Source of the DNA: Paenirhodobacter populi
GTDB lineage: Bacteria > Pseudomonadota > Alphaproteobacteria > Rhodobacterales > Rhodobacteraceae
Length of the DNA stretch: 64,000 bases
Reading direction: 5' to 3'
Assembly (NCBI RefSeq): GCF_004022215.1
Contig: NZ_SAUZ01000004.1
Location: 62,001 to 126,000, forward strand
A program made the position numbers and the translations under genes. Positions 1-64,000 of this stretch are shown piece after piece (position 1 is the stretch's first letter; each line of letters starts with the position of its first letter). The notes below the pieces were generated by a model. It had not been told where the DNA came from and made no database searches. It saw only the letters and a list, made by a program, of their open reading frames with translations.

Positions 1-393
1 AAACAGAATGTCGGTGAAGTCGTCCGCGCCGCGACCGAAGGAAATGTCGGTGTCGATGTGGCTCTGGAATGCGTCGGTAACACCTTTGCCTTGCAGGCCT
101 GCGTCGATGGGGTCCGCAAGCAAGGCGTCGTGGTGCAAATCGGCCTGCATTCCGGCGAGGCTCCAGTGAACTGGTTCAACGTGGTCTACAAGGACATCGA
201 CATCCGCGGGTCCTGGGCCTACCCGAGCCAGATCTGGCCGCGCGTGATGCGTCTTCTCGCTTCGGGACAGATCCCGGCACATAAGGTGGTGACCCGGACG
301 GTTACGCTCGACAGCGCGATCAGGGAAGGCTTCGACGTGCTGCTCGATCCTGCGGGCAGCCATCTGAAGATCCTGATCGACCTCCAGCCGTAG
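1..393 (+). CDS. Zn-dependent alcohol dehydrogenase, C-terminal part (5' end outside window)
   Basis: The frame is open from base 1 to the TAG at 391-393, giving the last 130 residues of a medium-chain dehydrogenase. The start lies before the window. The VDVALECVGN stretch is the end of the Rossmann half of the NAD-binding domain, and the later segment with DIDIRGSWAY and a C-terminal FDVLLDPAGSHLKILI resembles (R,R)-butanediol/sorbitol-type dehydrogenases. These oxidise secondary or primary alcohols with NAD in the cytoplasm. The catalytic and structural zinc ligands would be upstream and cannot be checked. It faces the catabolic operon at 565-5316 across a hairpin, so a shared pathway is plausible but not shown. 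The substrate is unknown. Confidence 0.85.
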   Translation, partial: KQNVGEVVRAATEGNVGVDVALECVGNTFALQACVDGVRKQGVVVQIGLHSGEAPVNWFNVVYKDIDIRGSWAYPSQIWPRVMRLLASGQIPAHKVVTRTVTLDSAIREGFDVLLDPAGSHLKILIDLQP

Positions 394-428
394 CGATTGC
401 CTGGAACGCTCTATGAGTTGAGGAAAGC

Positions 429-462
429 GGGGCCGGATCGCGCGCCGGCACGATCCGGCCCC
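429..462. terminator. Strong hairpin between convergent genes
   Basis: A perfect 12-bp stem (429-440 with 451-462, arm ggggccggatcg) closes a 10-nt loop. It sits between the stop of the alcohol dehydrogenase and the stop of the thiolase on the other strand, so it probably serves as a bidirectional terminator. Neither side has a good T tract, which lowers confidence in intrinsic function. Confidence 0.6.
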
Positions 463-564
463 CAGCGGTGGTGAGACGCCCTTGTGCCGGCGTTCATCAT
501 GTAGTGCCCACCGACGGCCAGACGCTCCAGACAGTCTGCACCTTCAACCGGGGGTGCCGGCCCG

Positions 565-1770
565 TCACGGACGCTCAAGCAGCAGGGCGACACCCTGCCC
601 CACGCCCACGCACATCGACACGATCGCCCGGCGGGCATCCGTACCGTGCAGATCCAGCGCTGCGCTGCCCGCGATCCGGGCTCCCGACATGCCCAGGGGA
701 TGGCCGAGCGCGATGGCCCCGCCATGCGGGTTCACCCTCGGATCGTCGTCGGCGATGCGCAGACCGCGCAGACAGGCCAGAACCTGCGAGGCGAAGGCCT
801 CGTTCACCTCGAAGAGGTCGATATCCGCCGTACCGAGCCCTGCCCGCTCCATCAACTTGCGCACCGCCGGGACCGGGCCGTAGCCCATAATCCGGGGCGC
901 AACCCCCGCCGCCGCACCACCGGCGACGCGGGCCAGGGGGCGAAACCCGTGGCGTTTCACCGCCGACTCCGACGCCAGCAGCAGCGCGGCGGCACCATCG
1001 TTCACGCCCGAGGAATTGCCTGCAGTGACAGAGCCATCGGCGCGCACCACCGGCTTCAGCCGCGCCAGATCCCCGGCTGTCGTCTGAGGGCGGGGATGTT
1101 CGTCCTGCGTCACCTCGACCGTTTTGCCCCGGCCGACCGGAACGCTCACCGGCACGATTTCGCGCGCGAAGAACCCACTGGCCATCGCGACCCCGGTCTT
1201 TTGCTGCGAAGCCAGCGCGCAGGCATCCTGATCAGCACGCGAAATCGCGAAATCTGTCGCGACATTCTCGGCGGTTCCCGGCATAGGATCGACGCCGTAT
1301 TGCGCCCGCATCTTCGGATTGACGAAGCGCCAGCCGATGGTGGTATCCTCCATCGCGACAGTCCGGGAATACGCGCTTTCCGCCTTCAGCATCACGAAGG
1401 GCGCGCGGCTCATGCTCTCGACGCCGCCCGCAATGGCCATGTCCATCTCGCCCGCGCGGATCGCCCGCGCCGCCGTCAGCACCGCCTCCAGCCCCGAGGC
1501 ACAGAGCCGGTTCAGCGTGACCCCCGGCACGGAATCAGGCATGCCCGCCAGCAAAAGCGCCATGCGCGCGATGTTGCGGTTGTCCTCACCGGCCTGGTTG
1601 GCGCAACCCAGCCATACCTCCTCGATGGCGGCCGGATCGAGCTGGGGTTGGCGTGCCAGCAAGGCCGTCAGCGGCACGGCCGCGAGATCGTCCGTTCGCA
1701 ACGCCGCCAGCGCGCCGCCGTGACGCCCGATCGGGGTCCGCACATAGTCGCAGATGAACACATCGCTCAT
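565..1770 (-). CDS. pcaF: 3-oxoadipyl-CoA thiolase (acetyl-CoA acyltransferase)
   Basis: A 401-residue thiolase, full length for the PcaF/PaaJ group. The N-terminus (ICDYVRTPIGRHGGALAALR) and the GWRFVNPKMRAQYG region are close to PcaF/PaaJ as I recall them. The nucleophilic cysteine is in NRLCASGLEA (about residue 90), the catalytic histidine in GGAIALGHPLGMSGAR, and the second cysteine in SMCVGVGQG near the end. It would cleave 3-oxoadipyl-CoA to succinyl-CoA and acetyl-CoA. It is the last gene of a three-gene minus-strand operon, 17 bp behind the hydratase/dehydrogenase. A general acetyl-CoA acetyltransferase cannot be excluded from sequence alone. Confidence 0.9.
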   Translation of the reverse strand: MSDVFICDYVRTPIGRHGGALAALRTDDLAAVPLTALLARQPQLDPAAIEEVWLGCANQAGEDNRNIARMALLLAGMPDSVPGVTLNRLCASGLEAVLTAARAIRAGEMDMAIAGGVESMSRAPFVMLKAESAYSRTVAMEDTTIGWRFVNPKMRAQYGVDPMPGTAENVATDFAISRADQDACALASQQKTGVAMASGFFAREIVPVSVPVGRGKTVEVTQDEHPRPQTTAGDLARLKPVVRADGSVTAGNSSGVNDGAAALLLASESAVKRHGFRPLARVAGGAAAGVAPRIMGYGPVPAVRKLMERAGLGTADIDLFEVNEAFASQVLACLRGLRIADDDPRVNPHGGAIALGHPLGMSGARIAGSAALDLHGTDARRAIVSMCVGVGQGVALLLERP

Positions 1771-1787
1771 GGTCGTTTCCTGTCGGT

Positions 1788-3854
1788 TCAGTCGTTAAGG
1801 TCGGCAAAGGCCGTCCCGGTGTCGGCGAGGCGGCGCAGCAGAGGCGGCACACGCCAGATGAGCGGATCAGCGGCGGCCAGTTCCTCGATCCGGCGCAGGA
1901 TCGCAACGGTGCCCAACGTGTCGGCATAGTGCAGCAGGCCGCCGCGCCAGCGCGGGAAGCCATAGCCATGCACCAGCACGATATCGATATCGCGCGGGCG
2001 CGCGGCGATGCCTTCATCAAGGATGTCCGTCGCTTCGGCGATCATCGCCAGCAGTATCCTGCCCGAGATTTCCTCGGGCACGAAGCTCCGGCGCGTGACA
2101 CCAGTGCCTGCCGAAGCATCGAGAATGACCTTTTCCACCGCCGCCGAAGGCACCGGCGTGCCCTTGTCGTCGTAGTCGTACCAGCCCGCGCCAGTCTTGC
2201 GGCCGAGACGCTTCATATCCTCGACCAGCGTGTCGGCGACAGGGACATAGCGGATATCCGTACGGCCCTTGAGGTTCTGGCGCTTGCGGTTGGCATAGGC
2301 GATGTCGAGCCCCGACATGTCCTGCGCGGCATAGGGACCCATGGCCATGCCGAAATCGCGCATCGCAGCATCCACCTGCCCGGGCAAAGCGCCCTCGATC
2401 AGCAGGATGTCGGCGACCTGGCGGTAGCGGGTCAGGATGCGATTGCCGATGAAACCGTCGCAGACGCCCGCCAGCACCGGCATCTTGCCCAGCCGTTTCG
2501 CCAGCGCGAACGCCGCCCCGAGCGTTTCCGCCGAGGTCCGCTCGCCGCGCACGATCTCCAGCAGCTTCATGATATGCGCCGGGCTGAAGAAGTGCAGCCC
2601 GAGGAAGCGGCCCGGATCGCGAATGCCGTCGGCCAACCGGTTCACATCGAGATAGGAGGTGTTGGTGGCGAGGATCGTCGTGTCAGGCTGGCTGGCCTGC
2701 AAGCGGGCGAAGATGCCCCGCTTGACCTCCATATCCTCGAAGGCGGCCTCGATCGCCAGATCCACCTGCGGCAGGGCATCGAACCCCGCCACGCAAGTCA
2801 GCCGCGCACCGATCCGCGACGCCGCATCGGCCGATAGCACGCTGCGCTTCACCCCCTGCTGCACCAGCCCGTCGACATTCGCCTGCGCCCTCGCCTGGCC
2901 GACGGCATCAGTCTCGACCACCGTGACCTGGATGCCGCTGCCCGCAAGCGCATAGGCGATCGCGGCGCCCATGTTGCCGCCGCCCACAACGATGGCGGTC
3001 TCGATAGCGCCGGCCGGCACGGGGAAGGCCTTGCCCGCCGAAAGCGCCGAGCGTTCGGCAAAGAAGATGTGCCGCAGCGCGCGCGACTGGTCCGCGCCGC
3101 GCAAGTCCAGAAACGCTTTCCGCTCGGCCGCCAGATTGGCCTCCAGGGGACGCTCTGCCGCAGCCTCGACCAGGCCGATTGCGATCAGTGGCGCTGTCTG
3201 TCCCGGCATGCGTCTGGCCACCAAGCCGCGCGCCGCCGCGATGGCCGCCGCATCGGCCTCGGGGGCGGGGCGGACATCCGCCACGATGGCGCCGCGCAGC
3301 ATGACCTCGTCCAGCGCCTTCGCCGCCGCGACCGGATCCTCGGCGATCGCATCGATCATACCCAGATCGAGCGCCTCTGCCGCCTTCACGCTACGCCCCT
3401 GACCGATCAAATCGACCGCGGCCGCGATGCCCGTCAGCCTGGGCAGCCGCTGTGTGCCACCCGAGCCGGGAACGATCCCGAGCGTTACCTCGGGCAGACC
3501 CAGCACAGCCGAGGGCGCCGCGATGCGATAGCGGCAGGCCAGCGCGATCTCGCAACCACCGCCGAGCGCGGTGCCGTTGATCGCGGCGACCGTGGGGATC
3601 GGCAGCGCGGCAAGACGCGCAAGGATCTCGTTCAGATGCGGCGCCAGGGGCGGGCCATCGAATTCCCTCGCATCCGCCCCGGCGACAAAGGCGCGCCCCG
3701 CACCGGTCAGGACGATGCGGCCGACTCCGGCCTCGACCGCCTGCCCGATCGCCGCCTCAAGACCGGCGCGCGTTGCCTGGCCGAGGACGTTCAGGGGCGG
3801 ATTGTCGATGGTGATGAGGGCCACGCCGCCGGCGATCTGACAATGTACAGTCAT
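1788..3854 (-). CDS. Enoyl-CoA hydratase / 3-hydroxyacyl-CoA dehydrogenase bifunctional protein
   Basis: 688 residues with FadB/FadJ order. An N-terminal crotonase domain (about 1-180) has the oxyanion-hole region GTALGGGCEIALA and GIVPGSGGTQRLPR. An NAD-binding Rossmann fold follows from about residue 290 (VVGGGNMGAAIA), then 3-hydroxyacyl-CoA dehydrogenase domains with the ATNTSYLDVN and GLHFFSPAHIMKLLE motifs. It carries out hydration and NAD-linked oxidation of enoyl-CoA in beta-oxidation. It starts 7 bp after the aldehyde dehydrogenase stop, with a TGAGGA-like ribosome site inside that gap, so co-transcription is likely. The length suits peroxisomal-type/FadJ-like trifunctional relatives that lack an extra domain. 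Confidence 0.93.
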   Translation of the reverse strand: MTVHCQIAGGVALITIDNPPLNVLGQATRAGLEAAIGQAVEAGVGRIVLTGAGRAFVAGADAREFDGPPLAPHLNEILARLAALPIPTVAAINGTALGGGCEIALACRYRIAAPSAVLGLPEVTLGIVPGSGGTQRLPRLTGIAAAVDLIGQGRSVKAAEALDLGMIDAIAEDPVAAAKALDEVMLRGAIVADVRPAPEADAAAIAAARGLVARRMPGQTAPLIAIGLVEAAAERPLEANLAAERKAFLDLRGADQSRALRHIFFAERSALSAGKAFPVPAGAIETAIVVGGGNMGAAIAYALAGSGIQVTVVETDAVGQARAQANVDGLVQQGVKRSVLSADAASRIGARLTCVAGFDALPQVDLAIEAAFEDMEVKRGIFARLQASQPDTTILATNTSYLDVNRLADGIRDPGRFLGLHFFSPAHIMKLLEIVRGERTSAETLGAAFALAKRLGKMPVLAGVCDGFIGNRILTRYRQVADILLIEGALPGQVDAAMRDFGMAMGPYAAQDMSGLDIAYANRKRQNLKGRTDIRYVPVADTLVEDMKRLGRKTGAGWYDYDDKGTPVPSAAVEKVILDASAGTGVTRRSFVPEEISGRILLAMIAEATDILDEGIAARPRDIDIVLVHGYGFPRWRGGLLHYADTLGTVAILRRIEELAAADPLIWRVPPLLRRLADTGTAFADLND

Positions 3855-3861
3855 CTGATCC

Positions 3862-5316
3862 TCACGCCACGGGCCGGGTCATCATGGAAACGAATTTGGT
3901 GTTGAGATAGGCATCGAAGGTCTCCGACCCGCCCTCGGTGCCATAACCGCTGTCCCGGACCCCGCCGAAGGGCGTTTCCGGCAAAGCGAGGCCGAAATGA
4001 TTCACGCTCACCATGCCCGCCTGCAACCCGGCCGCCGATTGCTCGGCACGCTCCAGCGAATTGGTGAAGACATAGGAGGCGAGGCCGAGCGGCAACCGGT
4101 TCGCCCGCGCCAGACCATCCTCAATGCCACGGAAGGGCGACACTACCGCGATCGGGCCGAAGGGCTCGTCATTCATCAGGGCGATCTCGTCGCCCTCGGT
4201 GGTGACGATGGTCGGCGCGTAGAAGTTCCCGACATTGCCGATCCGGCTGCCGCCGGTCACCACAGTCGCCCCACGCTCGACCGCATCGCCCACAAGGGAT
4301 TCCATCGCGGCGACCCGGCCGGGATGGCACAGGGGCCCCATCTGTACGCCCGGCTCCAGTCCGTTGCCGACCTTCACCTTAGAGAAAGTCCCCACCAGTT
4401 CATCGACGAACCGCTCATATCCGCGCTCCTGGACGAAAAACCGCGTCGGCGAGATGCAGACCTGCCCGGCATTGCGCAGCTTGTTCGCCGCCAGCGCGCG
4501 GGCCGCGGCCTCGGGATCGGCATCGTCGAAGACCAGCACCGGAGCATGTCCGCCGAGCTCCATCGTCAGCCGTTTCATGTGCCGGCCGGCCAGTTCCGCC
4601 AGATGCTTGCCCACCGGAATCGAGCCGGTGAAGCTGAGCTTCTTGACCTCGGGCCGCGCCAGCAGCGTCTGCGAGATCAGGTTGGAATCTCCCCAGAGGA
4701 GGTTGAGGCAGCCGTCCGGAAGACCAGCCTCGCGCAGAAGATCCGCCATAGCCATGACTGAGGACGGCGTCTCGGCCGCCGCCTTCAGGATCACCGTGCA
4801 GCCCGAGGCGAGCGCCGCCGCGATCTTCCGTACCGCCTGGCTCATCGGGAAGTTCCAGGGCGAGATCGCGAGGCAAACACCCACCGGTTCGCGCAGAACC
4901 TGCTGCTGCACGCCGGCGACACGGGCGGGAATGATGCGCCCGTAAATGCGCCGCCCCTCCTCGGCGTGCCAATCGACGTGATCGGCCCCCGAACGGATCT
5001 CGATCACCGCTTCGGAGAGCGGCTTGCCCATATCGCGCGTCAGGTTGGTCGCGATGGCTTCGGCATTGGCGCGCAGCAGATCGGCAAACCGCCGCAGGAT
5101 CGCGCTGCGCTCATAGGCCGACATTGCGCGCCATATGGCGAAAGCCGCTTCGGCCGCGCTGACGACCCGGTCCAGATCCTCCGGCGTGGCCGAGGGCATC
5201 ATCCCCAGCTGTTCGCCCGTCGCCGGATTGAGCACTGGCCGGGCCTCGCGCGCCTCGGGGCCGATGCGTTCGGCGCCGATCACAAGCTCGATCCGGGGGT
5301 ATTGGGTGGAAAGCAT
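3862..5316 (-). CDS. NAD(P)-dependent succinate-semialdehyde-type aldehyde dehydrogenase
   Basis: 484 residues, the normal size for an aldehyde dehydrogenase. The cofactor-binding SPWNFPMSQ segment lies near residue 150, the general-base glutamate is in MELGGHAPVLVFDDAD, and the catalytic cysteine is in RNAGQVCISPTRF (about residue 290). These and the C-terminal GGVRDSGYGTEGG motif match the GabD/SSADH class. It oxidises a small semialdehyde to the acid. The ATG at 5316 follows a GAGGAGG ribosome site by about 7 nt. As first gene of the thiolase operon it may supply the dicarboxylate, for example from an omega-oxo acid. The true substrate is not readable from sequence. Confidence 0.92.
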   Translation of the reverse strand: MLSTQYPRIELVIGAERIGPEAREARPVLNPATGEQLGMMPSATPEDLDRVVSAAEAAFAIWRAMSAYERSAILRRFADLLRANAEAIATNLTRDMGKPLSEAVIEIRSGADHVDWHAEEGRRIYGRIIPARVAGVQQQVLREPVGVCLAISPWNFPMSQAVRKIAAALASGCTVILKAAAETPSSVMAMADLLREAGLPDGCLNLLWGDSNLISQTLLARPEVKKLSFTGSIPVGKHLAELAGRHMKRLTMELGGHAPVLVFDDADPEAAARALAANKLRNAGQVCISPTRFFVQERGYERFVDELVGTFSKVKVGNGLEPGVQMGPLCHPGRVAAMESLVGDAVERGATVVTGGSRIGNVGNFYAPTIVTTEGDEIALMNDEPFGPIAVVSPFRGIEDGLARANRLPLGLASYVFTNSLERAEQSAAGLQAGMVSVNHFGLALPETPFGGVRDSGYGTEGGSETFDAYLNTKFVSMMTRPVA

Positions 5317-5591
5317 CGCGGGTCCTCCTCATTGCCGACGGCCCGCACCCGGGAGCGATCCGAAATGTCCGCATCCGGCCCCACCGAAAGCTGCGCCGCC
5401 ACATTCCCCTTCATTGCTAGAGGGGTCCTCACCCCCGCGGCAATTGTCTCTTGTGCGACAGGTCATCCCTCCCGCGCTGGTACATCTGCGCCAGTTCCGC
5501 GGTTCCCAAGTGTCTGATATTCCTTCCGTGAAATGCCGATCACCGGACGGCTTCAGCCAACCGGCCGCCAAGAAGAAGGACACGCCAGACC
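5317..5591. promoter_or_regulatory. Divergent promoter region of the beta-oxidation block
   Basis: These 275 bp separate the start of the minus-strand operon (5316) from the plus-strand acyl-CoA dehydrogenase (5592) and must hold both promoters. I looked for a GG-N10-GC sigma-54 type signal, because an AcoR-like regulator lies downstream, and found no convincing one. No clear dyad was seen. Confidence 0.45.
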
Positions 5592-6752
5592 ATGAGCCTG
5601 GATCCCGAGACCCTGAAGCAGTTTCTGGAAACGCTGGATCGGTTCGTGCGCGAACGGCTTGTGCCGCATGAAGCGCAGGTTGCCGAAGAAGATCGTATTC
5701 CGTCCGGGCTCATTGCGGAAATCCGTGAAATGGGCCTGTTCGGCATGTCCATCCCTGAGGAATTCGGTGGGCTGGGCCTGACCATGTCCGAAGAGGTTTC
5801 CGCCGCATTTGTTCTTGGCCAGACCTCGCCCGTGTTCCGCTCGCTGGTCGGTACAAACAACGGCATCGGCTCGCAGGGGATCATCATCGACGGCACGCCC
5901 GAGCAGAAGGCGGCCTATCTGCCGAAGCTCGCCAGTGGCGAGATGATTGCGTCTTTCGCCCTGACTGAACCCGAAGCTGGTTCTGATGCGGGTTCGCTGC
6001 GCACCTCGGCCCGCCGCGACGGCGACCATTTCATTTTGAACGGGACCAAGCGGTTCATCACCAATGCACCGCATGCCGGGCTGTTCACCGTTTTCGCGCG
6101 CACCGACCCGACGTCGAAAACCTCGGCGGGCGTTACCGCCTTTCTGGTCGAGGCCGGTACGCCGGGCCTGTCGATCGGCGCCGTCGACAAGAAGATGGGG
6201 CAGAAGGGGTCGCATACTGCAGATGTGATCCTCGAAGACTGCCGCGTTCCGGCCTCAGCGATCATCGGCGGGCCCGCGCGCGAAGGACAGGGCTTCAAAA
6301 CCGCGATGAAGGTGCTGGACCGCGGGCGCCTTCATATCTCGGCCGTCTGCGTCGGCGCCGCCGAACGTCTGATCCGCGACAGCCTGGCCTATGCGATGGA
6401 GCGCAAGCAGTTCGGCGAACCTATTGCCGAAAAGCAACTGATCCAGGCGATGCTGGCTGACAGCCGGACCGAAGCCTTCGCCGCGCGCTGCATGATCGAG
6501 GAAACCGCGCGTCGCAAGGACGCGGGGGCCAAGGTCTCGACCGAGGCTGCATGCTGCAAGATGTTCGCCTCGGAGATGGTGGGCCGCGTGGCCGACCGCG
6601 CAGTGCAGATCCACGGCGGAGCGGGCTATGTCGAGGAATACGGCATCGAGCGGTTCTATCGCGACGTGCGCCTGTTCCGCATCTACGAGGGCACGACCCA
6701 GATCCAGCAGGTAGTGATCGCGCGCAACATGATCCGCGATGCCTCAGCCTGA
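5592..6752 (+). CDS. Acyl-CoA dehydrogenase
   Basis: 386 residues, full length. The FAD/substrate motif FALTEPEAGSD lies near residue 120, and the C-terminal GGAGYVEEYGIERFYRDVR followed by RIYEGTTQIQ carries the glutamate expected as catalytic base in the short/medium-chain class. It desaturates an acyl-CoA at the alpha-beta bond, passing electrons to ETF. It is transcribed away from the hydratase/thiolase operon and ends in a strong terminator, so it forms its own unit. Together with those genes it completes one turn of beta-oxidation. Confidence 0.93.
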   Translation: MSLDPETLKQFLETLDRFVRERLVPHEAQVAEEDRIPSGLIAEIREMGLFGMSIPEEFGGLGLTMSEEVSAAFVLGQTSPVFRSLVGTNNGIGSQGIIIDGTPEQKAAYLPKLASGEMIASFALTEPEAGSDAGSLRTSARRDGDHFILNGTKRFITNAPHAGLFTVFARTDPTSKTSAGVTAFLVEAGTPGLSIGAVDKKMGQKGSHTADVILEDCRVPASAIIGGPAREGQGFKTAMKVLDRGRLHISAVCVGAAERLIRDSLAYAMERKQFGEPIAEKQLIQAMLADSRTEAFAARCMIEETARRKDAGAKVSTEAACCKMFASEMVGRVADRAVQIHGGAGYVEEYGIERFYRDVRLFRIYEGTTQIQQVVIARNMIRDASA

Positions 6753-6807
6753 AACGACCGGATTCGGATGGCCTCCTCCCCGCGAATTCGCACCATCCGA
6801 AACATGG

Positions 6808-6840
6808 AGCGGCCCCCGTCCGATGCGGGGGCCGCTTTCC
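6808..6840 (+). terminator. Intrinsic terminator after acyl-CoA dehydrogenase
   Basis: A perfect 11-bp stem (6808-6818 with 6826-6836, arm agcggcccccg) with a 7-nt loop and a short T run (6836-6838), 55 bp after the stop codon. Confidence 0.8.
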
Positions 6841-6973
6841 GTTGCAGAACTGCTCTTGCCTTCAGAATGCTTTTCTCTGTCTTTCTTTCGAGAAACGCCT
6901 AGATTGATGAGATTCCCGGTCGGCCAGACCCACCGGAATGACGACCATGTCTGTTGCAGGGGAGGGCCCGGGC

Positions 6974-8722
6974 ATGCTTTCTGACATTCATCGAATGCGC
7001 ACGCTGCCCTTGACGGAAATACCAGAAGGGTTGCCGGCTATGGTTGAAGGTAGCTGGCGCAGGTGCCTTGGAACCCATCGGCTTTCGCCTGATTTCACGC
7101 GCCGCGCTGACGTTCTGAGCTATGGCGAACTCCGTGAAACGCTTGATCAGGAGGAGTTGCTGATCCGCTCGGCCACTGCGGAAATAGATCGGCTGTTCCG
7201 CCGCCTGGCACCCGATGCCTGTACCGTGTCTCTGGCTTCGGCTCAGGGGGTCAAGCTGCTTTTCCGGTGCGATCCTTATCATATGGACGACCTGAAACGG
7301 GCAGGCGTTCTGCCGGGTTCGATCTGGGTCGAGGACATGCAAGGGACAAATGGCATTGGGACCTGCCTGCTGGAACGTCGTCCACTCTCCATCGTTGGAG
7401 ATGAACACTTCAATCGCGCATTGAGTGGCATCACCTGCACCGTCGCGCCGATCTTCGGCAGCCATGGCCTGCTCGCAGGTGTCCTCAACATATCTTCGCT
7501 TGACAAGATTGGCGCACAGGCCGTCCGCCTTCTGAGCGATGTGGTAAACCGTTCCGCGCGCAGGATCGAAACCCAGCTCTTTCAGCGGCGCAATTCCGGC
7601 CACCGGCTCGTCAGCCTCTCGGCGGACGGCGATTTCGCCGATGCAGCGGCGCTTTCTATGCTGGCGCTAGATGATTTCGGGCTAATCGTCGATTTTACGC
7701 ACGACGCTCCCATGATGCTCCGTCGCACGGCAGACGAACTCCGGACGGCTCGCCTCGATCAAATCGTCGAGCCTGATGCTGTACATGGAGTTCGGTCCGA
7801 ACCAGTGACCCCGGCCGGAGCAGGGCACTTGCGGATGGCCGCCCTGAGCCAGGCAGCTGCGGCAATCAGCGATCACGGGCCAGCGGCACCGCCCGAATCC
7901 GAAGCCCCGCTCTCAGATCCCCGGTTAGACGAAATACTGCAGCAGGCTCTTGGTCTCGCGCTCCGACAACTGCCGCTTATGCTCACAGGTGAAACGGGAA
8001 CCGGAAAAACGACACTCGCGCTCCGGCTCGCCCGCCTTGTCTCTGGCGATTTTCTGATGCTAGAGGGTGGAGCGGCTGATGAGATCACCCGTCTGAAACT
8101 CGATACGCTCAGGGCACGACCAAGCTGTACTCTTGTTCTGGATCAGATCGACGAGATGTCTATTCCAATGCAGAGAAGCCTAGTTCAGGTTCTCGAAGGC
8201 GCCCAACACCCTCTCATCACGATCACATCTTCCGCAAAGAACCTGCAGCCCGAACTGGCGGGATTGCGTCCAGACCTAATCCATCGGCTTAACGGTGCCG
8301 CGTTCACTCTGCCCCCGCTGCGATCTACCCCCGAGCCGGAGAAGGTAATTCTGCGGGCTCTGGCCGAAGAAGCCCGACTGGCCGGCCGGGCTGCGCCGCA
8401 TATCTCCGGCGAAGCCCTGGCAATCCTGTCCTGCCATCACTGGCCAGGGAACCTCAGGGAGCTTCACTTCGCCCTGCGTCGTGCAATCGCGCTGGCAGAG
8501 AATACAGTCACCGTGGCGAATCTTCCTGCCCGGCTGATCGAGCTTTCTGAAACTCATGATGTTCTGGCACGCTCGAAATACGAGACGGCAAGGATTGAAA
8601 CAGCCCTCCGCTATCACAAGGGCAATGTGATGGAGACGGCACGCTACCTCGGAATTTCGCGCGCCACGCTCTATCGCAAAATGCAGGGCAAGCGATCAAA
8701 TGGCCTGATCGACAAACCCTGA
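6974..8722 (+). CDS. AcoR-like Fis-family transcriptional regulator with shortened AAA+ domain
   Basis: I start it at ATG 6974 (582 residues) because a GGGGAGG ribosome site lies 8 nt upstream; ATGs at 6938 and 6947 are alternatives. The N-terminal VEGSWRRCLGTHRLSPDF and a GAF-like stretch (about 60-170, with MQGTNGIGTCLLERRPL) match the AcoR group, which senses acetoin-like metabolites. The AAA+ domain has Walker A GETGTGKTT and ends in the HHWPGNLREL motif; a Fis-type helix-turn-helix closes the protein (GNVMETARYLGISRATLYRK). The stretch between Walker A and the Walker B-like LVLDQIDEM is short, and no GAFTGA loop is present, so sigma-54 contact is doubtful. Its targets are unknown; the neighbouring catabolic genes or the monooxygenase operon are candidates. 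Confidence 0.85.
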   Translation: MLSDIHRMRTLPLTEIPEGLPAMVEGSWRRCLGTHRLSPDFTRRADVLSYGELRETLDQEELLIRSATAEIDRLFRRLAPDACTVSLASAQGVKLLFRCDPYHMDDLKRAGVLPGSIWVEDMQGTNGIGTCLLERRPLSIVGDEHFNRALSGITCTVAPIFGSHGLLAGVLNISSLDKIGAQAVRLLSDVVNRSARRIETQLFQRRNSGHRLVSLSADGDFADAAALSMLALDDFGLIVDFTHDAPMMLRRTADELRTARLDQIVEPDAVHGVRSEPVTPAGAGHLRMAALSQAAAAISDHGPAAPPESEAPLSDPRLDEILQQALGLALRQLPLMLTGETGTGKTTLALRLARLVSGDFLMLEGGAADEITRLKLDTLRARPSCTLVLDQIDEMSIPMQRSLVQVLEGAQHPLITITSSAKNLQPELAGLRPDLIHRLNGAAFTLPPLRSTPEPEKVILRALAEEARLAGRAAPHISGEALAILSCHHWPGNLRELHFALRRAIALAENTVTVANLPARLIELSETHDVLARSKYETARIETALRYHKGNVMETARYLGISRATLYRKMQGKRSNGLIDKP

Positions 8723-8747
8723 CCTTGATCGCAGACTTCACCATCAT

Positions 8748-9719
8748 TCATGACAGGGCCTCCGCCACAAGCTGGTAGGAGCGGCAACGGGCAGCAGGAT
8801 CGTGGATCCGTGCGTCAATGATCAGTTCATCCGCACCCGTCCTGGCAATGAAGTCCGACAGCCACTGCCCGACCTGCGTCTTGTCGCCGAAAACGGAATA
8901 GGCCAATGCCTGCTGTAAGCCCTGCTTTTCCCGATCGGAGAGCGTTGCGAGATAGCCTTCCTGCGGACGCGGCAAGGGGCCCGGGCGACCCTTGTGCAGC
9001 ATGTTGACCCAATGGAAATGCGAACTCGCAAGAAAAGCTGCTTCGGCCTCGGTATCAGCGGCGAAGGCATTGACACCCGCAATCACATAGGGCCTGGCCA
9101 GCGCCGCAGACGGCCTGAAGTTCTCACGATAGTACGCAAGAGCATTCATCAGGAAATGCGGCGCGAAATGCGATGCGAAGGCATAAGGGAGGCCAAGCCT
9201 GGCGGCCAGATCGGCGCTGTACATGCTTGACCCCAGAAGCCAGATCGGCACTTCGTGATTGCCGGGAATGCCGCGCACGGGCTGGCGGCCGTTGTCATGC
9301 AGAAAATCGGCCAGCTGCCGGATATCGTCTTCAAAATCCCGCTCGGGGGCGAGGCCCCGCAGCGCCCTTATACTCGGTCCCGCAGCACCTGCGGCGCGGC
9401 CGATACCCAGATCGATCCGTCCGGGAAAGATCGTGTCGAGCGTCGCGAACTGTTCGGCCACCACCAGCGGCGAGTGGTTGGGCAGCATGATCCCACCTGA
9501 ACCCACACGCAGTCTGGACGTCGCACCGGCAAGATGCTGCACAAGCACGGTCGTCGCCGACGACACGATGCCCGGAAGATCGTGGTGTTCTGCGATCCAG
9601 TAGCGGCAATAGCCGTGTTGCTCGACATGCCTGGCGAGCAGGGCCGCATCGGCCAGGGTGTCGGCGAAGGTCTTGTCTTCACCGATCATCATGAGATCGA
9701 GCACGGAAAGGGGAATCAT
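8748..9719 (-). CDS. Luciferase-like (LLM) flavin-dependent oxidoreductase, MsnO8-type
   Basis: 323 residues with the bacterial-luciferase TIM-barrel pattern: IPLSVLDLMMIGEDKTFADT at the start, YWIAEHHDLPG, VGSGGIMLPNHSPLVVAEQF and RIDLGIGRAAG. These are typical of the single-subunit FMNH2-using group that oxidises small organic substrates. The ATG follows an AGGAGG site by 5 nt. It is the last gene of a four-gene minus-strand operon (12425 to 8748) that also contains a second, distant LLM protein and two isomerase-like proteins. It ends 25 bp from the stop of the AcoR-like gene. The substrate cannot be named. Confidence 0.9.
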   Translation of the reverse strand: MIPLSVLDLMMIGEDKTFADTLADAALLARHVEQHGYCRYWIAEHHDLPGIVSSATTVLVQHLAGATSRLRVGSGGIMLPNHSPLVVAEQFATLDTIFPGRIDLGIGRAAGAAGPSIRALRGLAPERDFEDDIRQLADFLHDNGRQPVRGIPGNHEVPIWLLGSSMYSADLAARLGLPYAFASHFAPHFLMNALAYYRENFRPSAALARPYVIAGVNAFAADTEAEAAFLASSHFHWVNMLHKGRPGPLPRPQEGYLATLSDREKQGLQQALAYSVFGDKTQVGQWLSDFIARTGADELIIDARIHDPAARCRSYQLVAEALS

Positions 9720-9787
9720 ATGCGCCTCCTGACTGACGGGACTGCGGGCATCGAGATATGGCCGCCGACCAAATTAAAGGATCGGGG

Positions 9788-10615
9788 TTACAGTCCCGCC
9801 CCGAAATCGGCCCATCCCGGATGAGCCTGAAGGCGCCGGTCGATGGCACGTATCGTCGCAAGGCAACGATCCAACTTGGGATAAACGTCGCCGCAATAGT
9901 CCCAGCCAAGGATACCGAGGCTGCCGGTGTAGCCGATGCGGTCGAGCGCGGCGATCACCGCGAAATTGTCGAGCTCGCCGCGATCGACAGGCTCCATCGT
10001 CGCAACCCCACCCCAGCCCAGAGGCGAGAGCGCGCTGCCAGACAGCACCACCTGCATCAGCCAGGGCCGCATTGCAGCGAGGCGCTCTGCCAGCCTGCCT
10101 TCCTGGCTTGCGTACCAGTGGTAGCCGTTGAAGGACGCGCCCAGCCTGGGGTGGTCGAAATATTCGCACAGGCGCACGACTTCGCTCGTGGTCTGGGTGA
10201 CGTGCCGCAGATGCGGATAGAGCGCGATCCGCAAATCCCGACGCTCCGCTATCCGCAACACTGCCTCGATGTTGCGCAGGATGGCCGCCTCGCCGTTGAC
10301 GGATGTCTGCACGGCCAGCTCGATCAGTTCTACCCCATCGACGGATTCGATGATCCGGCGAATAAGGGCGTCATTGCGCCCCTCATGCAGCACGGCATAC
10401 AGGCCGGTGACATCCAGACCGTGGCGTGCCTTGACGGATGGCAGAAGGGAGAGATCGGTCAGCGGTTGACCGCCCCAGGCCGAAACCGTGATCCCGTCAT
10501 AACCGAGTTCGGCAAGCATTTCGCATTGCGACTCGAAGGCATAAACCCCCATCGAAGTGTAGAAGAATGAGTCGAGCGCGTGGACAGAATGGGACATCGG
10601 GCGACTTTCTGTCAC
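9788..10615 (-). CDS. Sugar phosphate isomerase/epimerase-like TIM-barrel protein (paralogue 2)
   Basis: 275 residues of the xylose-isomerase-like TIM-barrel superfamily. MLAELGYDGITVSAWG at the start of the barrel and the acidic and histidine residues spread through ALYPHLRHVTQ and GYHWYASQEG are consistent with a metal site. It overlaps the stop of the upstream paralogue by 4 nt (ATGA at 10612-10615), which implies translational coupling. The two proteins share many segments (CEMLAELGY, RGLDV-type KARHGLDVTGLYAVLHEG against KPRWGLDVGAIYLIYRRG, and GYHWYA), so they arose by tandem duplication. The reaction is unknown. Confidence 0.85.
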   Translation of the reverse strand: MTESRPMSHSVHALDSFFYTSMGVYAFESQCEMLAELGYDGITVSAWGGQPLTDLSLLPSVKARHGLDVTGLYAVLHEGRNDALIRRIIESVDGVELIELAVQTSVNGEAAILRNIEAVLRIAERRDLRIALYPHLRHVTQTTSEVVRLCEYFDHPRLGASFNGYHWYASQEGRLAERLAAMRPWLMQVVLSGSALSPLGWGGVATMEPVDRGELDNFAVIAALDRIGYTGSLGILGWDYCGDVYPKLDRCLATIRAIDRRLQAHPGWADFGAGL

Positions 10616-11409
10616 GTCAGCTGGGTCATGACCGCCCAGCCCGGATGCGCGGACAGCCGTGCCTCCATCGAGCGGAATGCGCTCATCGACCGTTGCAGGT
10701 TGCCATAGACATCGCCGCCCATGCTTTCCCAGCCCAAGACACCGCAGCGGCCCTTGAACCCCCGGCGGTCGAGCGCGCCGAGCAGCACGAAATTGTCCAT
10801 CTCTCCCTCGTCAAGCGGCTCGATGGTGGCAAGGCCGCCCCAGCCCAGGGGCGACATTCGGCATCCGGCAAGATTGACCTGTCGCAACCATGGCCAGAGC
10901 GCATCGAGGCGCGCCTCCAGCGATCCTTCCTGCATCGCATACCAGTGATAGCCATTGAAGACGATTCCGAGGGCCGGGTGATCGAACCGCTGGCACAGCG
11001 CGACGGCCTCGGCGGTCGTCTGCATCCCGTAGCGCCCATGCGGATAGAGCGCGATGTCGATGCCCCGGCGTTCGCAGATCGGCAGCAGCCGCTCGATCAT
11101 CCTGAGGTCGGCATCCGTGACCTTGTCCCCGGAATGCAGCGCCAGTTCGATCCGTGTGCAGCCTTCGATGGTTTCGAAGATGCCGGCAACGAAATCTTCG
11201 AGCCCCCGGCGGTAGATCAGGTAGATCGCTCCGACATCCAGCCCCCATCGCGGCTTCACCGAAGGCAGGGCATCCAGTTCCTTGCTCCAGGCCGAAACGG
11301 TGAAACCCTGATAGCCTAGTTCGGCCAGCATCTCGCATTGCGCAGTCAGCGGATAGGTCCCGAGCTTTGTCTGGAAGACGAAATCCATGTGGTGCAGTGG
11401 CAGGGTCAT
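10612..11409 (-). CDS. Sugar phosphate isomerase/epimerase-like TIM-barrel protein (paralogue 1)
   Basis: 265 residues, same fold as its downstream neighbour: CEMLAELGYQGFTVSAWSKE near the N-terminus, ALYPHGRYGMQTTAEAV, FNGYHWYAMQEGSLEARLD and the closing LGWESMGGDVY. The start overlaps the stop of the LLM gene upstream by 4 nt (11406-11409), and its stop overlaps the start of the next gene in the same way. Such proteins isomerise or epimerise small hydroxy-carbonyl compounds with a divalent metal. In this operon it may act on the product of the flavin monooxygenases, but that is inference only. Confidence 0.85.
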   Translation of the reverse strand: MTLPLHHMDFVFQTKLGTYPLTAQCEMLAELGYQGFTVSAWSKELDALPSVKPRWGLDVGAIYLIYRRGLEDFVAGIFETIEGCTRIELALHSGDKVTDADLRMIERLLPICERRGIDIALYPHGRYGMQTTAEAVALCQRFDHPALGIVFNGYHWYAMQEGSLEARLDALWPWLRQVNLAGCRMSPLGWGGLATIEPLDEGEMDNFVLLGALDRRGFKGRCGVLGWESMGGDVYGNLQRSMSAFRSMEARLSAHPGWAVMTQLT

Positions 11410-12425
11410 GCGCGGTCTCCGACGGCGTCTGCCCTGGTGTCTTCGGGCTCGTGGCTGGTGAACAAAGGCAGCAGATAGGTGCCAAGCTCATCGATGACTT
11501 CCGACGCCGGTCTCCGCTGCGGTTTGAAGTGCAGGCCGACATGCGAGACGCCCATCTCCTGCTGTCTCAGCCATAGCTCGCGCAGCGCGTTGCGACCGCC
11601 GCGCAGGATGCGGCCGGGTTGTACCGGCATGTCGGGGTCACGGTCGAGATCGAACAGCGTTCCGTATCCATAGGGCTTGAACACGGTCGCCGGGCTGGCA
11701 GCGCGCCATTGCGCGATGATGGCCGGAATATGCGCCGGATTGGCGATATAGGACAGGATCCCGTCGGAATTCTGCGCGGTCCAGTCCAGCGTCTGACCGG
11801 CATGGCCGATGATGATGGTCGGAAGGCGCGGCGCGGCCGGTTTCGGCACAAGATCGAGCCCGCCGTTCAGGGTGCCGTAGAAATGCGAGGCATGCACCGG
11901 CCATTCCTGCTCGGTCGCGGCCCGGATCATGGCGAGCGCATCGCGGAAGCGGGCCGAGCGGGTGTCATAGTCGATCCCGAAGGCCGGATATTCCACCGCA
12001 CGGTCACCGGTCGCCAGTCCAAGCAGGAAACGACCGCCCAGCAACTGATCGATCGTCGCGGCCTGCTTGGCGACGATCAGCGGATCGCGTAGCGGCAGCA
12101 CGATACCGGCGGTGCCGATCGAAATCCTTCGGGTGATTGCCGCCAGATAGCCCGCATAGACCAGAGGATCGAGAACCTGACCGATATCACCGAAATTCGG
12201 GTCGTAGAATGGCACGTCACGCAGCCAGATCGCGGAAAAACCGGCATCGTCGACCATTCTCGCCATGGCGGCATGACCTTCCAAAGTCGGGCCCACGCTG
12301 TCGGGATAGCTTTCGAGCGGCGCGATGAAGCCGAACGTGAGATGCCCCGGCTGGAAAACGCGCGCATAGCCCCGATGTGTGGCGAGCTCGGGGGGAGGAG
12401 CGCCCCATGCAGCAGTTGATGTCAT
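11406..12425 (-). CDS. Luciferase-type flavin oxidoreductase, BA3436-like family
   Basis: 339 residues. The GHLTFGFIAPLESYP opening, AIWLRDVPFYDPNFGDIGQ, and GIVLPLRDPLIVAKQAATID are characteristic of the luciferase-like subgroup known as the BA3436 family (my recollection of the family profile). It probably uses reduced FMN. It is the first gene of the operon that runs to 8748, and it overlaps the next gene by 4 nt. The divergent LysR gene at 12575 and the dyad at 12535-12551 suggest LysR control. Confidence 0.9.
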   Translation of the reverse strand: MTSTAAWGAPPPELATHRGYARVFQPGHLTFGFIAPLESYPDSVGPTLEGHAAMARMVDDAGFSAIWLRDVPFYDPNFGDIGQVLDPLVYAGYLAAITRRISIGTAGIVLPLRDPLIVAKQAATIDQLLGGRFLLGLATGDRAVEYPAFGIDYDTRSARFRDALAMIRAATEQEWPVHASHFYGTLNGGLDLVPKPAAPRLPTIIIGHAGQTLDWTAQNSDGILSYIANPAHIPAIIAQWRAASPATVFKPYGYGTLFDLDRDPDMPVQPGRILRGGRNALRELWLRQQEMGVSHVGLHFKPQRRPASEVIDELGTYLLPLFTSHEPEDTRADAVGDRA

Positions 12426-12534
12426 TGCGGTCCCACTTCCGATTGATACGCGCCGCGTCGGTCACGCATCATCTTCCTAGATGTCATGCGCTCTGGATAT
12501 AACGCGCGCCCGGCTATAGAAAAATGGTCCACTG

Positions 12535-12551
12535 TTCCGAACATATCGGAA
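12535..12551. promoter_or_regulatory. LysR-type operator dyad
   Basis: TTCCGA-N5-TCGGAA is a perfect 17-bp inverted repeat containing a T-N11-A core, located 24 bp before the LysR start and 110 bp before the divergent monooxygenase operon. This spacing fits autoregulation plus control of the operon. Confidence 0.65.
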
Positions 12552-12574
12552 TTAATCGCTGAAATGGGATCACC

Positions 12575-13477
12575 ATGAACTCTTTCGGAGCACTCGAGGC
12601 ATTCGTGCATTCGGCGGAAACCCGCAGCTTCACGGAAGCCGGACACCGGCTGGGCATATCGCCTTCAGCGGTCGGAAAAGCAGTGGCGAGGCTTGAGGAG
12701 GAACTGGGTGCGCGGCTGTTCCACCGCTCGACACGTGCCATCACGCTGACGGCCGAAGGCGGCCAGTTCCTCGATCGGTGCTATCGCATCTTTGCCGAGT
12801 ACGACGAGGCGAAAAGAGAGCTGACCCACGCTTCGAGTAAGCCGCAGGGGAAAATGCGTGTCGGGCTGCCGCAGCTCGGCATCTACCTCATGCCGCATCT
12901 GATCGCGTTCCAGCAGCAATTTCCCGAAATCGAACTGGAACTGGATTTCAGCGACAGGATCGTCAATCTCATCGAAGAGGGCTTCGATGCGGTCATGCGC
13001 ATCGGCGAACTCAATGATTCCCGACTGACCATGCGCAGGCTGGACGGCTATCGTCACCGGCTTGTGGCAGCGCCCGCCTATCTGGCGCACCACGGCACCC
13101 CACATCGACCGGCAGAGCTGATGGATCATGCCTGCTTGCGGTATCGATATCCGACCACCGGCAAACTCGCCCCCTGGCCATTGCATACGCGCGGTCGCCC
13201 GCTGAACATAGACCCACCCCAATCGTCCGTCACCAATACCATGGATTCGCTGTTGGGTTTGGCGCAAGCGGGCCTGGGCATAGCGCTGCTGCCCGATTTC
13301 ATCGTGTCAGATGCCATCGCGGCAGGTCGGCTGACCCTGGTGTTGGACACATATGTGCAGGATCAGCGCGATTTTTGCATCCTGTGGCCTTCCAGCCGCC
13401 ACACCGCGCCGAAGATCAAAGCATTCATCGACTTCATGGCGTCACGTCTCGGTGCGGCCGGAACGCTGCGGGGTTGA
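12575..13477 (+). CDS. LysR family transcriptional regulator
   Basis: 300 residues. The N-terminal winged helix-turn-helix covers about residues 1-60 (SFTEAGHRLGISPSAVGKAV) with the usual LGARLFHRSTRAITLT continuation. The periplasmic-binding-like effector domain follows (FDAVMRIGELNDSRLTMRRL, LGLAQAGLGIALLPDFIV). It is divergent from the LLM/isomerase operon, with a dyad in the shared region, so it most likely controls that operon in response to its substrate. Its stop is 72 bp from the convergent TetR gene. Confidence 0.93.
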   Translation: MNSFGALEAFVHSAETRSFTEAGHRLGISPSAVGKAVARLEEELGARLFHRSTRAITLTAEGGQFLDRCYRIFAEYDEAKRELTHASSKPQGKMRVGLPQLGIYLMPHLIAFQQQFPEIELELDFSDRIVNLIEEGFDAVMRIGELNDSRLTMRRLDGYRHRLVAAPAYLAHHGTPHRPAELMDHACLRYRYPTTGKLAPWPLHTRGRPLNIDPPQSSVTNTMDSLLGLAQAGLGIALLPDFIVSDAIAAGRLTLVLDTYVQDQRDFCILWPSSRHTAPKIKAFIDFMASRLGAAGTLRG

Positions 13478-13549
13478 ACGGATACCCTTGGTTGCGCTGC
13501 GAACGAGCGGACGCAGGCAACGCCTGTCGCGCACCCCGGCCATGTGGCA

Positions 13550-14191
13550 TTAGCCGGAGCGAAAAGCGCGCACGAACAGATCGGCGCAAGAGGCCAGATA
13601 GATGTCCAGCGCCTGCGCATCCCTGCCGGGTTGCAGATCCAGAAACGCCCTCATGTGTTCATTTCCGCGGACCATGGCGAGAAATTGCTCCGCGGCCATT
13701 CTCGGCGAGGGAATGGCGAACAAATCCTGGTCGCAGTACCGCCGCAGAAGCATTTCAACCTGGAGAACCGCAGCCTGCGGCCCGCTGTCGAAGAACGCTG
13801 CCGCAGCACGGACATCTTTCGCACGCGGCTGGCACAGCAGATGCAGCTGCTGAATCGTGGCGGGTGCGGTGATCGCTTTGAGATAGTGCCTCGCGATCTC
13901 GACGAGTACTTCCCGGGGGTCGGCATCCAGAGAAAGCTGCCCCACCCGAGGCAAGTGGCTGATCAGCAGATTGTTCCGAACCTCATGGAACAGCACCATC
14001 TTTGAGGCGAAGTGTTGATAGAGCGCCATCTTCGATGTGCCCGCGCGCAGGGCGATGCGTTCCATACGCGCCCCATCCAGCCCTTCGTCCAGGAACTCGG
14101 CCTCGGCGGCTTCCAATATCCGTTCGCGCAAGCCTGCGTCTCGCGGCCTTCCCCGGCCACGGCCGGAGGGGTTTTCTGGCTTCGCGGTCAT
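13550..14191 (-). CDS. TetR/AcrR family transcriptional regulator
   Basis: The frame is open far upstream on this strand, but TetR homology begins at ATG 14191, giving 213 residues. The HTH is MERIALRAGTSKMALYQHFA, followed by a C-terminal ligand domain with the FLAMVRGNEHMRAFLDL segment seen in AefR-like regulators. The N-terminus GRGRGRPRDAGLRERILEAA is typical of this family. It is divergent from the FUSC-type exporter at 14304, whose repressor it probably is. No clean dyad was found in the 112-bp intergenic region. Confidence 0.88.
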   Translation of the reverse strand: MTAKPENPSGRGRGRPRDAGLRERILEAAEAEFLDEGLDGARMERIALRAGTSKMALYQHFASKMVLFHEVRNNLLISHLPRVGQLSLDADPREVLVEIARHYLKAITAPATIQQLHLLCQPRAKDVRAAAAFFDSGPQAAVLQVEMLLRRYCDQDLFAIPSPRMAAEQFLAMVRGNEHMRAFLDLQPGRDAQALDIYLASCADLFVRAFRSG

Positions 14192-14303
14192 GCAGATCCT
14201 ATTTACTTTACCAGCCGGTTCTGAAAATAGACGGGTCTGCTTGTTTCGGCAACCTTCCCGTCCGGTCTTCTTGACAGGATGGACAGCCTTTCGGAACGCT
14301 CCG

Positions 14304-16229
14304 ATGAAAAACCTGAACGGCGCTTTGCGTGATCCGCTTGTCCGGGCAACCGCCCTTCGACTGACTCTGGCCGCGATGATCGCGATGGTTGTGGCCACCG
14401 GGCTTGGCCTGGAGAACCCTTGGTGGGCCGCGATGGCGACATGGATGATCGGCCAGCCACCGCGCGGGCTGCTCTTGGAGCGCAGCGTTGCCCAGTTCGT
14501 CGGAACCCTTCTGGGCGCGGGCGCCGGGGTGGCCATCGCGTTTGCGGGGAACCCGTATCTTGAACTGACAGGCCTCGCGCTTTGGCTTGCGTTCTGCTGC
14601 GGCCTGGCGAACGCCATGCGACATCAGCGCGCCTATGGGGCCGCGCTGGCGGGGCTGACCGCCAGCGTCGTCGTAACCCTGACGACCGGAACCGGAATCT
14701 CACCGCTGAACTTTGCCGGCGCCCGCATCGCCGACACCCTGATCGGGATCGGCGCATCGCTGGCCGTGGGATTCCTGCTGCAGCCCCGCGCGCGGAGCCA
14801 GAGCCTGTCGGCGCGCTCGGCGAATGTGTTGGCCAATGGTCTTCGCCTGGTCGGCATGGCGCTGCAGGAGCATCAGACCGACCTGATAGCACGGGAAAGC
14901 GCCTTTCTTTCGGCCCTGGCCGCTATCTCGGCTGGCGCCGAGGATGCGGCCGCCGGATCGTTCAGGGCCCGCCGCCGCCTGCGGCCGCTCAACACAATGT
15001 TCGCATCGCTGCTGGATCTGATCGTGGTGGCCAGGATGATCCGCAAAGCATCGGAAAGCCGATCCTTCACCGAACAGGCGGACCTGCCGGCGCTACGCGC
15101 CGAACTGGAGCGTGCGGCAGATGTTCTGGAGCAAACCGGTGAACTCGCCCCACTGCGCGCCCTCGGTGTAGTCGAGCGGACCGCAGCCGCGCATACCGAA
15201 CTGAAGGCAATCCTGGGCACCTTCGCGGCCGAATTGCGGGAGGTTGCCCAAAGCCATAGAGCACTCGCCGATCCCTCGCTCATTGTCGCCACCTCACGCA
15301 TGCGGCCGCAACCGGATTTGACCGGGCTCAAGCGCGCAATGGCGCGCGGCTTTCTCGCGATTGCAACATCTGCCCTTATCTGGATCGTGACGGGATGGGA
15401 GGCGGGGCGCTTCCTGGTGCTCGGCGCCTCAATTTTCACCGTGCTATTCGCAACGCTGGATCAGCCCTTGCCCCTCGTCCGCCAGGGTTTGATCGGCGGC
15501 ACGGTCGCGGCACTGGCGGCCGTCGCATGGCGGCTGGATATTGTCCCCTTTGCAGAGCTTTCGTGGCTCTCGCTGCTGCTTGCGCTCCCGCTGTTCTGCG
15601 TTGCCTCCCTGCTGCAGGCAGGCCGGGCAACGGTTTTCGCCGGGCTGACTTTCAACATGTTCTTTGCCGTCATGGCGCGTCCGGTGGACATGTTGCCGTC
15701 CTCGCCGCAGACTGTCGTATCTGGCGCCGCCATGCTGATCGTAGGTGTGGTAATCAGCGATTTCTTCTATCGATGGATCCTGCCCATGGATGTCGATCGC
15801 CGCCGCCGCCACATCGAAACTTCGATCAGACGCGAGATCGCGTTCGTCAGCCTGCGCGCTGGCACCCCCTGGGCTGAGCGCCATCTGTCGCGGCTACGTC
15901 ATTTAGTCCTGGAAATGGTAATGCGTGCCCGAGCGGACACGGCGGTCATCGGCGATGCAATTGCCGCGCTGTCCCTGGGCCATATCGCGATGCGGCTTGG
16001 GCAGATCGTGCATCAGGAGGCGCCCGCCGCCGATGTGGGCGGCATTGCAAGGGATTGCCTGCGCAGGCTGGCAAACCCGATAGAAGATCCTGCCGGCTGT
16101 GGTCGCGAAATTCTCGGATCAAGCCAAGATGGTCTGCCAGAGAAAACGACCTCTACCATTCGGCTAGCGCATCTGATGGCGCGCGAACTCATCGACCATC
16201 CGAGGGCTTTTACAAGCGCCGCCGCGTGA
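14304..16229 (+). CDS. FUSC family (aromatic acid / fusaric acid type) inner-membrane transporter
   Basis: The open frame continues upstream to 14037 across the TetR gene, but the membrane protein begins at ATG 14304 (641 residues), with GGA 5 nt upstream. Two clusters of hydrophobic helices flank a soluble middle part, the FUSC arrangement: one around residues 10-150 (WWAAMATWMIGQPPRGLLLE) and the other around residues 355-490 (VTGWEAGRFLVLGASIFTVL). Members export aromatic acids or related toxic compounds across the inner membrane, normally with a membrane-fusion and outer-membrane partner. None is adjacent here. Probable control by the divergent TetR gene. Confidence 0.88.
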   Translation: MKNLNGALRDPLVRATALRLTLAAMIAMVVATGLGLENPWWAAMATWMIGQPPRGLLLERSVAQFVGTLLGAGAGVAIAFAGNPYLELTGLALWLAFCCGLANAMRHQRAYGAALAGLTASVVVTLTTGTGISPLNFAGARIADTLIGIGASLAVGFLLQPRARSQSLSARSANVLANGLRLVGMALQEHQTDLIARESAFLSALAAISAGAEDAAAGSFRARRRLRPLNTMFASLLDLIVVARMIRKASESRSFTEQADLPALRAELERAADVLEQTGELAPLRALGVVERTAAAHTELKAILGTFAAELREVAQSHRALADPSLIVATSRMRPQPDLTGLKRAMARGFLAIATSALIWIVTGWEAGRFLVLGASIFTVLFATLDQPLPLVRQGLIGGTVAALAAVAWRLDIVPFAELSWLSLLLALPLFCVASLLQAGRATVFAGLTFNMFFAVMARPVDMLPSSPQTVVSGAAMLIVGVVISDFFYRWILPMDVDRRRRHIETSIRREIAFVSLRAGTPWAERHLSRLRHLVLEMVMRARADTAVIGDAIAALSLGHIAMRLGQIVHQEAPAADVGGIARDCLRRLANPIEDPAGCGREILGSSQDGLPEKTTSTIRLAHLMARELIDHPRAFTSAAA

Positions 16230-16466
16230 AGACCCCCGCGGAGCGACAAGGCTTCGACATCGCCCCACCGGGCGGCAGGCCCTGAGGATGATGGTCCTGA
16301 TCGTGACCAGTGCAGTTTTCGTAAGGATCGCCCCAGGTCTGATTCCCATCCAGCGGGCATGCGCCAGACGGCAGACGCAACTGAGGTGAAACCGTAATAG
16401 GGCGCCGGAGAAGAACTCCCGCGCCCATGCTCCCCATAGCCAGACCAGAAGTCCCGCTTTAGCGTG

Positions 16467-16874
16467 TCAGTCGGCGTTGTTTCCGAGCTTTGCATCGACG
16501 CTGACCGGTCCCGGCCCCGAGGTCACGAAATACAGGAACAGAAACGAGAATACGATTGCGGCGTACCCACCATTTTCGGTCGGGAAGAAGCTCTGCGGCA
16601 AATGGGCGATGAAGTATGCCGAAGCCATAAGCCCGCTCATGACAAAAGAGACCGCCCTCGTCTGATACCCTATCATGAACAGGAAACCACCAATCAGCTC
16701 AAAAAGCCCTGCAACCCACACGAGGGAATACGCCGGCGGCGTAAACTGCCCGGCGTGAAAGTGGAAAATCTTCGCCAGGCCAAAGGAAAATATAACGAGG
16801 CCGAATACGATGCGCAGCAGGCTCAGAACATACGGCTGCGCGGATTTGATGTTTTGTTTCACTTTTTTCTCCAA
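16467..16874 (-). CDS. DoxX family membrane protein
   Basis: 135 residues with four predicted membrane helices and the DoxX hallmark opening (VLSLLRIVFGLVIFSFGLAK, then GLFELIGGFLFMIGYQTR). DoxX proteins are inner-membrane proteins often found with thiol- or quinone-stress genes. It lies 141 bp downstream of wrbA on the same strand, behind the ring-cleaving dioxygenase, so all three could be one transcript. Function in detail is unknown. Confidence 0.85.
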   Translation of the reverse strand: MEKKVKQNIKSAQPYVLSLLRIVFGLVIFSFGLAKIFHFHAGQFTPPAYSLVWVAGLFELIGGFLFMIGYQTRAVSFVMSGLMASAYFIAHLPQSFFPTENGGYAAIVFSFLFLYFVTSGPGPVSVDAKLGNNAD

Positions 16875-17015
16875 TGATGATACCGATCAAGATCGCGCAG
16901 ATGCCCCTCATCTAGGAGGTGCTCCTTCTTGCCGGATTAGCTCGCCGCATATTTACGGCGTCAGATTTAGGCGGCTGCTCCGAGCGAAACATCCGGTCTT
17001 GTTGTCATGTCCGGC

Positions 17016-17612
17016 TCAGGCCTGCTTTGCAGCGATTTTGGCGATATAGGCGCCCTGGAACCTCGCGCCTTCCAGCTCAACTTCAGAAGGCTGCCGCGAG
17101 CCGTCGCCATCGGTGAGTGTTGTGGCCCCATAGGGCGAGCCGCCCTTGACCGCATCGACGCCCATCTGCCCCTGGAAGGCGTAAGGCAGGCCGGCCACGA
17201 TCATGCCGTGATGCAGGAAGGTGGGAATAAAGCCGATCAGAGTAGATTCCTGGCCGCCATGCTGCGTGGCCGATGACGTGAAGACCGCACCGACCTTGCC
17301 GACCAGCTTGCCGGTGAACCACAGTCCACCCGTCTGATCCCAGAAATTGCGCATCTGCGCCGCCACCGTGCCAAACCGCGTGCCCGCACCGACGATGATC
17401 GCGTCGTATTCCACCAGTTCGTCGACCGTCGCAATCGGAGCCGCCTGATCGAGCTTGAAGTGGGACGCTTTGGCCACCTCTTCCGGCACCAGCTCAGGCA
17501 CACGCTTGACGGTCACTTCGGCACCGGCCGATTTCGCGCCCTCGGCCATGGCATAGGCCATCGTTTCGATATGCCCATATGAAGAATAGTAGAGAACCAG
17601 AACCTTGGTCAT
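17016..17612 (-). CDS. wrbA: NAD(P)H:quinone oxidoreductase WrbA
   Basis: The chosen ATG at 17612 gives 198 residues, the usual WrbA length, and has an AAGGAG site 8 nt upstream; a longer reading would add 29 residues of no family character. The flavodoxin-like FMN site is [19 protein letters not shown], with [20 protein letters not shown] and [11 protein letters not shown] typical of WrbA. It reduces quinones by two electrons, avoiding semiquinone radicals, in the cytoplasm. It lies between a ring-cleaving dioxygenase and DoxX, so it fits a quinone/catechol detoxification unit. Confidence 0.95.
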
Positions 17613-17721
17613 TTTCACTGTCTCCTTGTTGATGGTGGGGGTCGAAGGCGCAGCACTTGCCGCACCGTGGAAAAGTCGTCTGATGAGTCCGGACAGCATG
17701 CTTCGTCTCTCGTGGTTTCGT

Positions 17722-18675
17722 TCAGTTCAGCGGCTTCAGCTTCGCCTCGATCTCGGCACGCCTTGCTTCGAGGAACGGCGGCAGCGACAGGGTTTCCCCC
17801 AGGACCTCAAGCGGTTCGTCCACCGTGAAGCCCGGACCATCGGTTGCGATCTCGAACAGGACCCCGTTCGGTTCCCGGAAATAGAGAGACCGGAAGTAGA
17901 ACCGCTCCACCTCCCCCGAAGACCGCATGCCGCGCCCGCTCAGCTTCTCGGCCCATTCTGTCAGATGATCCGGGTCCGGCGTTCGAAACGCGACGTGGTG
18001 GACGGCCCCTGCCCCGCGTTTGGTCGCAGGCAGGCCGGGCTGCACCGCAACATGAAGCTCGGCCGCCAGCCCGCCGTCCCCCATGCTGAACACATGCACA
18101 TCGCCGATCCCGTCCGGTGACGGGTAGCTCCGGATCCGGCCCATGTTCATCACGTCTTCCAGAACCGATTGAGTGCCGGCGAGATCCGGAACGCTCATCG
18201 TGATCGGACCCAGCCCCTTGATCTGAAATCCTGCCGTTACAGGGCCTTCCAGCCAGGGATGTGCCGGCGCGCCGCCACCGTCATCGACCAGCCGGAACCG
18301 CTGCCCTTCCGGATCCTCGAAATCCAGCGAAAGGCGGCCATCGACCTCAACCAGATCGCCCCTCTGGACCCGCAGATCATCGAACCGCGCTTGCCACCAG
18401 ATCAGCGCATCCTGCCCGGACACCCGAAGCCCGGTCCTGGAAACGCTGTGAGTTCCCCGCTCTTCCCTCTCCAGCGGCCAGTCGAAGAAGGTCAGATCCG
18501 TTCCCGGCGTCGCGGCGCCATCCGCGTAGAACAGATGATACGCGCTGGTGTCGTCCTGGTTCACCGTCTTCTTCACCAGCCGAAGACCAAGCGTGCCGCT
18601 GTAAAATGCCCGGTTCCCCGACGCATCCGCCGTAATCGCCGTCAGATGATGGAACCCTGTCAAAGCAAGAGACAT
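17722..18675 (-). CDS. Ring-cleaving dioxygenase (VOC/glyoxalase fold, MhqO-like)
   Basis: Start taken at ATG 18675 (317 residues) because AGGAGGG lies 5 nt upstream and homology begins at [20 protein letters not shown]. The frame is open further upstream, but with no family sequence. Two tandem vicinal-oxygen-chelate halves are visible: the first metal histidine is in GFHHLTAI, the second set around [13 protein letters not shown], with a glutamate in [12 protein letters not shown]. Relatives in Bacillus (MhqA/MhqO) open hydroquinones or catechols as part of quinone resistance. It is first in a unit with wrbA and doxX, and divergent from a LysR gene. Confidence 0.9.
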
Positions 18676-19141
18676 GCAAGCCCTCCTATGGCCAAACAAA
18701 AGTCCGTGTCCCGCTCCCATTTCCCGCTGCTCGGAAAAACCTGGAACGGGTCTCTCACCCCGCCTCACTTCGCGAAGGGCGCTGGCTCTCCGGCTCCCGC
18801 TCAGAGCCGACTTAACTTGATGCCTTGCTTTCCGTCGCCTTGGCCGCCCTGTCCACGCGCCACCGAAGCGGAGTTGTCCCCGCTTGCGTCGGCAACCGCT
18901 CTTCAGGCCGTTCTCTTGGTCGCCGCTCGCCGGGCGCGATGACAAGCATTTCACCGTTCCGATATCGAGTAACAGCGCTCTCCACTCATAGACACGACCG
19001 TTCGCAGCATGTGGCCACAAGATAGCCGTTCCGAAGGCAACATAAAGATAGCGCTCTGGGTTTGACTATCCCATACATGAGACAATGTAGCGACGAGCGC
19101 GCTACGCGTAGCGTCGCTCATGCAATTTCGAAGGCAGAGCC
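18676..19141. promoter_or_regulatory. Divergent control region, quinone-detox genes / LysR
   Basis: This 466-bp region carries both promoters. An imperfect inverted repeat spans 19089-19118 (agcgacg paired with cgtcgct), with the perfect palindrome ctacgcgtag at 19102-19111 inside it, just before the LysR start at 19142. It is a candidate LysR operator. No coding sequence is convincing in the rest. Confidence 0.45.
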
Positions 19142-20038
19142 ATGGACAGAATCGACCCCAACGACCTCATGATGTTTGCCTACATCGTGGAGCAGGGCAG
19201 TTTCAAAGGAGCTGCGGATCGCACTGGCATACCTCACTCAACGATCTCACGGCGAATAATGCTGCTGGAAGCGCAACTAGGAGAAAAACTTCTCCACCGC
19301 ACGACCAGAAAAATAACGTTGACCGAATTCGGCAAAGGCGCACTGACACACGCCCGGCAAATCACCGCCGAAGTCGAAGCCGCCGAAGAGCTTATTCAAG
19401 GCCGCAGCCCGGAGCCATGCGGTCGGCTCCGCATTTCGATTCCGACAGACTTTACGAGCGACATACTCGGCTCGCTGCTGACGCGCTTCGCGGTCGCATA
19501 CCCCAAGATTACACTCGATATCGACGTCTCCCGGCGCCGCGTTGACCTCGTTGCGGAGAATTTCGACCTCGCGATACGAATCGGCAGTCTTCCGGATGAC
19601 GCAACACTTATCGCGAGAAGAGTGGGCACATTTCACATGGGCCTCTATGCCTCACCGAGCTACCTCAATGAGTACGGTCTGCCGAGACACCCGGATGACC
19701 TCGCAACACACGCCATCCTACATCTGACTCAACGCTTTGACGAATCAATGACATTGAATCTCAATTGGGATCAGCAAAATTGGAAGGGAAAACCAGAAAG
19801 GCGAGTCGCCGCAAATACGCCAGGAGTACTCATGCATATGGCAATGAATGGTGCGGGGATCGTGAATTTGGCAAGCCATTTTGCGCGGGACAATGTACAA
19901 GCAGGCCGCCTTATCGGTATTCTTGACAAATGGCAGCAACCGGAAATTCCGATATGGGCCATAGTTCCGGGTCGAAGACTCCTTCCTGTAAGGACAAGAA
20001 CATTCATTGACCAGTTAAAAGCGGATCTTTCCAATTAA
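19142..20038 (+). CDS. LysR family transcriptional regulator
   Basis: 298 residues. The DNA-binding domain is at residues 1-60 (SFKGAADRTGIPHSTISRRI), then the effector-binding half (LLTRFAVAYPKITLDIDVSR, FDLAIRIGSLPDDATLIARR). It resembles the group of short-effector LysR proteins linked to quinone or aromatic metabolism. G+C at third positions falls in the second half, so it may have a different history from its neighbours. It is divergent from the dioxygenase/wrbA/doxX unit and probably activates it. Confidence 0.92.
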   Translation: MDRIDPNDLMMFAYIVEQGSFKGAADRTGIPHSTISRRIMLLEAQLGEKLLHRTTRKITLTEFGKGALTHARQITAEVEAAEELIQGRSPEPCGRLRISIPTDFTSDILGSLLTRFAVAYPKITLDIDVSRRRVDLVAENFDLAIRIGSLPDDATLIARRVGTFHMGLYASPSYLNEYGLPRHPDDLATHAILHLTQRFDESMTLNLNWDQQNWKGKPERRVAANTPGVLMHMAMNGAGIVNLASHFARDNVQAGRLIGILDKWQQPEIPIWAIVPGRRLLPVRTRTFIDQLKADLSN

Positions 20039-20393
20039 GCCGATCACATGCAAACCGAATCAGATCGAGAACAACCCTGCCAGATCCATTTGGTATCGTC
20101 TGATGCCGGCGCCCGAGAAAACACGCCCGCCTGAGGCCGGCCCCCCGGACCGGAATTTCTCTCAAAGCGACCTTCCCGATCAAGGGTGTCGTGGAGATGC
20201 AAGTATGCTCGATTTCGGAAGGCAACACGCTCGAATTTCCAGACGATCACGCAGACTATGGTGGAGATCGACAAGCGCAGTCCGCAAGGAAGCTCGCTGC
20301 AAGGTTCGCCGAGAGGCTTTGCATAAGAAACCCGCCCCCGTTGGGGCGGGCTTTCAATTTCAATTATCTATAATCTGCGGGAGATTACTCGGA
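20039..20393. other. Intergenic stretch between LysR and PQQ dehydrogenase ends
   Basis: 355 bp between two convergent genes. Apart from the terminator at 20331-20350 I see no gene, repeat or RNA in it; short open frames here show no family resemblance. Confidence 0.5.
20331..20350 (-). terminator. Intrinsic terminator after PQQ dehydrogenase copy 1
   Basis: An 8-bp GC stem (cccgcccc / ggggcggg) with a 4-nt loop; on the minus strand it is followed by tttctt. It lies 44 bp beyond the stop of the dehydrogenase. The plus side also reads into cttt, so it may work both ways. Confidence 0.8.
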
Positions 20394-22817
20394 TCACTGC
20401 TCGTCGGGCAAAGCGTAGGCGACCACATAGTCGCCGCGATCCGGCGATTGGCGAGCACCGCCAGCCGACACGACCACGAACTGGCGCCCGCTTTTCGGGG
20501 AGACATAGGTCATCGGGGTGGCCTGGGCGCCAACCGGCAGCCGGCCTTTCCAGATTTCTTCACCCGTCGCAGCATCCAGTGCGCGCAGGTAGTAGTCCTG
20601 CGTGCCCGCGTAGAAGACCAGACCAGAGCCAGTGGAGATAGGGCCGCCCAATGTGGGCATGCCCAGCGGGACCGCCAGACCGGCCTTTATGCCACCGGCA
20701 ACCACAGTGTCCTCCACCGTTCCGGCGGGCCGCTGCCAGACCAGTTCACGCTTGGACAGATCGATTGCCGAAAAGGTGCCCCACGGCGGCGCATTGCACG
20801 GCAGCCCAAGGAACGACACCAGCGAGCTATGTGTGATACCGAAGGGGACACCTTCCTGAGGATAGGTACTGCCGACGCCATGGCCCGCATTCACCCCGGC
20901 GAGGTCGGCCTGCGGGATCAACCGGACAACCTGCGGCATGCGAATGTCGTTGACGATCAGATAGCCCGTCCCCGCGTCGATCGAGGCGCTGCCCCAATTC
21001 ATCCCGCCGTAGTAGCCGGGGTAGAGCAGGCTGGCCTCCGTCGTGGCCGCGGTGAACTCGCCCTCGTAGCGCAGCTTGCGGAAGGCGATCCGGCAGGAAA
21101 GCTGATCAAAGAAGGTCGCACCCCACATCCTTTTCTCGGTCAACGGCTCGGTCCCGATGGCGGGCATGCCGACCGAGTAGGGCTGCGTGGCGGAGACCCA
21201 GTCGCCTTCCTGATGCTCCTGCGGAACCGGCTTCTCGACGACTTCGGCAATCGGCTCGCCGGTGCGGCGGTCGAGCATGAAGATCTGGCCGCGCTTCGTC
21301 AGCTGAATCAGGGCCGGGATCGTGCCACCCTTTCCATCCGGCACGTCATAGAGCGCCGGCTGGGCCGGAACGTCGTAGTCCCAAATGTCGTGATGCACCG
21401 TCTGGAACTTCCACCGCTCGCGGCCGGTGGCGATGTCGAGTGCGACGATCGCCGACGAGTATTGCTCGGAAAGCTCTGGCCGCAGCGCACCCCAGAAGTC
21501 GGGATTCTGGTTCCCGGTCGGCAGAAAGACCAGGCCCAGATCCTCGTCGAAAGCAGGCGTAGACCAGACATTGGGCGTGGTGCGCGAATAGGTCTCGCCC
21601 GTCGGCGGCAGTCCGGTGATCTCGGGGTTGCCCAGATCCCAGGCCCAGACAAGCGCGCCGGTGTCGGCATTGAACGCGCGGACGACGCCCGAGGGCTCAT
21701 CGACCGAACGCCCGTCGAACACCCAGCCGCCGACGATGATCAGCCGTCCAACCACAGTCGGCATCGAGGTGGGTTGATACCAGGCCGGCTTGATTTCGCC
21801 CATACCAGCCTTGAGATCGACGATTCCGCCCGTCCCGAAAGTTTCGCACAAGGCGCCCGTCTCGGCATCGAGTTGGATCAGACGCGCGTCGATCGTCGTC
21901 GTCACAATACGACGACCACAGATCGCGTTTGCGGCGATGATAGCCGGAACGGCGCCCGTATTGGCATCCGGGATCGGCGGATCGGCGACGGCGGAGGGTT
22001 CGTAATATGCCACGCCGCGGCAACGGTTCCACACGGTCGTGTCCGCTGGCTTCGGATCGTAGCTCCAGCGCTCTTCGCCGGTGTCCGCGTCGATAGCGAA
22101 GACCTTGTTCAGCGGCGTGCAGATATAGAGAGTATCTCCGATCTGGATCGGAGTGTTCTGGTTTTCAGACCCGAGTTCGGCCATCTCACCGGTGCGGAAG
22201 GTCCAGGCAACAGTCAGCTTGTCGACATTCTCTGGCGTGATCTGGGCTTCGGGGGCGAAGCGCGTCCCATCTGGGGTGCGGCCGTAATACTGCCAACGAG
22301 ATTCCTCCGGCGCATCCACCGGTGCCCGCGCGACGGCCGTGCCCGCCGCGCTGACGACGCCGTGGGGAACAAATACAGATGCTCCACCGGCGATCAGGAT
22401 CAGCGCAGCGACCAGAGAAACCGAATAGCCGGTTCGCTTCTTCATTCCCACCACCAGCAGTGGCGCTAGCAGTCCCATGACGAGGGTCATCACCACGAAG
22501 GGCGCAAGGCGGGGCATCAGTGCCCAGAAATCCAGCCCGGCTTCCCAGAGCGCCCAGAGAATCGTAGCGGAGGCGGTTGCGCCGAAAAGCCACAACGCTT
22601 CGGACCGCCGCAGGGCGACAAGAAAGCCGGAACCCAACAGCGCCAAACCAGCAAGAATATAATACCAGGAACCGCCTAACCAGGCGAGTTGAATTCCCCC
22701 CAAGGCGAGGGCGAGACCGACCAGAGCGAGCAGCGCTCCAAAAACCAAGAGCGTCCACCTCGCACGGGAACTCTGGCCGACACGGCCGTCCACGCCACTT
22801 AATCCTGATCCTGACAT
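20394..22817 (-). CDS. gcd: Membrane-bound PQQ-dependent dehydrogenase, glucose/quinate/shikimate family (copy 1)
   Basis: 807 residues, the Gcd size. About five membrane helices occupy residues 20-150; the rest is a periplasmic eight-bladed PQQ propeller with tryptophan-docking motifs (YDPKPADTTVWNRCRGVAYY, FQTVHHDIWDYDVPAQPALY). The lysine of LTKRGQIFMLDRRTG corresponds to the proposed catalytic/PQQ-contact lysine of E. coli Gcd. Such enzymes oxidise sugars or cyclic polyols in the periplasm and feed ubiquinone. The position that reads CTAHQ in E. coli reads CTPLNK here, so the histidine linked to glucose specificity seems absent (alignment from memory). Paired paralogue at 43849-46260. PQQ synthesis genes are not in the window. 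Confidence 0.9.
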   Translation of the reverse strand: MSGSGLSGVDGRVGQSSRARWTLLVFGALLALVGLALALGGIQLAWLGGSWYYILAGLALLGSGFLVALRRSEALWLFGATASATILWALWEAGLDFWALMPRLAPFVVMTLVMGLLAPLLVVGMKKRTGYSVSLVAALILIAGGASVFVPHGVVSAAGTAVARAPVDAPEESRWQYYGRTPDGTRFAPEAQITPENVDKLTVAWTFRTGEMAELGSENQNTPIQIGDTLYICTPLNKVFAIDADTGEERWSYDPKPADTTVWNRCRGVAYYEPSAVADPPIPDANTGAVPAIIAANAICGRRIVTTTIDARLIQLDAETGALCETFGTGGIVDLKAGMGEIKPAWYQPTSMPTVVGRLIIVGGWVFDGRSVDEPSGVVRAFNADTGALVWAWDLGNPEITGLPPTGETYSRTTPNVWSTPAFDEDLGLVFLPTGNQNPDFWGALRPELSEQYSSAIVALDIATGRERWKFQTVHHDIWDYDVPAQPALYDVPDGKGGTIPALIQLTKRGQIFMLDRRTGEPIAEVVEKPVPQEHQEGDWVSATQPYSVGMPAIGTEPLTEKRMWGATFFDQLSCRIAFRKLRYEGEFTAATTEASLLYPGYYGGMNWGSASIDAGTGYLIVNDIRMPQVVRLIPQADLAGVNAGHGVGSTYPQEGVPFGITHSSLVSFLGLPCNAPPWGTFSAIDLSKRELVWQRPAGTVEDTVVAGGIKAGLAVPLGMPTLGGPISTGSGLVFYAGTQDYYLRALDAATGEEIWKGRLPVGAQATPMTYVSPKSGRQFVVVSAGGARQSPDRGDYVVAYALPDEQ

Positions 22818-22818
22818 T

Positions 22819-23160
22819 TCAGTCCTCGTCCTTGCTGGTCATACGCTTCTTTAATGCTCGAAGCCGCAAGACGACCCGGAGCAGTCTCATTGACAAATTA
22901 TCTGCGGCTGCTGACGCACACGCATACTCGTTTCCACTCACACACGAGCCAGCTCCGGACGAACTTTCCCTAATCTTCCAGGTCCCGACACTCACCGATC
23001 CAATTTCATCGGCCGGGTTGGGCAAGAGCCTCCGCAAGCTTGCCATCGTCGTCCAAACCTGGGTGCCGCCGCCCATGCATGCGGATCCGGTCTCATCTGC
23101 GAAATCCCGGTACGCGGCACAAAGCATCCGAAACGTCCCCTTGTCCGACATACCGATCAC
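22819..23160 (-). CDS. Hypothetical protein, doubtful
   Basis: 113 codons read from 23160 to just before the PQQ dehydrogenase start. The first 60 codons have a coding-like third-position G/C bias (phrases such as MLCAAYRDFADETG), but the remainder loses it, and I recognise no family. It might be a decayed gene or chance. Without it, 22818-23737 has no gene. Confidence 0.25.
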   Translation of the reverse strand: MIGMSDKGTFRMLCAAYRDFADETGSACMGGGTQVWTTMASLRRLLPNPADEIGSVSVGTWKIRESSSGAGSCVSGNEYACASAAADNLSMRLLRVVLRLRALKKRMTSKDED

Positions 23161-23737
23161 ACCTGCATGTTGGGTAAGGGATGAGATTTTTTGACCACGC
23201 GTCCGAGCAGTCAGATCGCAACACCCGCCTCAGTATGCCACCGCATACAGTCCTAGATTTCGGTATCCCTGTGAAGTTTCAGCGTCAATCTCGTAAAACT
23301 CTACTCAGAGGTTCCGAATTTTCTACTATACGCGGCCATCGACATGTCACGATCTCGGGGTCGGGCGCTCGAATCGCGCCCCCCCCCGCGAAAGGCAGCT
23401 GTCGGCTAAGAAGCGGGGCACAATTGCCTCGGCCAGTCTCGTATCCTATGCTATCGCGCACCGTCAGAACCGAGCTTTAGCAATTTATACTCCACGTTGC
23501 CGATATGCGCTGTCATCATCACCAACGGCTCGTGAAAGAGCGCTATCATTCGCCGTGCCGACCCAAGTTCTTGTAAAGCGCTCAGCGAAAAATTGCTTCT
23601 GTATCTTATGATACAGCTACATGAGAACACCCTGATTCATTTGCTACACTGCCTCAATTGACGTGATTAAATTCGGCATTGAATGTCGGCAAATTCAGCT
23701 ACCCCCCAGAAATTGGACAGTGACGAAAGCTTAAGCC
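23161..23737. other. Gene-poor, A+T-richer stretch before IS remnants
   Basis: 577 bp with no convincing gene. G+C drops compared with flanking DNA. The only structure I see is the palindrome at 23600-23615. It borders IS3-family debris and may itself be decayed mobile DNA. Confidence 0.5.
23600..23615. repeat. Perfect palindrome TGTATC-TTAT-GATACA
   Basis: Six-base arms with a 4-nt centre. Its core GTATCTTA is the reverse complement of TAAGATAC, which occurs twice in the efflux-operon control region (30246-30253 and 30289-30296). It has no adjacent gene start. Confidence 0.5.
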
Positions 23738-23932
23738 ATGGACCGGCAAGTGAGACGTGGCATGATTGAACGGGACCATCCCGCGCTTTCGATCAGGGCG
23801 CAGTACCGGTTGCTGTCGATCTTGCGCTCGTCGTTCTGTCATGAACCGGAGGGCGAAATGGAACAGAACTTCGGCCTGATGCGTATGATTGACCGGCAGT
23901 TTTTGGATACGCCCTTCTACGGCATCCGGAGG
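23738..23932 (+). pseudogene. IS3-family transposase OrfB, N-terminal remnant
   Basis: The reading frame shows IS3-family OrfB N-terminal sequence: HPALSIRAQYRLLSILRSSF, then LMRMIDRQFLDTPFYGIRR. These match the segment that precedes the DDE catalytic core. Homology stops at about 23932, after which the frame runs on without resemblance to 23971. No OrfA is seen upstream. The break coincides with the terminal sequence of a second, oppositely oriented element. Confidence 0.75.
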
Positions 23933-24290
23933 TGGTTCAGTTTATCCGAACAGGTTCCGGGCGTTTTCTAAGTGATCTTCCACCTTGGTTATGCCGCCCC
24001 TGCTTCAGGCATTTTCTGGTTGAAGTAGGCTTGACCGGGGGGCTCGCGTCAAGAGATGAATGCGGCTGTCGTAGAAGCCGAGATGGCAGCTAATGCCGGT
24101 CCCTGCCTCGGACACGCTGGCAGAGGCCCACAGGTAGACTTCCCCGCATTTGATGATCCGCCAGAGGCGCTCGACGATCACTTTGTCGCGCCATGCGCCT
24201 CGGCCATCCATGCTGATCATGATCTCGCGGGCGGCCAGCGCCGATACGTTGACACGACCGACAGCCACGTTTCGATCCGGAATCGAGCAG
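23928..24290 (-). pseudogene. IS3-family transposase OrfB, C-terminal remnant with frameshifts
   Basis: On the minus strand the catalytic end of OrfB is readable: ISMDGRGAWRDKVIVERLWR, then IIKCGEVYLWASASVSEA (the glutamate of the DDE triad lies in VERLWR). The continuation expected as FYNSRRPHSSLD is broken: FYDSR is in one frame, HSSLDA in the next, and GQAYFNQKMPEAGAA in the third, ending in TAA at 23989-23991. The 3' flank down to about 23928 (minus strand gttcggataaactgaacc) looks like an IS end. The element is inactive. Confidence 0.75.
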
Positions 24291-24294
24291 GACC

Positions 24295-24927
24295 TCAGTC
24301 AGCCACCGAAACCCATGCGGGCGCGATCCCGGTTCCGCGACCAAGGAAATAGCCGAACTGGATGTTCATCTCGCCGATTGGCTCAAGGAAGCGACTGTTT
24401 GTGAGCGGTCCTGCGTCCGTGGGTGCAAAGCCAAGTGCGGCCGCGAGATCGCGGACTTTCCCGGTCGCGCTTGGCTCATCCCCGGCAACGAAAACCTGAA
24501 GGGTCTTGCCCGGCCGTGCCTCCTGAGCGAGCAGCCCAGCAAAGATGGTATTGAATGCCTTCACGACAGTCGCCGTCGGCGCGGCTTTCTGTATTTCCTC
24601 CGCTGCAGAGGTGGTCAGCCCCAGGACCAGATCCTTGTAATCCGGAGCGATTGGATTGCTGATATCCACCAGAATCTTACCCGTCAGGTCACCGGCTTCC
24701 TTCAGGTGCGCGATTGTTGCGTCATATGGCAGTGCGAAGATGGCAATATCCGACACCTTCAGCGCGACAGGGATGCCTCCCCCTTCGACATTCGAACCGA
24801 TGTCGGCCGCCAGCGCTGCGGCCTTCGCCGGATCACGATGACCGATAATCACTTCTTTGCCTGCAGCCACCAGGGCTCGCGCGAACCCGCTTCCCATGTT
24901 TCCGGTCCCAATCACCGCAATCTTCAT
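24295..24927 (-). CDS. NADPH-dependent F420 reductase-like NAD(P)-binding protein
   Basis: 210 residues. The dinucleotide-binding motif IGTGNMGSGFARALVAAGK is at the very start, with GHRDPAKAAALA after it. This is the F420-reductase/YahD-type single Rossmann fold, which in proteobacteria without F420 must use another partner. It is divergent from a LysR gene at 25030 with a dyad between them, so it is probably that regulator's target. Its stop codon abuts IS debris; the last few residues could have been replaced at that junction. Confidence 0.85.
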   Translation of the reverse strand: MKIAVIGTGNMGSGFARALVAAGKEVIIGHRDPAKAAALAADIGSNVEGGGIPVALKVSDIAIFALPYDATIAHLKEAGDLTGKILVDISNPIAPDYKDLVLGLTTSAAEEIQKAAPTATVVKAFNTIFAGLLAQEARPGKTLQVFVAGDEPSATGKVRDLAAALGFAPTDAGPLTNSRFLEPIGEMNIQFGYFLGRGTGIAPAWVSVAD

Positions 24928-24979
24928 GATCCGTCTCCATTCTACGGTTGGTTACATCCGCACTATCAACCTGAAAGCC

Positions 24980-24998
24980 AGTGCGATAAATCTGCACT
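24980..24998. promoter_or_regulatory. LysR-type operator dyad
   Basis: AGTGC-N9-GCACT within the 102-bp region between the divergent reductase and LysR genes. It lies 31 bp before the LysR ATG and 52 bp before the reductase start. Confidence 0.5.
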
Positions 24999-25029
24999 CC
25001 AGCTCATCAAATGAAACAGGGTGTTTGCA

Positions 25030-25980
25030 ATGGACAGGCTCGCCGCAATGGAGGTGTTCGTCAGGGCCGTCGATCTCGGATCGTTCAGCGCCGCAGCGGA
25101 CGCGCTCCAGATGTCATCACAGCTGGTCGGCAAGCATGTCCAGAAGCTGGAACAGCATCTCGGTGTTCAGCTTCTGCATCGAACGACAAGGCGGCAAAGC
25201 CTGACCGACTTCGGACGCTCGTTCTATGAAAGGGCAAGAATTATTCTCGCCGAAGTCGCGGCGGCCGAAGGGCTGGCGGCGGAAACCCGCGCCATCCCGA
25301 GCGGCAGACTTCGGATCAATGCCCCCGTCAGCTTCGGAATGCGGACGCTTTCCCCGAAGCTTCCCGAATTCATGAAGGCCTATCCGGATGTGACTGTCGA
25401 TGTAACCCTTGGCAACCGCGCCGTCGATCTCGTTGACGAAGGTTTCGACGTGGTCTTCCGAGTAGGAGAACTGATTGACAGTGGGCTGATCGCGCGAGCG
25501 CTCGCACCCTACCGTCTGGTGCTCTGCGCTGCGCCCGCCTATCTGACAGGGCGATTGCCGATACGCGAACCAAAGGACCTCGCACATCATGAATGCCTCG
25601 GATTCGCACATACAGAACTGCGCACTCACTGGGCCTTCTACGGACCCGAAGGACGAGAGGAGGTGACAGTCTCCAGCCATCTTATGTCAGATCATGGAGA
25701 GCCCCTGCTCTGTGCAGCCTTGGCTGGCCTTGGAATAATCCTTCAGCCCGAAGAGCTGGTTCACGACGCAATTTCCGATGGAACCCTCATCCCGCTCCTG
25801 CCCGGATATCGCGTCCCGACGCGCCCCCTGCACCTTCTCTACGCACCGGATCGGCGGATCACACCCAAGCTGAGATGCTTTATCGACTTCGCGGTTCATG
25901 CGTTTGGGCACAAAAGACCGACGACGGACGGAGAACCAAGGTTTCCAGAGCTCCCACCAGGGAATGTTCAAACGGACTAG
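25030..25980 (+). CDS. LysR family transcriptional regulator
   Basis: 316 residues from ATG 25030; a GTG at 25021 in frame would add three residues. The HTH (SFSAAADALQMSSQLVGKHV) is followed by LGVQLLHRTTRRQSLTDFG and a co-inducer domain with FDVVFRVGELIDSGLIARAL. It probably controls the divergent F420-reductase-like gene. The TAG stop lies in the CTAG at 25977-25980, which also supplies the stop of the convergent LysR gene. Confidence 0.92.
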   Translation: MDRLAAMEVFVRAVDLGSFSAAADALQMSSQLVGKHVQKLEQHLGVQLLHRTTRRQSLTDFGRSFYERARIILAEVAAAEGLAAETRAIPSGRLRINAPVSFGMRTLSPKLPEFMKAYPDVTVDVTLGNRAVDLVDEGFDVVFRVGELIDSGLIARALAPYRLVLCAAPAYLTGRLPIREPKDLAHHECLGFAHTELRTHWAFYGPEGREEVTVSSHLMSDHGEPLLCAALAGLGIILQPEELVHDAISDGTLIPLLPGYRVPTRPLHLLYAPDRRITPKLRCFIDFAVHAFGHKRPTTDGEPRFPELPPGNVQTD

Positions 25981-26885
25981 AGAGTGCCCTGCTGCCCATG
26001 TCTGGCAAGCACATCTACAACGTAGCGGATACGGGCCAGCAGATGGCGCGTCTCTGGCCAAAGCGCATATATTCCTACCGGAGCTATGCCATATTCCGGC
26101 AGCACTTCAACCAGCCGGCCTTCCGCAAGCGGCCGCGCGACCAATGACAGTGGCATCTGTGCGATGCCAAGTCCGGCCATCGCTGCCTCCACCACTGCTG
26201 AGCCATCTCCTATCTCATGAGTTGCGAGGACATGAAGGCGTTCGGGCTGACCATCACCTCTTGCGATCCGATACCCGGTCGGCACATCGCGCCTGACACC
26301 GGTAATACAGTCATGATGATGCAGATCCTCCGGGGTCGATGGAGCGCCCTTGCGAGCAAGATATCCGGGTGCCGCCACCAACGGAGCGCGCTGCTCAGCG
26401 AGCTTGCGCGTGATCAGCCCACTCGTATCCGGCGTTTCTCCGAAGCGGATCACAAGATCGACGCGCTCCTCGATCGGGTCGATAATGCGATCAGTGAAGG
26501 AGAGCGAGAGATGAAGTCCCGGATGCTCCTGTGTGATGCCGAAGAGGATCGGCAGCAGAACTTCCCGTCCCCACGCTGCGGGGGCGTCGACGCGAAGACG
26601 CCCGACAATGTCGCGATTGCCGCTCGCAAGAGACGTCTCGGCCGCGCCGATTTCCTCCAGGGCGCGACGCGCCACGGCAAGATAGGCCTCACCATCCGCC
26701 GTAAGGACCAATCGACGCGTGCTGCGATGGATCAGCTGGGTTCCAAGGCGCGCCTCCAGACGACTGACGCTTTTGCCCACCGCAGACTTGGTGACGCCGA
26801 GCGTGCGCGCGGCCTCGGTGAAGTTCAGATGACGGGCGGCCTCGACAAAGGCCTGGACGCCGGCGAGGTGATCGAGCTGGGCCAT
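25977..26885 (-). CDS. LysR family transcriptional regulator
   Basis: 302 residues from ATG 26885 (a further in-frame start at 26903 would add six). HTH region HLNFTEAARTLGVTKSAVGK, then LGTQLIHRSTRRLVLTADG, and an effector domain with VDLVIRFGETPDTSGLITRK. It is divergent from the small tautomerase and hydrolase genes, with an inverted repeat in between, and presumably governs them. It shares a 4-bp CTAG stop overlap with the convergent LysR gene. Confidence 0.92.
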   Translation of the reverse strand: MAQLDHLAGVQAFVEAARHLNFTEAARTLGVTKSAVGKSVSRLEARLGTQLIHRSTRRLVLTADGEAYLAVARRALEEIGAAETSLASGNRDIVGRLRVDAPAAWGREVLLPILFGITQEHPGLHLSLSFTDRIIDPIEERVDLVIRFGETPDTSGLITRKLAEQRAPLVAAPGYLARKGAPSTPEDLHHHDCITGVRRDVPTGYRIARGDGQPERLHVLATHEIGDGSAVVEAAMAGLGIAQMPLSLVARPLAEGRLVEVLPEYGIAPVGIYALWPETRHLLARIRYVVDVLARHGQQGTL

Positions 26886-26913
26886 TGTAGAGTTTAGCTC
26901 CACTCTGAAGTCA

Positions 26914-26940
26914 CTTTGGAAGTATTTATGCCAACCAAAG
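26914..26940. promoter_or_regulatory. Possible LysR operator
   Basis: Inverted repeat CTTTGG-N15-CCAAAG in the 148-bp region between the LysR gene and the tautomerase, close to the LysR start. It is a plausible LysR recognition or activation site. Confidence 0.45.
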
Positions 26941-27033
26941 ATACGACTATTTTTGCCAACGCAAGTCTTCTCGCGCTTTCAATCGGAACGCAGAGGGTCT
27001 GCGCCCCATGTTCTGACAATGAAAGGAAACAAC

Positions 27034-27213
27034 ATGCCCGTGGTTCGCGTAAGCTGGTTCGAAGGCAAATCCGCTGAAGAAAAGGCGAAGGTTGCCGCCG
27101 AAATCACCGAAAGCATCGTCCGCAACACCAAGACCGATGCGAGCTACATCTATGTCATCTTCGACGACGTGAAAGCATCCGATTGGGCCGGGGCCGGCAA
27201 ACTCTTCGGCTGA
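27034..27213 (+). CDS. 4-oxalocrotonate tautomerase-like enzyme
   Basis: The ATG at 27034 has AAAGGA 6 nt upstream and gives a 59-residue protein starting Met-Pro, as required for the catalytic N-terminal proline (MPVVRVSWFEGKSAEEKAKV). A longer reading from 26953 would bury the proline and is rejected. The family works as hexamers of about 62 residues that shift double bonds in enol/keto acids. IYVIFDDVKASDWAGAG at the C-terminal end is typical. It lies ahead of a secreted hydrolase and opposite a LysR gene. Confidence 0.9.
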   Translation: MPVVRVSWFEGKSAEEKAKVAAEITESIVRNTKTDASYIYVIFDDVKASDWAGAGKLFG

Positions 27214-27325
27214 CGCTCCTACAGTGCGGGGCGCCGATACATTTCGGGCCCCCGCCAGGCGCACGTTGAACTGCGCTCCCCCCCTTGCATTGCATCCCGT
27301 GTCGGCGCATTTCGAAGGAGACCCC

Positions 27326-28315
27326 ATGAAACGTTTTCTTTTCTCCATTTTGGCCTGTGTGCCGCTACTGACGAGCCCGGTTCTGGCAGAGCCTGCCGTC
27401 GAGGCGCTCGGCACCGATTTCACCTTCCCCAATCAGATCGAAGGCATGCCCGGGAAACTCTCGGATTTCGTGGCGCTGCAGATCAATGCTTTTACGACCA
27501 ATGACGATGTTCGGCTGACCTACTGGGAAGCGGGCAGCGGCGATCCGATCGTCTTCATCCCGCCTTGGGGCGGCAATGGGGCCGAGTTGATCAGCGTGAT
27601 CTGGCTGATGTCGCAGACACATCACGTCTATGTTCTAGACCCGCGGAACCAAGGGCTCTCGGAAAAAACCCTGAAAGGGGCGCGGGTTTCCCGCTATTCG
27701 ATGGATCTGAACGAGTTCCTTGATCATGCAGGGCTGGAGAAAACAACACTTGCAGGTTGGTCGATGGGAGCCTCGGTCCTGTGGGGGTATATCGACCTCT
27801 TTGGCACAGACCGGATCTCGAAAGCTGTCTTCGTCGACGAACCCGTATCGATCTATACCCATGCCGATTGGTCCGAGGAAGAACGCCGCAATGCCGGTGG
27901 CATGACAACTTCACCCGAGCGGATGATCGCGGCATTTCAAGGCGCACCCACCAACCAGCAGATCGTCGACATGAAGGTGGTGGAACGCTCCCAGATGATG
28001 GATTCCCCTTACGCCCAAAACTCCGCCGCCCTCGCCAAAGCGGTGGTCGACACCGACATGGCCTATGCGATGAGAGTGATGTTCGATCATGCGACCAACG
28101 ACTGGCGCGACGTGATCGAGCACAAGCTCGACATTCCGGTGGCCGTCTTCTCTGGTGAGCAAAGCAACAATCTGCTGAGCCAGGTCTGGATTGCCGAAAC
28201 GGCTCCCGACGGTCGCCTTTTCAGCTATACGACCGCCGAGGAGGGCGATCATTTCCTCATGCTCAAGAACCCGCTGAAGTTCGTGGAAGATCTACGGACC
28301 TTCCTTGCGGAGTGA
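27326..28315 (+). CDS. Secreted alpha/beta hydrolase
   Basis: Start at ATG 27326, 5 nt after GAAGGAG; 329 residues. An N-terminal signal peptide (KRFLFSILACVPLLTSPVLA) indicates export to the periplasm. The hydrolase fold shows VFIPPWGGNG (oxyanion region), the nucleophile elbow GWSMGA and the terminal histidine in EEGDHFLML. The acid is probably the aspartate/glutamate in VFVDEPVS or VFSGEQ. It follows the tautomerase by 112 bp and may be co-transcribed with it. Substrate unknown: an ester, lactone or peroxide are all possible. Confidence 0.88.
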   Translation: MKRFLFSILACVPLLTSPVLAEPAVEALGTDFTFPNQIEGMPGKLSDFVALQINAFTTNDDVRLTYWEAGSGDPIVFIPPWGGNGAELISVIWLMSQTHHVYVLDPRNQGLSEKTLKGARVSRYSMDLNEFLDHAGLEKTTLAGWSMGASVLWGYIDLFGTDRISKAVFVDEPVSIYTHADWSEEERRNAGGMTTSPERMIAAFQGAPTNQQIVDMKVVERSQMMDSPYAQNSAALAKAVVDTDMAYAMRVMFDHATNDWRDVIEHKLDIPVAVFSGEQSNNLLSQVWIAETAPDGRLFSYTTAEEGDHFLMLKNPLKFVEDLRTFLAE

Positions 28316-28353
28316 GCAGATGAAGATTTGTCCCACACATCGGGGAAAAGAAC

Positions 28354-29420
28354 ATGCTCGGCATTGGCATTTTAGGCTGCGGACTGGTGTCGCAACATCT
28401 GCACATTCCGGCTCTCGCGCAACTTGCTGACCGCTTTGCGATCAGGCCGCTCTACGAGACACCTCGCCACAGTACGGGAGCAACTGGCCGCGCGACTGCC
28501 GGGCACTGCCGCCTATTCATCGGTCGATGCACTTGTGAGTGATCCCAGTGTCGATGCCGTCCTCGTTGCCAGCCCATCAGCCTTGCACGCACGACATGCA
28601 TTGGCATGCCTTGGGCACAGGCCGACATGTGCTGATTGAAAAACCCATGTGCATGACACTCCCTGAAGCAAACGAGCTTGGGGCCGCAGCCTGTGATGCA
28701 GCAAGAGTCGTTCAGATTGGCTATATGCGCCGCCACACGCCCACATTCGAAAAGGCAAGGCAGCTGGTCGACGCGATGGCAGGTGGAATCAACATGGCGC
28801 GCGTACGGGCGATCATCGGTCCGAACAGCACGTTTCTCACACCCACAACGGCAGTCATCTCCGGTGAAGACATGCCATCCGACATGCTTGACGAGGCGAC
28901 AGAGGCGCTGGCGACGCGCTCAGTCGCCGGAACGACCGAAGGTCCCCGTGCCTTCGTACACAAGCTTCTGCTTGGGCTGTAGACTCACGATCTTTCCGTG
29001 ATGCGCGGACTGATCGGCATGCCGAAACAGGTTCTGACTGCCCGGTACCGCCGGGAGGGACGGTTCCTCAATGCTGATTTCGATTTAGGCGATTTCATCT
29101 GCTATTTCGAAACCGGGATCGACCGCATCGCGCGCTTCGATGCCACTGTGGAAGTGCTGTCGGATGATCGCATCCTGCGCCTTGACTACGGCACTCCTTT
29201 TGTCATGCATCTCCCGGCAACGCTTCATATGACCGAATGTGAAGGTGACGGCGGCGTAAAGCGGACCATATATCAACCTGAAGGGCAGGACTCGTTCGTC
29301 CCTGAGTGGCAAGCCTTCCATGCTTCCGTCACGAGACACGTTATGCCACGCACCGACATCGCTGATGCCTGCGAGGATCTGATACTGATCGAAAAGATCA
29401 TGACCGTCCTTGAGGGATAG
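28354..29420 (+). pseudogene. Gfo/Idh/MocA-type oxidoreductase, broken by two frameshifts and one stop
   Basis: The parts of one NAD(P)-dependent sugar/inositol dehydrogenase-type protein lie in three frames. Frame 1 from 28354 reads MLGIGILGCGLVSQHLHIPA; after about 28460 the frame that fits gives VREQLAARLPG and VDAVLVASPSALHARHALA; after about 28605 the third frame gives GRHVLIEKPMCMTLPEA. That frame is then cut by an in-frame TAG at 28980-28982 and continues without shift to 29418 (RGLIGMPKQVLTARYRREGR). All family landmarks, including the EKP motif, survive, so the decay is recent. A sequencing error could explain one lesion, hardly all three. Confidence 0.85.
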
Positions 29421-29447
29421 AAGACTCGTTCACGGGAGCCATCCAGT

Positions 29448-30047
29448 TCAACCCCGTCCTGTCCAGACCGGTAGGACGATATCGTCGACGATTTCGGTGA
29501 TATCCGCCTCGGTCAGCGGTTGAAACGTGATCATCATCTCGTGGCGCGCAAGATCGACCGGCAAGCGCAACAGTCTCGGGGTCACGTGGCCCGGGCGCAC
29601 CTCACCTCGCGCGATTGCCCGATCCAGTATCTGCTGCAGCGGATACCCCGTACTGCCCACTTGGGCGCGGATATCAGCGAAGCTGGAATACGCAGCCTCC
29701 AAGTCCTTCCGCATTTCATATATCAGGTGCACAAGTTTCGGTGAGGATCGCCGCGCGATCTGACGGAAGAGCAACATGAGCTCCTCTCGGACGCTTCCCA
29801 GATCCGGAACTTCCGTAGGGTTCTGAAGTGCATACCGAACAATCGCCGCAGAAGCGAGCTTGGACAGAGTATCCCAACGCCGACTCAGCACGGTGCGACT
29901 TGTTCCGGCACGACGGGCAACAGATTCCAGCGTCAGCTTCTCGTAGCCATAGGTCGTCAACTCTTCCCATGCGGCATCCAGTATGGCCTCCTCCAGCGCC
30001 GCGCCGCGTCTCCGCCGTGCCTTGTCCTCTCTGGTCTCAGACATCAC
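29448..30047 (-). CDS. TetR/AcrR family repressor of the efflux operon (proposed)
   Basis: 199 residues. N-terminal HTH ESVARRAGTSRTVLSRRWDT at about residues 42-61, preceded by ALEEAILDAAWEELTTYGYE; the C-terminal half is a TetR ligand domain ending near VLPVWTGRG. It is divergent from the OmpV/HlyD/RbbA/RND genes, and a strong dyad overlaps a promoter in the intervening region (30246-30310), so it most likely represses them until a substrate binds. Confidence 0.9.
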   Translation of the reverse strand: MMSETREDKARRRRGAALEEAILDAAWEELTTYGYEKLTLESVARRAGTSRTVLSRRWDTLSKLASAAIVRYALQNPTEVPDLGSVREELMLLFRQIARRSSPKLVHLIYEMRKDLEAAYSSFADIRAQVGSTGYPLQQILDRAIARGEVRPGHVTPRLLRLPVDLARHEMMITFQPLTEADITEIVDDIVLPVWTGRG

Positions 30048-30245
30048 CGTACTCGCCCTGCAGTCGTTTCACGATTCCGATCCTGATGTCGCGATGCGCG
30101 CACCCGGTCAGACAACCAGTACTACCATTTCACCGCATCGAACGAAACTTCATGTCGGCTTAGGCGGCGAACCTGCGCAGGGCGCCGACCCGAGAACAAT
30201 TCCCCAGAAAGCTATCCGACAAAAAAAGGCGACACGGACAGATCA

Positions 30246-30310
30246 TAAGATACATCCACGAACCCTATTGACAAGACCCCCAATCACGTAAGATACATAT
30301 TCGCATCTTA
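30246..30310. promoter_or_regulatory. Promoter with overlapping TetR-type operator
   Basis: A TTGACA box at 30268-30273 is followed by a 22-bp imperfect palindrome at 30289-30310 (taagatac-atattc-gcatctta, 7 of 8 arm bases pair) that overlaps the expected -10 area. A further direct copy of taagatacat is at 30246-30255, 43 bp upstream of the one in the palindrome. The layout is a classic repressor site for the divergent TetR gene. The 5' leader to the MipA/OmpV start (30427) is about 120 nt; the rest of 30048-30426 shows nothing else. Confidence 0.7.
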
Positions 30311-30426
30311 TTTGTTCTTGGTGAGCCTTGAGCAACTTCGCCGACCTTCGTCGTTACCAAGAACAGGGCCGCGCCCCTGATCGGTCTTGCCGCTGACAAA
30401 AGTTCATCTCGAAAATGGAGCAGAGT

Positions 30427-31230
30427 ATGAAGAAGCCCCCCTCGATCAGCCTTGCACGGCTCTGCGCCGCCACACTGGCGCTAGGCACCGTCGGACTGGT
30501 ATCCCAGGCCGAAGCCCAATCCCAGGCCAGGACCCAGGCACAAGCGCAGGTCACGTCCACGGACCGCATGATCTTCGGCCTCGGCGCCGCAAGTGCACCA
30601 GAGTATCAAGGCTCGGATGAAAGGAAAACGCGAGCGATCCCGCTCATCGACATCGCACGCGGACCTTTCTTCATGAACCTGCGCAACGGTATCGGCGCTT
30701 ATCCGTTCGAATATGGGGACTTCAGGTTCGGGGCGAGCATCGTCTACATTCCCGGCTTCGACCTTCCCTATGCGCTTGGAGAGGTTTCCGGCAGTGCGGG
30801 CGCCCGCCTGTTCACGGACTGGGAGCGGGACGGATTCAACGCGACCTTCGGCATGACCAAAGCCGTATCCGGCGATCTCGAAGGCATGCTCGTGGATGCC
30901 AGCCTGTCCTACCGCTACAACGTCACCTCGAAGCTGACGCTCATCCCGGTGATCGGCACCACATGGTCGGACGGCGACTACAATCAGAGCTACTTCGGCG
31001 TCACGCCGGCACAGGCGTCGGCAGCGGGCATTTCCGCGTTCTCGCCGGGTGGAGGCTTCAAGGATGTCTCCATCGGTCTGAGCGCGAACTACCGCGTCAC
31101 CGACCGCGTGAACCTGACGGCCTCGGCGACGATGTCCAAGCTTCTTGGAGACGCGAAGGATAGCCCGATCGTCTTCGACGACACCCAAGCCTTCGGCTTC
31201 ATCGGGGTCTCCTATCGCTTTGGCAACTGA
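30427..31230 (+). CDS. MipA/OmpV family outer-membrane protein
   Basis: 267 residues from ATG 30427, with GGAG 6 nt upstream (an ATG at 30415 is possible). A signal peptide ends near VSQAEAQ. The MipA/OmpV opening MIFGLGAASAPEYQGSDERK is diagnostic, and the last strand ends in an aromatic-rich FIGVSYRFGN, as in outer-membrane barrels. As first gene of the efflux operon it may be the outer-membrane component or a scaffolding protein; a TolC homologue is absent from the window. Confidence 0.92.
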   Translation: MKKPPSISLARLCAATLALGTVGLVSQAEAQSQARTQAQAQVTSTDRMIFGLGAASAPEYQGSDERKTRAIPLIDIARGPFFMNLRNGIGAYPFEYGDFRFGASIVYIPGFDLPYALGEVSGSAGARLFTDWERDGFNATFGMTKAVSGDLEGMLVDASLSYRYNVTSKLTLIPVIGTTWSDGDYNQSYFGVTPAQASAAGISAFSPGGGFKDVSIGLSANYRVTDRVNLTASATMSKLLGDAKDSPIVFDDTQAFGFIGVSYRFGN

Positions 31231-31324
31231 CACCTGACGTTCCGCGCCGTCGCGGGATCGCTGAAGAGGTCGATCCCTTCGGCGGTGCCGCGATGGCGTG
31301 ATCCGCTTTTTCAAAGAGGGCCGC

Positions 31325-32395
31325 ATGACATCGCGCAGAAAATGGATGGCCGGAGGCGCGGTTGCGGCAGCGGCGGCACTTGGCACCTGGTTCTGGCTCA
31401 ACACAGAGCCGCAGTCCCTTCCGGTCGGGATCGCCGGCAGCAATGGTCGGCTGGAAGCCGTGGATATCGACATCGCAGCGCAGACCGGCGGCCGACTGAA
31501 GGATGTGTTCGTCACCGAGGGCGACTTCATTGAGGCCGGGCAGGTTCTGGCGCAGATGGACACAGCCCGCCTCGAAGCGCAGAAGCTGGAAGCCGAGGCG
31601 CAGATCCGTCGCGCCGAAATCGGCATCGACACCGCGAACAGCCTGGTGACCCAGCGGGAAGCCGAGCGCGAGGCGGCGGCCGCCAATGTCGAGTTGCAGG
31701 AGGCCGAACTCGATGCCGCGGAACGGCGTCTGGCCCGATCCGAGGCGCTTGCCCGCGCAAACACCGTCTCGCAACAGGTTCTGGACGACGACCGGGCGAG
31801 CGAGCGCAAGGCGCGTGCTGCACTGGCCTCGGCAAGAGCCTCCGTGGCGGCTTCGGAGGCGGCGATCGGGGCGGCGCGGGCGCAGGTAGTGGATGCAGAG
31901 GCCGCGGTCGCTGCGGCGAAGGCCGCGCTCGGCAGCATCGCCGCCGAAATCGCCGACGCGACGCTGACCGCCCCGCGGGACGGGCGGGTGCAATACCGGC
32001 TCGCACAGCCCGGCGAAGTGCTGGGTTCGGGCGGGCGGGTCATCAACATGATCGACGTCACGGACGTCTACATGAACATCTTCCTGCCGACCGAACTGGC
32101 GGGGCGGATCGCCATCGGCACCGAGGTGCGGCTGGTGATGGATGTGGCGCCCGGTGCCGTGATCCCGGCCACGGTCTCCTTCGTCTCGGATGTGGCCCAG
32201 TTCACGCCCCGTTCGGTCGAGACCGAGGAAGAGCGCCTGAAGCTGACGTTCCGCGTCCGGGCGAAGATCGCGCCGGAACTCCTCGTGCAACATATCCGGC
32301 AGGTGAAGACCGGGCTTCCCGGCATGGCCTATGTGCGCGTCGATCCGGCTGCCGAATGGCCCGGCTTCCTGCAACAGGGTCTCGTCGCGCCATGA
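31325..32395 (+). CDS. yhiI: HlyD/YhiI-like membrane fusion protein
   Basis: 356 residues from ATG 31325, 4 nt after AAAGAGGG. An N-terminal membrane anchor ([16 protein letters not shown]) is followed by a lipoyl-like half ([20 protein letters not shown]), a long alanine/glutamate-rich coiled coil at about residues 80-205, and the second lipoyl half ([20 protein letters not shown]). It links an inner-membrane ABC exporter to the outer membrane. The stop overlaps the start of the fused ABC transporter (ATGA at 32392-32395). Gene order matches E. coli yhiI-rbbA-yhhJ. Confidence 0.9.
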
Positions 32396-35115
32396 GCGAC
32401 GAGGCCGTTGCGCATATCCGGGAACTCGGGCTGACCTATGGCAGGGTCAAGGCGCTGGACAGCGTCACGCTGGAGATCCCTGCCGGCCGGATGGTCGGGC
32501 TGATCGGGCCGGACGGTGTCGGCAAATCCAGCTTGCTGGCGCTGATTTCCGGCGCGCGCACCCTGCAGACCGGAACGCTGCAGGTGCTGGGCGGCGACAT
32601 GAGCCAACCGGGACATCGACGGCAGGTCTGTCCGCGTATCGCCTATATGCCGCAGGGGCTCGGCCGGAACCTCTATCACACGCTGTCGGTCTTCGAAAAT
32701 GTCGATTTCTTCGGGCGCCTCTTCGGTCAGGACCGCATCGAACGCGAGGCGCGGATCGCCGATCTGCTGGTGGCGACCGGGCTGTCACGCTTCCGCGACC
32801 GCCCGGCGGGCAAGCTCTCGGGGGGCATGAAGCAGAAGCTGGGCCTGTGCTGCGCGCTGATCCACGACCCGGATCTGCTGATCCTTGACGAGCCCACCAC
32901 GGGCGTCGACCCGCTGTCGCGCCGCCAGTTCTGGGACCTGATCGACCGCATCCGCGCGGGACGTCCCGGCATGAGCGTGATCGTCGCCACCGCCTATATG
33001 GAGGAGGCCGCGCGCTTCGACTGGCTGGTCGCGATGAGTGCCGGAAAGGTCCTTGCAACAGGTACGCCGGCAGACCTGATGGCGCGCACCGCGACCGCCG
33101 ATCTGGACGCCGCCTTCATCGATCTGCTGCCCGCGGAAGACCGCCTGGGCCACAGCCGGGTGATCATTCCGCCGATGCAGCGCGACGCGGGCGAATACGC
33201 CATCGAGGCCGAACATCTGACCATGCGCTTCGGCGACTTCACGGCCGTGGACGACGTGAGCTTCCGCATCCCGAAGGGCGAGATCTTCGGCTTCCTCGGC
33301 TCGAACGGCTGCGGCAAGACCACCACGATGAAGATGCTGACCGGGCTGCTCTCGGCCAGCGAAGGCACGGCAAAACTGTTCGGCCACCAGGTCGATCACG
33401 ATGACCTCTCGGTGCGCAAGCGCGTGGGCTACATGAGCCAGGCCTTCTCGCTCTACGGCGAGCTGACGGTGGCGCAAAATTTCGATCTGCATGCGCGGCT
33501 CTTCAAGCTGGACCCCGCAAAGATCCCCGGCCGGATCGCCGAAATGGCCGAACGGTTCGACCTGACAGCCGAGATGGAGAGCCGCCCGGACGCGCTGCCG
33601 CTCGGTATCCGACAGCGGCTATCGCTCGCCATCGCCATGCTGCATGCGCCGGATATCCTGATCCTGGACGAGCCGACCTCCGGCGTCGATCCGGTGGCGC
33701 GGGATGCGTTCTGGCAGATCCTGTCCGACCTGTCGCGCAAGGACGGGGTGACGATCTTCGTCTCGACCCATTTCATGAACGAGGCCGAACTCTGTGACCG
33801 GATCTCGCTGATGCATGCGGGCAAGGTGCTGGTCTCGGATACGCCGAAGGCGATTACCGAGGCAGGCGGCGCCGCCACGCTGGAAGACGCCTTCGTGTCC
33901 TATCTCGAAGCGGCCATCGGCGACACCCCGGCACCGGAGGTTTCGGCCCCGCATGTCCCCGCTGCCCACACCCCGGCGAAAAGCCCGGTTTTCGATCCGC
34001 GGCGGATGTTCAGCTATGCCACGCGCGAGACGATGGAGCTCCGGCGCGACCCGATCCGCGGCACGCTCGCCATCCTCGGCACCCTGATCCTGATGTTCGT
34101 GATCGGCCTCGGCATCAGCACCGACGTGCAGGACCTCACTTTCGCGGTGCTCGATCACGACGACAGCACGATCAGCCGCGACTATGTCCAGCAGATCGCC
34201 GGCTCGCGCTACTTCATCGAGCAGGAACCGCTTGCCGACTATGCGGAGATGGACCGCCGCCTGCGCGAGGGCAATCTGAACCTCGCGCTGGAGATCCCGC
34301 CGAATTTCGGGCGCGACATCCTGCGCGGGCGCGACGTCGAGATCGGCGGCTGGATCGACGGCTCCGGGCCGCAGCGCGCCGAGACCGTGCAGGGCTATGT
34401 GCAGGGCATGCATTCCCACTGGCTGACCCTGCGGATGCGCGAGGAATATGGCGCGGCGGCCGTAGCGGGCGATTTCAGTCTGCAACTGCGCTACCGCTAC
34501 AACCCCGACATCAAGAGCCTTGTCGCCATGGTGCCGGCGGTGATCCCACTGCTTCTGCTGCTGATCCCCTCGATGCTTTCGGCCCTCTCGGTGGTGCGCG
34601 AAAAGGAACTCGGCTCGATCACCAACCTCTACGTTACCCCGGTGACGCGGCTGGAATTCCTGCTGGGCAAGCAGATCCCCTATACCGCCATCGCCATGCT
34701 GAATTTCTTCCTGCTGACGGCCCTGGCGATCTTTGCCTTCAAGGTGCCCTTCACCGGCAGCTTCGCCGTCTTCGTCCTGTCCGGCTTTCTCTACGTCACG
34801 GCCGCAACCGCCATCGGTCTTGTGATCTCGGCCTTCATGAACAGCCAGCTCGCGGCGGTCTTCGCCACCGCGCTGATCACCATCCTGCCGGCGGTGCAGT
34901 TCTCCGGCCTCACCGATCCGGTATCCTCGCTCGATGGCGTCGGCGCCGTGATCTCGCAGATCTATCCGACCACGCATTTCATCACCATCTCGCGCGGCGC
35001 GTTCTCCAAGGCGCTCGGTCTTGAAGAACTCGGCGGCGCGATCCTGCGGCTGGCGCTGGTGATCCCGGTGCTGATCGGCCTCGGCGCGCTCCTGATGCGC
35101 AAGCAGGAGAGGTAG
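32392..35115 (+). CDS. rbbA: RbbA-like ABC transporter: two ATPase domains fused to a permease
   Basis: 907 residues from ATG 32392. NBD1 has Walker [10 protein letters not shown], signature LSGGMKQKL and Walker [17 protein letters not shown]2 has [10 protein letters not shown], an altered signature LPLGIRQRL and [13 protein letters not shown]. From about residue 540 an ABC-2 permease follows, with an extracytoplasmic segment and six membrane helices at the C-terminus. E. coli RbbA has the same plan and has been described both as ribosome-associated ATPase and as part of an exporter. Here it sits between an adaptor and a second permease, so export of a hydrophobic compound is the simpler reading. 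Confidence 0.93.
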
Positions 35116-35118
35116 GCG

Positions 35119-36231
35119 ATGGACCCGGCCAATATCCTGCATCTCGGCGTCAAGGAGATCCGCGGTCTGCTGCGCGATCCGGCGATGCTGTTCCTGATCG
35201 TGTTCTCCTTCACCTTCTCGGTCTACACCTCGGGCACCTCCCGCTCCGAGACGCTCAACCGCGCGCCGATCGCGATCGTGGACGAGGACCAGTCGCCGGT
35301 GTCGCTGCGGATCCTGGAAGCCTTCCAGCCGCCCTATTTCGCAGCCCCCGTCCTGATCACCGCCGCCGAGATGGACCGCCGGATGGACGAGGGGCTGGAT
35401 ACCTTCGCGCTGAACATCCCGCCCGATTTCCAGCGCGACCTGCTGGCCGGCAAGCAGCCCGAGATCCAGCTGAACGTCGATGCGACGCGGATGACCCAGG
35501 CCTTCCTGGGTTCCGGTTATGTGCAGCGGATCGTCTCGGCCGAGGTGGCCGAGTTCCTCGCGCGCTATCGCGCCAATGAAGTGTCGTCCGTCAACCTCTT
35601 GCTGCGGCCGCGCTTCAACCCCGAACTCAACGACGGCTGGTTCCAGGCGATCATGAGCGTGGTCAACAGCGTCACCATGCTGTCGATCATCCTGGCCGGC
35701 GCCGCCCTGATCCGCGAGCGGGAGCACGGCACGATCGAGCATCTGCTGGTCATGCCGGTGACCCCGCCCGAAATCCTGATCAGCAAGGTCTGGTCGATGG
35801 GCCTCGTGGTGATGGCGGGCACGGGTTTCGCCCTGCTCGGGATGGTGGACTGGCTCCTCGGCATCCCCCTGCAGGGCTCTCTGCTGCTCTTCTTCGCCGG
35901 TACCGCCCTTCATGTCTTCGCCACCGCCTCGCTCGGCATCTTCCTCGCGACCATGGCGGGATCGATGCCGCAGTTCGGTCTGCTGCTGATCATGGTGCTG
36001 CTGCCCCTTCAGGTGCTGTCGGGCGGCAGCACCCCGATCGAGGCGATGCCGGAGGCGGTCCGGCTCTTCATGCAGGCCGCCCCCAACACGCATTTCGTCA
36101 AGCTCGCGCAGGCCGTCCTCTTCCGCGGCGCGGGCCTCGACGTGGTCTGGCCGCAGATGCTGTGGCTTCTCGCCATCGGCAGCGTTCTGTTCGCGCTGTC
36201 CCTCGGCCAGTTCCGGAAGTTCCTCAAATGA
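35119..36231 (+). CDS. yhhJ: ABC-2 type permease, YhhJ-like
   Basis: 370 residues, 3 bp after the RbbA-like gene. The N-terminus (ILHLGVKEIRGLLRDPAMLF) begins with a membrane helix, then a periplasmic domain, then five C-terminal helices including the REREHGTIEHLLVMPVTPPE loop usual in ABC-2 permeases. It probably pairs with the fused permease half of the upstream protein to form the pore. The stop overlaps the next start (36228). Confidence 0.92.
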   Translation: MDPANILHLGVKEIRGLLRDPAMLFLIVFSFTFSVYTSGTSRSETLNRAPIAIVDEDQSPVSLRILEAFQPPYFAAPVLITAAEMDRRMDEGLDTFALNIPPDFQRDLLAGKQPEIQLNVDATRMTQAFLGSGYVQRIVSAEVAEFLARYRANEVSSVNLLLRPRFNPELNDGWFQAIMSVVNSVTMLSIILAGAALIREREHGTIEHLLVMPVTPPEILISKVWSMGLVVMAGTGFALLGMVDWLLGIPLQGSLLLFFAGTALHVFATASLGIFLATMAGSMPQFGLLLIMVLLPLQVLSGGSTPIEAMPEAVRLFMQAAPNTHFVKLAQAVLFRGAGLDVVWPQMLWLLAIGSVLFALSLGQFRKFLK

Positions 36232-37433
36232 GCTCCCGCACCCCGACGCCATCAGACGATGCCCTCCCTCCGGCAGAAGGAACCCCGAGGATGAAGGTCT
36301 GGACACGATCCCTGGCGCTGGTCGCAATGACGGGGGCCGGTCTCTATCTCGCCTCCACCCTTCTGGGGTCATCGGATGGCGCATCCCAGGGCCTCGACAC
36401 GACAGCCGGAGCACAGGCGGCCGTGCCGCAGGCGCAGCCCGTGATGCAACTCCTGCCGCGCGAGGTTCTCCGCGTCGCCCCCGCAACCCTTGTCGAGCGC
36501 CTGACCGTGAGCGGCGAGGTCCAGCCGGTTCAGCGCGTCACCCTGCGCGCCCGATCCGCAGGCGTCGTCGCCGAGCTTGGTGCGCGCGAGGGTGAAGCGG
36601 TCAAGGCCGGGGATCTGCTGGTCCGCTTCGACACCGAAGATCTCGCGGCCACCCTGGCGCTGCGGCAGAGTGAGATCGACGCCACCGAGGCCCAGCTTCT
36701 CTTCGCGCGGCAGGCGCTGGACCGGATCGAGCGACTGGCCGAACGCACGATCGCCACGCAGGAACAGCTCGACCAGGCGCGGCGCGAGGCCGCCGTTCTG
36801 AAGGCGCAGCTCGACGGACTGAGGGCACAGGCCGGGATCGCGCGGGCGGCCTTGCGCGACGCGGAGATCCGCGCACCCTTCGACGGGGTGGTCGCAAGCC
36901 GCAATGTGGATATCGGGGAACGCACCGCCGCCGAGGCCGAGCTGATGACGCTGGTCGATCCGACCAGACTGGAAGCACGGGTTCTCATCGCCACGCGCGA
37001 CGTGCCCCGGATCGCGCCCGGTCAGGCCGCAGAACTGCGGATCGACGGGCTGGAGGGCGAGACGATCGAGGGCTCGGTCCTGCGCATCAATCCCGTCGCG
37101 AATGACGGCTCGCGCTTCATCTCCGTCCATATCGGGCTGGACGACCCGGATGGGCGGCTGCGGGGCGGGATGTTCGCGACCGGCACGATCCTTGTCGAGG
37201 AACGAGCCGATGTGCTGGCCCTGCCCGCGACCGCGCTGCGCGAGGACGGGGCGGGGGCCTATGTGCTGCGGCTCGCGGAGGGGCAGATCGAGCGCCGGCC
37301 CGTGGTGACCGGCGCCGCCTGGAGCGGCGGACGGATCGAGATCCGCGACGGGATCGCATCGGGCGACATGATCCTCATCGCCCCGCTGCCGGGTCTCGGC
37401 GAGGGCGTGCTGGCCGAAGTCTCGGGGGGCTGA
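36228..37433 (+). CDS. RND efflux periplasmic adaptor subunit
   Basis: 401 residues from the ATG in the ATGA overlap at 36228; an internal ATG (36291) would give a shorter form that still has the anchor. A single N-terminal helix (LALVAMTGAGLYLASTLLG) is followed by the lipoyl and hairpin parts (TLRARSAGVVAELGAREGEA, DLLVRFDTEDL; DAEIRAPFDGVVASRNVDIG) and a beta-barrel end. This AcrA/MexH-like protein joins the pump of the next gene to an outer-membrane channel. Its translation is coupled to the ABC permease gene, unusual because the two systems normally have separate operons. Confidence 0.92.
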   Translation: MSSRTPTPSDDALPPAEGTPRMKVWTRSLALVAMTGAGLYLASTLLGSSDGASQGLDTTAGAQAAVPQAQPVMQLLPREVLRVAPATLVERLTVSGEVQPVQRVTLRARSAGVVAELGAREGEAVKAGDLLVRFDTEDLAATLALRQSEIDATEAQLLFARQALDRIERLAERTIATQEQLDQARREAAVLKAQLDGLRAQAGIARAALRDAEIRAPFDGVVASRNVDIGERTAAEAELMTLVDPTRLEARVLIATRDVPRIAPGQAAELRIDGLEGETIEGSVLRINPVANDGSRFISVHIGLDDPDGRLRGGMFATGTILVEERADVLALPATALREDGAGAYVLRLAEGQIERRPVVTGAAWSGGRIEIRDGIASGDMILIAPLPGLGEGVLAEVSGG

Positions 37434-37436
37434 GCG

Positions 37437-40400
37437 ATGTTCCTCACCCGCATCTCGGTCACCCATCCGGTTTTCGCCACCATGATGATGGTGGCGCTGG
37501 TGGTCTTCGGCGCCTTCTCCTACCTCCGGCTGGGGCTCGACCAGTATCCCAACGTCGACGTGCCGATCGTCGTCGTCATGACCACCTATCCCGGCGCCAC
37601 GCCCGAGACGGTCGAAACCGAGGTTTCCAAACCCATCGAAGACGCGATCAACACCGTCAGCGGGCTTGATCAGGTCACCTCGACCTCCTACGAGGGCCGG
37701 TCGGTGGTGGTGGCCGAGTTCCGGCTCGACGTGGCCGGTCCCGCCGCCGTGCAGGAGGTCCGCGACAAGCTCGCGCCGCTGGAGGCGAGTTTCGCGGATG
37801 ATGTCGACAAGCCCGTGGTCTCGCGCTTCAACCCCTCGGACCAGCCGATCCTGTCCATCGCCATCAGCGGCCCGCGCTTCGATGTCGCGGGACTGACCGC
37901 CCTGACCGAGCAGCAGATCATCCGGCAGCTGACCACCGTCTCCGGCGTCGGTCAGGTCACGCTGGTCGGCGGCCGGACGCGGCAGGTCGATATCGTCATC
38001 GACGAGACCCGGATGCGCGCGCTGTCCATCGGTATCGACGAGGTGCTGGCGGCCCTGAGCAACGGCAACCAGAACCGGCCCGCCGGAAACCTGGTGACCG
38101 GCTTCTCCGATCTCGGCATCCAGGTGCAGGGCCGGATCGACGAGCCCGCGGATTTCCTCGACATGATCGTGGCGCGGCGCGGCGGCGGGCCGGTCTATCT
38201 GCGCGATGTCGCGACCGTCACGGACGGCGCGGCCGATGGCGAGAGCCTCGCGCTTTACAACGGCGAGCCAGCCCTCGCGCTCGACATCGTCAAGGTGCAG
38301 GATGCCAATACCGTGCAGGTGGTTGATGACGTGATCGCGCGCCTCGGCCGGTTGAACAGCGAACTCGCCGCGAGCGGCGTCACGCTCAGCGTGGTCACCG
38401 ATGCCTCGCTGCCGATCCGCGAGTCGGTGGCGCAGGTGCAGGCCACGCTGATCGAGGGCGCGGCGCTGGCCGTGGCCATCGTCTTCCTGTTCCTGAACTC
38501 CTGGCGCAGCACGGTGATCACCGGCCTGACCCTGCCCATCGCCATGATCGGCACGCTGGCGGTGATCTCGGTGCTGGGCTTCACGCTCAACACCCTGAGC
38601 CTGCTGGCGCTGACGCTTTCCATCGGCATTCTTGTCGATGACGCCATCGTCGTGCGCGAGAACATCACCCGCCACCTGCATATGGGCAAGTCACACCTTC
38701 AGGCCGCGCTCGACGGCACCAACGAGATCGGTCTCGCGGTGCTGGCGACGACCGCGACCATCGTCGCGGTCTTCCTGCCCGTCGCCTTCATGGACGGGAT
38801 CGTTGGCCGCTTCTTCTACGAGTTCGGGGTGACGGTTTCAGCGGCCGTGCTGATCTCGCTCTTCGTGGCCTTCACGCTCGACCCGATGCTCTCCAGCGTT
38901 TGGTACGACCCCGACACCCAGCCCGATGCGAAGCGCGGGCCGGTCGGCCGCCTGATCGCACGGTTCGAGCACGGCTTCGAGCGGCTGGCCGGCGGCTACC
39001 GCCGCCTGATCGGCTGGACCCTGCGCCATCGCCTCGTCACGCTGACCGCGACCTTCGGCATCTTCATCGGCAGCCTCTTCATGGTACCGATGGTCGGGGC
39101 CGAGTTCACGCCGACAGCGGATGAAGGGCGTTTCCAGATCAATGTGCAGACGCCGGTCGGCTCCTCGCTCGACTATACCGCCGCCAAGGTCGGGCAGATC
39201 GAGGCGGCGCTGCGCGAGTTCCCCGAGGTCGATACGCTCTATTCCACCGTCAACACCGGCACCGCCACCGGCAAGCATCGCGCCGCCATCCTGGTCGGCC
39301 TCGTGCCGCAGGGCGAGCGCACGCGCACCCCTCTGATGCTGGCCGACCCGATCCGGGAGCGCCTCTCGGTCATCCCGGGGATCGAGATCGCCATCGTGCA
39401 GCAGGGGCTTGGCGGCGGCGACAGCCCGATCCGCCTCAGCATCCTCGGCGACGACCAGACGGAGCTCGAGCGGATCGCGGCCGGGCTGATGGAAAGGATG
39501 CGCGCAATTCCCGGCATGGTCGACATAGCCTCCAGCGCCGATGCGGCGAGCAGCGTGATCGCGGTGCGGCTGCGGCGCGAGGCCGCCAGCGACCTCGGCC
39601 TCGGCATCCATCAGATCGGCGCTGCCCTCGCGCCGCTGATCGGCGGCGAGGAGGTCACCACCTGGACCGACAGCTCGGGCGAGACCCACGATGTCGTGGT
39701 CCGCCTGCCGGCCGAGCGGCGCGCGGATACCGATGTGCTCGGCGATCTGATGCTCACGACCGGCGGGACGGATGCCAATGGCAACCCCGCGATGGTCCGG
39801 CTCGATCAGGTGGCCAGGTTCGTGCAGGTCGGCACCGCCTCGGAAATCCGCCGCCTCGACATGACCCGAGAGGTGCAGGTATCGGCGGACATCTCCGGCC
39901 GCGTGCTGGGCGACGCCACGGCCGATCTGGAGGCCCTGATCGCCACGCTCGACCTGCCCCAGGGCTATCGCATCCAGTTCGGCGGCGATTCCTCGACCAT
40001 GCAGGAGACGATGGGCCACATGATCACCGCGCTCCTGATGGCCGTGACCTTCATCTATATCGTGCTCGCCTCGCAGTTCGGCAGCTTCCTGCAGCCCCTT
40101 GCCATCATGGCGGCGCTGCCGCTGTCACTGATCGGCGTGCTCCTCGGCCTCATGGTCGCGGGCAGCACGATCAACATGTTCTCGCTGATCGGCTTCATTA
40201 TGCTGATGGGGCTCGTCACCAAGAACGGCATCCTGCTGGTGGATTTCGCGAATCGCGAGCGCAGGCGCGGCCTGCCGCTGAACGAGGCGCTGATCAACGC
40301 CGGCGCAATCCGGTTCCGCCCCATCGTCATGACCACGCTCGCGATGATCGTCGGCATGATCCCGCTGGCGCTGGCCGTCGGCGGCGGCGGGGCGCAGCGC

Positions 40401-40577
40401 GCGCCGATGGCCCATGCAGTGATCGGCGGGCTGATCAGTTCCACCGTCCTCACGCTGATCGTGGTGCCGGTGATCCTGTCTTATATTGACGGAATTTCTC
40501 GATGGGCAGCGAAGTTCTCGCAGAAGCGTCCGGAAGATCACAGCTTCGAAACGGCGTCACGTGCTCCGCATCCATGA
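37437..40577 (+). CDS. RND efflux pump permease (HAE1-like)
   Basis: 1046 residues, complete AcrB/MexI size, 3 bp after its adaptor. An N-terminal helix (FATMMMVALVVFGAFSYLRL), a large periplasmic loop, TM2-TM6 with the proton-relay aspartates in LTLSIGILVDDAIVVRENI, then a second loop and six helices. The SLIGVLLGLMVAGSTINMFS and LIGFIMLMGLVTKNGILLVD segments are characteristic of the drug-export branch (HAE). It ends the six-gene efflux operon. No outer-membrane factor follows within 240 bp. Confidence 0.95.
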   Translation: MFLTRISVTHPVFATMMMVALVVFGAFSYLRLGLDQYPNVDVPIVVVMTTYPGATPETVETEVSKPIEDAINTVSGLDQVTSTSYEGRSVVVAEFRLDVAGPAAVQEVRDKLAPLEASFADDVDKPVVSRFNPSDQPILSIAISGPRFDVAGLTALTEQQIIRQLTTVSGVGQVTLVGGRTRQVDIVIDETRMRALSIGIDEVLAALSNGNQNRPAGNLVTGFSDLGIQVQGRIDEPADFLDMIVARRGGGPVYLRDVATVTDGAADGESLALYNGEPALALDIVKVQDANTVQVVDDVIARLGRLNSELAASGVTLSVVTDASLPIRESVAQVQATLIEGAALAVAIVFLFLNSWRSTVITGLTLPIAMIGTLAVISVLGFTLNTLSLLALTLSIGILVDDAIVVRENITRHLHMGKSHLQAALDGTNEIGLAVLATTATIVAVFLPVAFMDGIVGRFFYEFGVTVSAAVLISLFVAFTLDPMLSSVWYDPDTQPDAKRGPVGRLIARFEHGFERLAGGYRRLIGWTLRHRLVTLTATFGIFIGSLFMVPMVGAEFTPTADEGRFQINVQTPVGSSLDYTAAKVGQIEAALREFPEVDTLYSTVNTGTATGKHRAAILVGLVPQGERTRTPLMLADPIRERLSVIPGIEIAIVQQGLGGGDSPIRLSILGDDQTELERIAAGLMERMRAIPGMVDIASSADAASSVIAVRLRREAASDLGLGIHQIGAALAPLIGGEEVTTWTDSSGETHDVVVRLPAERRADTDVLGDLMLTTGGTDANGNPAMVRLDQVARFVQVGTASEIRRLDMTREVQVSADISGRVLGDATADLEALIATLDLPQGYRIQFGGDSSTMQETMGHMITALLMAVTFIYIVLASQFGSFLQPLAIMAALPLSLIGVLLGLMVAGSTINMFSLIGFIMLMGLVTKNGILLVDFANRERRRGLPLNEALINAGAIRFRPIVMTTLAMIVGMIPLALAVGGGGAQRAPMAHAVIGGLISSTVLTLIVVPVILSYIDGISRWAAKFSQKRPEDHSFETASRAPHP

Positions 40578-40820
40578 CGCGAAATCGTGGTTTTTGACCC
40601 TCGGCAATTCATTAAAGCAGTCCTTGCTTCGGCGTTCCAGCTTCGGGGCGGCACCTACGTTCCTCAAGTGATCCATTTGCATTGGCCGCAGCAATCAACA
40701 GACCATGACCCGGGCCTCTCCATCAGATGCCCAGAAACCCGCAACGGAAAGCAAAAGCGAATCCGTCTCTATCGAAATCTGCTGCGGGCAAAGGTCTGTG
40801 CAGGAAGACCCGCCTAGTCT

Positions 40821-41135
40821 TCACATTTCTTCTGGCGACCCGGCGAGCAAGACTGCCGAGAGCAGACCCGGGAACTTCCGATCCAGTTCCTCCCTGCGAA
40901 GATTGTTGATATGTGTCGGTCCCTCAATTCGAGTGAGAACGAGACCCGCATCCCGCAGGACGCGGAAGTGATGGGACATCGTCGACTTCGGTCGTCCGGT
41001 ATCCAGAGCATAGCATGTTGCCTCACCACCGTCCGCAAGCTTGCGGACGACATCCAGCCGAATGGGATCGCTGAGCGCATAGAGCACCCGGCAAAGATCC
41101 ACTTCTTCTATATCAGGATGTCTGATCACCCGCAT
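40821..41135 (-). CDS. ArsR-family winged-helix regulator
   Basis: 104 residues with the ArsR winged HTH (LSDPIRLDVVRKLADGG, then STMSHHFRVLRDAGLVLTRI). The cysteines typical of metal sensing are not arranged as in ArsR/SmtB: only one Cys in the ATCYALD stretch plus one near the start. It may be a redox or small-molecule sensor. It is divergent from the old-yellow-enzyme gene at 41242, with a dyad between them, which makes that gene the probable target. Confidence 0.9.
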   Translation of the reverse strand: MRVIRHPDIEEVDLCRVLYALSDPIRLDVVRKLADGGEATCYALDTGRPKSTMSHHFRVLRDAGLVLTRIEGPTHINNLRREELDRKFPGLLSAVLLAGSPEEM

Positions 41136-41172
41136 GAAGGCACACTAGCACGTCCTTGCCACCCTCGCCAAT

Positions 41173-41190
41173 GTTCGATAATACTCGAAC
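41173..41190. promoter_or_regulatory. ArsR-type operator dyad
   Basis: GTTCGA-N6-TCGAAC, a perfect 18-bp inverted repeat lying 37 bp upstream of the ArsR start and 52 bp before the old-yellow-enzyme start. A single regulator dimer there could shut both divergent promoters. Confidence 0.65.
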
Positions 41191-41241
41191 TAGCATACAT
41201 TAAGCCGATCCCACGGATCGCCTGTCGCACCGGAGAATTCC

Positions 41242-42336
41242 ATGGCACCGCTGTTTACACCCTTCACGCTAAAAGATGTCACCTTGCGCAACCGGATCGT
41301 CGTCTCGCCCATGTGCCAGTACTCGGCCGAAGATGGTCTGATAGGCGATTGGCACTATGGACATCTGACAGCCCTTGCACGCGGCGGCGCGGGGCTCGTG
41401 ATCGCGGAGGCAACTGCTGTCTCACCGGAAGGGCGCATCACCCCCGGCTGCCCCGGCCTGTGGAATGATGACCAGACGGAACGGTGGCAAAAGGCAGTCG
41501 CCCTCATGAAGGCCGCCGGAGCAGTCCCTGGAATCCAGATTGCGCACGCGGGCCGCAAGGCCAGCGCGAACCGCCCCTGGGAAGGCGACGATCATATTCC
41601 GGTCGGCGATCCTGGCGGATGGGATACCATTGCCCCGTCAGCCATCGCCTATGGCGCAAATCTGCCAAATGTCCCGAGGGAAATGACCCTCCAAGACATC
41701 GCCCGTGTGCAGGCTGACTTCGTCGCAGCCGCGCAGAGAGCCTATACCGCTGGCTTCGAATGGCTGGAGCTTCACTTCGCCCACGGCTATTTGGCCCAAA
41801 GCTTCTTCTCCACCTGGTCCAACAAGCGCAAAGACAGCTACGGCGGCGATTTTGATGGGCGCGCACGCTTCATTATTGAAACGCTCGCCGCAGTCCGTGA
41901 AGTCTGGCCGGCGCACCTACCGCTGACCGCACGCTTCGGCGTGACGGAATTCGCCGGCGATGATGACCTCGACGAAGGGATCGAACTGGTTCGCCGCATG
42001 AAATCCACCGGCCTCGATCTGATTGACGTGAGCGCGGGCTTTTCTACACCGACAGCGGATGTACCCTGGGGGCGGTCATTTATGGCACCGATCGCCAAGC
42101 AGGTCCGTGACGCGACCGACATGCCGGTTACTACCAGCTGGTTCATCAGCACCGCAGATGAGGCAAATGAGCTTATCGCCACCGAAAATTTGGATCTGGT
42201 ATCCCTCGGACGGCCGTTTCTGGCCAACCCACACTGGCCTTATGACGCAGCGATGAAACTTGGCGTAGAAGGTTCCGCCTGGGCAACACTGCCCGCCCAA
42301 TACGCACATTGGCTGGACCGCTACCGCTCGGAGTAA
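41242..42336 (+). CDS. NADH:flavin oxidoreductase, old yellow enzyme family (YqjM-like)
   Basis: 364 residues, full length. FMN-binding barrel starting LFTPFTLKDVTLRNRIVVSP; MCQYSAEDGLIGDWHYGH; QIAHAGRKAS; the substrate-binding histidine region AHGYLAQSFFSTWSNKRKD; and the late LGRPFLANPHWP. These follow the thermophilic-like/YqjM class, which reduces activated C=C bonds of enones and quinones. The initiation codon follows GGAGA by 6 nt. Regulated, most likely, by the divergent ArsR-type gene. Confidence 0.95.
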   Translation: MAPLFTPFTLKDVTLRNRIVVSPMCQYSAEDGLIGDWHYGHLTALARGGAGLVIAEATAVSPEGRITPGCPGLWNDDQTERWQKAVALMKAAGAVPGIQIAHAGRKASANRPWEGDDHIPVGDPGGWDTIAPSAIAYGANLPNVPREMTLQDIARVQADFVAAAQRAYTAGFEWLELHFAHGYLAQSFFSTWSNKRKDSYGGDFDGRARFIIETLAAVREVWPAHLPLTARFGVTEFAGDDDLDEGIELVRRMKSTGLDLIDVSAGFSTPTADVPWGRSFMAPIAKQVRDATDMPVTTSWFISTADEANELIATENLDLVSLGRPFLANPHWPYDAAMKLGVEGSAWATLPAQYAHWLDRYRSE

Positions 42337-42466
42337 GTCGCGCCTTCAAGCAAGCAGGGCGGGCGCTTGAGACATGGCGGGCGCGCCTATAATCCACCAC
42401 AGCACCCAACGCACATCCCTCCCGCAACGTCATGCGGATACTTCCAAAAGGGGCATCACCCCTACG

Positions 42467-42526
42467 CAGATCGTTCCGACCGGAGCCAGCGGCTATATCG
42501 GAGCGTCTGTCGCAGCCGGTCTGTTA
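42467..42526 (+). pseudogene. Fragment of an NAD-dependent epimerase N-terminus
   Basis: The frame gives QIVPTGASGYIGASVAAGLL, which looks like the glycine-rich start (TGASGYIG) of an extended SDR epimerase/dehydratase. There is no further SDR sequence, and the next gene begins 30 bp later. It is either a deletion remnant or coincidence; low confidence. Confidence 0.4.
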
Positions 42527-42555
42527 TGGGTGCATTCCGCCAAAAGGACTTTCCA

Positions 42556-42966
42556 ATGAACTGGACCGACGATTCTGATGGCGCGGCGTCCATGAAGCTG
42601 GCTGCAACCGCAGCGAACTCCTGCAAATCGGAAGAACTGCTAAAAAGCAGCACCTCATGGAATGGCACACCCTATGACCGTTACCCGCCTGGGCGCCCCC
42701 AACTGTCGGTGATCCGGTTTACCATTCCACCCCACACATCCCTGAGCTGGCACACGCACCCCATGCCAAACGCGGCATTCGTCATTTCGGGGGAGTTCAC
42801 GCTTGAAGAAAAAGGGACAGGCAAATCCCGACTGGTCAAGGCAGGTGAAGCGTTCGCGGAATCCGTCGATGACATCCACCGGGGCTACACAGGCGATACG
42901 CCTGCGGAGATCATCTGCACCTATGCTGGCGTGGAAGGCCTGCCGCTCTCCATTCCTGCCCCCTGA
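42556..42966 (+). CDS. Cupin-domain protein
   Basis: Start at ATG 42556, 5 nt after AAAGGACT; 136 residues. A longer reading upstream to 42367 carries unrelated sequence and is rejected. Cupin motif 1 is visible in SLSWHTHPMPNAAFVISGE (two metal histidines and a glutamate); the second half (AESVDDIHRGYTGDTPAEII) carries a histidine for motif 2. It would be a small single-domain metal-binding barrel of unknown activity. It follows the old-yellow-enzyme gene after an SDR-like fragment. Confidence 0.8.
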   Translation: MNWTDDSDGAASMKLAATAANSCKSEELLKSSTSWNGTPYDRYPPGRPQLSVIRFTIPPHTSLSWHTHPMPNAAFVISGEFTLEEKGTGKSRLVKAGEAFAESVDDIHRGYTGDTPAEIICTYAGVEGLPLSIPAP

Positions 42967-43302
42967 GACGCCGTCTGCAAGCTATCGTTTCGGCAAAGTA
43001 TCTGTGTTCACTCCGCAGCTGGACGAGCCGTTTCACGCCTTGCCTCAGGACTCGCCCGATGGCTGAATCCACAGCCAAACCGAATCCCGTGCTCCCTCCA
43101 CCCGCCGGTCGGGCTGCCCAATTTTCCACCTGAAAACTTACTGGCCTCGTAGAGCACGATCTACTGCCACTCGATTGTAGCCGCAGGGGATACTCTGGGT
43201 AGAAGCGATCAGAATTTACGCATCCTGAGTATAGAGATAGCACGGAAAGAGGTTTGTCGACCACGGCATACAGCCGAATTCCTATTCAGAAAGGAGTTGA
43301 TC
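42967..43302. other. Intergenic region without a recognisable gene
   Basis: 336 bp between the cupin and monooxygenase genes. The last 20 bp hold the AAAGGAG ribosome site of the downstream gene. I find no repeat or hairpin and no coding resemblance on either strand. Confidence 0.5.
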
Positions 43303-43614
43303 ATGCCTGAATCAATCACCCCCGATTACGTTTATCTGGTTGGAACCCTGAAGGCCCGCCCCGGAAAAGTTGGTGATTTGATCACTGCGGTCAAAAGCAT
43401 CGTTCCCGGAGTGCGAACCGAGCCAGGTTGCATTTCCTACGCCGCTTTCGTCGATCGCACTGATCCGAATACCGTTGTGATGCTGGAGACTTGGGACAGT
43501 GCAGCGGCGCTGGAAACCCATGCCTCTGCACCGGCATTCAGTGGACTCGCGGCCACCTTCGATGAACTTCTGAGTGAGCCACCCGTACTGGTAACCCTGC
43601 AACAACTCGCCTGA
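43303..43614 (+). CDS. Antibiotic biosynthesis monooxygenase (ABM) domain protein
   Basis: 103 residues from ATG 43303, 6 nt after AAAGGAG. The single ABM ferredoxin-like fold is recognisable from VGTLKARPGKVGDLITAVKS, TEPGCISYAAFVDRTDPNTV and MLETWDSAAALETHASAPAF. Such proteins (YgiN type) act on quinols or polyketides as dimers. It stands alone, followed by a small hairpin and then the PQQ dehydrogenase 234 bp on; a link to quinone chemistry with other window genes is tempting but unproven. Confidence 0.9.
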   Translation: MPESITPDYVYLVGTLKARPGKVGDLITAVKSIVPGVRTEPGCISYAAFVDRTDPNTVVMLETWDSAAALETHASAPAFSGLAATFDELLSEPPVLVTLQQLA

Positions 43615-43625
43615 CCACCCGACCT

Positions 43626-43647
43626 GGAGGCCGGATTGTCGGCCTCC
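43626..43647 (+). terminator. Possible terminator hairpin
   Basis: 8-bp stem ggaggccg / cggcctcc with a 6-nt loop, 12 bp after the ABM gene. No T tract, so function is uncertain. Confidence 0.45.
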
Positions 43648-43848
43648 TCGCCTCGTCATCGAAGAACTGACACCGGCTCGCGCAAGGCAGATCGCACCGA
43701 CCCTACGCCAACCTGACAGTCTCTTCGCCGTCAGAGCAGGATCCTCGCCCCACTCGCGCTACCAATTCACTGCATCCCAATTGCGCGTCCCGGCGCGCAA
43801 CGCGATGGCGGATCCGCCACGCAACCGTCAAGTTCAAGGAGGAACCCT

Positions 43849-46260
43849 TTGCCATCCACATCCGAAACCAGCAATCCCGGCGCGCCTCTTGACCGCCGCA
43901 TTTCCGCAGGAGTGAAAATCTGCGCCTATGTTTTGAGTGCTATCCTGCTCATCATCGGCGGATATTTCATATACGGTGGCGTGCAGCTCATCGCCCTTGG
44001 CGGATCTCTCTACTATCTGCTCGCAGGCCTTGCTCTTGTTTTCACTGCATTCCTGATGTTCCGCGCCGATCTGCGCGCCGTCTGGCTCTATGCCGCATTC
44101 TTCGCGGCGACCTTGATCTGGGCGATTTGGGAAAGTGGATTGCAGTTCTGGCCACTTGCAGCCCGGCTTGGCATGTTCGCAGCAATCGGCCTGCTGATCG
44201 CCCTCATCACCCCGTCGCTGCCACGAGCCCGCGCCTTCAAGCGCATCAAGCCGATTTCCTATGGCGTGGCGGGGATCACTGCCATCGCGCTGGTCGCTGC
44301 GTTCGCCAGTTCTTTCAGTCCAATCTGGCTGGTGAAACCAACCTATGCGCCGCAGGTCGCGGCCGACTACGACCTTTCTGCGGAACCTGATCGTTGGGTC
44401 GGCTTTGGTCGCACAGCCTCTGGCGAGCAATTCGCTCCCTATGACCAGATCAGCCGCGACAACATCGGTCAACTCGAGGTCGCCTGGACGTTCCACACCG
44501 GCGATATCTCCGGCAATGGCCGGGAAAACCAGAACACCCCACTGCAGATCGGCAATACGCTCTATCCCTGCACCCCAACCAACCAGGTTTTCGCGGTGCG
44601 CGGCGACACGGGTGAGCAACTCTGGCACTTCGATCCCGGCGTCAACCCGGGAAACACCGCCGGCTGGATGCGCTGCCGCTCGCTGGCCTATTACGAAGTG
44701 CCGGGACTTGCTGACGACGCACCGGGCAAGAATCGCCTTTACGTCACCACCGGCGACATGAGGTTGATTGCGCTCGATGCGGCAACCGGTGAACCTGTCC
44801 CGGAGTTCGGCGAGAACGGCACCGTCTTCCTGGCCGTTGGCATGGGTGCGGTGATCCCCGGCTTCTTCAACCCAACCTCCGGCCCCCTGCTGGCCGGCAA
44901 CAACCTGATCGTCGGCGGTTGGGTCATGGACAATCAATCCACAGACGAACCGTCCGGTGTCGTGCGCGCCTTCAATGCCGTCACCGGGGACCTTGCCTGG
45001 GCGTGGGATGTTGGCCGTCCCGGCCAGCCGAACCCGCCTGCGGACGGTGAGTTCTACACCCGTAGCACCCCTAACATGTGGGCAACCCCCAGCTACGATC
45101 CGGACCTGAACATGGTCTATTTGCCCACCGGCAACGGCACACCTGACCTCTTTGGAGGGATGCGGTCAGAAGCTACAAACAGGGTCGGCAGCTCGGTCGT
45201 TGCTGTGGATGCGACGACCGGGGAAGAACGCTGGACATTCCAGCTCGTACATCATGATGTCTGGGATCTCGATCTTCCTTCAAAGCCGGTGCTCTATGAC
45301 ATGCCTGACGGCAAAGGCGGTCGGATTCCCGCGCTGATCCAGGCCGCCAAGAACGGCGAAATCTTCGTCCTGGATCGTCGAACCGGCGAGCCGATCACCG
45401 AGGTGGAAGAGCGCGCGGTGCCAACGAACGGAGTTGCTGGAGAGACGCTGTCGCCGACCCAGCCCTACTCCGTCGGCATGCCCTCCATGCGCGATTCGGT
45501 GCTCACCGAGGCGAAAATGTGGGGCATCACCCCCATTGATCAGCTGAACTGCCGGATACAGTTCAAGGGCCTCTACTACGATGGTGACTACACGCCGCCG
45601 CAACTAGAATGGTATCTTCAGAACCCGTCCTGGTATGGAACGACCAACTGGGGCGGCCAGGCCATCGACAAGCGTCACGATATCATGATCGTCAATGACA
45701 TGCGGGTGATGATGAAGGGCCGCCTGCTGAGCCGAGAAGACGAAATCGCGCGGACGGCGGCAACCGGCAAAGCCTCGCACAGCACCGGCGGCGTGGTCCC
45801 GATGGAGGGAACACCCTATGGCGCTGAACGCGGCATGGTCGAATCCTTCCTTGGTGTCCCCTGCTCAACGCCGCCCTTCGGCACCATGGGCGCGATCGAC
45901 ATGAAGACCCAGACCATGCTGTGGCATCGCTCCCTCGGGACCCCCGAACAGTTCGGTCCTCTCGGCATCAAGACCCATCTTCCGGTCGAGCTCGGCATGC
46001 CGACGCTTGGCGGGGCCGTGCCGACGGCTTCGGGCCTGGTCTTCTTCTCGGCGACCTCGGACTACTACCTGCGCGCACTCGACGTGATGACCGGGGAAGT
46101 CGTCTGGAAAAGCCCGCTGCCGGTGGGCGGCGGCTCTACGCCGCTCGTCTTCCTGTCGCCTGAGGATGGCAGGCAATATGTGGTTGTGACCGCGCACGGA
46201 TCCCGCGCGGCTCCGGACTACGGTGACTATATCATCGCCTACGCTCTGCCAAAGAGCTGA
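43849..46260 (+). CDS. gcd: Membrane-bound PQQ-dependent dehydrogenase, glucose/quinate/shikimate family (copy 2)
   Basis: 803 residues. The frame requires a TTG start at 43849, with AAGGAGG 7 nt upstream. Five N-terminal helices (residues 25-150) precede the PQQ propeller (WTFHTGDISGNGRENQNTPL; FQLVHHDVWDLDLPSKPVLY; lysine of AAKNGEIFVLDRRTG). The residue matching the E. coli histidine in CTAHQ is replaced (CTPTNQ). It is clearly homologous to the 20394-22817 copy but well diverged, so the two may have different sugar or polyol substrates. It feeds electrons to the ubiquinone pool from the periplasm. Followed by a strong terminator. Confidence 0.9.
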   Translation: MPSTSETSNPGAPLDRRISAGVKICAYVLSAILLIIGGYFIYGGVQLIALGGSLYYLLAGLALVFTAFLMFRADLRAVWLYAAFFAATLIWAIWESGLQFWPLAARLGMFAAIGLLIALITPSLPRARAFKRIKPISYGVAGITAIALVAAFASSFSPIWLVKPTYAPQVAADYDLSAEPDRWVGFGRTASGEQFAPYDQISRDNIGQLEVAWTFHTGDISGNGRENQNTPLQIGNTLYPCTPTNQVFAVRGDTGEQLWHFDPGVNPGNTAGWMRCRSLAYYEVPGLADDAPGKNRLYVTTGDMRLIALDAATGEPVPEFGENGTVFLAVGMGAVIPGFFNPTSGPLLAGNNLIVGGWVMDNQSTDEPSGVVRAFNAVTGDLAWAWDVGRPGQPNPPADGEFYTRSTPNMWATPSYDPDLNMVYLPTGNGTPDLFGGMRSEATNRVGSSVVAVDATTGEERWTFQLVHHDVWDLDLPSKPVLYDMPDGKGGRIPALIQAAKNGEIFVLDRRTGEPITEVEERAVPTNGVAGETLSPTQPYSVGMPSMRDSVLTEAKMWGITPIDQLNCRIQFKGLYYDGDYTPPQLEWYLQNPSWYGTTNWGGQAIDKRHDIMIVNDMRVMMKGRLLSREDEIARTAATGKASHSTGGVVPMEGTPYGAERGMVESFLGVPCSTPPFGTMGAIDMKTQTMLWHRSLGTPEQFGPLGIKTHLPVELGMPTLGGAVPTASGLVFFSATSDYYLRALDVMTGEVVWKSPLPVGGGSTPLVFLSPEDGRQYVVVTAHGSRAAPDYGDYIIAYALPKS

Positions 46261-46313
46261 AACCACGGCTCAAGGCATTGAGAGCAGCCGAACATCTGTC
46301 TCTCGCGCAGTGG

Positions 46314-46344
46314 AAATCGGCGATCGTAAGATCGCCGATTTTTC
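46314..46344 (+). terminator. Intrinsic terminator after PQQ dehydrogenase copy 2
   Basis: A perfect 12-bp stem (46314-46325 with 46330-46341, arm aaatcggcgatc) with a 4-nt loop; the 3' arm ends in a T run. It lies 54 bp after the stop codon. Confidence 0.88.
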
Positions 46345-46655
46345 GTTCCGGGTTGTATCTGGAGCATCCCATGGCTGAGTGCGAAACTTAACGCCGATAT
46401 TTCCCAGGGGATTGCTGTACTCTACCTTCCCCCGATGATTTGAACCGAAATGTTTCATGTCTAGCGATCATTGGGCAGATTATTGCCCCTGCGGTTTCTG
46501 CTATCTCGCGCTAGACTTCACTAGACAAACCACGCAGTCCGCCTCTGACGATAGGCTGACCAGCGTGAACCTGCCCGAAGAGGCGCGACCGCCGCTACAG
46601 CAATCCGCAATGAGTGTTACTCTGTTGCGACGCCCCGACCTGAAAGGATCAGGAA
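46345..46655 (+). promoter_or_regulatory. Upstream region of the osmoprotectant operon
   Basis: 311 bp between the terminator and the binding-protein gene, with an AGGATCAGGA ribosome site just before ATG 46656. It should hold the operon promoter. I see no dyad or riboswitch-like fold and no gene in it. Confidence 0.4.
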
Positions 46656-47558
46656 ATGTTCAAGTTTGCCATGCTTCCCCTAGCCATAGTCGCAAGCCTA
46701 AGCGCTGCCAACGCCCAGGTGGTGGTTTCGTCCAAGATCGACACCGAAGGCGGAGTTCTGGGACAAATCATCCTTCAGGTCCTGGATCACGCCGGCATCC
46801 CGACACAAGATCGCATCCAGCTCGGCGGGACACCCATCGTACGCGAAGCGATCATCTCGGGCGAGATCGATATCTACCCTGAATATACTGGCAACGCGGC
46901 CTTCTTCTTCAATCGCGCTGACGAGCCAATCTGGCAGGACGCCGTCGCCGGCTATGAGGCGGCCCGCCAACTCGATCGGGACGCCAATGACATTGTCTGG
47001 CTGACACCCGCTCCAGCAAACAATACGTGGGGCGTCGCACTTCGCTCAGACATTGCTGGGGCGGCAGGCATTCGCACATTTTCGGAGTTCGGCTCCTGGA
47101 TTGAGGGTGGCGGCGAAGTCAAGCTTGTGGCTTCGGCCGAGTTCGTCAATTCGGCCCCCGCCCTGCCCGCATTCCAGACCGCATATGGCTTCACACTCAG
47201 CCAGGATCAGCTGATCGTGCTGTCCGGCGGCGACACCGCGGCCACGATCCAGGCAGCAGCGAACCGCACGAGCGGTGCCAATGCGGCGATGGTCTACGGA
47301 ACAGACGGAGCCATCGCATTCTCAGGCCTGACGGTGTTGGAGGACGACAAGAGTGTCCAGCCGGTCTATCAGCCTGCACCGATCGTGCGCGCCTCGGTTT
47401 TGGCTGAGTATCCGCAGATAGGCGATCTCCTGGCTCCTGCCTTCGCCGGGTTGAATCTGGAAACCCTGCAGAGGCTTAACGGCCAGGTCCAGGTCGAAGG
47501 CATTCCTGCCGCCGACGTCGCACGCGGCTATCTGACAGACGCCGGACTTCTCGACTAG
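46656..47558 (+). CDS. osmF: Osmoprotectant (quaternary amine) ABC transporter substrate-binding protein, YehZ-like
   Basis: 300 residues with a signal peptide (KFAMLPLAIVASLSAANA) and the OpuAC-type fold of glycine-betaine/choline binders: VVVSSKIDTEGGVLGQIILQ, SGEIDIYPEYTGNAAFFF. The protein should reside in the periplasm. It heads a tightly spaced operon (2 bp to the next gene). The family binds betaine, choline or related compatible solutes with low affinity in the YehZ branch, so the true ligand is uncertain. Confidence 0.9.
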   Translation: MFKFAMLPLAIVASLSAANAQVVVSSKIDTEGGVLGQIILQVLDHAGIPTQDRIQLGGTPIVREAIISGEIDIYPEYTGNAAFFFNRADEPIWQDAVAGYEAARQLDRDANDIVWLTPAPANNTWGVALRSDIAGAAGIRTFSEFGSWIEGGGEVKLVASAEFVNSAPALPAFQTAYGFTLSQDQLIVLSGGDTAATIQAAANRTSGANAAMVYGTDGAIAFSGLTVLEDDKSVQPVYQPAPIVRASVLAEYPQIGDLLAPAFAGLNLETLQRLNGQVQVEGIPAADVARGYLTDAGLLD

Positions 47559-47560
47559 GC

Positions 47561-48724
47561 ATGGCCATCGCGACGCGTATTACCCGTATCGACAGGCTGA
47601 CGGCCGTTCTTGCGGTGCCTCTTCTTGCGGCGCTGCTGCTCTCAGTGCTGAGCTACCGACCCAACCGGATCGCGCCGCCAGAACCCCGCTCACTTGCCGA
47701 TGTCTTCGATGGAGGGACCGTCAGCGCGATCATTGCCTCAGCGGTTCTGTTGACGATTGTCCTTTTGGTTCAGCATCGGCCTGCGGTTCGTGCAGCGATC
47801 GTCGGCCTTGCCGTGATCATTCATGTCGTCCTTCTTGGCTGGGGCGCGCAAATCCTGATGGAGGGTTCTGCACCTGCCGCACGGGTCTCGCCCGGGACCG
47901 GGTTCTGGCTGGGCTTTGGTGCGCTGGTCCTGTTGCTGCTGGACGCCATCGCGCGGTTGCAACCCAGTATCAGAGCCAGGGCGGCTTTACTGGTCGGCAC
48001 GGTCGCCGCACTTGCCTTCGTACTACGCTCCGGTCTGCTCGCCGATCTATCTCTCGCCGCCGAGTACCGGGGTCGCAGCGACGCGTTTCACCGCGCGACC
48101 CTGGATCATCTGACGCTGGCCTTCGGCTCTTTCCTCGCCGCGCTTATCATCGGGCTGCCTGCGGGCGTGCTGATCCAGCGACGGCGGCGCCTGCGCGATC
48201 CAGTGCTGAACCTGCTGACGCTGATCCAGACCATTCCCTCCATGGCGCTCTTCGGCGTGTTGATCGTGCCGCTCGCATGGGTCGCGGCAAACATCCCCGG
48301 CGCGGCCAGCGCTGGCATCAGAGGCATCGGGATGGCTCCCGCGCTGATCGCGCTTTTCCTGTATTCCCTGCTGCCTATCGTCGCCAATACCGTGGCAGGC
48401 ATAGATGCCGTGCCGCACAACGCAACCGAAGCTGCAACCGGCATGGGCATGACCGGAGCCGAACAGCTGCGGATGGTCGAACTGCCGCTGGCAATGCCGG
48501 TCATTCTGGCGGGAGGGCGCATCGTGCTGGTCCAGAACATAGGCCTCGCCACGGTGGGTGCGCTGATCGGATCGGGAGGGTTCGGAACCTTCATCTTTCA
48601 GGGTATCGGCCAGACGGCGACGGATCTCATCCTGCTGGGTGTATTGCCCACTGTAGCGTTGGCCTTTCTTGCGTCTGCGATCATGGATCTGATGATCGCG
48701 ATGTTTCGGGGGCAGTCGCAATGA
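47561..48724 (+). CDS. yehY: Osmoprotectant ABC transporter permease, YehY-like
   Basis: 387 residues, long for a betaine permease because of extra N-terminal helices, exactly as in YehY. The transport core (residues 190-385) has the LSFGSFLAALIIGLPAGVLI-type helices, then TGMGMTGAEQLRMVELPLAM, the EAA loop that contacts the ATPase. It overlaps the ATPase gene by 4 nt (48721-48724). Confidence 0.92.
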   Translation: MAIATRITRIDRLTAVLAVPLLAALLLSVLSYRPNRIAPPEPRSLADVFDGGTVSAIIASAVLLTIVLLVQHRPAVRAAIVGLAVIIHVVLLGWGAQILMEGSAPAARVSPGTGFWLGFGALVLLLLDAIARLQPSIRARAALLVGTVAALAFVLRSGLLADLSLAAEYRGRSDAFHRATLDHLTLAFGSFLAALIIGLPAGVLIQRRRRLRDPVLNLLTLIQTIPSMALFGVLIVPLAWVAANIPGAASAGIRGIGMAPALIALFLYSLLPIVANTVAGIDAVPHNATEAATGMGMTGAEQLRMVELPLAMPVILAGGRIVLVQNIGLATVGALIGSGGFGTFIFQGIGQTATDLILLGVLPTVALAFLASAIMDLMIAMFRGQSQ

Positions 48725-49665
48725 TCGCTTTCGAAGCCCTGACCAAAAGCTACGACGGTCGGAATGTGGTCGACAACGTGACCGCCAGCTTCGCGACTGG
48801 CACTATCACTGCCGTTGTAGGTACATCCGGGTCGGGCAAAACAACGCTGCTGCGGATGATCAACAGATTGATCGAACCGACAACGGGTTGCGTACAGATC
48901 AACGGCAGGGATGTCAGTGAGCTCCCCGAGGTCGCTCTCCGGCGCAGCATAGGCTATGTCATTCAAGGCTACGGACTGTTTCCACACTGGACAGCTGCGC
49001 GCAACATCGGCGTCGTACCGAGACTGCTTGGCTGGCGGACGTCCGAGATCGAGGCCCGGACTGCGGAGTTGCTGCGCCTGCTGCAGCTTGACCCGGCGCA
49101 GATCGGCCCGCGCTATCCGCACCAGCTGTCCGGAGGGCAGGCTCAGCGGATAGGGGTTGCGCGGGCGCTGGCCGCGCGCCCGGACGTGCTGCTGATGGAC
49201 GAGCCCTTTGGCGCGCTGGACCCGGTGATCCGCCGGCAGGCGCAGCGAGACCTGTCCGAAATCCAGCACCAGCTTGGAACGACGATCATCCTCGTTACCC
49301 ATGACATGAATGAAGCACTCAGGCTGGGGAATGCCATCGCCGTGATGCGCGATGGCCGGTTCGAGCAGTTCGCACCACCGTCCGAAATCGTTTGCGCTCC
49401 GGCTACGCCATTCGTGGCTGAGCTGGTCGGCGAAGAGGGTCGCGCGCTACGGCTTCTGTCGCTGACACCCGTGGGTCCGCATCTGCGCACCGGAGAGGCT
49501 CCGGGAGACCCTGTGGCCGACACGGCCTCGCTTTCAGATGCGCTGTCTGAAATGATCTGGACCGGGCGAGATCGATTGCCCGTCGCGGACAGGAGCGGGC
49601 GGCGGCTCGGGGTCATCGAACGGGCCGACATTCTGTCGGCCGGGCGGCGAGCCGCCCCGGTATGA
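48721..49665 (+). CDS. yehX: Osmoprotectant ABC transporter ATP-binding protein, YehX-like
   Basis: 314 residues from the ATG in the ATGA overlap at 48721 (the frame is open upstream, without family character). Walker A GTSGSGKTTLL, signature LSGGQAQRIGVA, Walker B VLLMDEPFGALDP, and the switch histidine in LVTHDMNEA. The last 60 residues (LSEMIWTGRDRLPVADRSGR) look like one half of a CBS pair; a full pair is not present, so ionic-strength control as in OpuA is doubtful. Confidence 0.93.
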   Translation: MIAFEALTKSYDGRNVVDNVTASFATGTITAVVGTSGSGKTTLLRMINRLIEPTTGCVQINGRDVSELPEVALRRSIGYVIQGYGLFPHWTAARNIGVVPRLLGWRTSEIEARTAELLRLLQLDPAQIGPRYPHQLSGGQAQRIGVARALAARPDVLLMDEPFGALDPVIRRQAQRDLSEIQHQLGTTIILVTHDMNEALRLGNAIAVMRDGRFEQFAPPSEIVCAPATPFVAELVGEEGRALRLLSLTPVGPHLRTGEAPGDPVADTASLSDALSEMIWTGRDRLPVADRSGRRLGVIERADILSAGRRAAPV

Positions 49666-50408
49666 CAATGCTGCGGTGGATCCTTCTGCTGGCAATAACC
49701 GGCGGGCTGCTGTTTGCACCCAACCTGCTCGAGCCAATGCTGCGTCCGCTCGCACCCGCAGGAGGACCGGTGCTCTACAACCGTGCGACGCTCTCCAGCC
49801 TGACGGGGGCGCATCTGATGCTGGTAGTGATGGCCATGGTGCCCTCGACCATCATCGGGCTCACACTGGCAGTCTTGGTGTCACGCCCAGCCGGGGCCGA
49901 GTTCCTGCCTCTGTCACGTACCATCGCAAACATCGGCCAGACGTTTCCGCCGGTTGCCGTTCTGGCACTGTCTGTTCCCCTGCTGGGATTTGGCAGCCTG
50001 CCGACGATCCTTGCACTGTTCCTCTACGGTCTGTTGCCCATCTTTGAGAACACGCTGGCTGGACTTCGTGGCGTGCCGGGCGCAGTGGCGCTGTCGGCCC
50101 GCGCCGTGGGAATGACTCCGGGCCAGGTTCTGGCCCAGGTTGAGCTTCCTATCGCTATGCCCCTGATCCTGGAAGGCATTCGCATTTCGACAGTGATCGC
50201 GCTCTCGACCGCGACAATCGGATCGACCGTCGCTGCTCGGAGCCTGGGCGAGGTGATCATCGCGGGGCTTACCTCAAACAATCTCGCCTTCATCGTGCAG
50301 GGCGGGGTCCTGACCGGCTGTATCGCCGTACTGATCTATGACCTCTTCGGCCTGCTGATTGCATTCGCCAAGCACCGTGCCGGAATTGAAACAGGAGACC
50401 AGCTATGA
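49662..50408 (+). CDS. yehW: Osmoprotectant ABC transporter permease, YehW-like
   Basis: 248 residues, beginning in the 4-nt overlap with the ATPase gene. About six membrane helices and the EAA-like stretch [20 protein letters not shown]. It forms the second half of the transporter pore with the YehY-like protein. Its stop overlaps the start of the alcohol-dehydrogenase-like gene by 4 nt. Confidence 0.92.
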
Positions 50409-51427
50409 CCCGGTACATGAAAGCCGCCGTCATCCGCGAACCTGGTGGACCCGAGGTTCTTCACATCGAACAGGTCCCCGTGCCACAGGCCCGGCCTGGC
50501 CACGTGCTGATCCAGGTTGCCGGCTTCGGGTTAAACCGGTCCGAAATGTTCACCCGGCAGGGCCACTCGCCGTCAGTAAGCTTCCCGCGGGTCCCGGGTA
50601 TCGAACTCGTTGGCATTGTAGCCGAAGACCCTTCGGGCCGGCTCCGCCCGGGCCAAAAGGTTGCAAGCGTCATGGGAGGCCTGGGTCGGGCATTCGACGG
50701 CTCCTATGCTGAATTCTGTCTTGTGCCCGCCGATCAGGTGAGGACAATCGAAACCAACCTCCCCTGGTCTATGGTCGCCGCACTGCCCGAAATGATGCAG
50801 ACGGCCTGGGGGTCGCTCTTCTCGGCACTGGATCTGAAGAAGGGTGAGCGCCTGCTCATCCGGGGCGGAACAACCTCCGTCGGACTGGCTGCCGCAGCAC
50901 TCGCGAGCGCGCACGGGGCGCTGGTCACGTCCACCTCACGGCAACCCGATCACCTCCAACTGATGAAGGCCGCAGGCGCAACGGACGTTATCCTCGACGA
51001 CGGCCGGATCGCGGACCAACTTGCGAAACATAACCGCTTTGACAAGGCGCTCGAGCTGGTCGGAACAATCACATTGCAGGACAGTCTGAACTGTATGGCG
51101 ATACGTGGTACGGTCTGCATGTCCGGAATCGTCGGCAATCGTTGGAGCCTGCCAGAGTTCGCTCCGATGGAGGTCATTCCCAGCAAGGTTCGGCTCACGA
51201 TCTACTCGGGCGATGTCAGCGACTTCATGGCAATGCCGTTCGACGAAATCCTACAGCACGTGGCAACCGGAACCCTGCCGATAAAAATCGGAGCTGTATT
51301 CGGATTGGACGACATCATTGATGCCCATCGTCTGATGGACAGCAACAAAGCTGGCGGAAAAATTGTCGTACTGACAGAGCTTGCTGAGCCCAGTCTTCAA
51401 CCTGGTTGGCGGGTCATGCCTCGCTGA
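50405..51427 (+). CDS. Zinc-binding-type alcohol dehydrogenase / quinone oxidoreductase (MDR family)
   Basis: 340 residues. N-terminal GroES-like half ([30 protein letters not shown]) and Rossmann half ([20 protein letters not shown]). The zinc-ligand cysteines and the structural-zinc loop are absent, as in quinone-oxidoreductase-like MDR enzymes. The 4-nt overlap with the permease gene puts it in the osmoprotectant operon, which is unusual. It may act on an imported compound or only share the promoter. Confidence 0.88.
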
Positions 51428-51672
51428 GCAGTTTCACTGATGCGGCATGAAAAGACGCCGGTCCTTGTGAGGGTGTCTGCCCACCAGACAAGCATTTGAA
51501 TTTCGATTACTTTCCTCATCCCTGACCCACATGGCCAGTATCACTCCGCCCTGAACACATGGATTGGGCCAACCATATTAAGTTGATAAATTCTGCAATT
51601 CGCCGTGCCAACGAGCCGCGAGCTCGATCAGTGGAAGCGCGGCCGACCGCAGGCATCGGGAGACATGCATGA

Positions 51673-52554
51673 TCACGCGCCCGTCCGTTGGGTTTCGAGG
51701 TCGCGAACGCATTCTTCAAGCCATTTGACGAAATGACCTGCCTTCGTCCGACCTGGCCGCGCGACCTCCACCACATAGACGTAGTTACTGTCGACCAAGC
51801 CAAAAGGTGCAACCAGCCGACCGCTTGCGACATCCCCGGCCACCAGATGCCAGGGGGCGATCGCAATCCCAAGGCTGTTCAAAGCGGCTTCGATGGTCAT
51901 GTGATAATGATCGAAAATCCGGGTTGTAGTGGCATCCCCGATGCCTCTGCCGGTCAGCGACACCCATTCGCGCCAGACATCAGGGCGTGTCCGCGTCTCC
52001 AGCCGCGGCAGGGCAAGTACATCCTCCTTACGGACCGATGCGAGCGAAGGTGCCACGACCAGCGCCAGCTTTTCCGTGAAAAGCCGGGTGCAGGTCGCGG
52101 GCAAATGCGCTTGTGGCGGCAGAACCAGAATGCGGACATCGACCTGAACCTGCGCCTGCCGGTCATCGGTTGCGAGACGGACATCATAGCGGGGATGCCG
52201 GGCAGTAAAGTCGTGCAGGCGCGGAATAAGCCAGCGCATGGCAAAGGTGCTGAGGCAGGCCACGTCGAGAATGTCGCTGTCTCCCCGCCCGATCACGCGC
52301 AGTGCATCCTCGATCTGATCGAAAGCCCCCGTCAGGGCAGCGCCGAAAACGCGGCCCTCTGCGGTAAGCTGAGGGCGGTTGCGCGCGCCCTCGAACAACG
52401 GCACGCCAACGAAATCCTCCAGATGGCTGACATGGCGGCTGACCGCCCCATGCGTCACACCCAGCTCGTCGGCGGCGCGCGAGATCTGGCCGTGGCGCGC
52501 GGCGGCCTCGAACGCCCGTAGCGCGGCGACAGGCAATGTCTTTCTGCTTCTCAT
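51673..52554 (-). CDS. LysR family transcriptional regulator, GcvA-like
   Basis: 293 residues from ATG 52554 (GTG at 52569 is the upstream alternative). HTH ARHGQISRAADELGVTHGAV, then LEDFVGVPLFEGARNRPQLT and a substrate domain with VDVRILVLPPQAHLPATCTR. The GcvA group prefers ALRAFEAAARH openings, as here. It is divergent from the 135-residue tautomerase gene 95 bp away, and presumably regulates it. Confidence 0.92.
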   Translation of the reverse strand: MRSRKTLPVAALRAFEAAARHGQISRAADELGVTHGAVSRHVSHLEDFVGVPLFEGARNRPQLTAEGRVFGAALTGAFDQIEDALRVIGRGDSDILDVACLSTFAMRWLIPRLHDFTARHPRYDVRLATDDRQAQVQVDVRILVLPPQAHLPATCTRLFTEKLALVVAPSLASVRKEDVLALPRLETRTRPDVWREWVSLTGRGIGDATTTRIFDHYHMTIEAALNSLGIAIAPWHLVAGDVASGRLVAPFGLVDSNYVYVVEVARPGRTKAGHFVKWLEECVRDLETQRTGA

Positions 52555-52648
52555 GTGAGTATTGATCACGATGAACGGGCCAGAATGTCAATAAATAGAC
52601 GGACGGATCGGTGATAGAGGGGGTCGAACCGACAGGAAGAGGTGAGCC

Positions 52649-53056
52649 ATGCCATTCGTCAGAACAGCCGTCCCCAAAGGGACAGAGACATCGCGCAAAC
52701 AACAGATCGTGCAGGGAATTCATGATGCACTGGTCGAGGGCATCGGCATGCCCAAGGACGAACTCTTCAATCTCGTGACCGAATATGGCGACGGGGAATT
52801 CTTCTACGACCGCGGCTTCAACGGCATCGCCCGCTCCGACGATCTGATCGTCGTGGAAATCACAATGCGCCGGGGGCGAAGCGATGCCATGAAGCGCGAT
52901 CTCTATGCCGCCATAACGCGAAACCTCGAAGGGCGCGCGGCGGTGTCGCCCAGGGACGTCTTCATTTTCATGCACGAGAACGACTATTCGGACTGGAGCG
53001 TCGGCAACGGTGTCTTCGCGATGGCGATCGCCCAGCAGCGCGGGAGTGATAGCTGA
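52649..53056 (+). CDS. Tautomerase family protein (135 residues, Met-Pro start)
   Basis: The start codon is preceded by GGAAGAGG. The protein begins MPFVRTAVPKG with the N-terminal proline that serves as general base in the tautomerase superfamily. At 135 residues it is twice the size of 4-oxalocrotonate tautomerase, like the fused-subunit tautomerases and malonate-semialdehyde decarboxylases; VTEYGDGEFFYDRGFNG and VEITMRRGRSD are visible. Divergent from a LysR gene in the same arrangement as the 27034-27213 tautomerase. Confidence 0.9.
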   Translation: MPFVRTAVPKGTETSRKQQIVQGIHDALVEGIGMPKDELFNLVTEYGDGEFFYDRGFNGIARSDDLIVVEITMRRGRSDAMKRDLYAAITRNLEGRAAVSPRDVFIFMHENDYSDWSVGNGVFAMAIAQQRGSDS

Positions 53057-53341
53057 GGGTGCCAATCCCGACATATCCTGCGGCGTGTCTTTCTGGAAAG
53101 ACCCTGAGGAATGCGTGCCAATTACCTCCGGACAGGGCCAGTTGCCGCCTTGCCCGGACACCCTGAGCAACCGACACGGCCAGCCGGCTACGATCGGCGT
53201 TTGCCCATATTTCACCCAGACTGGCAACTAAACCGTGACAAATGAAATCGTGAGCAACATCTGCGCTGCCGCCTTGCACAGCGCTTGCCTGATGGCGACG
53301 ACAGGCGGCATGCTCTGATCTCGTCTTGAGGATTGCAGCCA

Positions 53342-53956
53342 ATGGATATCATCACACTTCTTTCCTTTACGGCAGCCTTCTTCGTCTTCGCGGCCAGTCC
53401 GGGGCCGGACAACATGACCATCATCGCGCGCACGATCTCGCACGGGGCCACGTCGGGTCTGGCCTATGGGGCCGGAACCGTGGTGGGGATCCTGGTATTT
53501 CTCGTGCTCGCCGCACTCGGTCTGTCTGTCGTCGCTGCTGAAATGGGAGCCCTGATGACCGTGCTGCGCTATGCTGGCGCGGCGTGGCTGATCTGGATGG
53601 GCATCAAGCTCTGGACCGCAGCGCCGGTTGCGCCAGAACTGCAGACGAGTCAGGCGCCGCGCGGGTTGTGGGGCGTATTTGCGACCGGCGTTCTCCTGAA
53701 CCTCGGCAACCCGAAGATGCCGCTTTTCTATGTCGCGCTGCTGCCCAATGTCGTCGGCACATCGCTGACATGGTCACAGGTCGGAGAACTGGCGGGCGTC
53801 ATTCTTGTCGTCGAGGTTCTGGTCATCGGCGGGCATGTTCTGCTCGCCAGCCGTGCAGGGCGGCTTTTGCGAACCCCGACCATCGTGCGCCGGGTCAATC
53901 GTGTGGCAGGCGGTATGATGGTCGGCGCCGGGGTGGCCGTTGTCGCAACCCGATGA
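53342..53956 (+). CDS. LysE/RhtB family amino-acid or metabolite exporter
   Basis: 204 residues from ATG 53342 (a TTG at 53333 would add three). Five to six membrane helices and the LysE hallmark FFVFAASPGPDNMTIIARTI, with VFATGVLLNLGNPKMPLFYV later. The family exports amino acids, homoserine lactone or similar small molecules. It stands 285 bp behind the tautomerase with no obvious promoter structure. It is the last recognisable housekeeping-type gene before the unusual cluster. Confidence 0.92.
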   Translation: MDIITLLSFTAAFFVFAASPGPDNMTIIARTISHGATSGLAYGAGTVVGILVFLVLAALGLSVVAAEMGALMTVLRYAGAAWLIWMGIKLWTAAPVAPELQTSQAPRGLWGVFATGVLLNLGNPKMPLFYVALLPNVVGTSLTWSQVGELAGVILVVEVLVIGGHVLLASRAGRLLRTPTIVRRVNRVAGGMMVGAGVAVVATR

Positions 53957-54809
53957 GCCTTTTTCGAGCATAAGGCTCTCACCGGGAAAATACGAGCACC
54001 TTGACGCGAATCCGGGCGAAAAGTGCCTTCACGACCTTTGTCCTTGTCCCAACGCGCGGTATTTGCTGAGGCCTTGTCTGCTTGATGATCTCACGATCCC
54101 CCTCCGCCTGACCAGATGCGGTTCCTTTTCACGTTGCATTATGCCGGTCGCCTTCTGATCCCAAGAATCCGCTGTCCAAAGCCAGTGTATAGCGGCGATC
54201 TTCCATGCGAACGACCGGACACCCGCATCAGTTGCGCGGAGAGAAGGCGCAGTATTGCTGGAGCTGGTTCCGGCGCGTCGGTCAGCGGCGACGCGTGTTG
54301 AACCCGCAATTCTTGACAGTCTTGCGCAGAAACTGCGCCATGCTTGGCCAGGTGGCCCGGATCCCCACAGAGCCCTTGTCACGTTCTTTCTCGGAGACAG
54401 TTGATGTCGATCCGCAGAGCAAGGTCCCTTCGTCAGATGACACACCACTGCGCGCTCAAAGTCGTTCAGTAGGTCAGACCAGCTAAAGAAACAGGTTAGC
54501 CAATGCCTTGCTCCTCCTAACGGCCTGTCGGAGAGCCCACGGTGAGCGCATCATCAAGAACGTCAATAAGGGCGGCGAGGCATCTCAACTGTGCAAGACC
54601 AGAAAGCCAAACGCCCGCACTCAGCGCGCTAGTGTGCTGCCATGCCCACCGGTCCAAGATGTGTATGCTTTCTCCACATACTGTCGCCACGCCCGAAAGC
54701 CGTTACTTCCGGGCGCTGTTGAGCCCTAGCAGTAGGCAACTCTTGCTCTAGGATTTGCATTTTGGAACCGTTAGCGTGGCCAGAACCAAAGTCGTAAGGA
54801 ACCTCAGCA
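53957..54809. other. Gene-free stretch at the left border of the 54.8-64 kb cluster
   Basis: 853 bp with no gene I can support. On the minus strand, near 54480, LNDFERAVV resembles the opening of IS5-type transposases, but nothing else in the region continues that homology, so it is at most a fragment. A tRNA or attachment site was not recognised. The last 15 bp carry AAGGA (54796-54800), the ribosome site of the next gene. Confidence 0.5.
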
Positions 54810-57191
54810 TTGTTTCGGATCACCGCGCGAACCGTCCTTGAGCTTGGATCGGAGCTGATAAGCTCTGACATTATCGCGTTTTACGAGTTGATCAAGAATG
54901 GCTTCGATGCCGGAACAAAGAACGGCGTGGAAGTCCGGTTCGACATCATTTTGACCAAAGCAATAGGTCAACGGCTGGCGAGAGAAGCCGGGAAAATCGA
55001 CCAGGCGGCGGAGAACTCCGCGCAGCTATTGAAAGAACTGAAGGCCATAGTCGATGGCGAGATACTGGAAAGCGCGTCGAAAGAAGCACTCACAAGTTTC
55101 CGCGCACTGATCGACGCGGCAGCCACGCCGGCTGCACTGGTTGACGCGCTCACCGACGGGATGAGGCAATTCAATACTATCACGATCAAGGACACCGGCT
55201 CGGGTATGTCGGCTCTGGACCTAGAAGACAACTTCCTAGTCATCGGTACTGGGTCACGAAAAAAGGCAATCGACGCAGCTCTCGCATCGGGCACCGACAA
55301 GGCACCCTACCTGGGAGAGAAAGGCATCGGTCGCTTATCCGCCATGCGACTAGGAGAACAACTCCACGTCGAGACCGCAAAGATCTCGGACACGCATTTC
55401 AATCTTCTCGAAATCGACTGGAGAATATTCAACACGGTCGACGCCATGCTGGACGAGATAGATGTGAAGCCATCCCTCGGCGAACTCAAACCATTCCCAG
55501 ATTGGTCTGGTACGACCATAGTCATAAGTGACCTTACTGAGAACTGGTTTAAGGATCGTGTTTTCGAAATGGGAGATCGCGAATTCTCCCGGCTCACGGA
55601 CCCATTCGAGGACCCTGGTGTCAGACCGAGGATTGCCGTGTTCTGGAATGGTGATCGCGTCCCAGTTGCCAGCATGTCCAGAAGCTTGCTAGAGGCTGCG
55701 CACGCTCACGTGAGTGGAAAGTACTCGATCAATGAGGGTGAGCCCTCACTGAAGATTACAACCGACATCGCTGACCTCGGCTTTCCACATCCGAGAGAAG
55801 TTCGAACGATAGTTCTGGACCGCGCCGACCTTGAAGGCGCAATCATTGGCAAAGATGATCACATCGACGATCGAGCACTCATCGACGTAGGTCCGTTTGA
55901 GTTCGAAGCTCATTGGTTCAACCGCCGCCGGCTGCCCCTTAAGGATGCTGTCGGAGAGAAACTTGCTATACGAGACGAGCAGGAAAAGTGGTCTGGCAAC
56001 CTCCTATTCCGCGATCTCTTCCGCGTGTTTCCCTACGGTGAGGAAGAGGATGACTGGCTCGAGCTTGATCGCCGAGCTCTTCGTCGATCTGGTTACCTTT
56101 TGAACCGCACCCAGTTCGTGGGTCGAACTCAGATCTCACGGATTACAAACCCGGCACTTTTAGATCAGACCAACAGAGAGGGGCTCAGGGTTACGCCAGA
56201 ACAACGTGTTTTGCTGCTGATCATGCGGTTTGCCGTCCAGGATCAGCTCGGACAAGCCATTGGCGAAGTTGAGAAGCAGTATAAAGCCCAAAAGATAGAC
56301 TTGGGGGATGCCCAAAAACAGGTCACACGAATGGAGGATCGAGCTAAGACAGCCCTCACACGCATTCGACGATTCAGCCCGCCCGATGCAGAGGAGGCGA
56401 TTGCTGACATCCAGCAAACGTTGGCCGAATTTTCCCAATTCGCAGCGCAGGCCCGAGAGCGGATAGCCCAAGTCGAACAGGAAGGGCGGCAGATGGTGGA
56501 AATGGCTGGGATCGGGTTGATGGTCGAGGTAGTTGCCCACGAACTTGCACGCTCGACAGAGAGTGCCCTGCGCGCTCTAGAAAAATTGAAAGACGCGGAT
56601 GTGCCAGATCGACTCAGGGGACAGATAGCAACCCTTCGCGCCGAGATGAAGAGCATCAACAAGCGAGTCCGCGTGCTTGATCCAATGAGTGTTTCCGGCC
56701 GTCAGAGAACGGAGTTGTTTAGTCTCAACCAGCTAGTCAACGATACAATCGCCGCCCATGCTTCTCAGTTCGAGCGGCATAGGATTACACCGATCATTCA
56801 TCTCCCCGAGAAGACGGTCCGCATACGGGCAGTGAAGGGAATGATCGTTCAAATCCTTGAGAACCTGATCTCCAATTCAGTTTATTGGCTGGACATTCGC
56901 GGGAAGCGTGAAAATTTTAAGCCGGAGATACGGATCAGCGTTGGAAGTAGCCCACCGACATTGGTCTTCGAAGACAACGGTCGTGGTGTGGCAGTCGAAA
57001 ACCAAGAAGCGGTCTTCAAGATGTTCTTTTCGTTGCGTGACTCCAAACGACGGCGAGGTCTCGGACTTTTCATCGCCCGAGATGCCGCAGAGCATCACGG
57101 AGGCACTCTCAACCTCGATGACTATCGCGACCCGCAGACGGGTCGACTGCACCGTTTCACTCTGGAACTTCCTGAAGGGCTCCAACAATGA
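54810..57191 (+). CDS. Large ATP-binding protein with two GHKL domains (Hsp90-like plus histidine-kinase-like)
   Basis: 793 residues. An in-frame TAA at 54795-54797 forces the start to TTG 54810, the first possible codon, 9 nt after AAGGA. N-terminal GHKL module: AFYELIKNGFDAG (residues 23-35), DTGSGM (128-133) and GEKGIGRLSAMRLG (from 169), the Hsp90/MORC/HATPase_c_3 style. The C-terminal kinase-type module: HEL at 577-579 in VVAHELARS (possible phospho-histidine), N-box ILENLISNS (682-690), DNGRGV (722-727) and GLGL (750-753). Between them lies a mostly helical linker with a coiled coil near 495-560. No membrane helix, so the protein is cytoplasmic. It overlaps the receiver-like gene by 4 nt, and the pair presumably acts as a sensor module. 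Confidence 0.88.
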   Translation: MFRITARTVLELGSELISSDIIAFYELIKNGFDAGTKNGVEVRFDIILTKAIGQRLAREAGKIDQAAENSAQLLKELKAIVDGEILESASKEALTSFRALIDAAATPAALVDALTDGMRQFNTITIKDTGSGMSALDLEDNFLVIGTGSRKKAIDAALASGTDKAPYLGEKGIGRLSAMRLGEQLHVETAKISDTHFNLLEIDWRIFNTVDAMLDEIDVKPSLGELKPFPDWSGTTIVISDLTENWFKDRVFEMGDREFSRLTDPFEDPGVRPRIAVFWNGDRVPVASMSRSLLEAAHAHVSGKYSINEGEPSLKITTDIADLGFPHPREVRTIVLDRADLEGAIIGKDDHIDDRALIDVGPFEFEAHWFNRRRLPLKDAVGEKLAIRDEQEKWSGNLLFRDLFRVFPYGEEEDDWLELDRRALRRSGYLLNRTQFVGRTQISRITNPALLDQTNREGLRVTPEQRVLLLIMRFAVQDQLGQAIGEVEKQYKAQKIDLGDAQKQVTRMEDRAKTALTRIRRFSPPDAEEAIADIQQTLAEFSQFAAQARERIAQVEQEGRQMVEMAGIGLMVEVVAHELARSTESALRALEKLKDADVPDRLRGQIATLRAEMKSINKRVRVLDPMSVSGRQRTELFSLNQLVNDTIAAHASQFERHRITPIIHLPEKTVRIRAVKGMIVQILENLISNSVYWLDIRGKRENFKPEIRISVGSSPPTLVFEDNGRGVAVENQEAVFKMFFSLRDSKRRRGLGLFIARDAAEHHGGTLNLDDYRDPQTGRLHRFTLELPEGLQQ

Positions 57192-59161
57192 GCCTTAGGA
57201 CGCTGCTTGAGCAACGAAATCTCCGGCGCGTACTGATCGTCGATGATGCATGCGATCCGACGCCGACTGCTAGTGATATCGGCGTCGGCAATGAGCAATG
57301 GGCAATTTTTGGCGATGACTGGGCACCTCATCGCGAGGCGATTGAGGCCGCCTATGGCAGCTCCTTGGAAGGCAGACGTCTAGATGAGCTGAAAGAACAG
57401 GACGCTTTCGTCGATGCCTTGTGGTCTCTCCGGCGCGAATTGCGGGATCTGCTTGATCCCCTCTTTACAGCCTATCGGACGACCCAGCAGGCCGACATCC
57501 ACTACGTGGAACTAGCCAAGGCTGAGTTAGAGGCCTTGGGGCTTGAGGTCATCCTAGCGGGGCGCAACTTCGCCGAAGCTTTTCGCAATGCCGACATCGT
57601 CTTGATCGATCTGTTTTTGGGTACGGCTCAGGACGCAAGCGCCGTTGCGACGTCAAAGAAAGGGCTACGCGATGCATTGGAGCAGCGTGGCATGCCTCAT
57701 CCACTCGTTATCTTGATGTCGCGAAGTATTGAGCTGACTGACCGACGCGACGAGTTCCGCGACGAAGTTGGTCTCCTGGAGAGCGGGTTCCGCATTCTGA
57801 GAAAGGAAGAGCTGGAGACTGCTGGACGGCTCGAAATCCAGCTTCAGCGGATTGCGACCCATGTCGAAGATACGCATAGACTCGGCGCATTCATCGACGC
57901 GCTAGAGACCGGTCTCGCGCAAGCCGCCAAACGCACACTTGGTCAGTTCCGTCGCCTAAAGCTTTCAGACATCGGCCAGATCCAGCAACTGCTCCTCGAA
58001 TTCGAAGGCGAACCCACAGGCAGCTACCTTGTCGACGTTTTCGATCGCGTACTAGCTCACGAGATTGAGAGCGAGACAGGCATCATCGATACTGCAACGA
58101 CCTTGAATGCCTTCAAGGTTAATGATTATCCCGCGCCATTTGTCGCTGGTTCGGTTGAACTTCAGGACATGGTCTGTAAGACGTTGACCCAGAGTGCCGA
58201 ACGGCTGCGGCTACCGGCCTCCGAAGGGCGGGTATCATTTGGAGATATCCTGCGACTGCAACCTCCAGTCGATGCTGCGACAGCTAGGCAGGAGCTTCTC
58301 GTCGATTTGGATGAGACCAAGGTGCTCGTCGTACTGACCCCAGCTTGTGATCTGGTTCGTAGCGGAGCGCCTCGCGTTCTGCTGCTTGTCGGTGAGCTTT
58401 GTGAATTCAGTATTGGGGACTGGAGCTACAAGAGCGATCTCCGGACATCTGCAATTGAAATTGACGGCCAACGACGTTGGATCCGCTGGGATGAAAAACA
58501 CGTAGAAACTGTATCCTGGGCTCAACTTGACAGAGCTTTCGATAACGACACTCTAACGACAGTCGCGCGTCTTAGAGAAGCACATGCCCTCGAAATCCAG
58601 CAGAAAGTTTTGGCTGGCCTTGGGCGAGTGGGGATGGTCGCACGATTGCCGGCGACGTTCGAAGTCACCATTGTGGCCTACTATATCGACCTCGAAGGGC
58701 GCCCCGTGGAACTTCAAGTTGATGGCTTCACTGACGGCGCTGTCTGTTGGGTCGGACGTGATGGCCCGGGCAACCAAGCGCTGAGGCTTGCGCTCACGGA
58801 ACGGGCCGTTGATGATCTGCAGGCGGCTCTTAGGAGCGTCGGGGACGAAAACGTCATGGAAGGTGCTCGTGGCGTCTATCGATTAGCAGCTAAGTCCGCT
58901 GAGTTTGCGGATCTCCTAATGAAAGGCATCCCGCTTAAAACCGCCGATCCAAATTGGAAACCCATACGCATTCGCGATGGTGACACCGTGAAGGATTTTG
59001 GAGTTATTGCGTGGAACAATGCAGATCCTAACCAAATATGGGATCGTAAGAAAATGCCAATTGGTCAGGCGGGTGTTCTCCTTCATCTAATGGACCGGGA
59101 AGATACTCAGGGGCTTCAAGAGGCTGTCTCGCACGGCCTTGTTGAGCCAGCTTCTAAATGA
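57188..59161 (+). CDS. Receiver-like protein with split response-regulator domain and unknown C-terminal part
   Basis: 657 residues, starting in the ATGA overlap with the GHKL protein. Receiver features, in order: acidic pair D19-D20 in RRVLIVDDA, phosphoacceptor candidate D141 in ADIVLIDLFLG, S178 in PLVILMSRS and K206 in FRILRKEEL. Between the first and second sites lies about 100 residues instead of the usual 35, an insertion (23-115) with WSLRRELRDLL. The rest (210-657) is unrecognised and contains LVVLTPACDLVRSG, which suggests a shared sensory or effector fold. Reading past the TGA stop in the same frame gives 42 more sensible codons to 59290, so this copy may be cut short. Confidence 0.8.
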   Translation: MSLRTLLEQRNLRRVLIVDDACDPTPTASDIGVGNEQWAIFGDDWAPHREAIEAAYGSSLEGRRLDELKEQDAFVDALWSLRRELRDLLDPLFTAYRTTQQADIHYVELAKAELEALGLEVILAGRNFAEAFRNADIVLIDLFLGTAQDASAVATSKKGLRDALEQRGMPHPLVILMSRSIELTDRRDEFRDEVGLLESGFRILRKEELETAGRLEIQLQRIATHVEDTHRLGAFIDALETGLAQAAKRTLGQFRRLKLSDIGQIQQLLLEFEGEPTGSYLVDVFDRVLAHEIESETGIIDTATTLNAFKVNDYPAPFVAGSVELQDMVCKTLTQSAERLRLPASEGRVSFGDILRLQPPVDAATARQELLVDLDETKVLVVLTPACDLVRSGAPRVLLLVGELCEFSIGDWSYKSDLRTSAIEIDGQRRWIRWDEKHVETVSWAQLDRAFDNDTLTTVARLREAHALEIQQKVLAGLGRVGMVARLPATFEVTIVAYYIDLEGRPVELQVDGFTDGAVCWVGRDGPGNQALRLALTERAVDDLQAALRSVGDENVMEGARGVYRLAAKSAEFADLLMKGIPLKTADPNWKPIRIRDGDTVKDFGVIAWNNADPNQIWDRKKMPIGQAGVLLHLMDREDTQGLQEAVSHGLVEPASK

Positions 59162-59367
59162 GGTGTAGCCGAAAAATATGGGATTTATCTCTCGAACGAG
59201 ACGGCATCTCTTGCAGCAAAGTTGGGCTATTTGAGACAGGAGGCACAGCTTGCGAAGGCCTCTGGAATCAGATTAGCCGCAATCCGATGATGGAAGCTTC
59301 TGCAACTCGAAAGTGCTTAGATATAAGAAACTCAAGCCATGAAATCCTGCCGAGACGAGTTGATGAA

Positions 59368-60552
59368 ATGAGCGAACAACAGGGCGAGAAACCTGTCTAT
59401 CTTGATGGATTTGCCACACTTCCGCTCGCACCAGCGGCGCGAACGGCAATGCTCGCTGTATGGGATCAGCCTGGGAATGCTGGATCTCCCAATGGATCGG
59501 GTGAGCGAGCGGCGCAGATCGTCGCGGCTGGCCGCGCGGCAGTTGCCGACCTGATCGGCGCCACACCCGGCGAAATCACCTTCACGTCGGGCGCGACCGA
59601 GGCCAACAACCTTGCAATGATGGGCGTGGCCCGCGCAATCCGCCAAATCGAACCAAATAGACGCAAGATCTTGATCTCTGCAATTGAGCATAAGGCCGTG
59701 ATTGAGCCAGCTCGCGAGCTTGAACGCGAGGGCTTCATCGTCGAAACTATTCCGGTCACATCGTCTGGTGTGATTGATCTTGATGCGCTGAAACGTATGT
59801 CAAAAGACGACTTGGCGCTTGCCTCTGCCATGCTAATTAACAATGAGCTAGGCACGATTCAGCCCATCGGCGAAGCATGCGAAATCGTCCATGCGGTCGG
59901 CGGACGTATGCATACTGATGCAGCTCAGGCCGTTGGTAAGGTGCACCTAGACGTTGCCGATCTTGATATCGATTACCTGAGTCTGTCTGGCCATAAGGCC
60001 TACGGACCAATGGGGATAGGTGCGCTCTATGTGGCTGCGGGCGCCCTAAAACCAAACGCCCAACTGTTTGGGGGCGGTCAGCAAAGCGGGTTGCGCCCCG
60101 GAACAGAGCCGGTCGCGCTGATTGCGGGCTTTGGTGCTGCGGCCTTGGTCGCGAAGAGCGCCTTGGCAGATGGATCTGCGCATGGCGCAGAGCTACTAAC
60201 CGTCCTTCTCGACGAACTCCGCAAGAACCAAGTCAGGTTCCTGATCCCCAGCAGCCACGCTCCGCGAGTGCCCGGCGGGATCGCCCTGTTGCTCCCTGGC
60301 ACTGACGGCGATGCTCTCTGCGCTCGCCTTGCGTCGAAGGTTTCGATTTCTACCGGGTCGGCTTGCACATCCGGCCAGATCAGAACTTCTCATGTTCTTG
60401 AATCTATTGGACTTTCAGAGCATGATGCACGTTCGGTCGTTCGAATTTTCTGCAACCGCTACAACACTGTTGATGAGGTTCGATTGGCTGCGCGCCTGAT
60501 AGCAGATGCGGTTCGGAGAAGTTCCCTTGCTACTGGAGGACGTCACCAGTAG
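59368..60552 (+). CDS. Cysteine desulfurase (class V aminotransferase, IscS/NifS/DndA-like)
   Basis: 394 residues from ATG 59368, close to family length. PLP motifs: AIEHKAV (substrate histidine), HTDAAQAVGK (ring aspartate), SLSGHKAYGP (Schiff-base lysine), and the catalytic cysteine loop STGSACTSGQIRTSH near the C-terminus. It moves sulfur from cysteine onto its own cysteine for transfer to a partner. An in-frame ATG at 59158 overlaps the previous stop and would add 70 residues unlike any desulfurase, so I reject it, though coupling cannot be excluded. In the company of a DUF4007-like protein and an ATPase, a role in DNA or tRNA thiolation is proposed. Confidence 0.9.
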   Translation: MSEQQGEKPVYLDGFATLPLAPAARTAMLAVWDQPGNAGSPNGSGERAAQIVAAGRAAVADLIGATPGEITFTSGATEANNLAMMGVARAIRQIEPNRRKILISAIEHKAVIEPARELEREGFIVETIPVTSSGVIDLDALKRMSKDDLALASAMLINNELGTIQPIGEACEIVHAVGGRMHTDAAQAVGKVHLDVADLDIDYLSLSGHKAYGPMGIGALYVAAGALKPNAQLFGGGQQSGLRPGTEPVALIAGFGAAALVAKSALADGSAHGAELLTVLLDELRKNQVRFLIPSSHAPRVPGGIALLLPGTDGDALCARLASKVSISTGSACTSGQIRTSHVLESIGLSEHDARSVVRIFCNRYNTVDEVRLAARLIADAVRRSSLATGGRHQ

Positions 60553-60561
60553 ACTTGCGGC

Positions 60562-61485
60562 ATGACGCAAGGTGGACTGAAATTTGATTCCAAGGTGCAG
60601 TTTGCAGGGCACGAAACGTTCCCTCTTCGGCTGCTATGGCTTAAGAAAGCCTACGATGCGATCGGCGACGAGGCGCACATAGGGGTATTCCAAGAGCAGG
60701 AAGCTATTACACGCTTCGGTGTTGGTCGCAATATGGCCGCCTCAATGCGGTATTGGGCGAATACATCTGGTTTTTTTGAAGAGGCTGAGCGGATAATTCG
60801 CCCGACACCAATCGGCCGCGCGATTTTGCGAGATGGGGGGCTCGATCCTTTTTTGGAGCAGATGTCGACTATCTGGCTGGTTCATTGGCACATTGCAAGT
60901 CTGCAAACGAGAGCCACAACGACCTTCTATGCCTTTAACGTCCTGAATGCGATCGATTTTGAACCCGCGACGTTACTCGATGAAATCTTCGGATTGGCTA
61001 AGGCACAAGGCTGGCGCGCGACCCGTGGGACACTGAAGCGCGATATCGAAGTGTTCCTGAGGAGCTATGTCCGCAAGGGTGCTATAGTGAGTGAAGATGC
61101 CGCAGAGCCGTTACTTGCTGAGCTCTCTATCATCCGCGAGGCCCGTTTGGGTGGATGGTACGAGTTTGTTCGCGGCCCAAAGCCAACACTTCACGATGCG
61201 ATCTTTACATATGCCCTAGGCAGCTTCTGGGAACGTAGCGGGGGATCGACCACACTTACCGCCGAGCAGATCTGCTATGCCCCCGGTTCACCGGGTCGCG
61301 TCTTCAAGCTCGACGAAGACAGCGTTGTCACTCGTTTGATGAGGCTTGACGATGTGACAAATGGCGCCTGGCAGTGGGTTGATACTGCAGGCCTTCGGCA
61401 GATTCAGCGAACTGCAGATATAGACACAGCAAAGTTGATCCGCACGGCGTATCGGGTTACTCCCTCGAGGAGAGCTGCTCCATGA
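60562..61485 (+). CDS. DUF4007-like protein
   Basis: 307 residues. The opening FAGHETFPLRLLWLKKAYDA is, from memory, the signature of the DUF4007 family. It is followed by FGVGRNMAASMRYWANTSGF, a winged-helix-like stretch, and a C-terminal region with LTAEQICYAPGSPGRVFKLD. DUF4007 proteins are often found beside PAPS-reductase-like proteins and large ATPases in suspected defence or DNA-sulfur-modification loci. The gene begins 9 nt after the desulfurase stop and overlaps the next start by 4 nt. No catalytic residues can be named. Confidence 0.8.
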   Translation: MTQGGLKFDSKVQFAGHETFPLRLLWLKKAYDAIGDEAHIGVFQEQEAITRFGVGRNMAASMRYWANTSGFFEEAERIIRPTPIGRAILRDGGLDPFLEQMSTIWLVHWHIASLQTRATTTFYAFNVLNAIDFEPATLLDEIFGLAKAQGWRATRGTLKRDIEVFLRSYVRKGAIVSEDAAEPLLAELSIIREARLGGWYEFVRGPKPTLHDAIFTYALGSFWERSGGSTTLTAEQICYAPGSPGRVFKLDEDSVVTRLMRLDDVTNGAWQWVDTAGLRQIQRTADIDTAKLIRTAYRVTPSRRAAP

Positions 61486-64000
61486 CTATGCTCTCAATGA
61501 AAGTGGCGATAGACAGGCGTTTTGCACGCTCAGCACGCTTGGATGCCGACCTTAATGGAACACCGCCCCTCGTTGGCTATGTGCTGCAAGGAACAGCCGC
61601 AAAGGCACTAACCGTCCTTGCGGAGAGCCAGATTGAGAGCCAGCAGGGGGCGTTTACTTGGACCGGCCCCTATGGCGGGGGCAAATCCAGCGCTGCACTG
61701 CTGCTCGCAAATCTTGTTGCCGGGCATCGACAGAATATGAAAGTCGCCAAGCAGATCGCAGGCTCCGCGCTGAGCGATCTGTACGCGAAGGCGTTTCCGA
61801 AGCGTGGAGGTGAATGGCGAGTCGTCGCTGTGACCGGCGGCAGGGTCCGATTGCGCGATGCTATCGCCGATGCCAGTGCAAGAACCTTCGATTGGGATGC
61901 AGAGCAGCTAGCAAATGCAAGGACAACGGACAGCGCATTGATAGATGCACTGCTACCAAATGAGCCGCAACAGGTGAGCGGAACCCTAGTCATCCTGGAT
62001 GAGCTCGGGAAGATGCTGGAACACGAGGCGCTAGAAGGTGGTGATGTCCAACTGCTCCAAGATCTGGCCGAACGGGCGTCCCGTAGTAACGGGCGCTTGG
62101 TTGTTATCGGCATCCTTCATCAATCCTTCGAGCAATATGCAGCCCGTGCTGCTCGTGACGCTCGACAAGAGTGGGCCAAGGTCCAAGGACGATATCAGGA
62201 TATTGCATTCCTAAGTGGCGCCGATGAGACGGTTGCGCTTCTTGGGCGCGCAATCGCAAGTGATCCACCGCCATCCGCCTTAGAGCGGGCCCGGATCGTT
62301 GCGGAAGCCGTATCGAAACGGCGCCCCACCGAAGCAGGTATTCTGGCCGCTGCCTTGGCCGATACATGGCCCCTAAACCCTGTGACCGCTCTGCTCCTCG
62401 GTCCAGTGTCACGTGCGCGCTTCGCACAAAACGAGCGAAGCGTTTTTGGATTCCTGAGTTCAGCTGAACCCTCGGGCTTCCAACAGTTTCTTGCCGAAAC
62501 CAAAGTGGGTAAGGGAACATACGATCCCTCAGTTCTTTGGGATTACCTAGCGTCCAATTTCGGGATGACATTGGCCAGTGGCCCCGATGGCAGTCGCTTC
62601 AGTCTCGCTTTCGAGGCGATCGAACGCGCAGGCGCTAAAGGCGGAGGCCTTCATGTCGCCCTCACCAAGTCGGCAGCGGTTATTGAGTTCTTCCGCAACG
62701 GATCTGGCGTTGCATTGGCTGATGACTTTATCGCTGCAGCACTTCCAACGGCGGGCAACCTCGAGCTAGCCGCCGCCATCAAGGACTTGCTGGACTGGGC
62801 TATCCTCATCCGTCAACCTCGTTTGGGTGGCTACGCTCTTTTCGCCGGAAGTGACTTTGATCTGGACGACGCCGTTGGGCGTGCAATTACCCCAATCGAC
62901 AATCGACAGCTTGAAAGTATCCCTCACCGAGCAGGCTTCGGCTTTGCGACAGCCAAGCGCCACTACTTCGTAACTGGAACGCTACGCAACTTCGAAATTG
63001 TCCTTCAGGTTGCAGGCACGGGCGATACGGCCAAAGTGCTGTCTGAAACCCTGCTCTCCCGCAAGGAACACGGCAGCGGCGTTCTTGCACTCATGCTGGG
63101 TGATGGCACTCTAACATCCCACGAACTGGATGACTTGGCTAAAAGCACGGCCAAACTGCTCAACGGCAAGAATCGCGCCGTAGCCATTGGAGCCGCTGCC
63201 GACAGCCTTGCCTTGCGCACGATCGCGTCGGAGTTACTGGCTGTGGAGCGCGTGATCCGCGATCATCCACAGCTAGAGGGAGATCGTATTGCACGTCGTG
63301 AAGTTGCGGCGCGCCACTCTCTTTGTGTTGACGAATTACATCGCAGTCTCGAAGCAGCACTCGAGACTGCGCGCTGGATTCTGGCGCCCGCACCTGAGAA
63401 ATCCTGGCAAGAACCTCTTGCAGTAGTTGCAAGTGCATTGGCTGATGCAGCATACCCGTCAGCTCCGATCCTCAAGAGCGAACTCCTCCAGCGGGACAAG
63501 CCGTCATCGAATGCCAACGCCGCATTGCGCGATCTCGCGTATGCGATGGTTAACCGACCCGCAGAGGAAAACCTCGGCATAACAGGATATCCTGCCGAGC
63601 TCGGCTTGTACCTCACAGTCCTAAAACCATTCGGTCTTCACCGTGTGAGAGCAGGTGGAGAATTCACTTTTGGTGACCCGGATCTAAGCGAAGCAGGGCA
63701 ATCATTACAGGCTGCCTGGAGCCTTCTCGATGATGTTGGAGCAAATGGCTTAGACGCCGTTTTTAGCCAGTGGTCCCTACCACCCTTTGGAATCAAAGCC
63801 GGCGTAATGCCGCTTCTTGCCCTTGCTTATATGATGTCCAGACGCGAAAGCGTCGCGGTCTACATCGATGGTGTATATCAAACTGCGATCAATGAGGTGG
63901 TCGTAGATAAGCTGCTTCAGAGACCCTCTGAGTTCCGTTTGCGGCGCGTGGACAGGTCCGTTCGCGAAACCGCGTTTCTCAGCGGCTTGGGTGAGCGCCT
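61482..64000 (+). CDS. Large P-loop ATPase (3' end outside window)
   Basis: The ATG at 61482 overlaps the DUF4007 stop; 839 codons are in the window without a stop and the gene runs off the end. Walker A GPYGGGKSS at residues 62-70 and a Walker B-like VILDELGKML at 170-179 identify the ATPase; the rest is helical with no further domain I recognise. The size (over 840 residues) fits the defence-type ATPases that accompany DUF4007 and sulfur-modification proteins, or a BrxC-like protein. Neighbours after 64000 would decide its system. Confidence 0.85.
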   Translation, partial: MTMLSMKVAIDRRFARSARLDADLNGTPPLVGYVLQGTAAKALTVLAESQIESQQGAFTWTGPYGGGKSSAALLLANLVAGHRQNMKVAKQIAGSALSDLYAKAFPKRGGEWRVVAVTGGRVRLRDAIADASARTFDWDAEQLANARTTDSALIDALLPNEPQQVSGTLVILDELGKMLEHEALEGGDVQLLQDLAERASRSNGRLVVIGILHQSFEQYAARAARDARQEWAKVQGRYQDIAFLSGADETVALLGRAIASDPPPSALERARIVAEAVSKRRPTEAGILAAALADTWPLNPVTALLLGPVSRARFAQNERSVFGFLSSAEPSGFQQFLAETKVGKGTYDPSVLWDYLASNFGMTLASGPDGSRFSLAFEAIERAGAKGGGLHVALTKSAAVIEFFRNGSGVALADDFIAAALPTAGNLELAAAIKDLLDWAILIRQPRLGGYALFAGSDFDLDDAVGRAITPIDNRQLESIPHRAGFGFATAKRHYFVTGTLRNFEIVLQVAGTGDTAKVLSETLLSRKEHGSGVLALMLGDGTLTSHELDDLAKSTAKLLNGKNRAVAIGAAADSLALRTIASELLAVERVIRDHPQLEGDRIARREVAARHSLCVDELHRSLEAALETARWILAPAPEKSWQEPLAVVASALADAAYPSAPILKSELLQRDKPSSNANAALRDLAYAMVNRPAEENLGITGYPAELGLYLTVLKPFGLHRVRAGGEFTFGDPDLSEAGQSLQAAWSLLDDVGANGLDAVFSQWSLPPFGIKAGVMPLLALAYMMSRRESVAVYIDGVYQTAINEVVVDKLLQRPSEFRLRRVDRSVRETAFLSGLGER

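Follow-up and report, generated by a model that had tools for sequence, protein, structure and literature searches.

A histidine kinase/split-receiver pair tied to the SspABCD module suggests a built-in sensor in some sulfur-marking defences

Introduction

SspABCD is the phosphorothioate (PT) modification module of a known defence in which SspE or SspFGH can be the restriction partner. In one published survey, most sspBCD modules had no known restriction partner, 2,211 of 2,678 being without SspE and SspFGH (PMC8092258). PT-linked restriction by a PLD (HKD) nuclease and a ResIII-type SF2 helicase is described for PbeABCD and CxC ABC-ATPase systems (PMC6459918, PMC10853773). MORC/paraMORC-helicase restriction-modification (R-M) operons also combine a GHKL ATPase, an SF2 helicase and a nuclease, according to the relevant parts of their description (PMC2292703). 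Pairs of a HEF_HK kinase and a Response_reg_2 protein have been described beside R-M systems in the consulted portions of another study (PMC8011034), the main text of which does not contain ‘phosphorothio’, ‘DUF4007’ or ‘desulfurase’. A PT link of such a pair was found in the literature only as a short, speculative remark, in the passages seen of the paper, on a histidine-kinase two-component system near sspBCD in A. baumannii global clone 2 (PMC12421847).

Here we analyzed a stretch of 64,000 nucleotides from Paenirhodobacter populi (the window). An earlier note on this DNA had proposed an undescribed defence or DNA-sulfur-modification island with its own kinase/receiver-like pair. By its profile matches, the locus is a complete SspABCD PT modification module. 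The new element is the kinase/receiver pair (HK-RR) ahead of sspABCD; the sulfur chemistry is known. We give about an even chance to the reading that this is a complete SspABCD PT defence locus with a dedicated two-component-like pair, which would sense the DNA-mark or infection state and license or silence restriction.

Results

Organization of the locus

Five plus-strand ORFs were confirmed from 54810 to beyond 64000, and the contig was extended past 64000 as the earlier note had suggested. The genes are as follows.

54810-57191, + strand: HK, double-GHKL (paraMORC-type) histidine kinase, 793 aa, TTG start (Pfam)
57188-59161, + strand: RR, split-receiver protein, 657 aa (receiver residues and Response_reg_2 profile homology)
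59368-60552 (ORF open from 59158), + strand: sspA, cysteine desulfurase (PADLOC SspA 5.9e-110)
60562-61485, + strand: sspB, DUF4007, 307 aa (PADLOC SspB 2e-101; Pfam DUF4007 6.7e-76)
61482-64790 (window ends at 64000), + strand: sspC, P-loop ATPase (PADLOC SspC 1.5e-286)
64787-65626, + strand, beyond the window: sspD (PADLOC SspD 1.3e-131)
65635-66549, - strand, beyond the window: PLD nuclease
66549-68438, - strand, beyond the window: GHKL ATPase
68362-70014, - strand, beyond the window: SF2 helicase

The ATGA overlaps at 57188 (HK/RR) and 61482 (sspB/sspC) and the 9-bp gap between sspA and sspB (60552/60562) are present as the earlier note described them, and its cysteine desulfurase, DUF4007-like protein and P-loop ATPase are SspA, SspB and SspC by PADLOC. 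The assignment to DNA-sulfur modification held, whereas the idea of an undescribed sulfur system did not. The gene after 64000 encodes the PAPS-reductase-like SspD, followed by the PLD nuclease and the helicase, and sspD completes the known SspABCD module, which rules out an undescribed sulfur chemistry. Dnd is also ruled out, since SspD matches its own profile at 1.3e-131 and DndC at 1.2e-5, and the fourth and fifth ORFs are SspB and SspC. Among 12 proteins scanned, the BREX type 4 markers PglZ and BrxL were absent and SspD matched BrxP weakly (2e-8).

As in described SspABCD(-SspE, -SspFGH) defences, the sspABCD profile matches cover essentially the full length of the proteins. The locus differs from them in the added HK-RR pair and in a helicase-GHKL-PLD trio that adjoins sspD in place of SspE or SspFGH. 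A search with five SspE-family ORFs gave nothing at 1e-4 in the window, in L002 (the stretch that runs past the window end; window position = L002 position + 53799) or in L003, and PADLOC found no SspE among the 12 proteins scanned. SspF, SspG and SspH had no profile match in the window, L002 or L003.

The SspA ORF called from 59158 is ~70 residues too long; the PADLOC profile match begins at residue 81. The ATG at 59368 is the likelier start judging by this match, leaving ~200 bp between the end of RR and sspA. The A/T-richer third positions noted earlier were confirmed, with a third-position GC of 0.55-0.59 in the five genes and 0.69-0.74 in the three upstream genes measured. However, the value is likewise low (0.60-0.63) in sspD and the downstream trio, so the low-GC block extends beyond the window.

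The kinase and the receiver protein

The following features were located in HK.

55167-55418, + strand: HATPase_c_3 (MORC/MutL/Hsp90-like ATPase core), residues 120-203 (Pfam E 1.5e-12)
56511-56690, + strand: HEF_HK (DHp-like), residues 568-627 (Pfam 28.0 bits, cut-off 24.1)
56538-56540, + strand: H577 in HEF_HK, putative phospho-acceptor
56844-57176, + strand: HATPase_c (kinase catalytic domain), residues 679-789 (Pfam E 1.2e-15)

The HATPase_c_3 and HATPase_c matches make HK a double GHKL protein, as had been read from the letters alone. Twenty-three of 25 HK motif positions are invariant in 87 relatives, the other two (E15 and E573) change to D only, and H577-E578-L579 is kept in all 87. 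The alignment thus shows two intact motif sets for ATP sites, together with an H-box. A profile search of solved structures with HK matched histidine kinases and Hsp90-type ATPases. Two loci with a truncated HK (L060 and L068) were excluded from the profile set and the trees.

Pfam, NCBIfam and PADLOC gave no match to RR at E 0.1. Its features were placed by residue alignment.

57242-57805, + strand: receiver-like part, with DD19-20, D141, S178 and K206
57608-57610, + strand: D141, putative phospho-acceptor
58346-58654, + strand: C-terminal conserved region, C387-D388 ... R461 ... R480xG482

These residues agree with the split receiver of the earlier note. D19, D20, D141 and K206 are invariant and S178 is kept in at least 90% of 61 aligned RR sequences. 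RR is homologous to Response_reg_2 proteins in a profile-profile comparison (hhalign 98.6%, E 6.4e-16), and its receiver residues are in register with those of canonical receivers, at an hhalign value of only 66%. Pfam Response_reg and Response_reg_2 (PF19192) matched none of the 61 members. A receiver fold can therefore be proposed with modest confidence. As far as alignment can tell, the residues of a two-component phosphorelay are present in HK (H-box His and the ATP site of the kinase) and in RR (receiver DD/D/S-T/K). The RR C-terminal region is conserved in both the Ssp-type and the Response_reg_2-type clades; it had no Pfam match in the 61 members except NusB and WXG100_2, in one marginal member each. 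RR had no relative in the PDB, where its profile gave a single chance-level match (E 0.53).

Linkage of the pair to SspBCD

We examined the closest 80 of 355 HK relatives (13 phyla; genome-contig search). SspB/C/D lie within the fetched stretch at 73 of these 80 loci and on the same contig at 77, the four extra ones by SspB on the contig. One further locus (L079), with HK-RR-SspFGH, has its only SspB on another contig, and two (L031 and L054), both at contig ends, have no SspB in the assembly. When plasmids were searched with RR only, nine records matched and all nine also hold SspD (regions of eight were read). HK and RR are tightly spaced (median -4 bp; at most 20 bp in 58 of 62 measured). 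At 10 of the best 80 HK loci, in five phyla, the pair sits within the operon as sspC-HK-RR-sspD on one strand, as it also does in L012. These gene-neighbourhood counts show that the pair is linked genetically to SspBCD in 13 phyla. The co-occurrence count proposed in the earlier note thus gives a wide linkage, its placing of a signalling-like pair with sulfur modification was correct, and a ‘regulated variant’ can fairly be inferred from the sequences. The earlier note had also set the pair outside known Dnd and Ssp systems; the pair is indeed an addition to SspABCD, although the passages seen of PMC8011034 and PMC12421847 hold precedents.

The HEF_HK/Response_reg_2 pairs provide a control. 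The Ssp-type pair forms a clade separate from them with a support of 100 in a quick tree. A C5-methylase-like ORF was found at 10 of 10 Response_reg_2 (PF19192-type) loci and at none of 80 Ssp-type loci (phmmer), and Ssp matches at the ten PF19192-type loci were zero. Neighbourhoods thus show this sister clade to be tied to C5-cytosine methylases as the Ssp-type pair is to SspBCD. The two types share the HATPase_c_3, HEF_HK and HATPase_c domains of HK. In each, a split-receiver protein with identical key residues lies next to HK, and both proteins are homologous. They differ in that PF19192 matches no RR of the Ssp type (0/61) and that the partner here is PT modification instead of a C5 methylase or type II R-M system.

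Defence genes cluster. The pair could then be an independent defence or stress pair that merely gathers with Ssp in defence islands, and L079, where an HK relative accompanies SspFGH and is not beside SspBCD, would fit such a scenario. However, Ssp genes are in the stretch at 73 of 80 HK loci although just 8 of the 385 genomes searched in this class have DUF4007, the pair is inserted within the operon in five phyla, and the ten PF19192-type controls have no Ssp match. An independent pair is already strongly disfavoured and appears highly improbable. The plasmid, contig and C5-methylase counts also rule out the pair as a chance neighbour of Ssp.

The pair is a minority add-on to Ssp. It is absent from 17 of 17 drawn Ssp loci, indicating that Ssp works without it. 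A genome search with SspD gave matches, many of them weak, in 191 of 398 genomes; 11 with E <1e-80 were kept (one from the own genome) and the others, the best at 2.5e-25, were dropped as PAPS-reductase-like proteins. Among 299 genomes of the phylum, RR was found in the own genome only. One scan of viral contigs with RR alone found no relative, and phage records gave five partial HK matches, none covering 80%.

Distance correlations were computed after removal of near-copies, and n varies by pair. The correlation is 0.96 for HK-RR, 0.51-0.58 for HK with SspB/C/D (0 of 2000 permutations as high) and weak, 0.15-0.21, for HK with SspF/G/H (n=17-19). The HK-SspBCD values are below those of SspB-SspC (0.96, n=60), SspC-SspD (0.86, n=61) and SspC-SspH (0.81, n=12), suggesting that exchange from one Ssp lineage to another may be freer for the pair than for SspFGH.

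Effectors and the helicase-GHKL-PLD trio

At 87 HK loci, the effectors were SspFGH (31), the trio (9), Pbe-like (6) and SspE (4), and none was recognised within the stretch at 37. Since the pair occurs with all four kinds, it goes with the marking module more than with a particular nuclease. It is not wholly indifferent to the effector, since the labels of the 50 loci with an effector group together on the HK tree, with 8 changes where shuffling gave 17.9 and the minimum is 3.

These counts bear on two other roles of the pair. It could itself be the restriction effector, with a nuclease or toxic domain in the RR C-terminal region that HK frees on unmarked DNA while SspABCD protects the host as in R-M. 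Such a role, which we judge unlikely, agrees with the 37 loci without a recognised effector, with SspBCD on the contig at 77 of 80 HK loci while Ssp often lacks the pair, with the sister clade beside C5 methylases (10/10) and with the RR C-terminal region being conserved in both clades. However, 50 of the 87 loci also have a known or recurrent effector, and the 61 RR members scanned carry no nuclease signature (NusB and WXG100_2 being marginal, one each). Alternatively, the pair may control marking, adjusting how active SspBCD is or how strongly ssp is transcribed (PT density) instead of restriction. It adjoins the modification genes and at some loci is placed between sspC and sspD, it occurs with four effector kinds, and HK distances track SspB/C/D (0.51-0.58) and SspF/G/H only weakly (0.15-0.21, n=17-19). 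Set against this, a recognisable DNA-binding output domain is absent from RR by Pfam and the drawn Ssp loci do without the pair (0/17), and control of marking seems unlikely to us.

The trio is apparently a recurrent, unnamed Ssp partner. It was found at 9 of 17 drawn Ssp loci, and four of these nine have a weak PLD match (1e-11 to 1e-18). Weak SspH and helicase matches at four of the drawn loci (L150, L102, L106 and L152) were excluded from the FGH and trio counts. A search with the trio GHKL protein hit 25 records, in 13 of which the match spans 80% of the query. The 12 best are all among the 60 SspD records listed; the 13th (Nocardiopsis, 25% identity) is outside these 60, with 21 more SspD records beyond the list. 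The trio helicase resembles PbeA (2e-19), and no PbeC-like ORF was found in a scan of the whole window. The trio shares a PLD nuclease and an SF2 helicase with PbeABCD. In contrast to PbeABCD, the nuclease and helicase are in separate genes, a GHKL ATPase is added, and the company is Ssp instead of Dnd. From the MORC/paraMORC-helicase operons, which have the same three kinds of protein, it differs in its partner, PT modification here and methylation there in the parts seen of that report. The pair, conserved in a subset of Ssp systems, and the trio, at more than half of the drawn loci, bear on the many sspBCD modules that have no known restriction partner.

Discussion

Our analysis suggests that a sensor built into some sulfur-marking defences switches them. 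In the favoured reading, in which HK-RR senses the mark or infection state and controls restriction, the N-terminal GHKL half of HK would act as an ATP-driven, MutL/MORC-like DNA clamp that probes DNA for the self mark or signs of infection. On unmarked or replicating foreign DNA, the kinase half would transfer phosphate from H577 onto D141 in RR. RR would then use its conserved C-terminal region, and perhaps a contact to the Ssp complex, to license or silence restriction by the effector of the locus, which in this case is probably the helicase-GHKL-PLD trio. That SspBCD is on the contig at 77 of 80 HK loci, and the pair is missing from most Ssp loci, would be explained if the pair reads or depends on the mark.

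More tentatively, and with rather less than an even chance of being right, double-GHKL kinase/receiver pairs may be portable self-mark sensors, one clade serving Ssp (PT) and its sister 5-methylcytosine. In both clades, the kinase half would be triggered by the mark status of the DNA in its MORC-like clamp, and a phosphorelay would switch restriction in place of direct recognition by the nuclease. Should the pair read the mark, an epigenetic state of DNA would be sensed by a phosphorelay. Bacterial signalling would then be tied to self/non-self discrimination, and the control of PT restriction would be directly testable.

The A. baumannii global clone 2 locus is the published precedent found for the PT link. 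It resembles ours in having sspBCD without a known nuclease and a histidine-kinase system in the region, and differs in that the passages available concern one clone, with no family analysis. In one of our loci (L118, CP035931), an RR match (4e-18) and pieces of HK adjoin sspBCD. PMC12421847 probably refers to L118. HK is split over three ORF pieces there.

The SspABCD locus

An earlier note had described five same-strand genes as a candidate undescribed defence or DNA-sulfur-modification island with its own kinase/receiver-like pair. All five are present as described; the sulfur system itself proved to be a known one. The features are:

54810-57191, + strand: orf1, a double-GHKL protein by domain matches, the paraMORC-type histidine kinase (HK)
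57188-59161, + strand: orf2, the split-receiver protein (RR)
+ strand: orf3, orf4 and orf5, by profile matches SspA, SspB (DUF4007) and SspC
65635-70014 in window numbering (L002:11836-16215), minus strand, past sspD: a trio of PLD nuclease, GHKL ATPase and SF2 helicase genes

HK contains HATPase_c_3 (residues 120-203), HEF_HK (568-627) and HATPase_c (679-789) domains, and no profile of Pfam, NCBIfam or PADLOC matches RR at E 0.1. SspC, 1102 amino acids in full, ends in L002, the next stretch of the contig, overlapping sspD. The proposed search past 64000 for a DndC-, SspD- or PAPS-reductase-like gene thus had a positive outcome: the PADLOC SspD profile matches the PAPS-reductase-like sspD product along its entire length (1.3e-131). 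With sspD, the locus is a complete SspABCD module. Searches of the window, L002 and L003 (a further stretch of the contig) for ORFs resembling SspF/G/H, SspE or PbeC found none.

Downstream, in the same low-GC block (L002:16580-19276, L003:857-4120), are UvrD-like helicase, OST-HTH/LOTUS and Abi-like proteins, the last with a PD-T4-5 match (8.8e-18). repABC-like ORFs, recognized by reading of the proteins, lie ~26 kb from HK (L003:7227-10992), followed by what we take to be a cassette resembling SRAP (YedK), ImuA/ImuB and DnaE2 (L003:11096-16988). Plasmids L007, L009, L010 and L011 have annotated repABC genes about 6-12 kb from HK, with integrase and toxin-antitoxin genes in between.

Linkage of the kinase-receiver pair to Ssp

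A kinase-receiver pair coupled to phosphorothioate (PT) defence is real, conserved and largely unreported. A tblastn search with RR alone of 72,556 plasmid records found nine, all among the 81 that hold SspD. HK, RR and sspABCD occur together in each of the eight plasmid regions inspected; the ninth record, NZ_CP123850.1, is outside these eight and has the same length as NZ_CP115927.1. Candidatus Chlorohelix (L012) carries the pair within the operon, in the order sspA-sspB-sspC-HK-RR-sspD.

Genome contigs were scanned with the window HK aligned to the eight plasmid HKs, giving 355 HK relatives; the best 80 were analyzed with Ssp and RR profiles built from window contig and plasmid genes. The set co-occurs across genomes, as the earlier note had proposed to count: among these best 80 of 355, SspB, C or D is inside the fetched stretch in 73 loci (L039 on a truncated SspB alone) and RR was detected in 78. 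Of the seven loci remaining, four (L024, L030, L040, L074) have SspB elsewhere on the same contig and L079 has it on a different contig; L031 and L054, both at contig ends, have no SspB anywhere in the assembly. The order sspB-sspC-sspD-HK-RR on a single strand accounts for 42 of the 80. The pair sits between sspC and sspD in ten, one of which has RR broken into two pieces; these ten span Bacteroidota, Planctomycetota, Chloroflexota, Nitrospirota and Thermodesulfobacteriota. The two genes of the pair overlap or almost abut (median spacing -4 bp; at most 20 bp in 58 of 62 measured), and the median gap from sspD to HK is 66 bp (n = 45). In A. baumannii L118 (CP035931), sspBCD is accompanied by a convergent RR match, and HK is split over three ORF pieces, which may reflect either gene decay or the quality of the record.

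The distance correlation of HK with RR is 0.96 (n 67). HK correlates at 0.58, 0.55 and 0.51 with SspB, SspC and SspD (n 61-64; 0 of 2000 permutations as high), at 0.49 with SspA (n 38) and at 0.15-0.21 with SspF/G/H (n 17-19; 34 to 181 of 2000 permutations as high). For comparison, SspB-SspC gives 0.96, SspC-SspD 0.86 and SspC-SspH 0.81 (n 12). Therefore, HK and RR are one unit, tied to the marking module yet exchanged among Ssp lineages.

The reverse survey started from Ssp. Within the class, 8 of 385 genomes have DUF4007; within the phylum, 11 of 398 have strong SspD (E < 1e-80). Both counts include the window's own genome. Seventeen other loci found through them were drawn with ~10 kb of flanking sequence per side, or as much as the contig offered (L102 sits on a contig of 10.5 kb). 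HK or RR is present in none of the 17, making the pair a minority add-on of Ssp. Ssp manages without the pair, whereas few loci show the pair without Ssp, an asymmetry expected if the pair needs the PT mark.

Conserved residues, a sister clade and a proposed working

In 61 RR sequences the invariant columns are D19, D20, D141, L176, F201, K206, G352, C387, R480 and G482, and S178 is kept in at least 90% of them. D19, D20, D141, S178 and K206 are the predicted receiver set (DD, D, S/T, K); hhalign of RR against eight canonical receivers from the loci places D141, S178 and K206 in register, at a probability of only 66%. In HK, 23 of 25 checked positions are unchanged across 87 rows: N30, D33, D128, G130, G132, G169, K171, G172 and G174 of the N-terminal ATP site, and H577-E578-L579, N685, N689, D722, G724, G726, G750 and G752 of the kinase half, among others. 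E15 and E573 are D in three and four rows, respectively.

The published partner of HEF_HK is Response_reg_2 (PF19192) (PMC8011034). Of 398 genomes examined in the phylum, ten have a PF19192 match; the window genome is not among them. None of these ten loci gave an Ssp match. A C5-methylase-like ORF is found in all ten, versus none of the 80 Ssp-type loci closest among the 355; by Pfam, 11 of 91 neighbours are DNA_methylase proteins. A single branch (SH-aLRT 100) separates the ten HKs from 87 Ssp-type rows in a midpoint-rooted tree built by a quick method. Homology between the RRs of both clades extends over 358 columns (hhalign 98.6%, E 6.4e-16) and takes in a C-terminal region that carries both a CD motif and an LR...RVG-like one. 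At E 0.01, PF19192 and PF00072 match none of the 61 Ssp-type RRs, which form a family without a Pfam label.

Beyond the observed gene content, linkage, residues and clade structure, we propose a mechanism. HK would act as a DNA clamp, as family knowledge suggests; DNA looping has been put forward for MORCs and paraMORCs (PMC2292703). The pair may sense the PT mark or infection, HK would transfer a phosphoryl group to RR, and RR could license the effector. Both proteins are probably cytoplasmic, by analogy with a statement on a related family (PMC8011034). A short remark in an excerpt of PMC12421847 places a histidine-kinase two-component system near sspBCD in A. baumannii; beyond it, the matches listed from open-licence PMC papers contain nothing on the pair with PT.

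Effectors beside the pair

Among 87 HK loci (78 of the 80, the eight plasmids and the window), 31 have at least one of the three SspFGH genes, nine the trio, six a Pbe-like effector (PbeC family, representative 1.4e-46) and four SspE (representative 1.3e-278); 37 have no recognised effector. For the 50 effector-bearing loci, a careful HK tree with several long branches requires eight changes among the four labels; the minimum possible is three and shuffled labels average 17.9, so the labels are also clustered on the tree. In the four-row clade of the window HK (support 100/100) effectors differ: the trio in the window, SspE in Brevundimonas, and SspFGH in Acidiphilium and Phenylobacterium. Effectors change while the pair stays.

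The trio GHKL was found in 25 plasmid records (tblastn), and all 12 that reach 37% identity and 81% coverage also hold SspD. In L022 sspD, the trio and HK follow one another on one strand; L119 has the trio alongside sspABCD, and the 25 kb examined there contain no HK or RR match. Among the 17 drawn Ssp loci, nine have a complete trio (L155 also SspE), three SspFGH and three a PbeC-type ORF (L103, L152 and, as a fragment at the contig edge, L102). None of the trio proteins has a close PADLOC model (best MzaB 5.1e-13, DrmC 7.5e-13, PbeA 2e-19). Compared with PbeA and MORC-helicase operons, the trio is apparently assembled from the same parts. Its putative role is that of a restriction module dedicated to Ssp, and it is apparently unnamed. 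According to part of PMC8092258, 2,211 of 2,678 sspBCD modules have neither SspE nor SspFGH; the trio is a candidate restriction partner for many such 'orphan' modules.

A PbeC-type ABC ATPase is close to HK-RR in L031, L032, L033, L043, L044 and L045, five of which have Ssp genes within the stretch; the parts of PMC6459918 and PMC10853773 consulted describe Pbe modules with Dnd. In seven loci (L017, L018, L019, L020, L022, L031, L032) the gene directly after RR, in the same orientation, encodes a STAND-like protein (median ~980 amino acids, short in L019); the member that was scanned has NB-ARC and TPR matches. At L025:14272-15762 (Mrr_cat 1.9e-5) and L033:14255-15718 (by clustering), this position is taken by a gene resembling Mrr-type restriction endonucleases. 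In R. wittichii plasmid pUPO218 (L005:12585-15305), an IS5-family transposase gene interrupts sspF.
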